Positions 1 through 33,647 of a DNA stretch of 33,647 nucleotides are shown here, piece by piece. The stretch is from the NCBI GenBank assembly GCA_016742055.1, contig JACVCK010000008.1, forward strand, positions 1-33,647. The letters run 5' to 3'. Each line of letters starts with the position of its first letter. The stretch's first letter is position 1. The notes under the pieces were generated by a model that was not told the DNA's origin, ran no database searches, and saw only the letters and a program-made list of their open reading frames with translations. This stretch comes from Phycisphaerales bacterium (lineage in GTDB: Bacteria; Planctomycetota; Phycisphaerae; Phycisphaerales; UBA1924). The translations under genes were made by a program, and so were the position numbers.

Positions 1-286
1 CGTGCCCGCGGCGCCAGGGCAGGACGGCGCCGGAGGCGTCCTTCACCACGAAGTCCACCACGTTCTGAATCGGGCCGCTCGGGTTGTGATTGCCCGGCGT
101 CCATTCGACGTAGCGAAGGTCCAGGTCCTCACCATCCGGCGCCCAGGCGTCGGGGATGGTGATGGTGGTGTGGACCAGCCGGCGCGCGATGTCCGTGGCG
201 TCCACCTGCACGCTCATGACGTCGGAGGCGCCGTGCGCCAGCGCGCCGCCGAGGAGGGTCAGCACGATCAATGAAGCGCGGTTCAT
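1..286 (-). CDS. M61-family (glycyl aminopeptidase-like) peptidase, N-terminal part, truncated by window edge
   Basis: Reverse-strand reading from ATG at 286 gives MNRASLIVLTLLGGALAHGASDVMSVQVDATDIARRLVHTTITIPDAW...DLRYVEWTPGNHNPSGPIQNVVDFVVKDASGAVLPWRRG. It has a signal peptide and a 'WTPG..I.(N)VV.F...D..G..LPW' pattern like M61 N-terminal domains. It is open at the left edge. Confidence 0.6.
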   Translation of the reverse strand, partial: MNRASLIVLTLLGGALAHGASDVMSVQVDATDIARRLVHTTITIPDAWAPDGEDLDLRYVEWTPGNHNPSGPIQNVVDFVVKDASGAVLPWRRGH

Positions 287-314
287 GGGCACAGGGTAGC
301 CCAGGGCGCGCGCA

Positions 315-349
315 AAGAAAAACGCGGCCGTGTGCGTCGCACGGCCGCG
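315..349 (-). terminator. Rho-independent terminator (minus strand)
   Basis: Perfect 10-bp inverted repeat CGCGGCCGTG (323-332) / CACGGCCGCG (340-349). The adjacent A-rich tract 'aaagaaaaa' (about 314-322) reads as a U-tract on the minus strand. Confidence 0.7.
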
Positions 350-491
350 CTTCATGAGGGACCAGCCCGTCCCTCGGAGAGTCTTGCGTGGGCCTTTCCC
401 AGCCCCCGCTCGTGAGGAGTACGTTGCAGTGGGACGCTCGGTTCCGTTCCGGGTTCCGCGGGGCTCCGACTTCTTTTTCGGAATCCCCGCC

Positions 492-1649
492 TCAGTTTTT
501 CTCGGCCAGTTTCTGCAGGAGCGCTTCGATCCGGTCCATGCGCTCCTCGATACTCTTCAACCGCTCGTCCGCGGGGGTGGTTGCGGAGCCCGACGGAAGA
601 AATCGGTACGCGCCGGCGGGGGGCGCCGGCTGGGCGCCGGGCGCGGCGGGGGCCGGCGGGGCCGCCGGGGCCATGATCACCGCCTGACGGCCCTGATCCC
701 CAAAGAATCGCACGCGAGGAAGGTCGATCTCGACGTCGAGATTCTCCAGCGACTCGCGGACGCGCTGGAGCGCCGCCTCGAGTTTGGCGCGTTCGGCGTC
801 GTCAAGTTTGAGGTCAAGTTTGTCCCACTCCTGCGAGAGCCGGTCCATCGCCTCCTCCCACGCGACGCGCCCGTGCTCCAACTGCGCCCGGAGTTGCTCC
901 ACCGAGGCCTCCCAAGCGCCGCCCCGGACCATCGCCTCGATCTGCCCCGCATTCGGCCCCTCGGCGGTCCCCCGGAAGGTGTACGCCATCGGCGTCGGCG
1001 CCTCGCCCAGCGTCACCGTCACGTCCTGATGCTTGCCGCCACGCAGCACGCGGAGTTCGAGCGTCTCACCCGGCTTCTTCGCGGCGATGGCCTTCCGAAG
1101 CGCGTCGGCGCCGGCCTCGTCCGATCCGGCGACGGCGACGACGATGTCGTGCGGAAGAACCCCGGCCTTGTCCGCCGGCTGGCCGGGCGTGACGGTCGTG
1201 ATCGTCACGACCGAGCCCGGGCGAAGGCTGAGTTGCGCGGCGGTCGTCTCATCGAGATCGCCGAGGGTCACGCCCATGAACGCGCGGGGCTCGGCGCTGG
1301 CGACCCACACCTGCCGGTCGTCCAACCGACCGGCGCCGTCCACCTTCCAGACACCCGTCCCGGCCGCGGAAACGTTGAACTCCTTGATGAGTTCGCCCTT
1401 CTCATCCAGCACGCGGATCGTCTCGCCCGCGCGCACGACGCGCTCGTCGGGGACGCGCTTGCCGTCCACGAACGCCGCGGCCTCATCGCCGCGGATCGTC
1501 AACTGCACCGTCGAGCCGTCGGCGCCCGTGACGGTGATGTTCGTCGAGGCGCGCGATCCCGAGGCCCGGGGGGCCTCGGCCTGCTGGGCGAGCGCGGGCG
1601 CCGCGGCCGCCAGGCCGCAGACGAGAGTGAGTGTGGCAAGAGTCCGCAT
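492..1649 (-). CDS. Secreted/periplasmic PDZ-domain protein with C-terminal coiled coil
   Basis: Signal peptide MRTLATLTLVCGLAAAAPALAQ. PDZ-like segment 'AFMGVTLGDLDETTAAQLSLRPGSVVTITTVTPGQPADKAGVLPHDIVVAVAG...LRVLRGGKHQDVTVTLGE'. Heptad-rich C-terminus 'ERLKSIEERMDRIEALLQKLAE'. AGGAG lies about 8 nt upstream of ATG 1649. Confidence 0.8.
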   Translation of the reverse strand: MRTLATLTLVCGLAAAAPALAQQAEAPRASGSRASTNITVTGADGSTVQLTIRGDEAAAFVDGKRVPDERVVRAGETIRVLDEKGELIKEFNVSAAGTGVWKVDGAGRLDDRQVWVASAEPRAFMGVTLGDLDETTAAQLSLRPGSVVTITTVTPGQPADKAGVLPHDIVVAVAGSDEAGADALRKAIAAKKPGETLELRVLRGGKHQDVTVTLGEAPTPMAYTFRGTAEGPNAGQIEAMVRGGAWEASVEQLRAQLEHGRVAWEEAMDRLSQEWDKLDLKLDDAERAKLEAALQRVRESLENLDVEIDLPRVRFFGDQGRQAVIMAPAAPPAPAAPGAQPAPPAGAYRFLPSGSATTPADERLKSIEERMDRIEALLQKLAEKN

Positions 1650-1688
1650 GTTCATCGCTCCTAAAAGCACAACGAGTGGTTCGAAAGT

Positions 1689-2312
1689 TCAGATGGGGTC
1701 GGGGTTTGCGGGCTGAATCCGCGGGGCGACAGGCAGGGGCGTGGGGCGGCCGAGGTCGTCCTCGCCCATGCGATAGACGTCCTGCACGCGCACGCGCTCG
1801 AGCACCTGCCGGAGATAGATGACGTCGGAGCCCTGCCCGTCGGCCAGGGGCCGGCTCTCGACCATCACCATCGGCAACTCGGCGAGGACGCGCCCTTCGC
1901 GCTTGCCCTCGTCGAGGTAGCGGTTCATCAGTTCATCGGGGTTCATCAGCGACACGGGAGCCAACGTCGACATCTGCCCGCCCACCGGGCCGGAGGCGAT
2001 GTTGAACCGGCTCGCGCCGGCCCACGCCAGCGCCACGGCCGCCGCCGCCGCCCAGCCCGCATACGAACGCCAGCGCATCGACAGCCGCACGCCCGAATCC
2101 GCCAGGAACTCCGGCGCCTCCACGAGTTCGGCGATGGTGAGCGCGTCGTCCACTGCGCGCTCCAACTCGGCGTGCCGACGCTGAGCGGCGGCCAGGCGGG
2201 TCCAGACCGTCGCGTCGATCGCCGCCAGGGATTCCAGTTCCTGCCAGTCGGAGGGGGAGGCCTCGCCGTCGGTCACGCGTCCGATCAGAATTTCTTCGCG
2301 GTTCGGGTGCAT
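1689..2312 (-). CDS. Membrane anti-sigma factor-like protein (no canonical HxxxCxxC zinc motif)
   Basis: Starts 2 nt after the ECF sigma stop. Acidic/helical N-terminus, one central TM helix (YAGWAAAAAVALAWAGA), then an extracytoplasmic tail. The call is by gene position and architecture. Confidence 0.6.
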   Translation of the reverse strand: MHPNREEILIGRVTDGEASPSDWQELESLAAIDATVWTRLAAAQRRHAELERAVDDALTIAELVEAPEFLADSGVRLSMRWRSYAGWAAAAAVALAWAGASRFNIASGPVGGQMSTLAPVSLMNPDELMNRYLDEGKREGRVLAELPMVMVESRPLADGQGSDVIYLRQVLERVRVQDVYRMGEDDLGRPTPLPVAPRIQPANPDPI

Positions 2313-2314
2313 GG

Positions 2315-2875
2315 TCAGGCTCCGAGTCCTTCTGGGCTGATGCCCTCACGCTCCAGTTCCTCCCGGAGCATCCGACGCGCGCGGGCCAGGCGCGTCTCCA
2401 CCGTCGTCACCGGCACGCCGAGGGTGTCGGCGATCTGCCGGTACGACATCCCCCGCACGCACTGCAGGATCAGCGGCTCGCGGTACTCCGGGCGCAGCCG
2501 GTGGGCCGCGGCCAGGGCCCGCCGCCCTTCCTCGACCGTCGCCAGCGGCGCCGGCGCGTCGTGAGCGCCCTCGTGCTCCGCGGCGCCCCCCGATCGAACG
2601 ATCCGCATGCGGACCTTGCGCCGCCGCCCCGCCGTGCGCGCGACGTTGATCGCCACGCTCCGAAGCCACGGGCGCACCAGCGAAGGGTCGCGCACGCGGT
2701 GCACCTGCTTGACCACGCGGACGGCGACCTCCTGGAGCAGGTCCTCAAGTTCCGCGTCGCGGGGCATGTGAGCGAGCACGATCGCCGCGACCCAGCGCCG
2801 ATGGGTCTCCCAGAGGGCGCGCACCGCCTCCGGGTCTCCCCGCATCGCTCGTTCGGCTTGGGTCAGGGGATCCAT
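2315..2875 (-). CDS. ECF-type RNA polymerase sigma factor
   Basis: Region 2 'ELEDLLQEVAVRVVKQVHRVRDPSLVRPWLRSVAINVARTAGRRRK' and region 4 'LRPEYREPLILQCVRGMSYRQIADTLGVPVTTVETRLARARRMLREEL'. Start chosen at MDPLTQAERAMRGDPEAV. The longer ORF to 3148 is probably not used. Confidence 0.9.
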   Translation of the reverse strand: MDPLTQAERAMRGDPEAVRALWETHRRWVAAIVLAHMPRDAELEDLLQEVAVRVVKQVHRVRDPSLVRPWLRSVAINVARTAGRRRKVRMRIVRSGGAAEHEGAHDAPAPLATVEEGRRALAAAHRLRPEYREPLILQCVRGMSYRQIADTLGVPVTTVETRLARARRMLREELEREGISPEGLGA

Positions 2876-3054
2876 GGGGCTGGCGTTCTCCGAACCAGTA
2901 AGACGCACGAGGGAGCCGTTCCTGTCGGCAAGGGCGTGAGTTTCCTGCTGGACGGCCCCGGGCGGGGCCTGTCCGACTATCCTGACCGCCCCCGGAGCGG
3001 CCCCGGAAAGCCCCTCGGTCGTCCGGGCATCGTCGGCTTTGAGGAACTGCCGCC

Positions 3055-4029
3055 ATGCTCCCGCCCGCCGCCCAGGCCATGTCATTCGGCGACCACCTCG
3101 AGGAGTTGCGCCGGCGACTGATCGTGGCGATGCTCGGGGTGATCCCAATCCTGGCTGTTTGCCTTGTGTTCGGTAAGTCCATCCTGATCTTCCTCCTGCA
3201 GCCGCTCAAGAATCAACTCCTCCGCGCCGGACAGGCGCCCACGCTCCAGGCGCTCAGCCCGGTCGAGACGTTCGGCGCGTACGTCAAGGTCTCGACGGTC
3301 GCCGCGGTCCTGATCTCGGTCCCGTGGCTCCTGGCGCAACTCTGGCTGTTCGTTCGGCCGGGCCTGTACGAGAATGAGCGTCGCTTCGCGCGCCTGCTGA
3401 TGCCGATGAGCGTGGCGCTGACGGCCGCGGGCGCGGCGTTCCTCTATTACGCGATGCTGCCGGTCGCGCTGTTCTTCCTGATCTCCTTCGGCGCGGGCCT
3501 GGCGCAGCCGAACGTGCCGTCGGCGCCGCTGCCCGAGGGTGTTTCGATTTCATCCTTGGCGGTGCTCGACGCGGACCCGATCGACGCGCCGGTGGGCTCG
3601 GCATGGGTGCTGCGCCCCACGAACCAACTCCGGGTGAAGGTCGAGCCCGCGACGATCCTGACCACGGCTCTGACCCCCGGCGCCCTCATCGCCCAGCAGT
3701 ACCGCGTGAAGGAGTACGTGGACCTGATCTTCGTGCTGGGGCTGGTCTTCGCGCTGGCGTTCCAGACGCCCATCGTGGTGCTGCTGCTCTCGTGGGTCGG
3801 CATCGTCGAGCCGCGCGAACTGGCCAAGCGGCGCCGGCACGCCTTCGCGCTCTGCGCCGTCTTGGGCGCCGTGCTGACGCCCACGGGCGACCCCGCGTCG
3901 ATGATGCTGCTCACGCTGCCGCTGTACTTTCTCTTCGAGTTGGGCCTGACGTTGGCGCGGGCGCTGCCCGCGAGCCGCGTGGCGGGCCCCGCCCCCACGC
4001 GGGACGGCGCGATGGACGACGAGGGCTGA
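3055..4029 (+). CDS. tatC: Sec-independent (twin-arginine) protein translocase subunit TatC
   Basis: 'MSFGDHLEELRRRLI', 'PVETFGAYVKVS', 'LWLFVRPGLYENERR' and the C-terminal 'LIFVLGLVFALAFQTPIVVLLLSWVGIV...RRHAFALCAVLGAVLTPTGDPASMMLLTLPLYFLFELG'. The start could be 3055 or 3079. Confidence 0.95.
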   Translation: MLPPAAQAMSFGDHLEELRRRLIVAMLGVIPILAVCLVFGKSILIFLLQPLKNQLLRAGQAPTLQALSPVETFGAYVKVSTVAAVLISVPWLLAQLWLFVRPGLYENERRFARLLMPMSVALTAAGAAFLYYAMLPVALFFLISFGAGLAQPNVPSAPLPEGVSISSLAVLDADPIDAPVGSAWVLRPTNQLRVKVEPATILTTALTPGALIAQQYRVKEYVDLIFVLGLVFALAFQTPIVVLLLSWVGIVEPRELAKRRRHAFALCAVLGAVLTPTGDPASMMLLTLPLYFLFELGLTLARALPASRVAGPAPTRDGAMDDEG

Positions 4030-4031
4030 CC

Positions 4032-4559
4032 ATGCCCCGCGCCGTCGAGCCAATGAAACCGACCGATCTGGACCGCCGGGCCATGCGCCGCGCGCTGCGC
4101 CTGGCCCGAGCCGCCGCGGCCGCGGGCGAGGCGCCCGTCGGCGCCGTGATCTACGAAACGTCCACCGGCAGGGCGCTGGGCGCGGCCCACAACCTCCGCG
4201 AGGCCGACGCCGACCCGTGCGCGCACGCCGAACTGCTGGCAATCCGGGCGGCGGCCGCAGCGCTGGGGGACTGGCGGCTCAACGCCTGCACGCTCGTGGT
4301 GACGCTTGAGCCGTGCGCCATGTGCGCGGGGGCGATCGTCAACGCGCGCGTCGGGCGGCTGGTCTACGGCGCTTCGGACCCCAAGGCCGGAGCGGTCGAA
4401 TCGCTGTTCCGCATCTGCTCGGACGCGCGTCTCAACCACCGGCCCGAGATCGTGGCCGGCGTCATGGCCGAGCCGAGCGCCGCGCTGCTCCGGTCGTTCT
4501 TCCGCGCCCGGCGCGGCGCCGTCAAGCCGCCCAAGCCGCGGCGCGGCCCTCAGGCCTGA
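4032..4559 (+). CDS. tadA: tRNA-specific adenosine deaminase (cytidine/deoxycytidylate deaminase family)
   Basis: Zinc motifs 'CAHAELLAI' and 'LEPCAMCAGAIVNARVGRLVYGASDPKAGA'. Confidence 0.92.
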   Translation: MPRAVEPMKPTDLDRRAMRRALRLARAAAAAGEAPVGAVIYETSTGRALGAAHNLREADADPCAHAELLAIRAAAAALGDWRLNACTLVVTLEPCAMCAGAIVNARVGRLVYGASDPKAGAVESLFRICSDARLNHRPEIVAGVMAEPSAALLRSFFRARRGAVKPPKPRRGPQA

Positions 4560-7171
4560 ATGGGAGAGGGGGACGGGTCTGCGGGTTCGGCGCGCCGTTC
4601 CTCGTCGTCAGGCCGCCGGATGCCCAGCGTGGCGAGGTGGTCGTGCCAGGCGTCCACGTGGGCCTTCCAGAAGTGATCGAACGAGGCCCTGATGCTGTAC
4701 CGCGCCATCCGCGTGTGCGCCGCCCGCCCCATCCGCCGGCGTCGGTCGCCGTCCTCGATGAGCGCGAGCATCGTGCGCTCCCAGGCGTCGGCGTCGTCGG
4801 CCGGCAGCACGAACCCGGTGAGGTCGTGGTCCACGACCTCCTTGGGGCCGCCCTGATCGGTGACGATCACTGGCAGACCCGACGCCTGGCTCTCCATCAC
4901 CACCTGCCCCAGCGTGTCGGTGGTGGACGCGAACGCGAAGAAATCGCTCGAGGCGTAGATCGCGGAGAGTTCGTCGCCGTGCCGGAAGCCCAGGAAATGG
5001 GCGCGGCAGCCCTGGAGTTCCTCCTGCATCTGCTTCCGGTACGGCCCGTCGCCGACGATGATCAGTTCGGCGTTGAGCCCACGCTGGCGTGCCCGCTCGG
5101 CCACGCGCTTCCACACGCGCGTCATCGCGGGGAGGTTCTTCTCGACGCTGACGCGCCCCACGTACAGGCACTTCACGCTCGTCGTCGAGACGCCGGGGAA
5201 CCGCGCCCAGAGCCCCGGGTCGCGGTACCGCGTGTGGAACGCGTCGGTGTCCAGGCCCGGAAGCAGCGCCACGATCCGATCCCGGTTCAGGCCGAGGTTC
5301 GCGAGCGAATCGACGTAGTCGGTCGAGCGCGTGAAGATCGCGGTGAACGGGCGGTAGAAGAACCGCATGTACGCCTCGGCCGCCTTCGTGAAGGCGTGGT
5401 CGTCGAACAGGTGGTCCACGTACGCCGGGAAGTCCGTGTGGTACACGCCGAGCGCCGGCACTCGCAGCATCCGCGCCGCCAGGTAGCCGATCATCCCCAC
5501 CGGGCCCGGCGTCGAGATGTGGATCACGTCGGGCTGGTGCTCGTCCACGTGGCGCAGGATCCGCATCAGCGGCGGCAGCACGATCTCCAGTTGCTCGTAC
5601 CGCGGCATCTTCGTGGCGAACGCCGGAGCGAAGTTGTGGATGTTGGGCCAGTCGGGCGTTTTGAACGTCGTGCTCGTCACCACGCGCAGGTCGTGCCCGG
5701 TCTTGTTGGCCTGCTCGGCGACGTTCTGAATGAATCGGCAGACGCCGTTGACGTCGCCGAGGGTGTCCGTGAAGAGACTCACCCGCATGGGGCGGTCGAG
5801 CGGGCTCGCGCCCGAACCCGGCGCCGCGGAGTCGTGCTGCAGTCGTTCGAGCATCTGTCGCTCTTTGTTCTGGTGGAACAGCGAGATGATGTACGGGATG
5901 CGCGCGGCCTGGACGATGGCGTACGAGGTCAGGTGGTCCACCATCCCCGCCTTGTCGCGCTCGCGGATGGCGCGGACGGCGCCGGAGGCCATCGCGCGCC
6001 CCAGCGCCTCGGACAGATCGTCGGAGAACTCGGCCATGCGCGCGTGCTGCGCGATCGCGGGCCCGTCCTTCGCCCACGAGCCGGGGTCCAGCAGGCCGGC
6101 CAGATCGGGGTACTTCTCCAGGAGCGGTTTGGGTTCCGAACGCAGCGCGTCACCGATCGCCAGCGCCGGGCCCTCACGCAGCCCCTGGCGCTTGAGCGTG
6201 TCCCACACCAGCGCCGGCTTGCCCGGACGGGGCAGGTCCAGCCCCGCGAATTTCGCCAGTTTGCTCGCCACAACCTGCTGACGCGGCTTGGCCCGGCCGT
6301 GCAGGTTCTCGGCGTACCAGCGCAGGCCCACGGCCGTCAGTTGATGCGCCAGCAGGTCCGAGCGCCCCGTCGCGCCGCCCACAGCCGCCTCCGCGTTCAT
6401 CACCCGACGCAGGAACTCCGCGCCGTCGGCGATCTTCCGCCCGTCCTCCCGCCGCACGGCCGTCCATGTGCGCCCCAGGTTCAGCAGGCCGTGGTCGTCG
6501 GAGCCGCCCGTGACGGCCTTCTCCCACGCCTTGGGCCAGAGCGGCTCGCGCCCGTGCTTCTCGGCGAGCGCCCGCAGGCGCGCGGGGTTGAGCCCCGCGA
6601 GGTAGCGCTCCAGCGCGCACGAGTGCGCCCCCGAGTGTGCGCCGTTCACCAACTCGAACGCCCGGAACAGCAGCGTGCAGCGCTCGAGGTGCCAGGGGCT
6701 CATCCGCCCGTTCTGCACGTACAGCGGGTGCGCCAGCGCGTGCGCCAGGCCCCGCAGGCGGACCCAATCAGCGAACTGGTACACATCCTCGCGCAGGCGG
6801 AGGGCGCCGATCTCCTCGTGCTGGTCGGCGGTCAGCCCCCAGACCAGCACGTGGAGTTTGCAGTGGTCCTCAGGGAAGTACACCGTCACTTCCTCGCCGA
6901 CGACCACGCCCTCGAACCCGCGCTCGACCAGTTCCATGGCGCCGCGGACCTCGTCGTGGTCGGTGATCGTCACCAGGTCCATCCCGCGGGCCCGGGCCTG
7001 GTCGTAGACTTTTTCGGGGGGTGAGAAGCACTCCGGGCAATCCACGACGCCCAGCGCCGCGACCACCGGGCGATCGCTCGCCCAGGAATGGCAGTGCATG
7101 TCCATCCGGGTGACGCCGGGTAGCCCGACATCCAGCCCGCAGTCCCAGTGGTTGCGTCCGGGGGAGTTCAT
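4550..7171 (-). CDS. Fusion protein: N-terminal PHP-type metal-dependent phosphoesterase-like domain plus C-terminal GT4-family glycosyltransferase
   Basis: N-terminus 'MDMHCHSWASD...ARARGMDLVTITDHDEVRGAMEL...ALAHPLYV...FELVNGAHSG' (PHP-like metal ligands). C-terminus 'MRVSLFTDTLGDVNGVCRFIQNVAEQ...PDVIHISTPGPVGMIGYLAARML...PGLDTDAFH...YVGRVSVEKNL...IVGDGPYRKQMQEEL...FAFASTTDTLGQVVMESQASGLPVIVTDQGGPKEVV' (GT4/GT-B). AAGGAGG Shine-Dalgarno (7182-7188 on the complement) precedes ATG 7171. Confidence 0.88.
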   Translation of the reverse strand: MNSPGRNHWDCGLDVGLPGVTRMDMHCHSWASDRPVVAALGVVDCPECFSPPEKVYDQARARGMDLVTITDHDEVRGAMELVERGFEGVVVGEEVTVYFPEDHCKLHVLVWGLTADQHEEIGALRLREDVYQFADWVRLRGLAHALAHPLYVQNGRMSPWHLERCTLLFRAFELVNGAHSGAHSCALERYLAGLNPARLRALAEKHGREPLWPKAWEKAVTGGSDDHGLLNLGRTWTAVRREDGRKIADGAEFLRRVMNAEAAVGGATGRSDLLAHQLTAVGLRWYAENLHGRAKPRQQVVASKLAKFAGLDLPRPGKPALVWDTLKRQGLREGPALAIGDALRSEPKPLLEKYPDLAGLLDPGSWAKDGPAIAQHARMAEFSDDLSEALGRAMASGAVRAIRERDKAGMVDHLTSYAIVQAARIPYIISLFHQNKERQMLERLQHDSAAPGSGASPLDRPMRVSLFTDTLGDVNGVCRFIQNVAEQANKTGHDLRVVTSTTFKTPDWPNIHNFAPAFATKMPRYEQLEIVLPPLMRILRHVDEHQPDVIHISTPGPVGMIGYLAARMLRVPALGVYHTDFPAYVDHLFDDHAFTKAAEAYMRFFYRPFTAIFTRSTDYVDSLANLGLNRDRIVALLPGLDTDAFHTRYRDPGLWARFPGVSTTSVKCLYVGRVSVEKNLPAMTRVWKRVAERARQRGLNAELIIVGDGPYRKQMQEELQGCRAHFLGFRHGDELSAIYASSDFFAFASTTDTLGQVVMESQASGLPVIVTDQGGPKEVVDHDLTGFVLPADDADAWERTMLALIEDGDRRRRMGRAAHTRMARYSIRASFDHFWKAHVDAWHDHLATLGIRRPDDEERRAEPADPSPSPIQA

Positions 7172-7407
7172 TCTGCCGGTCCCTCCTTGGACCCGCGGCC
7201 CTGGACGCTCCATCGCCCGGCCCGCCGGCTCCTCGGTGTCAGACAACGTACTGCGCCCTGACGCAGCGTGAAGAGCATACGCCGCTAAGTTTCAGTTAGG
7301 GTTCTCCCCACGCCGCTTTCACGCGGAGGCCTTTCGGATGGCCATATCGTTTCAATCACACGGGGCGCCGGCCCCGTTTCCAAGCCCTCGCACACAGGAG
7401 CCAGCCC

Positions 7408-7938
7408 ATGCCCCGTCTGCCCCTGATCGATCCCGCCGCCGCCACCGGACGCGTCAAGGAGATCTTTGACGGTCCCCTCAAGGGCAAGGGCCTGAACATC
7501 TTCAAGGCGATGGCCAACTCACCCGCCGCGCTCGACACCTACCTCGGCATCGCGGGCGCGCTGCACAACGGCACGCTCAGCCCCAAGGAGCGCGAGGTCG
7601 TCGGCCTGGCGATGGGCGAGAAGTCGGGCTGCGAATACTGCACTGCGGCCCACACCGTCATCGGCAAGTCGCTCGGGCTCTCGGACTCCGCCGCCATCGC
7701 GGCCCGGCGCGGGACCGGCGAAGACCCCAAACTCGCCGCCCTCGCGAAGTTCGTCGTGGCGCTCGACGAAAAGGGCGGCTCCGTCTCCGACGCCGACCTC
7801 GCGGCGTTCATCGGCGCGGGCTACAAGGTCGAGCAGGTCCCCGAAGTCATCGCCGTCTACGCCCTGCAGGTGTTCACGAACACGTTCAACATCTTCAACG
7901 ACACGCCGCTGGACTTCCCCGCTGCGCCGAAGGTCTGA
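7408..7938 (+). CDS. Carboxymuconolactone decarboxylase / AhpD-like alkylhydroperoxidase family protein
   Basis: 'ALHNGTLSPKEREVVGLAMGEKSGCEYCTAAHTVIGKSLGLSD' with a CxxC-x3-H motif (CEYCTAAH). AGGAG lies upstream of the ATG. Confidence 0.88.
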   Translation: MPRLPLIDPAAATGRVKEIFDGPLKGKGLNIFKAMANSPAALDTYLGIAGALHNGTLSPKEREVVGLAMGEKSGCEYCTAAHTVIGKSLGLSDSAAIAARRGTGEDPKLAALAKFVVALDEKGGSVSDADLAAFIGAGYKVEQVPEVIAVYALQVFTNTFNIFNDTPLDFPAAPKV

Positions 7939-7992
7939 GCGGTCAGGGCGGGACCCACGGGCCATCACGCCCGGCGCCCTAAACTGTCCCCC

Positions 7993-8547
7993 ATGCCCCC
8001 CGGCCAGCACATCGCCGTCTACCCCGGCTCCTTCGACCCCGTGACCTACGGCCATCTCGACGTGGTCCGGCGGGGTCGGCGCCTGTTCGACCGTCTGATC
8101 GTTGGCGTAGGACAGAACCCCGGCAAGGCCACACTCTTCAGCGCCGACGAGCGGGTGGACCTTGCCCGCCGCCTCGTCGCCGACCTGGTCGCGGAAGAGC
8201 CCGCGGAGTCGCCTGTCGAGGTCATGCACTTCGACGGCCTGACCGTGGACTTCGCGCGGGACGTGGGCGCCACGGTGATCCTCCGCGGCATCCGCAACCT
8301 CTCCGACCTGCAGTACGAGGTGCAGCAGGCCGTCACCAACCGCGAGGTCGCCGGGCTGGACACGGCGTTCATCGTCGCGGGCCAGTCGTTCGCCTACACC
8401 TCGAGCAGCCTCATCAAGCAGATCACGGCGATGGGCAACGACCTCGGCGTCCTGTCGAGCATGTGCCCGCCGCTGGTGATCGAGCGACTGCGTGAGAAAA
8501 AGGCGCAGAACCCCGAGTCGCTGCGCCGCCTGCGGGAGAACGGCTGA
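7993..8547 (+). CDS. coaD: Pantetheine-phosphate adenylyltransferase
   Basis: 'AVYPGSFDPVTYGHLDVVRRGRRLFDRLIVGVGQNPGK', 'VILRGIRNLSDLQYEVQQAVTNR' and 'YTSSSLIKQI'. Confidence 0.95.
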   Translation: MPPGQHIAVYPGSFDPVTYGHLDVVRRGRRLFDRLIVGVGQNPGKATLFSADERVDLARRLVADLVAEEPAESPVEVMHFDGLTVDFARDVGATVILRGIRNLSDLQYEVQQAVTNREVAGLDTAFIVAGQSFAYTSSSLIKQITAMGNDLGVLSSMCPPLVIERLREKKAQNPESLRRLRENG

Positions 8548-8550
8548 ACG

Positions 8551-9231
8551 ATGGACGTCCGCGTCGTCAGCATCGGGGCCCTGGGGGCGCACCCACTCTG
8601 GAGCGAGCGCGCGCCCGTCCGCGCAGGGCACGCCACGACCACGCTCATCCGCACGGCCGGGCGCACGATCCTGGTGGACCCCGGCCTGCCCGAGGCCGCG
8701 ATCGTCGCGCGCTTGCGTGAGCGGGCCAACGTCGCGCCCCGCGACGTGACCGACGTGTTCCTGACCTCGTTCCGCCCGGACGCACGCCGGTCGATCGAGG
8801 CGTTCGCCGACGCGGACTGGTGGATCGCCGAGTCCGAGCGCGAGGGCGTGGGTCTGCCCCTGATCGACGCCCTCCAGCGCGCCGCCGAAGGCGGCGATGA
8901 GGAACTCCAGAAGATGATCGCGCACGACGTGGCCGTCCTTCAGCGATGCCGCGCCGCGCCCGACGCGCTCGCCGAACGCGTCGACCTCTTCCCGCTCCCG
9001 GGCGTCACGCCCGGCCTCTGCGGCCTGCTGATCGCGGGCCAGCGCCACACCACGCTGGTCTGCGGCGACGCGATCCCCACCGTCGAGCACCTCGAGCAGG
9101 GCAAGGTGCTGCCCCAGTGCGCCGACGCCGAGGCCGCGGCGGCGTCGTTCGCGGAGGCGATCGAGATCGCGGACCTTCTGATCCTGGGGCGCGACAATCT
9201 GGTCGTGAACCCCACGCGCCGCCCGTTCTGA
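8551..9231 (+). CDS. Metallo-beta-lactamase-fold-like protein lacking the canonical HxHxDH motif
   Basis: 'GHATTTLIRTAGRTILVDPGLPEAAIVARLRERANVAPRDVTDVFLTSFRPDARRSIEAF' aligns by eye with MBL 'ILVDPG..(V)T.VF(LTHLHPDH)'. Later 'LPGVTPGLCGLLIAGQRHTTLVCGDAIPTVEHL'. Begins 3 nt after coaD. Confidence 0.65.
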   Translation: MDVRVVSIGALGAHPLWSERAPVRAGHATTTLIRTAGRTILVDPGLPEAAIVARLRERANVAPRDVTDVFLTSFRPDARRSIEAFADADWWIAESEREGVGLPLIDALQRAAEGGDEELQKMIAHDVAVLQRCRAAPDALAERVDLFPLPGVTPGLCGLLIAGQRHTTLVCGDAIPTVEHLEQGKVLPQCADAEAAAASFAEAIEIADLLILGRDNLVVNPTRRPF

Positions 9232-9293
9232 ATCGCCCTCGCATCGTGGTTTCGCCCGAACATCCCCCATGCTGGGCCAGTATCATCACGGCC

Positions 9294-11294
9294 ATGCCGC
9301 GAACGATCGCCCTGCTGACTCTCGCCTGCGTCCTCCTTGCCCCCTGCTTGCGCGCTCAGGACGAGGCGCCCCCGCCCGCCGAGGCGCCGGCCCAGCCCGA
9401 CTGGTCCGAGACGGCGCCTCCGGTTCCCGAGCAGACCGCGCCGGGCGCGCCGGCGATCGATTTCGCCTCGCTCCCGCCGCAGATCCGCCTGGGCGTGCGC
9501 GTGGCCCTGGTCCGGCAGAACATCCCCGTGCACTCCACGGTGGTGATTGTGCCCGACGCGTCGGCGTACATCGAGGCCATCGGCGAGTGGCGGACCGAGG
9601 CCCGATTCCCCGTCCTGATCGACGATGGCTCCGCTGAAGCCGCCGAGAGCATCGCGCGGTTCGTCCGCGCCTTCCGGCCCGACGCGGTCGTCCGATGGCC
9701 GGGCTCCGGGCAGGTCTGGGCGCAGTCGATCGAGGTCCTGCGCCAGCGCGTGGACGACGCCGCGGCCCGGGCGTTCGGCGCCGAGAACCGCGAGAAGATC
9801 CGCGAGCGCTGGGAGGAACTGCGCTTCGCCCCCATGGGCGTGGTCGTGGCGTCCATTAAGGACCCCGCGTGGGCTGGCGCGCTGGCGATGGCGGCGGGCT
9901 ACGGCCAGCCGATCGCGTGGGTGGACGTTGAGCCCCGCTCGCTCGCGGGCGAGGTCGCCCCCGAGGAGATCGCGGCGCTCAACGGAGCGGTGGCGTCCCT
10001 GTGCGAATCGCTCGAACTTCCGTTCGCGGGCTTCGGCGACGCGGTGGACGCGTTCACCGTGTGCCTGAACATGCCCACGAAGCACCCCGGCGCCGACGGG
10101 CCCTTGGCCGTCACCGACCTGCTCGGGCGCAACGAACAGAAGTTGCGCTGGGCGTACGTTGGCCTCATGCCCGGCGACGCGCCCACCAGCGCCTACCGCG
10201 CCATGTGCTCGCTGTTCCTCAACCCGCGCTCCGGCTGGTTCGTGGACGGCTACGAATCCAGGCGCGAGACGGCCGGCTACGACGTCAACCGCCCGGCCGC
10301 GATCCTGCGCGAACGCGGCGTGGTGTCCGTCACCGACCGCAGCCCTGGCGTGGGGCGTGCGGCGTGGCGCTCGCGCGCGGCCCTGGGCGTGGACGCGGGA
10401 TTCATCCACCTCAACTCCTCCGGCCAGCGCCGCTGGTTCCGCCTCCTCAAGGACGACGTGGACGCCAGCGACATCCCCCTCCTGCGCACGCCGAGCATCG
10501 TCCACATGATCCACTCCTTCTCCGCACAGAATCCCGACGACGGGCAGTCGATCGCGGCGCGATGGATGGACCGCGGCGCCTACGTCTACTTCGGCTCGGT
10601 GGACGAGCCCTACCTCCGCGCATTCCAGAACCCCCAGACCATGGCCCGGCGCTGGTCCTCCAAGGCGCCCTTCTCGATCGCCGTCCGCGTGGACGGGCTC
10701 GAGCCGTGGAAACTCAACTACTTCGGCGACCCCCTGCTGACCCTCACCAGCGAGCCGCAGCGCAAGCCCGGCGCGCCGGCGCTGTCGGGGCTCGAACCGC
10801 TGGACGGGCTCCTCCGCGCCGCCATCCGCGAGCGGCGGCTGGCCGACGCCGCCCGGATGCTCGTGCTCATGGGGCGCGACGAGGACGCCGCAGGGCTGTT
10901 CGCCGCGGCGCTGGCGGACAAGGACCACGAAGTTTCGCCCGAACTGGCGGAGGCGTGCTTCTACCCGCTCGTCCGCGCGGGCGACGTGCCCGGCGCGGTG
11001 AGCGCGTTCGAGCGCATGTCCGACCGGGCGCGCCGGAGCAACATCGCCGCGGACACGCTCTGGCTCGCCGCGCGGCCCCGGCTGGCGCTCGTCCCGCCCG
11101 ACCTCCGCACCGCGCAGGTCCTCAAGGCCAACGTGCGCCCGCACGCCAGCGCCGACGACGCCGAAGCGCTCGCCCCCGCGCTCCGGCGCATGGAGAGCGC
11201 CGAATCCGTCCGCGCCTGGCTCCAGACCCTCGCGAACGAAACCAAGAACCAGAAGGACCGCCAGCGCCTGACGGAACTCCTGTCGCGCTACTAG
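9294..11294 (+). CDS. Large secreted protein of unknown function, possibly gingipain/C25-like fold
   Basis: Signal peptide MPRTIALLTLACVLLAPCLRAQ from ATG 9294. Contains 'AARWMDRGAYVYFGSVDEPYLRAFQNP' and 'LNYFGDPLLTLTSEP', which resemble C25-family landmarks. The C-terminus is helical and repeat-like. Confidence 0.65.
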   Translation: MPRTIALLTLACVLLAPCLRAQDEAPPPAEAPAQPDWSETAPPVPEQTAPGAPAIDFASLPPQIRLGVRVALVRQNIPVHSTVVIVPDASAYIEAIGEWRTEARFPVLIDDGSAEAAESIARFVRAFRPDAVVRWPGSGQVWAQSIEVLRQRVDDAAARAFGAENREKIRERWEELRFAPMGVVVASIKDPAWAGALAMAAGYGQPIAWVDVEPRSLAGEVAPEEIAALNGAVASLCESLELPFAGFGDAVDAFTVCLNMPTKHPGADGPLAVTDLLGRNEQKLRWAYVGLMPGDAPTSAYRAMCSLFLNPRSGWFVDGYESRRETAGYDVNRPAAILRERGVVSVTDRSPGVGRAAWRSRAALGVDAGFIHLNSSGQRRWFRLLKDDVDASDIPLLRTPSIVHMIHSFSAQNPDDGQSIAARWMDRGAYVYFGSVDEPYLRAFQNPQTMARRWSSKAPFSIAVRVDGLEPWKLNYFGDPLLTLTSEPQRKPGAPALSGLEPLDGLLRAAIRERRLADAARMLVLMGRDEDAAGLFAAALADKDHEVSPELAEACFYPLVRAGDVPGAVSAFERMSDRARRSNIAADTLWLAARPRLALVPPDLRTAQVLKANVRPHASADDAEALAPALRRMESAESVRAWLQTLANETKNQKDRQRLTELLSRY

Positions 11295-13702
11295 GTCGTT
11301 CGGGCGTCAACGATCGCACGCTGCAGGCGCGGCAGTCGGCGCGCCGTCTCGATCAGCAGCCACGCCTCCAGCGTCAGCACGACGAGCGCGAACGCCAGCA
11401 GCGGCCACTGCTTCGTCTCCCACCACGACGCTGTTCCTTCGTTGCCGATGAACGCCTGCCAGATCATCGCCCACGCGGGCACGATCAGCATGAAGATCGC
11501 CGCGGGGACCACGATCCACGTCGGCCGGCGCGTCGCGCGGAGCCAGGCGTAGATCACGATGAACGCCAGACCGCCGAGCAACTGGTTCGTCGCTCCAAAG
11601 AGCGGCCAGAGGATCATCCCGCCCTTGCCGGCGTTCGCGAGTGTCCACGTGGCGCCGGTGGGGGGGATCGCCGCGAGGATCGCCGCCGCGACGACGGCGA
11701 ACATCGTCGCCCCGTGCACGGTCGCGAGCCACTTGAAGGGATTGAGATTCGACGCCGCATGCCACGCGCGATCGCCGGCGTCGTGGTGGTAAATCTCGTG
11801 CTGCGGCCTCTCGGCGCCGCACTCCGGGCAGCGGACCATCGCCGCCGCGGCCACCTCGACCTCCACCTGTTTGCCGTCGATCACGCCCTTCAGGTCGTAC
11901 CCGCACGCGGCGCAGGCGAACGCGCCCCGCTTGGGCAGGAACGTCCGCGCCAGTTCCTGCAGGACGTACCGGTTGAGCCGGCACGCCGTGTCCATCGTGG
12001 TGCCCGCGAACGACGCCACGAGCACGCCCATGAGCGCGACGGCCATGCCCTCGGGGATGCCGAGCGCCTCGACAAGGTTCGCCGCGCCGGTGACGAACGC
12101 GCCGACGGTGGCCGCGAGCCCGCCCGCGGCGTTCCAGGACCTGTACTGTTGGGCGAATGCGAGGTCGCCGTAGAGCCGGAGTTCACCATTCGATTGTAAA
12201 TGAACCACGCTGCCGTCGAATCTGAGCGGATCGTAGACTGCTTCGCCCGTCACGCTCGCGATCAACGGATCGGGATTTTCGCGATATGCATCCCACTGCG
12301 GCTGCGATCCCGTCTGCAATCCCAGCGCTCCGATGAATGATCCAGGCGAACTTGCGATGGCCAGTGTGTGGATCTTGGCGTGCTCCGCCACCTCCAACTC
12401 GCCTCGGGGATTGATCCGAGCTTCAGCAAGAACTCCGATCGTTCGTTGCTGCCCCCCCGCGAATGGGACAGTCACCGGAGCGCCCAACAGCACGGGGCGG
12501 CTGACTCCATTGGCATCGGTCTGGAGGGCTCCGATGGCCGGGCCTGATAATGAGGCCGTCACACCCCCCAGCCCCAACCCCGCCACACACGCCACGATCA
12601 CCAGGATCGCCAGAAAACTCTCCGTGAGCATCGACCCGTAGCCCACCGGCAGGGCATCGGTCTCCTTCTTCAGTTGCTTGCTGGTGGTGCCGCTGCTGAC
12701 GAGGCAGTGGAAGCCCGAGATGGCGCCGCAGGCGACGGTGATGAACAGGAGCGGCACGATCGGCGGCGCGCCCTGGGGCTGCCAGTTGACCATCGGGGCG
12801 ACGATCTCCAGAGGGATGCGCTCGACCTCGCCCGGGGCGACCTCCAGTTTCCCCCCGAACAGCGCCGCGGCGACTAAACCTGCCACGATCAGCCCCAGCG
12901 CCGAGACCAACTGCAGCGCGTTGATGTAGTCCCGGGGCTGGAGCAGGACCCACACCGGCAGCACGCTGGCGATGTAGCAATAGGCCAGCAGGCCGATCGT
13001 CCACGCCCAGAGCGGCTGCGCGGCGAGGAACTGGTTGAACGTGTGCAGCCCCCCGATGGTCGGGCCGAAGGACGCGTCCCCGAACATGACCGAGGCGTAC
13101 ATCAGAACCAAGGCGACAATGCTGACCAGCACGATCGACCCGCCCCGCCGGTGCACCATCACACCGATGACGATGGCGAGGGGAATCTGGAAGAGGACGG
13201 GGAAGATCGCCGCGGGAAACTGGCGCAGGACGCTGGCGATCACCAGCCCGAAGATCGCGAGGACGATCCACAGCCCCAGCGCCAGCACGCACAGGAAGAT
13301 CAGCCGCACGCGCGGCCCGAGCAGGTCACCCGCGATATCCCCGACTGTCCGCCCCTTGTTCCGCAGCGACACCACCAGCGAGCCCAGGTCGTGCACGGCG
13401 CCGATGAAGATTCCGCCGAACACCACCCACAGGACCGCCGGCAGCCAGCCCCACATCACCGCGATCGCCGGGCCCACGATCGGCCCCGTGCCCGCGATGC
13501 TCGTGAAGTGGTGCCCGAAGACGACGGACTTGGCCGTCGGGCAGTAGTCGCGCCCGTCCTCGTACACCACCGCGGGGGTGGGCGAGTCTTCTCGGAGCGT
13601 GAAGACTCGCCTCGCCACCCAGCGGCCGTATGTGAAGTAAGCCACGATGAGCAACCCGCCAGCGACGACGGCGAGCAGCAGCGCTTCCATATCGGCCATC
13701 AT
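11291..13702 (-). CDS. cstA: Carbon starvation protein CstA family peptide transporter/permease, with inserts
   Basis: 'RDYCPTAKSVVFGHHFTSIAGTGPIVGPAIAVMWGWLPAVLWVVFGGIFIGAVHDLGSLVVSLRNKGRTVGDIAGDLLG', 'CGAISGFHCLVSSGTTSKQLKKETDALPVGYGSMLTESFLAI' and 'LVASFAGTTMDTACRLNRYVLQEL'. Start chosen at MMADMEALLLAVVAGG. Confidence 0.93.
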   Translation of the reverse strand: MMADMEALLLAVVAGGLLIVAYFTYGRWVARRVFTLREDSPTPAVVYEDGRDYCPTAKSVVFGHHFTSIAGTGPIVGPAIAVMWGWLPAVLWVVFGGIFIGAVHDLGSLVVSLRNKGRTVGDIAGDLLGPRVRLIFLCVLALGLWIVLAIFGLVIASVLRQFPAAIFPVLFQIPLAIVIGVMVHRRGGSIVLVSIVALVLMYASVMFGDASFGPTIGGLHTFNQFLAAQPLWAWTIGLLAYCYIASVLPVWVLLQPRDYINALQLVSALGLIVAGLVAAALFGGKLEVAPGEVERIPLEIVAPMVNWQPQGAPPIVPLLFITVACGAISGFHCLVSSGTTSKQLKKETDALPVGYGSMLTESFLAILVIVACVAGLGLGGVTASLSGPAIGALQTDANGVSRPVLLGAPVTVPFAGGQQRTIGVLAEARINPRGELEVAEHAKIHTLAIASSPGSFIGALGLQTGSQPQWDAYRENPDPLIASVTGEAVYDPLRFDGSVVHLQSNGELRLYGDLAFAQQYRSWNAAGGLAATVGAFVTGAANLVEALGIPEGMAVALMGVLVASFAGTTMDTACRLNRYVLQELARTFLPKRGAFACAACGYDLKGVIDGKQVEVEVAAAAMVRCPECGAERPQHEIYHHDAGDRAWHAASNLNPFKWLATVHGATMFAVVAAAILAAIPPTGATWTLANAGKGGMILWPLFGATNQLLGGLAFIVIYAWLRATRRPTWIVVPAAIFMLIVPAWAMIWQAFIGNEGTASWWETKQWPLLAFALVVLTLEAWLLIETARRLPRLQRAIVDARTT

Positions 13703-13740
13703 GACGCGCGATTGCACAAAAGGGAAGCCCCCTCCCCCCG

Positions 13741-14427
13741 ATGGACGTGGACATGCGCACAGGAGCGACCGGCGGCGCCCGTCGGACCGGCGCTCTACGC
13801 TGGCGATCGTTGTCCCGGACCATCTCCAAGGACGAACTCTTCTCCCGCCTCGGCCTCGCACCCGGGCAGCCGGTTGTGCTTCAGGCGCTGGAGGACGCGG
13901 GCATCTCGCGGGTCGCCAAGCCGAACATCAGCGAGGAGAAGCAGCCCGCCGCGGCGGCGGTGGTGGCGGAGCGGTTCATCCGCGTCTGCACGCGGGGCGA
14001 CTGCCGCAAGCGGGCGCCGGAGTTGGCGGGTGGCCGCGAGGTGGCGCAGGCGCTGGACGCGGCGCACTGCGAAGTCTGCTCGGGTTCGACGAACAAGTCG
14101 GCGGTGGACGAGATGGTGGAGGCGTTCCGCGCCGTGGGCTGGCGGCGCCTCTGCGTGGTGGGGGGCTCGCCCAACGCCCGTCAGGATTTCGAATCCCTCG
14201 TGGCCGGGCGCATCGAACTCCGCATGGTGGACGGCACGCTGAACCACTCGGGCGCTCAGGCGCGGACGAATCTGGAATGGGCCGATCGGGTGGCCAACTG
14301 GGGCGGGACACAGTTGAACCACAAGGTCTCGACGCTCTACACCGGACCAAAGGTGATCCAGTTCGCCCGGCGGAGCGTTCAGGAACTGGCGAAGGCGATG
14401 ACCGAGTCGGCGCGGAGAGCGAAGTAG
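13741..14427 (+). CDS. Cysteine-containing DUF2325-like protein (putative)
   Basis: 'CTRGDCRKR...HCEVCSGSTNKSAVDEMVEAFRAVGWRRLCVVGGSPNARQDFESLV...IELRMVDGTLNHSGAQARTNLEWADRVANWGGTQLNHKVSTLYTG'. Two Cys pairs and a C-terminal half resembling DUF2325 (VGG...DG...AD.V...H.VS). The exact start is uncertain. Confidence 0.6.
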   Translation: MDVDMRTGATGGARRTGALRWRSLSRTISKDELFSRLGLAPGQPVVLQALEDAGISRVAKPNISEEKQPAAAAVVAERFIRVCTRGDCRKRAPELAGGREVAQALDAAHCEVCSGSTNKSAVDEMVEAFRAVGWRRLCVVGGSPNARQDFESLVAGRIELRMVDGTLNHSGAQARTNLEWADRVANWGGTQLNHKVSTLYTGPKVIQFARRSVQELAKAMTESARRAK

Positions 14428-14440
14428 ACAGGCACGCCGA

Positions 14441-15873
<1,433 letters not shown>

Positions 15874-15877
<4 letters not shown>

Positions 15878-16398
15878 AGGGCCGGGAGTGTATTCGATGA
15901 AGCGGAGCGGGCGGCGCACAGGGCGATGGCGATGGCGTCGGCCACGTCCGCCGGCGTGGGCGGGCGGTCCAGCCCCATCTGGGCCTGAACCGCCTCCTGC
16001 ACCTGACGCTTGCTCGCGTGCCCGAAGCCCGTCAGCGACTTCTTCACCCGCGTGGGCTTGAGTTCCACCACTTCCACCCCCGCCCGGCGAAGCGTCAGCA
16101 GGATTACGCCCCGCGCGTGGCCCATCGCCACCGCCGTGATCGGACGCTTGTAGTGCGCAAACAGCCCCTCGATGCCCGCGGCGTCGGGCTTCAGCCGCTC
16201 CACCGCGTCCGCCAGGTCGCGCTCCAACTCCACCAACCGGTCCGCCACCGGTCGGCCCGCTGGCAGCCGGAACACGCCCGCCTCGATCAGGCGCGGGCGC
16301 TCCGCCGTCGCCGGACCACTCGGGCCGTCCACCCCCACGCAGGCGTAGCCGGTCAGGCGCAGTCCGGGATCGACGCCGAGGAAGAGCATCGCGGGCAC
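15874..16398 (-). CDS. ruvC: Crossover junction endodeoxyribonuclease RuvC
   Basis: 'MLFLGVDPGLRLTGYACV', 'AAGIEGLFAHYKRPITAVAMGHARGVILLTLRRAGVEVVELKPTRVKKSLTGFGHASKRQVQEAV' and 'PTPADVADAIAIALCAAR'. The ORF overlaps the response-regulator start by 4 nt. Confidence 0.93.
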
Positions 16399-16443
16399 AT
16401 GGTACGGGCTCCGCCGCAGCGGCGGCCGGGCGGCGAGCCTTAC

Positions 16444-17193
16444 TTAGTTGAGAATGTCCGTCTCGATCAGGCCGTCGCGAAGCCGGACGACGCGCTCGCA
16501 GCGCTTGCCGATCGCCGGGTCGTGCGTGACCATGATGATGGTCATGCCCTGCGCGTGCAGGTCGTCGAAGATCTTGAGGATCGCCTGCCCCGTCGCGGAG
16601 TCGAGGTTCCCGGTGGGCTCGTCGGCCATGAGGATCACCGGCTCGGTGACCAGCGCCCGCGCGATCGCCGCACGCTGCTGCTGGCCGCCCGAAAGTTCCG
16701 AGGGCCGGTGGTGCACGCGGTCGCCCAGGCCCACCAGCGCCAGTTTCTCCATCGCGCGGCGCTCGCGCTCCGCCGGGCTCACGCCCTGGTAGAACAGCGG
16801 AACCTCGACGTTCTCCGCGATCGTCAACTGGCTGATGAGGTTGAACGCCTGGAAGATGAAGCCGATCTTCTTGCCCCGAAAGTGGGACAGGGCCTCGTCG
16901 TCCATGGTCGCGGCGTTCTGGCCATCGAGCAGGTACTTGCCCTCGGTCGGCCGGTCCAGGCACCCCAGCACGTTCATCATCGTGGACTTGCCCGAGCCCG
17001 AGGCGCCCATGATGGCCACGAGTTGGCCCTGCGGGATGCGCATGTCCACACCGCGGAGCGCCTCCACCAGCACCGACCCGTCCGGCTTGTAGTAGATCTT
17101 CCGGACCCCCTGCAGTTCGGCGACGACCGGGCGCGCGTCCCAATCCACGGGGTTGCGTCGGGCGGGTGCGGGCTGGACGTCGATCACGCTCAC
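16444..17193 (-). CDS. ABC transporter ATP-binding protein (LolD/MacB-type)
   Basis: Walker A 'GASGSGKSTMMNVLGCLDRPT', signature 'LSGGQQQRAAIARAL', Walker B 'VILMADEPTGNLDS', H-loop 'MVTHD'. Confidence 0.95.
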   Translation of the reverse strand: MSVIDVQPAPARRNPVDWDARPVVAELQGVRKIYYKPDGSVLVEALRGVDMRIPQGQLVAIMGASGSGKSTMMNVLGCLDRPTEGKYLLDGQNAATMDDEALSHFRGKKIGFIFQAFNLISQLTIAENVEVPLFYQGVSPAERERRAMEKLALVGLGDRVHHRPSELSGGQQQRAAIARALVTEPVILMADEPTGNLDSATGQAILKIFDDLHAQGMTIIMVTHDPAIGKRCERVVRLRDGLIETDILN

Positions 17194-17263
17194 CGCTGGA
17201 GTCTACCGCCCCCGGACGGCCCGGATGCCCCCCACGGGCCGGAAGCGCCGAGACGGGGCGGGT

Positions 17264-17614
17264 TCAGCGCTTGCGGTCCTCGATCTGGAGGGAGGCCAGG
17301 GCGCTGGCGGTGTCCGACGCGAAGCGGAACACCTTGTCCAGCCCGGTGACGAGCATGATCGACCAGACCTGATCGGAGACCGAGCACAGCCGCAGCGAGC
17401 GGTCGCACTCGTCCAGCCGCTTGCGCAGGCGGAGGAGTTGGGCGATGTTGGACGAGTTGAGGTACGTCACGCCCGAGAGGTTGAGCACCACGTGGGGCGA
17501 TTTCTCCGAGGGGATCGCGACCAGCCGGGCGTACACGCCGTTGAGTTCCTCGGAAAGGGCGGGCTCGTCGGCGAGTTCGGCGATGACAATGTCGTCGGAC
17601 CAGTTGCTGGCCAT
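17264..17614 (-). CDS. STAS-domain protein (anti-sigma factor antagonist-like)
   Basis: 'HVVLNLSGVTYLNSSNIAQLLRLRKRLDECDRSLRLCSVSDQVWSIMLVTGLDKVFRFASDTASAL' has STAS-like spacing, with an S-S pair after 'YLN'. Confidence 0.85.
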   Translation of the reverse strand: MASNWSDDIVIAELADEPALSEELNGVYARLVAIPSEKSPHVVLNLSGVTYLNSSNIAQLLRLRKRLDECDRSLRLCSVSDQVWSIMLVTGLDKVFRFASDTASALASLQIEDRKR

Positions 17615-17680
17615 CGGGGGGCTCCCTGAGGGTGGGGAGGTGCAGACTAGCACGAAGCGGGACGCGGGGGCTGATGAAAC

Positions 17681-20398
<2,718 letters not shown>

Positions 20399-20458
20399 GC
20401 CTGGGGACGTCTCCGGTTGGGCCTTCGGAAGGGGCCCGAAGTATAGGTCCGAACCGCC

Positions 20459-21625
20459 TCACCAGGACGCCGGATCAGCCCCCATATGGCCCCGTTTCGC
20501 CGGGCCGAATAGACCCCGCACCAGGGGCGCCCCCAGCACGATCGCGCAACCCGGCGCCAGCCACACCCAACGCATCTCGATGAAGCCAAGCCAAAAGCAC
20601 GGCGCCGCCAACGCCAACGCCCCCAGCCACGTCGCCAGCCCCGAAGCCGACCGTCGCGGCGTCATCACGATCCACACGTACGCCGGGAACAGCAGCCCGT
20701 AGAAACCCATGAACAGCCGGTACACGTCCTCGGAACTCAGGCCCGGCGAAGCGAACCACGCGCTCTTTGGAACCAGCGCCGCGGCCAGTCCGATCAGGAT
20801 CGGCGTCCACAGCGTCCTGCGGTCCACCTCCCGCGCGTGCGCGCCGACGGTGAAGATCGACTGCAGCAGCATGTGCCCCAGCACGAAGGAACTCAGCGAC
20901 CGGCGCTCGATCGCCCCCCCGGCGTACAGCGCCGTCGCGACGATCATCACGAGAAACAGCGCCCCGAAGCCCAGCACGAACGCCGCGGAGCCCGTCGCGC
21001 CGGGCGTCTCCCGGCGCACGCGGTGGAACGTGGGATCGAGAAACGGGCACGCGCCAAAGCCCAGCGCCAGAACCGGCGTCAGCCACAGCAGGCCCGTCGG
21101 ATGGCTCCGGCCCCACATCTCCGGCAGAACGATCCCCCCGCGCCCCAGGAACAGCCACGTCCCCAGCAGCGTCGCCGAGCCCAGCCAGCACAGCGGCGCG
21201 AGCGCCGTCCACGCCCGGCTGCCCAGCGGTCGAAGCCCGAACGCGCCGACCGCCAGGATCAGCGCCGGCGCCGCCACGAGCAGGCCGCTCACCCACGACG
21301 CCAGCGGCCCCATCATCCACGTCACAAAGAACGCGTGGAACGCGATCGTCGCGAGCGAGAACGCCCGCATCGCACGCCCGTACCGAACGCTCAGCCGCTC
21401 GCTCGCGCCCGGCCGGCGCAGCGCCAGCCCCATGCCCGCCGCGCCAACCACGTTGGGGATCGCAAACGCGATGAACCCCATCCACCCAAACTCCCGGATC
21501 AGGATCACCGGCAGCCACATGCCGATGCACCACGTCCACGAGCAGGCCAAAAAGGCCCCACGCCCGACGGCGGTCGGCCAGTGGATGCGGTCAGAAACAG
21601 TGGCGAGGCCCGTCACGGGGGCCAT
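20459..21625 (-). CDS. Polytopic integral membrane protein of unknown function
   Basis: Many predicted TM helices. N-terminal 'CSWTWCIGMWLPVILIREFGWMGFIAFAIPNVVGAAGMG'. Start taken at MAPVTGLATVSDRIHWPTAVGRG. The ORF extension to 22363 overlaps the neighbouring CDS out of frame. Confidence 0.75.
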   Translation of the reverse strand: MAPVTGLATVSDRIHWPTAVGRGAFLACSWTWCIGMWLPVILIREFGWMGFIAFAIPNVVGAAGMGLALRRPGASERLSVRYGRAMRAFSLATIAFHAFFVTWMMGPLASWVSGLLVAAPALILAVGAFGLRPLGSRAWTALAPLCWLGSATLLGTWLFLGRGGIVLPEMWGRSHPTGLLWLTPVLALGFGACPFLDPTFHRVRRETPGATGSAAFVLGFGALFLVMIVATALYAGGAIERRSLSSFVLGHMLLQSIFTVGAHAREVDRRTLWTPILIGLAAALVPKSAWFASPGLSSEDVYRLFMGFYGLLFPAYVWIVMTPRRSASGLATWLGALALAAPCFWLGFIEMRWVWLAPGCAIVLGAPLVRGLFGPAKRGHMGADPASW

Positions 21626-21654
21626 TGTGCCAGCGGGCCGGCCGCGGCGCCCGG

Positions 21655-22332
21655 CTACTTGCGACGGCGGCGGGACTTCTTGTCCCGATGGTGGCTCTTG
21701 GGCGTCACGTGGAACGTGCACAGGCACGTCCCGACACGCCGCTCCTTCAACTCCCGGGTCGGCAACTGCTGCACGATCTCCAGGTCGATGTCGATGTTGA
21801 ATTCCTTGCCCTCGGCGAGGAATGCATCGATGTCCTGGCGGGGCGTGGCCTTGTAGATCGCCGGCCCGAAGCACGGGCGCAGGAACTTGTACTCGAGGTT
21901 CTTGCAGACCACCGTGTAGTCCCCGCCGCAGCGTCCGTAGACGTACATCCCCGCAGAGATCTCGCTGTTGCCCACGAGCGCGGCGCCGGCCATCGCGTTG
22001 TACCAGTTGCGGTTGGCCCGGCGGAACGGCAGCACCGCCGTGAACTTGCTCGAATCCACGCGCTTGATCTTGATGCCGGACCGGAACGCGTACGGCAGCC
22101 AGATCATCGACGCGATCCGGCGCACAAAGTTGTTGCTCGCCGTCAAACGGCTCACCCACGCCTCGAAACGGTCCATCCACGGCTTGCGGACGTGCAACTG
22201 ACGCGTCTCCACGTGCCGACGCGGACGCGCCGCGGCGCCGTTCTGCGACGCGGGCGCCGACGGCGCGGCGGCCACGGCCACACCGCCGCCGATGGAGCCG
22301 GAACCCTCGTTGTCGTGGTGACGCTCGTTCAA
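21655..22332 (-). CDS. DUF4442/PaaI-like hotdog-fold thioesterase-like protein with basic C-terminal tail
   Basis: 'SSKFTAVLPFRRANRNWYNAMAGAALVGNSEISAGMYVYGRCGGDYTVVCKNLEYKFLRPCFGPAIYKA'. C-terminal 'SHHRDKKSRRRRK'. Confidence 0.7.
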   Translation of the reverse strand: MNERHHDNEGSGSIGGGVAVAAAPSAPASQNGAAARPRRHVETRQLHVRKPWMDRFEAWVSRLTASNNFVRRIASMIWLPYAFRSGIKIKRVDSSKFTAVLPFRRANRNWYNAMAGAALVGNSEISAGMYVYGRCGGDYTVVCKNLEYKFLRPCFGPAIYKATPRQDIDAFLAEGKEFNIDIDLEIVQQLPTRELKERRVGTCLCTFHVTPKSHHRDKKSRRRRK

Positions 22333-22435
22333 CGCTCTGGAACCGCCGTGGGTGCGGGGACATCGGCCGGATCGGCCGCGCCGCCGAGTCTAGCCAACCC
22401 GGGCGCCCGCCGCCTACCCCCGCGCCGATGACCCC

Positions 22436-23359
22436 TTACAGGGCGTGCGGACGCCAGACACCGGGTTTCCCCGGCTCCGCCACCACACGCACCAGAGGGG
22501 TGTCGGGCTCGTGGTCGATCGCCAGGATCCACCCTTCGCTCGCCGCGGCCTCAAGGTACTTGTGGCGCATCAGCCCGCTCACGTAGGGCTCCACGTCATA
22601 GGCCATGTTGTACGGCCCGCCCAGGTGGTGAACAGTCGGCATCACGTCCGGCGTAAAGACGACTGTCTCGCCCCCGATCGCCCGGACGCGAACCGCCTGC
22701 TGGCCCCAGGTGTGCCCGGGAACCCGGAAGACGTCGATCCCCGGCAGGACCTCCACGAAGTCGAAGAACGTCCCCGCGCCCGCCGGGCTCGGCTCGGGGG
22801 CGCGTCCGGGCCCGTGCAGCAGCAGCGGCGGCGCCGATTCCACCAGGTGCAGGCGCTCGGCGACCTCCGACGTCAGGTGCTCACGCAGGTACGTCCGCGT
22901 CATCGACGACCGATTCGCCAGGGCGTCGTCCCACTCCTGCTGCTGGGAGACGATCCGGGCATTGGGGAACGTCAGGCGCGGCCCGTCGGGCTCGCCCGCC
23001 CGCGGAAGCCGGGTCAGGCCGCCGGCGTGGTCGAAGTGCAGGTGCGTGACGATGACGTCGCTGACGTCCTCCGGGCGGCAGTCCGCCTCGTGCAGGGCGT
23101 CGAGGATGGACCGGTCCTCCATCGCGTAGATATCCCGCTCCTTGGGCCCGAACTTGTCGCCGTTGCCCACCTCGACGACCACGACGCGCCCCTCGCGCTC
23201 CAGCAGCAGCGCGTTGGTCTGCAGACGGATGCGGTTCTTCTCGTCCGGATTCGCCGCCTTGGCCCACAGGGCCTTGGGCACGATGCCGAACATCGATCCG
23301 CCGTCGAGCCGGAACTCGCCGCAGCGGAGCAATTTCCAGTTCCATCCGGGATTCGCCAT
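22436..23359 (-). CDS. MBL-fold metallo-hydrolase (lactonase-like)
   Basis: Canonical 'VIVTHLHFDHAGGLTRL', later 'VFRVPGHTWGQQAVRV' and 'VVFTPDVMPTVHHL'. Confidence 0.9.
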   Translation of the reverse strand: MANPGWNWKLLRCGEFRLDGGSMFGIVPKALWAKAANPDEKNRIRLQTNALLLEREGRVVVVEVGNGDKFGPKERDIYAMEDRSILDALHEADCRPEDVSDVIVTHLHFDHAGGLTRLPRAGEPDGPRLTFPNARIVSQQQEWDDALANRSSMTRTYLREHLTSEVAERLHLVESAPPLLLHGPGRAPEPSPAGAGTFFDFVEVLPGIDVFRVPGHTWGQQAVRVRAIGGETVVFTPDVMPTVHHLGGPYNMAYDVEPYVSGLMRHKYLEAAASEGWILAIDHEPDTPLVRVVAEPGKPGVWRPHAL

Positions 23360-23418
23360 GCGCGAAGGGTAGCGCCGGGCCGGGTGTCGGCGGGTCGGCG
23401 GGGTTAGACTGTCCCGAA

Positions 23419-24459
23419 GTGGCGACGACGCGCGTCATCTCGAGCCAGTCGCAGAGCCCCGAGGACGACCGGGCGAACTGGTCGCTCCGCCCCGCGCGGC
23501 TCCAGGAGTACGTCGGGCAGACCGAACTGATCGAACGGGTGAGGATCGCCGTCGAGGCCGCCCGATCCCGCTCCGAACCCGCCGAGCACATCCTCCTGCA
23601 CGGCCCGCCGGGATTGGGCAAGACCACCCTCGCCCACGTCATCGCCGCCGAGATGAGCAGCCGCATCTACACCTGCTCCGGCGCGGCGCTCACCAAGGCC
23701 ACCGACCTGGTCGGCGCCCTCACGCGCCTGCAGCCCGGCGACGTGCTGTTCATCGACGAGATCCACCGCCTGCCCGCCGCTGTGGAGGAGTTCATCTACC
23801 CCGCGATGGAGGACTTCCGCATCGACGTGACCGTCGAAGCCGGCATGAACGCCCGCGCCGTCTCGCTCACGCTCAAGCCCTTCACCCTCATCGGCGCCAC
23901 CACGCGCGCGGGCATGCTCTCATCGCCCTTGCGCAGCCGGTTCGGCATCGCGCACCACCTCCGCCACTACTCGCTCGAGGAACTCATCGTCATCCTCCGG
24001 CGCAGCGCGTCCCTCCTGGGGCTCGAAGCCGTCCCGGAGTCGGCGCTCGCCGCCATCGCCGCCCGCAGCCGCGGCGCCCCGCGCGTCGCCAACCGCCTCC
24101 TGCGCCGCGTCCGCGACTACGCGCAGGTCCGCGCCGGCGGCGCAGTCTCCACGCGAGTGATCGACGAGGCGCTCGCGCTCGAGGGCGTGGACGACCTGGG
24201 GCTCGACGAACTCGACCGCGCGTACATGCGCACCATCGGCACGACCTACAAGGGCGGGCCCGTAGGCCTCGAAGCCGTCGCCGCCACCATGAACGACGAC
24301 GCCGGCACCCTCGAGGACGTGGTCGAGCCCTTCCTCCTGCAGATCGGCTTCGTCGCCCGAACGCGCCAGGGCCGCCGCCTGACCGAGGCCGGCGCGCGGC
24401 GGATCGGCGTCCCCGCCCCGGCGACGCCCGAGCCCTCGCTGCAGTTCCCAGAGGACTGA
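23419..24459 (+). CDS. ruvB: Holliday junction branch migration DNA helicase RuvB (GTG start)
   Basis: 'LRPARLQEYVGQTELIERVRIAVEAA', Walker A 'GPPGLGKTTLAHVIAAEM', 'DVLFIDEIHRLPAAVEEFIYPAMEDF', 'TLIGATTRAGMLSSPLRSRFGI', 'TYKGGPVGLEAVAA'. Confidence 0.96.
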   Translation: MATTRVISSQSQSPEDDRANWSLRPARLQEYVGQTELIERVRIAVEAARSRSEPAEHILLHGPPGLGKTTLAHVIAAEMSSRIYTCSGAALTKATDLVGALTRLQPGDVLFIDEIHRLPAAVEEFIYPAMEDFRIDVTVEAGMNARAVSLTLKPFTLIGATTRAGMLSSPLRSRFGIAHHLRHYSLEELIVILRRSASLLGLEAVPESALAAIAARSRGAPRVANRLLRRVRDYAQVRAGGAVSTRVIDEALALEGVDDLGLDELDRAYMRTIGTTYKGGPVGLEAVAATMNDDAGTLEDVVEPFLLQIGFVARTRQGRRLTEAGARRIGVPAPATPEPSLQFPED

Positions 24460-26024
24460 TGCAGAGCCCCGCAACCAGCCCCCCCGACGCCGCCTCCCCC
24501 GCGCCCCCGGCGCCGCAGACGGCGCCAGCGCCGGCCGTCCGTTGGGCCGTCGCCCTCGCCATCCTGTTCGCCGGTTGGGCGCTGATCGCTCTGGCGCGCT
24601 ACACCGCGCCGCCCGACCTCCTCGACAACGACCAATGGCTCACCGCCTCGTACACGGTGGACATCGCCGCCAACGGCGAGTGGATCGCCCAGCGCGACCC
24701 GTTCGGTCGCCCTGCCACCAAGCCGCCCCTGCACCCGTGGCTCGCCGCAGCGATCTCCGCGCCCGCGGGGCGCGTGACATGGCTGACCGCCGGCCTTCCC
24801 GCGGCGCTGGCGACGCTGGCGACGGCGCTGCTCGCCGGCTGCGCCGCGCGCCGCTGGTTCGGCCCTGCGGCAGGTCTATTCGCCGGCGCCGCGACGCTCG
24901 CCTCGCCCGTCGCCGTGAAGCACCTCTGGCTCGTGCGCCCCGACGCGGTCTTCATGCTCGCGGTGTTCGTCGGCGCGCTGCTCACATGGCGGGCGTGGGA
25001 CCGAGGGCGCGGATGGCTCTGGGTCTGGCTCGCCGCCGCCGTCGTCACTCTCGCCAAGACGCCCTTCGGCATCCCGCTGATGTTCGCGGGCCTGCTCGCG
25101 GCCCCGCTGACCCGCGCGCCCAAGCCCGAGGCGCCCGCCCACTCCACGCCCCCGCGCCGCTTCGACACCTTGGGCCACCTCGTGGGCTTCTCGCTCTTCG
25201 TGCTGATCGTCGCCGGCTGGTTCCTCGCCGCCCGCTGGCGGCTGGGCGACGCGTTCACACAGACGGCGCTGGGCGACGAACTGACCCGCCACGCGCTTGG
25301 GGCCCGCAGCGATGAGTATCTGGGCAAGGGCTTCCTCCGAGCGCCGTGGTACCTGCTCGCCCGGCTGGCGCCCTGGAGCGCGCTGGCGTGCGTGGCGATG
25401 TGGCGCCTCTGGGCGAGCCCCGCTGCGGACCTGCGCACGCGCCGTCTGGAGCGCTTCCTGTTCTGCGCCGTCGTCGGCGGGCTCTTGGTCGTGTGCTTTG
25501 CCTCCCGCCCGCGCGCCGAGCACATCCTGCCCTTCGCCCCTTTCATCGCCATCCTTGCAGCGCGGGAGGTCGCCGCCTGGCCCCTGCTCGCGACGCGCCG
25601 TCGAGCGCTCACGGCCTGCGCCGCCGCGCTGGCCGTCGCCGCAGGCGCCGCCGTGGGGCAGTACCACATCGAACGGCGCGATCATCCCCACGTCGTCACA
25701 GGGCGCGCGCTGAGCGCGATCGGCGACGAACTACGGCCCCTGGTCCAGGCCGGCGCCGCGTTTGTGGACGTCGATGCGCCCTACGCCCTCCAGTTCGCGA
25801 TCGGCACGATGCAGGTGCACGGGACGCCGGAAGACGCCGCGGCGCTGCTCGCGGGCGAAGGCCCCGCGCTCGCGTTCGCATCCGCCGCGTCCACCGGCGA
25901 GATCGGCGCCATGACTGCTCAGGCCCCCGCGGAGATCGCCCGCTGGCCGACGCAGGGTGAGCCCGTGGTCGTCGTCCTCGCCAACCCGGCGGCCGTTCGG
26001 CTGCGGACCATCCACGGGCGCTAA
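24459..26024 (+). CDS. Integral membrane glycosyltransferase, GT39/ArnT-like
   Basis: 'LLDNDQWLTASYTVDIAANGEWIAQRDPFGRPATKPPLHPWLAAAIS' followed by multiple TM segments. The start overlaps the ruvB stop by 1 nt. Confidence 0.8.
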   Translation: MQSPATSPPDAASPAPPAPQTAPAPAVRWAVALAILFAGWALIALARYTAPPDLLDNDQWLTASYTVDIAANGEWIAQRDPFGRPATKPPLHPWLAAAISAPAGRVTWLTAGLPAALATLATALLAGCAARRWFGPAAGLFAGAATLASPVAVKHLWLVRPDAVFMLAVFVGALLTWRAWDRGRGWLWVWLAAAVVTLAKTPFGIPLMFAGLLAAPLTRAPKPEAPAHSTPPRRFDTLGHLVGFSLFVLIVAGWFLAARWRLGDAFTQTALGDELTRHALGARSDEYLGKGFLRAPWYLLARLAPWSALACVAMWRLWASPAADLRTRRLERFLFCAVVGGLLVVCFASRPRAEHILPFAPFIAILAAREVAAWPLLATRRRALTACAAALAVAAGAAVGQYHIERRDHPHVVTGRALSAIGDELRPLVQAGAAFVDVDAPYALQFAIGTMQVHGTPEDAAALLAGEGPALAFASAASTGEIGAMTAQAPAEIARWPTQGEPVVVVLANPAAVRLRTIHGR

Positions 26025-26069
26025 CGTTCTGCCCCGCCGCCGTGCGGCGCCAACGAAAGGAACGACCTC

Positions 26070-26648
26070 GTGAAACGACTGCTCATCATCGTGGCCGTCG
26101 GCCTCATGGCCGGCCCCGCCGTCGCGCAGGACCAGGAACCCGACGCTGCGGCGCTGATGGAGGCCTACGCCGCGGCGAGCCGTCCCGGCAAGCATCACCA
26201 GATGCTCCAGCCCTTGATCGGAACGTGGAAGACGACCACGCGCGCGTGGGTCGCGCCGGGCGCCGAGCCCATCGAAACGGGCGGAAAGGTCCAGAAGTCC
26301 TGGGACCTCGACAACCGCTTCATCCGCGAGGAACTTTCCGGCGAGACGCCGATGGGCCCGTACCACGGCGTGGGCTACCTCGGCTTCGACAACGCCACCA
26401 AGCAGTATCAGGGCGTCTGGCTGTCCTCGATGTCCACCGGGATGATCCACTACACCGGCACGATGAACGAGGACGGCACGAAACTCACCGCGCGGGGCCA
26501 GGAAGCCGACCCGAGCACGGGGATGATGCTGGACTTCGAGATGACCATCACGATGGACGGCCCCGACAAGCACACGCTCGAGTTCTGGTACCTGCTCCCG
26601 GAGAACCAGAAGATGAAGGCGTTCGAGATCGTCCACGAGCGGTCCTGA
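26070..26648 (+). CDS. DUF1579 family secreted protein
   Basis: GTG start with signal peptide VKRLLIIVAVGLMAGPAVAQ. 'HHQMLQPLIGTWKTTTRAW...GGKVQKSWDLDNRFIREELSGE....YHGVGYLGFDNATKQYQGVWLSSMSTGM' matches the DUF1579 pattern. Confidence 0.85.
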   Translation: MKRLLIIVAVGLMAGPAVAQDQEPDAAALMEAYAAASRPGKHHQMLQPLIGTWKTTTRAWVAPGAEPIETGGKVQKSWDLDNRFIREELSGETPMGPYHGVGYLGFDNATKQYQGVWLSSMSTGMIHYTGTMNEDGTKLTARGQEADPSTGMMLDFEMTITMDGPDKHTLEFWYLLPENQKMKAFEIVHERS

Positions 26649-26667
26649 GCGGCGCCGCCGACGGCAA

Positions 26668-26700
26668 GAAAAAAGGCCCCGGACCAAGCGGTCCGGGGCC
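26668..26700 (-). terminator. Rho-independent terminator (minus strand)
   Basis: Perfect 11-bp stem GGCCCCGGACC (26675-26685) / GGTCCGGGGCC (26690-26700) with 4-nt loop AAGC. A-tract at 26668-26674 reads as a U-tract on the minus strand, 28 nt beyond the S9 peptidase stop. Confidence 0.88.
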
Positions 26701-26727
26701 TGCTGATGATCGTTCGGCGTCGGCGGC

Positions 26728-28800
26728 TCAGCGGGGGAGAGCCTCGGTCAGGCCGGGCACGCCCGAAGCGCCCGTGGGGACCTGGATGGTCGAGCCCGCG
26801 AAGTCGTTGGAACTGATCGGCTCGGTGCGCCCGCCCAGGTGCTCGGAGAGGAAGGCGTCGGTGACGGCGAAGAAGGAAAGGTTGTTCTCGGGGCGGGCGA
26901 AGCCGTGCCCTTCATCGGGGAACAGGACGTAAGAGACGGGGATGCCCTTCTTCTGCATCGCTTCCACGATCTGGTCGGACTCGCTCTGCTTCACGCGCGG
27001 GTCGTTGGCGCCCTGGCCGATGAGCAGCGGGCGCTGGATCTTGTCCACGTGGGTGAGCGGCGAGCGCTCGTGGAGGAACGCCTGGCCCTCGGGGCTGGTG
27101 TGGTCGCCCACGCGGTCCTTGAACATCTTGATCGCCGGCGCCCAGTAGGGCGGGATGGTGTTGAGAAGCGTGACGATGTTCGAGGGCCCGACGATGTCCA
27201 CGCCGCAGGCGAACTTCTCGGGCGTGAACGTCAGGCCCACGAGCGTGGCGTACCCGCCGTAGGAGCCGCCCATGATGGCGACGCGCGCCGGGTCGGCGAT
27301 GCGCTCGGCGACGGCCCAGTCCACGGCGTCGATGAGATCGTTGTGCATCTTGCCGGCCCATTCCTTGTTGCCGGCGTTGACGAAATTCTTGCCGAAGCCG
27401 GTGGACCCGCGGAAATTCACGCTCAGCACCGCGTACCCGCGGTTGGCGAGCATCTGGTGCAGGCCGTTGTAGCCCCAGGAGTCCCGCGCCCACGGGCCCC
27501 CGTGGACGAGCAGCACCATCGGCAGCGGCTCATTCGGGCGCTCGGCGCCGGGCGAGGCCGAAGACACGGGCAGCGTGAGGTACGACACCAGGTTGAGATT
27601 GTCGCGGCTCTTGATGATCACGGGGCGCATCGGCGCCAGGACGTACTTCTCCAGCGCGCTGCGGTTGTTGAATAGGAACTGCGCCTTCTGAGTGGGCCGG
27701 TCCCACAGGTAGTACGCGATCGGGCCGGTGTCGCTGATGAACGCCACCACCCAGCGCTTGTCGTCCAGCGTGCGGCTGACGACCTCGAAGTCGCCGTCGC
27801 GCAACTTGCGGAGCGCCTCGAAGTCGGGGGCGATCGACTTGTCCACGATCTTCCAGCGCTCGCGGTCGTACTCGAACGCCACCGCCTGGATCTCGTAGGT
27901 CGTCGGGTGGATCATCAGCGAGCCCGAGTCGGCCAGCGGGTCCTCCGCCACCATCTTCTTCTCACCTGTGGCGAGGTCCCAAGTGAATACGGCGCCCGTG
28001 TCGCGCCCGCGGCTGTCCGACATGTACAGGACCTTGCCAGTCTTATCGAAGCCCAGCGGGCCGCTGGACATCTGGTCCTCCATCGGGATGTTCGTGAACT
28101 CCTTCCAGTCCGCGCCGTCCCCGCCCGGCGGCAGCAGGAGCGAGAGACTCCCATCGTCGCTGTTGAGCACCGCCGCGAAACGGACCTTGTAGTCCGCGTC
28201 GGTCATGAAGCCGTTGACCATCCCGCGCCCCATCATCCCCGGGTTCTCCTGCACCAGCGTCATCTCGCCGGTGGCCAGGTTCACGCGGTGCACGTCGTGG
28301 AACGCGGGGTTGCGGTTGTTCAGGCCGACGAGGATCTCGCCGGGGATGCGCTGGCTCACGCCCTCGATCCGCGCCGCCACACCGTCAAAGGGCGTCAGGT
28401 CGCGCACCTCCCCGGTGGCGGCATTCGCGCTGAACACCCGCCAGTTCTCATCGCCGCCCTTGTCCTGCAGGTACACCACGTGCTGGTTGTCGAACGCCCA
28501 GAAGTACACCCGGATGCCCCGATTCGTGTCCCGGGTCACCGGCTTGGCCTGCGAAAGGTCGCCCGCCGGCGCCACCCACACGTTCATCACGCCGTCCACC
28601 GGGGCAAGCCACGACACGCGGGCCCCGTCCGGGCTGATCCGCGGCGCCGCCTTATCCGGGTTGTCGAACAGGACCCGCCGGGGGATCAACGGAACCTCGG
28701 ACCCGGCGACCCGGGCGTCGTTCGGACCGGCGGCGAGGGCCGCGGTGGTCACGGCGACGGCGGTCGAACACAGCAGCACACGCGAGAGCAGCGATCGCAT
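26728..28800 (-). CDS. Secreted S9-family (prolyl oligopeptidase-type) peptidase
   Basis: Signal peptide MRSLLSRVLLCSTAVAVTTAALA. WD/TolB-like beta-propeller N-terminus. 'LLVHGGPWARDSWGYNGLHQMLANRGYAVLSVNFRGSTGFGKNF', nucleophile 'IMGGSYGGYATLVGLTFTPEKFACGVDIVGPSN', 'GANDPRV' and 'FPDEGHGFARPEN'. Confidence 0.95.
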   Translation of the reverse strand: MRSLLSRVLLCSTAVAVTTAALAAGPNDARVAGSEVPLIPRRVLFDNPDKAAPRISPDGARVSWLAPVDGVMNVWVAPAGDLSQAKPVTRDTNRGIRVYFWAFDNQHVVYLQDKGGDENWRVFSANAATGEVRDLTPFDGVAARIEGVSQRIPGEILVGLNNRNPAFHDVHRVNLATGEMTLVQENPGMMGRGMVNGFMTDADYKVRFAAVLNSDDGSLSLLLPPGGDGADWKEFTNIPMEDQMSSGPLGFDKTGKVLYMSDSRGRDTGAVFTWDLATGEKKMVAEDPLADSGSLMIHPTTYEIQAVAFEYDRERWKIVDKSIAPDFEALRKLRDGDFEVVSRTLDDKRWVVAFISDTGPIAYYLWDRPTQKAQFLFNNRSALEKYVLAPMRPVIIKSRDNLNLVSYLTLPVSSASPGAERPNEPLPMVLLVHGGPWARDSWGYNGLHQMLANRGYAVLSVNFRGSTGFGKNFVNAGNKEWAGKMHNDLIDAVDWAVAERIADPARVAIMGGSYGGYATLVGLTFTPEKFACGVDIVGPSNIVTLLNTIPPYWAPAIKMFKDRVGDHTSPEGQAFLHERSPLTHVDKIQRPLLIGQGANDPRVKQSESDQIVEAMQKKGIPVSYVLFPDEGHGFARPENNLSFFAVTDAFLSEHLGGRTEPISSNDFAGSTIQVPTGASGVPGLTEALPR

Positions 28801-28931
28801 CGTGGAGTTCTCCTGAAGGGCTTGAGGCGCCCGAGCGGCGTCTTCGGCCCTGCGCCAATGTACCCACACCCGCCCCGCGCGTTGCGTCGGGGGGGCCAGA
28901 GTCGGGCCAAAACGGGTCTGAAACGGGCCGG

Positions 28932-29396
28932 TCAGAGGATCTCGACGACCTCGAACCGCTTCACGCCCCGGGGGGCGTCCACGCGCACGACGTCCCCGAC
29001 TCGGGCTTTGAACAGGGACGCGCCCATGGGGCTGCTGACCGTCACCTCGACGTGCTCGGCCATCAGGTCCCCCGAGGCCTCGCCGACGATTTTGAAGGTG
29101 TCTTCTTCGCCGGTTTCGGTGTCGCGCAAACGGACGACAGCCCCGAGGAACACCACGTCGGTCGGAACCGAGCCCTCCTCAACCACCTTGGCGTTGGCCA
29201 GGCGCTCTTCGAGGCGGCGGATCTCCGACTCATCGATGGCCTGCTCCTCGCGGGCGGCGTGGTAATCGCCGTTTTCCTTGAGGTCGCCCAGGGCCCTGGC
29301 GTCAGCGATGCGCAGGGACACCTCGGGCCGCCGGGCCTTGAGTTGATCGAGCCGAGCCGCGATCTGATCGCGTTCCGCCTTGGTCAGAAACTCCAT
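28932..29396 (-). CDS. greA: Transcription elongation factor GreA
   Basis: 'MEFLTKAERDQIAARLDQLKARRPEVSLRIADARALGDLKENGDYHAAREEQAIDESEIRRLEERLANAKVV' with C-terminal 'VSSPMGASLFKARVGDVVRVDAPRG'. Confidence 0.93.
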   Translation of the reverse strand: MEFLTKAERDQIAARLDQLKARRPEVSLRIADARALGDLKENGDYHAAREEQAIDESEIRRLEERLANAKVVEEGSVPTDVVFLGAVVRLRDTETGEEDTFKIVGEASGDLMAEHVEVTVSSPMGASLFKARVGDVVRVDAPRGVKRFEVVEIL

Positions 29397-29417
29397 GGTG
29401 ACTGCCTCGTGCAAGCG

Positions 29418-29442
29418 AAAAAAAGACGGGCGGCGAGGCCGC
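29418..29442 (-). terminator. Possible weak Rho-independent terminator upstream of greA (minus strand)
   Basis: Short stem GCGGC (29430-29434) / GCCGC (29438-29442), with a 7-A run (29418-29424) that reads as a U-tract on the minus strand. Confidence 0.4.
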
Positions 29443-29480
29443 TCCGTGGGGGGATCGGACGTCAGAACGGAGTGTGGAGT

Positions 29481-30197
29481 CTAGGCCCTTCCGAGCCCCG
29501 GCGCCCCGCGGCCCGTGCGCAACGCCGCCGCACCCCAGCCCACGAGCCCCAGGCCGGCGACGCCCCCCGCCCACGTCCACACATTCGGCCCAGGCGCCGG
29601 CCGCAGGCCCCCCGGCGCCGCGGTCAGAACGAACGGCAGCGTGATCGGCGAAGGGGTGAGCCATCGCGGGTCCACGCCCCGGCCCGGCTGCGCCGCGGCC
29701 AGCCCGAGGGCCGGCGCGCCGCCGGCGAGCGCGACGGCGACGAGCATCCACAGCGTGCGCGCTTGGGCCGAGGCGCTCGCCGTGCCCAGCGCGACGATGG
29801 CGCCCGCGAGCATCGCCCATGCCGTGGCGTGCACGCTGAGCGCAAGCGTGACGTCCCAGCCCCATCGCCCGATCAGCGTCAGAGGCCAGAGCACCGCCTG
29901 CACAGGGCACAGGGCGACGAACAGGTCCTGCATCGCGGCCCGGACGGGCCGCTCGGGCGACTGCTGGCTGAGCCGGATCAGGGGCCACACCACGGCGATC
30001 CCCACGCCCACGACGACCAGGAGCGCCCGCGCCGGCCCGCGCGCCGCCTCGATGTCCAGCCCGCGCGCCGACCCGGCGCGCAGCACCGTCAGCAGGGCCC
30101 CGCCCAGGAGGAAGACGGTCCAGAGCAGCGCGAAGGGGCGCGGCTCGGCGCGCCGGTGGGCCCACCGGTCGGCGCTCGGGCCTGCGCCGTCGCTCAC
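29481..30197 (-). CDS. Integral membrane protein of unknown function
   Basis: Several hydrophobic helices in a 238-aa ORF. Overlaps the FtsQ-like stop by 4 nt. No family recognised. Confidence 0.65.
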   Translation of the reverse strand: MSDGAGPSADRWAHRRAEPRPFALLWTVFLLGGALLTVLRAGSARGLDIEAARGPARALLVVVGVGIAVVWPLIRLSQQSPERPVRAAMQDLFVALCPVQAVLWPLTLIGRWGWDVTLALSVHATAWAMLAGAIVALGTASASAQARTLWMLVAVALAGGAPALGLAAAQPGRGVDPRWLTPSPITLPFVLTAAPGGLRPAPGPNVWTWAGGVAGLGLVGWGAAALRTGRGAPGLGRA

Positions 30198-31147
30198 CGC
30201 GCGTCGCCCTGCGCCACGGAGCCGGGCGAGTGGCTGGCGTCGATGTACACCAGCGCGCTGTAGATCTCGATCCAGCGCTCTCCGCCGTCGATCCGTTCAG
30301 TCGGGCCGTTCGCCAGATGAACCAGCCGCGCGATCTTCTTGTCCGCGCTCTCTTCGCCCGGAGCGATTACGCCCGGGGGCGCGCCCCAGACCACCCGCGC
30401 GCCCGTGTCCGTCACCAGCGCCAGACGCCCGCTGCGGGCGAACTGCGCGGCGTCCACGCCGGCGATCTGCGGCCAGACGCGCGTCGCGCTGAACGCGCGG
30501 CGCATGGCGTCGAGCAGGGCCAGCGAGGCCTGCACCTCGCCGCCGGGCCACGGGGCGCCGAACGCCGGCGAGCCGTCCGCCCGGATCGGCGGGCGCGCGC
30601 CCACGTTCTCGATCACCTTCAGGCCCGCCCCCGCGCCCCCCGGCGCATAGTGAAGCGGCAGCAGCGCGCCGTGCGCGCCGACCACGATGTCCCGCCCGTC
30701 CTGGCGCACCACCGCCAGCGGCGTGCGCCAGGCGCCCTGCACCTCGATCACGTTGCCCTCGTGGCGACGCACCGAGTCCACACACTCGAACCAGCCCGTG
30801 GCCTCCAGCGCCGCCCGCGCCGACTCCAGCGAGCCGCGGTCGAACACGTCCGGCGACACGCGCGACAGAACGGTCTGCTCGATCTCGCGTCGGACGCTCT
30901 CGGGCATCCACGTCCGGCTTCGATCCCCAGAGACGGTGGGCCAGGCGATGCGGAGCGTCACGGGCTCAGCGCGCTCCTCGGCCACGCGCCGCTGGAGCGC
31001 GTCACGACCGAAGAACCATCCCAGCGTGAGCGTGAGCACGATCGCGGCGAACACCAGCGCGCCGGCACGCTCCGCGAGCGCCCTCCGGGCCAGCCCGGCT
31101 TTCGACGGCGATGACTTGGACTTGGGTTTCCGTCGGCTCTTCGCCAC
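30194..31147 (-). CDS. FtsQ/DivIB-like cell division protein (divergent), GTG start
   Basis: Basic N-terminus, one TM (ALVFAAIVLTLTLGWFFG), then an extracytoplasmic part with POTRA-like 'SLESARAALEATGWFECVDSVRRHEGNVIEVQGAWRTPLAVVR'. Immediately downstream of ddl, as in dcw clusters. Confidence 0.6.
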   Translation of the reverse strand: MAKSRRKPKSKSSPSKAGLARRALAERAGALVFAAIVLTLTLGWFFGRDALQRRVAEERAEPVTLRIAWPTVSGDRSRTWMPESVRREIEQTVLSRVSPDVFDRGSLESARAALEATGWFECVDSVRRHEGNVIEVQGAWRTPLAVVRQDGRDIVVGAHGALLPLHYAPGGAGAGLKVIENVGARPPIRADGSPAFGAPWPGGEVQASLALLDAMRRAFSATRVWPQIAGVDAAQFARSGRLALVTDTGARVVWGAPPGVIAPGEESADKKIARLVHLANGPTERIDGGERWIEIYSALVYIDASHSPGSVAQGDAR

Positions 31148-31184
31148 GTCGCATCCTTGCGGTACGGGGAGGTTCCGGGTCTTG

Positions 31185-32111
31185 TCAGCGCCGGGCCGGT
31201 CCGGCCCGCAGCGCGTTCCTGACGATTGTCGCACACAGGGCTGGCATGTCCAGCCCGACGGCCCGGGCGGCCATCGGGACCAGCGAGTGGTCGGTGAAAC
31301 CCGGCATCGTGTTCACTTCCAGCAGGATCGGTCCGCCGCCCGCCGAAGGCAGCATGAAATCCGCACGCGCCAGCCCCCGGACGCCCATCGCCGTGCACAG
31401 GCCAACCGCCGCCGATACGACATGCGTGCGGGTCTCGCCCGGCAGGACGGGGTTCACGAGGTACTGGGTGTCGTCGCGCGTGTACTTGGCCTCGTAGTCG
31501 TACAGACCGTCCGCCGGCACGATCTCGATGGCCGGGAGCGCCCGCAGGCGCCCGTCCACCTCCAGCACGCCGACGGTCAACTCCCGCCCGGGCGTGTAGG
31601 GCTCGACCATGTAGGGCTTGCCGGAAGCCAGCGCCTGCGCCCGGGCGCCCGCCCATTCGGCGCCCGTGCGGCAAATGAACAGGCCGATCGTCGAACCCTC
31701 AAAGATGGGCTTGAGGACCACCGGCAACGCGATCGGGCACGCGTCGTCGGCGGGATTGAGCACGGCGCACGCCGCCGTGGGCACGCCCGCCCGGGCCGCG
31801 GCCATTTTGGTCGCCACCTTGTCCATCGCCAGGCGCGCGGCCGCGGGACGGCAACCAACATAGGGTCGGCCATCGGTTTCGAGGAGGTCCTGCATGGGGC
31901 CCCCCTCGCCAAACGGCCCGTGCAGGACCGGCCACACCACATCGCCGGGCAGCGATCTCAGTTCCGCGCCGCTGATCCGTCCGACCACCCGATGCTCGAC
32001 GCTGAAATCGCCCGAGGCGCGGAGGGCCTCCGCGACGCACGCGGCGCTCTTGAGACTGACTTCGCGCTCGGCGTCGGGTCCGCCGGCGAGAACGAGCGCC
32101 GTCTTCTTCAC
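31185..32111 (-). CDS. ddl: D-alanine--D-alanine ligase
   Basis: 'LVLAGGPDAEREVSLKSAACVAEAL', 'VWPVLHGPFGEGGPMQDLLETDGRPYVGC', 'VVLKPIFEGSTIGL' and 'ILLEVNTMPGFTDHSLVPMAARAVGLDMPAL'. Confidence 0.95.
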   Translation of the reverse strand: MKKTALVLAGGPDAEREVSLKSAACVAEALRASGDFSVEHRVVGRISGAELRSLPGDVVWPVLHGPFGEGGPMQDLLETDGRPYVGCRPAAARLAMDKVATKMAAARAGVPTAACAVLNPADDACPIALPVVLKPIFEGSTIGLFICRTGAEWAGARAQALASGKPYMVEPYTPGRELTVGVLEVDGRLRALPAIEIVPADGLYDYEAKYTRDDTQYLVNPVLPGETRTHVVSAAVGLCTAMGVRGLARADFMLPSAGGGPILLEVNTMPGFTDHSLVPMAARAVGLDMPALCATIVRNALRAGPARR

Positions 32112-33034
32112 GCCGCGATGTCCTCCCAGGTCAGGCCCGTGCGGGTCCAGATGGCGATCTCGGGCTCCAGCAGCACGCCGTGGTGGTCCTGGACGCGTCG
32201 GCGGACCTCGCCAATGAGGCGGATCACGTCCCTCGCACAGGCGCCGCCGCCAGTGACAAAGAAGTTGGCGTGGACCGGGCTGACCTGGGCCGCGCCCTTG
32301 GCCAGGCCCTTGAGGCCCGCCTTGTCGATCAGCATGCCGGCGCTGACGCGTTCACCGTTGGGCATGGTGGGGTTCTTGAAGACGCACCCGGCGCTGCGGT
32401 CGGCCATGGGCTGGGTGGACTTCTTGTAGGCCATGATTTCCTTGAGGCGCTCGCGCAGCGCCGCGGGGTCGTCGGTGGGCCTCAGGCGCAGGTCGGCGCC
32501 GGTGATGACGACGTTCTCGAGGCCCGAATGCCGGTACCCGAAGGCGATGGCCTCGCTGGGGATGGAGACGGGCTGTCCGTCGGGGCGGAGCGTATGGACG
32601 GCGACGACGGTGTCGGCCATCTGTCCAAACGCGCCGCCGGCGTTCATGACCAGGGCGCCGCCCAGGGACGCAGGGATGCCCGCGAGCGTCTCGAGCCCGG
32701 CCAGCCCGTCGCGGACGGTGTCGGCCACGAGGCGCATGAGGTTCGCGCCGGCGCCGACGCGCAGCAGGCCGGGCTCGGACGGGGAGATCGCCTCTACCCG
32801 GTTGAGCCGGTCGAGCGTGAGCACCAGCCCATCCACGCCGTGGTCGTCCACCAGCAGGTTGGCGCCGTCGCCAAGCACGCGGACGCGCTGGCCTTCCTCG
32901 CCCGCGCGCCGGACCAGTTCGGTCAGTTCCTCAAGCGACCCCGGGCGCGCCAGACGGTCGGCCCGACCGCCAACGCCGAACCAGGTGTGGATGGGTGCGT
33001 TGCGCTGCACGGTCTCTCGCATCTCAGCCAGCAT
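32108..33034 (-). CDS. murB: UDP-N-acetylmuramate dehydrogenase
   Basis: 'NAPIHTWFGVGGRADRLARP', 'VLGDGANLLVDDHGVDGLVLTL', 'LAGIPASLGGALVMNAGGAFGQMADTV', 'GCVFKNPT' and 'AGMLIDKAGLKGLAKGAAQVSPVHANFFVTGGGACARDVIRLI'. Confidence 0.95.
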   Translation of the reverse strand: MLAEMRETVQRNAPIHTWFGVGGRADRLARPGSLEELTELVRRAGEEGQRVRVLGDGANLLVDDHGVDGLVLTLDRLNRVEAISPSEPGLLRVGAGANLMRLVADTVRDGLAGLETLAGIPASLGGALVMNAGGAFGQMADTVVAVHTLRPDGQPVSIPSEAIAFGYRHSGLENVVITGADLRLRPTDDPAALRERLKEIMAYKKSTQPMADRSAGCVFKNPTMPNGERVSAGMLIDKAGLKGLAKGAAQVSPVHANFFVTGGGACARDVIRLIGEVRRRVQDHHGVLLEPEIAIWTRTGLTWEDIAA

Positions 33035-33071
33035 CGGGGCGGGCCTCTCTCTTGGACGTTGTCGCGGGCCC

Positions 33072-33647
33072 TCACCGGGCCGGTGCGGTGCGGAAAAACT
33101 CGTGGGCCACCTGCCAGACAGGGCCGGCGCCCATCACCACCACAAGATCATTAGGACGGCAAAGGATCTCCAGGTGTTCCACGATCGCCTCGAACGGGTA
33201 AAGATGCATCGCCTGCACCCCCCGCTTTCGGAGGCGGTCCACCAGGTCCGCGGCGCTCACCTTCGTCTTCTCGATCTCCGAGTCCCGAACGAAGTAGATG
33301 TGCGGCACAATCACCACGTCCGCCTGGCTGAACGCCTGGGCGAACTCATCCAAGAGGTGCCGGGTGCGGCTGTGCTGGTGGGGCTGAAAAACGCAGATCA
33401 GCCGCCCGGCGGGCGACTGCTCCTCCGGACGCTCAAACTCCCGAAGCGCCCGGAGCGTCGCTTCGACCTCCGTCGGGTGGTGCCCGTAGTCGTCGTACAA
33501 CTTCACGGCGCCCCCCTGCACCGGGCGTTGGCCGAGGAACTGGACGCGCCGGTCCACACCCTTAAAGGTCTGGAGCGCCTCAGCGGCGCGGGCGGGGTCG
33601 GCGCCGACCGTCACCGCCAGGGCGCACGCCAGGGCGCTGTTGAACGC
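33072..33647 (-). CDS. murC: UDP-N-acetylmuramate--L-alanine ligase, C-terminal part, truncated by window edge
   Basis: 'RRVQFLGQRPVQGGAVKLYDDYGHHPTEVEATLRALREF', 'LICVFQPHQHSRTRHLLDEFAQAFSQADVVIVPHIY' and 'NDLVVVMGAGPVWQVA'. Open at the right edge. Confidence 0.93.
   Translation of the reverse strand, partial: AFNSALACALAVTVGADPARAAEALQTFKGVDRRVQFLGQRPVQGGAVKLYDDYGHHPTEVEATLRALREFERPEEQSPAGRLICVFQPHQHSRTRHLLDEFAQAFSQADVVIVPHIYFVRDSEIEKTKVSAADLVDRLRKRGVQAMHLYPFEAIVEHLEILCRPNDLVVVMGAGPVWQVAHEFFRTAPAR

What the first reader, a model, noticed from the sequence alone, without database searches (positions are those of the whole stretch)
12140..12545. Lower-GC ~130-aa insert in the middle of CstA
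Seen: between 'GLGLGGVTASLSGP' and 'YRSWNAAGGLAATVGAFVTGAANL' there is 'AIGALQTDANGVSRPVLLGAPVTVPFAGGQQRTIGVLAEARINPRGELEVAEHAKIHTLAIASS...GEAVYDPLRFDGSVVHLQSNGELRLYGDLAFAQQ'. A hand count of 12181-12480 gives about 59% GC, visibly below the surrounding coding sequence. An uncommon TTA Leu codon and an imperfect inverted repeat (GGCCTgataatgAGGCC, 12541-12557) sit at one edge. Inference: a recently acquired extracytoplasmic beta-rich domain inserted in a transporter loop.
Basis: partly seen in the sequence, partly recalled or inferred. Interest (0 to 1): 0.6.

Follow-up and report, generated by a model that had tools for sequence, protein, structure and literature searches.

The report
Swappable outer loop in CstA transporter
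One loop of an otherwise conserved nutrient transporter, on the side facing out of the inner membrane, is long, oddly AT-rich and different in almost every related species, even sister species whose transporters are 93-95% identical, so it appears to be swapped rather than slowly evolved, perhaps to dodge phages or toxins.

Summary
The CstA-family gene (window 11291-13702, minus strand, 803 aa) carries a 139-residue segment (12149-12565) with third-position GC 0.65, against 0.93 in the rest of the gene. Relatives from the same order carry a long segment (66-160 aa) at exactly this place, while most Verrucomicrobia and other Planctomycetota have about 17 aa. The long segments are unrelated to each other, even between species whose cores are 72-76% identical to the window's. 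In five sets of close species (core 88-95% identical) the segments do not resemble each other. One type is shared between two families (core 70%) but not with a 94%-identical sister. Low third-position GC recurs in 33 of 36 lineages. Twenty-six SSF and MFS transporter pairs and the neighbouring genes in one of these genera show nothing similar. Topology puts the loop on the extracytoplasmic face; the structure model gives weak beta strands. Best reading: a hypervariable loop replaced repeatedly, probably by recombination in the conserved flanks. Why is inferred: escape from phages, contact-delivered toxins or bacteriocins that exploit inner-membrane transporters is favoured but untested. A variable cytoplasmic zinc ribbon sits in another loop.

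The parts
11291..13702 (-). cstA-family transporter gene, 803 aa, ATG at 13702, stop at 11291-11293
   Evidence: PF02554 423.6 bits, cut-off 27; ORF
12566..13702 (-). conserved N-terminal transporter core, residues 1-379
   Evidence: 72-76% identical to the nearest relatives; high-confidence helices
12149..12565 (-). hypervariable extracytoplasmic loop, residues 380-518, GC3 0.65
   Evidence: No significant similarity to nearly all other loops at this site; GC3 deficit
12353..12496 (-). part of the loop modelled as beta strands (residues 403-450)
   Evidence: AF2 full-length model (pLDDT about 55-65) and loop-only model (pLDDT about 65-77 in this half); low confidence
11939..12148 (-). conserved core after the loop, residues 519-588 (QYRSWNAAGGL...LARTF)
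   Evidence: 70-80% identical to the nearest relatives; sharp return of conservation at the loop's end
11747..11938 (-). second variable segment, residues 589-652: cytoplasmic linker with a CxxC...CxxC zinc-ribbon-like motif
   Evidence: Alignments; PF13248 17.4 bits, below its cut-off of 27
11291..11746 (-). conserved C-terminal helices, residues 653-803, and stop codon
   Evidence: PF02554 positions 481-557; alignment

Best explanation
The segment is the window's version of a hypervariable extracytoplasmic loop of a CstA-family transporter. SHOWN by comparison: the site carries long loops in many Phycisphaerales lineages; loop sequence and length change completely between species whose flanking transporter is nearly identical; one loop type is shared across families; the loops have a recurrent low GC3. 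INFERRED: loops are replaced as units by homologous recombination in the conserved flanking helices, drawing on diverged or lower-GC DNA, rather than diverging slowly in place. INFERRED, less sure (about 0.35): diversity is favoured because phage DNA-injection factors, contact-delivered toxins or bacteriocins use the periplasmic face of inner-membrane transporters as an entry point, so a novel loop protects the cell while transport through the core continues.
For: Sister pairs with unrelated loops: L005/L016 core 0.93, L006/L019 core 0.94, L145/L146 core 0.91, L147/L148 core 0.885, and L153/L154/L155 core 0.94-0.95 with loops of 100, 42 and 48 aa; the sister relations have support 94-100 on the core tree. 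L019's loop matches L166 of another family (z 18; E 2.8e-13, 39% identity) although their cores are only 70% identical, and does not match its 94% sister. Where loops are alignable (L005/L006/L007), codons at identical residues agree in only 0.29-0.34 against 0.61-0.67 in the core; loop dS is saturated while core dS is about 0.55-0.7. GC3 is lower in the loop in 33 of 36 lineages (0.61 against 0.84, p 4e-10), whereas another extracytoplasmic loop (residues 283-312) is normal at 0.82. Controls: neighbouring orthologues and 26 SSF/MFS transporter pairs with 1,029 windows have no window under 0.36 identity and a GC3 minimum of 0.72. Inner-membrane permeases are known toxin and phage entry points: GltJK with species-specific recognition (PMC9291907), inner-membrane receptors for phage lambda (PMC6832061).
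Against: No donor was found for the window's loop or for L016's. No population-level data and no recombination breakpoints inside one species. No functional data at all on phages or toxins in these bacteria. Codon agreement in the core is inflated by strong codon bias, so the synonymous contrast is partly confounded. Only one clear case of a loop shared across families (the L006 type has a weak hit at E 8e-4 outside its genus, judged chance).
Confidence: 0.62

Rival explanations
1. The loop is an unconstrained, perhaps disordered spacer that diverges in place by neutral substitution and indels; low GC3 reflects absence of codon selection.
For: Model confidence is low over much of the loop; type-A loops in one genus evolve with dN about 0.45-0.6; lengths vary freely.
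Against: Sister pairs with core dS of only 0.36-0.44 have loops at shuffled-level similarity. Neutral drift cannot give L019 a loop like that of another family and unlike its sister's. Another extracytoplasmic loop of the same protein keeps normal GC3. Predicted intergenic GC in the window (about 0.71, rough, may include missed genes) is above the loop's 0.61.
Confidence: 0.2
2. A single foreign beta-rich domain was inserted recently into this gene.
For: Low GC3 and TTA codons; no relative of this loop sequence in 300 genomes of the order.
Against: Long loops at the identical site in all 13 other members of the supported clade that holds the window and in other lineages; the GC3 deficit recurs in 33 of 36.
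Confidence: 0.08
3. The loop is a partner-binding module (for example for a periplasmic binding protein, a sensor or a cell-wall component) that co-evolves with a lineage-specific partner; turnover follows the partner.
For: Predicted extracytoplasmic and partly beta; NKCC/NCC and other APC-fold transporters, which the model resembles, also carry large extracellular loops (own knowledge).
Against: No shared sequence core among loops and no convincing Pfam or PDB match; complete replacement between sister species is faster than usual for partner co-evolution.
Confidence: 0.15
4. A targeted hypermutation mechanism (diversity-generating retroelement or similar) diversifies the loop in place.
For: Both dN and dS are raised in the loop only.
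Against: Differences include large length changes and wholly unrelated sequence rather than adenine-specific substitutions in a fixed frame. A reverse transcriptase or template repeat was not searched for.
Confidence: 0.03

Closest known systems
CstA family (TC 2.A.114; PF02554), E. coli CstA and BtsT pyruvate/H+ symporters (PMC7730263)
   Same: Conserved core, PF02554 well over its cut-off, many transmembrane helices, C-terminus cytoplasmic by positive-inside
   Different: NCBIfam's E. coli-type CstA equivalog is far under its cut-off (233 of 1188 bits); the 139-aa loop and the zinc ribbon are extra; substrate unknown
Recombining hypervariable surface loops of outer-membrane proteins (Neisseria porins, own knowledge; BamA as receptor of CDI effectors, PMC5371414)
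   Same: Conserved membrane scaffold with loops that are swapped between lineages; flanks conserved
   Different: Here the scaffold is an inner-membrane solute transporter and the loop faces the periplasm; no immune or phage pressure has been shown
Species-specific inner-membrane entry receptors for contact-delivered toxins (GltJK, PMC9291907) and inner-membrane phage receptors (PMC6832061)
   Same: Solute transporters whose exposed parts determine susceptibility, which would select for diversity
   Different: Only an analogy; no toxin or phage is known for this transporter

Membership tests
CstA family (PF02554, TC 2.A.114) | Match to PF02554 over the curated cut-off | tested here: met
   423.6 bits, cut-off 27; three stretches that leave out the loop
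CstA family (PF02554, TC 2.A.114) | Multi-helix inner-membrane transporter of the APC type | tested here: met
   AF2 model with long helices, pTM 0.82; best PDB matches are APC-superfamily transporters, E 5e-5, though TM-scores are modest
E. coli-type pyruvate/proton symporter CstA (NF011590) | Equivalog score over 1188 bits | tested here: not met
   233 bits; substrate therefore left open
E. coli-type pyruvate/proton symporter CstA (NF011590) | Pyruvate transport driven by protons | not testable with these tools
   needs an uptake assay
Hypervariable, recombining surface loop | Loop unrelated between taxa with near-identical flanks | tested here: met
   Five sets of close species
Hypervariable, recombining surface loop | Loop types distributed against the core phylogeny | tested here: met
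   One clear case, L019 with L166; loop presence needs 12 changes on the core tree, 6 forced by supported branches
Hypervariable, recombining surface loop | Alternative loops segregating within one species | not testable with these tools
   one genome per species held
Entry receptor for phage or contact-delivered toxin | Loss or change of the loop alters susceptibility | not testable with these tools
   needs an experiment
Zinc ribbon (PF13248, PF12773) | Profile score over the cut-off | tested here: inconclusive
   CxxC...CxxC conserved in many relatives, but 17.4 and 15.4 bits against cut-offs of 27 and 27.3

The most novel reading that the evidence does not exclude
A housekeeping inner-membrane transporter of Phycisphaerales carries a periplasmic loop that circulates as an exchangeable cassette among species and families, under diversifying selection by phages or contact-delivered toxins: an inner-membrane counterpart of the swapped surface loops of porins.
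Probability: 0.3. Interest if true: 0.75.

Novelty: new variant of a known kind. Interest (0 to 1): 0.55.

Why it matters
Swapped hypervariable loops are known from proteins on the cell surface. Finding the same pattern in a single periplasm-facing loop of a conserved nutrient transporter, with controls showing that other transporters of the same genomes do not do it, points to an unrecognised selective pressure at the inner membrane of Planctomycetota. It names a specific protein and loop with which to look for phage injection or toxin-entry receptors in a phylum where few if any are known.

Tried and rejected
Search for the window's loop elsewhere: six weak hits in other proteins of 300 genomes (E 7e-5 to 8e-3), inspected and judged chance. 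Pfam and PDB profile searches of the loops: nothing for the window's loop, and for the set only two weak single-member Pfam hits. Loop-only AF2 model too poor (pLDDT 54, pTM 0.31) for a fold search. First genome-contig scan with the single protein found nothing; the alignment worked. The inverted repeat at the loop's edge: chance. Correlation of the zinc ribbon with long loops: suggestive in the alignment, but only about 3 informative independent pairs, not significant. Donor searches for the L016 and L006 loop types: nothing convincing outside their genus. Papers: nothing found on a hypervariable loop in CstA, within the library held.

Full report
WHAT IS THERE. The gene at 11291-13702 (minus strand, 803 aa) matches Pfam PF02554 (CstA) with 423.6 bits. 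The profile covers the protein in three stretches and leaves a gap exactly at the reported segment. By alignment the segment is residues 380-518, window 12149-12565. It has GC 0.61 and GC3 0.65; the rest of the gene has GC3 0.93, and codon positions 1 and 2 are not lower. Compared with other genes of the window (mean GC3 0.926, sd 0.043 over 139-codon windows) it is about 6 sd low. Two of the three TTA codons among about 9,445 predicted codons of the window lie in it, and the third is elsewhere in cstA. The small inverted repeat at its edge is of a kind that occurs 38 times in the gene.

WHERE IT SITS. The AF2 model (pTM 0.82) puts the segment between helix 355-378 and helix 528-545. Positive charges mark the cytoplasmic ends (GRWVARR, RNKGR, HRRGG, SKQLKKE, RATRR and the C-terminus), which places the segment outside the inner membrane and the second variable segment (589-652, zinc-ribbon-like) inside. 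This is an inference from the positive-inside rule. Foldseek matches are APC-superfamily transporters (NKCC, NCC, ApcT). The first half of the loop is modelled as strands with modest confidence; the second half is unreliable.

RELATIVES. Across 149 CstA proteins from Planctomycetota, Verrucomicrobia and a few others, most have 15-22 residues at this site. Thirty-six (66-160 residues, the window's included), mostly Phycisphaerales, have long loops. All 14 members of the supported clade that holds the window have long ones. On a core tree from which the loop and linker were left out, long versus short needs 12 changes, 6 of them forced by starred branches; the tree is a FastTree. In the window's clade the flanking core is 66-76% identical to the window's while loops are at chance similarity.

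LOOPS ARE REPLACED, NOT JUST FAST. In five sets of closely related species the loops show no significant similarity: L005/L016 (core 0.93, dS 0.36), L006/L019 (0.94, dS 0.41), L145/L146 (0.91), L147/L148 (0.885), L153/L154/L155 (0.94-0.95; loops 100, 42, 48 aa) (for the last set only low pairwise identity was computed, no shuffle test). At the DNA level similarity stops at GLGLG and resumes at AFxxxYxSW. Yet L005, L006 and L007 share a loop type, and L019's loop matches that of L166, from another family with a core only 70% identical (z 18; E 2.8e-13). Loop and core thus have different histories. In the alignable type, codon agreement at identical residues is about half that of the core and loop dS is saturated. 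Strong codon bias in the core exaggerates this contrast, so it is supporting evidence only.

GC. The GC3 deficit recurs in 33 of 36 long loops (mean 0.61 against 0.84, p 4e-10), not in the neighbouring extracytoplasmic loop 283-312 (0.82), and less in the linker (0.74). It is therefore a property of the site across lineages, not a mark of one recent arrival. Repeated import from lower-GC DNA and lack of codon selection both fit.

CONTROLS. In one genus with five genomes, orthologues around cstA include few low-identity windows, and those have GC3 of about 0.73-0.79 on average. In 26 orthologous pairs of SSF and MFS transporters none of 1,029 windows of 80 columns falls below 0.36 identity, and the lowest GC3 is 0.72. 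CstA loop windows in the same genomes fall to 0.10-0.25 identity and GC3 of about 0.5-0.65 (windows of 40 columns). The turnover is thus special to this loop among the proteins tested.

MECHANISM. Most likely the loop is exchanged as a unit by recombination in the conserved flanking sequence. The reason is not shown. Inner-membrane transporters serve as entry points for contact-delivered toxins, with species-specific recognition of exposed parts (GltJK, PMC9291907), and for phage DNA (PMC6832061). A transporter with a replaceable periplasmic loop could escape while still transporting. A lineage-specific partner is the main functional rival, neutral drift the main non-functional one. The latter fails to explain the L019/L166 case.

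NOVELTY. The family is known, and hypervariable exchanged loops are known on surface proteins; I found no report for CstA (within the papers held). A new variant of a known kind. The substrate is unknown: the protein is far below NCBIfam's cut-off for the E. coli-type pyruvate symporter.

Noticed in passing
window 11747-11938 and relatives L005-L016, L026-L030, L041-L053, L163, L165, L181, L182: A zinc-ribbon-like CxxC...CPEC motif sits in a cytoplasmic linker of many Phycisphaerales CstA proteins, with long or short outer loops, and is missing in most others; 9 changes on the core tree. Its role is unknown.
   Followed up: partly
G047:C65:5542-5661 (L016 linker) and G055:C23:115409-115522 (L006): The CstA linker of genus g40 contains, in frame, a copy of an interspersed ~120-bp GC-rich repeat with 35 matches in G047, 20 in G055 and 3 diverged ones in the window's genome, often as inverted pairs, like REP/BIME elements; its DNA is more conserved between species than the core.
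   Followed up: partly
L051 (G083) cstA, equivalent to window residues 283-312: One relative has an extra insertion of about 100 residues in a different extracytoplasmic loop of CstA.
   Followed up: no
window 8946 to about 9300: The 5' end of the ORF at 8946-11294 (weak TIGR03790 match) has very low GC3 and reads like non-coding sequence: its true start is probably downstream.
   Followed up: no
L101/L154, L153, L155 (genus g109): Three close genomes have CstA loops of 42, 100 and 48 residues with no resemblance: a good set for finding the exchange event at DNA level.
   Followed up: no
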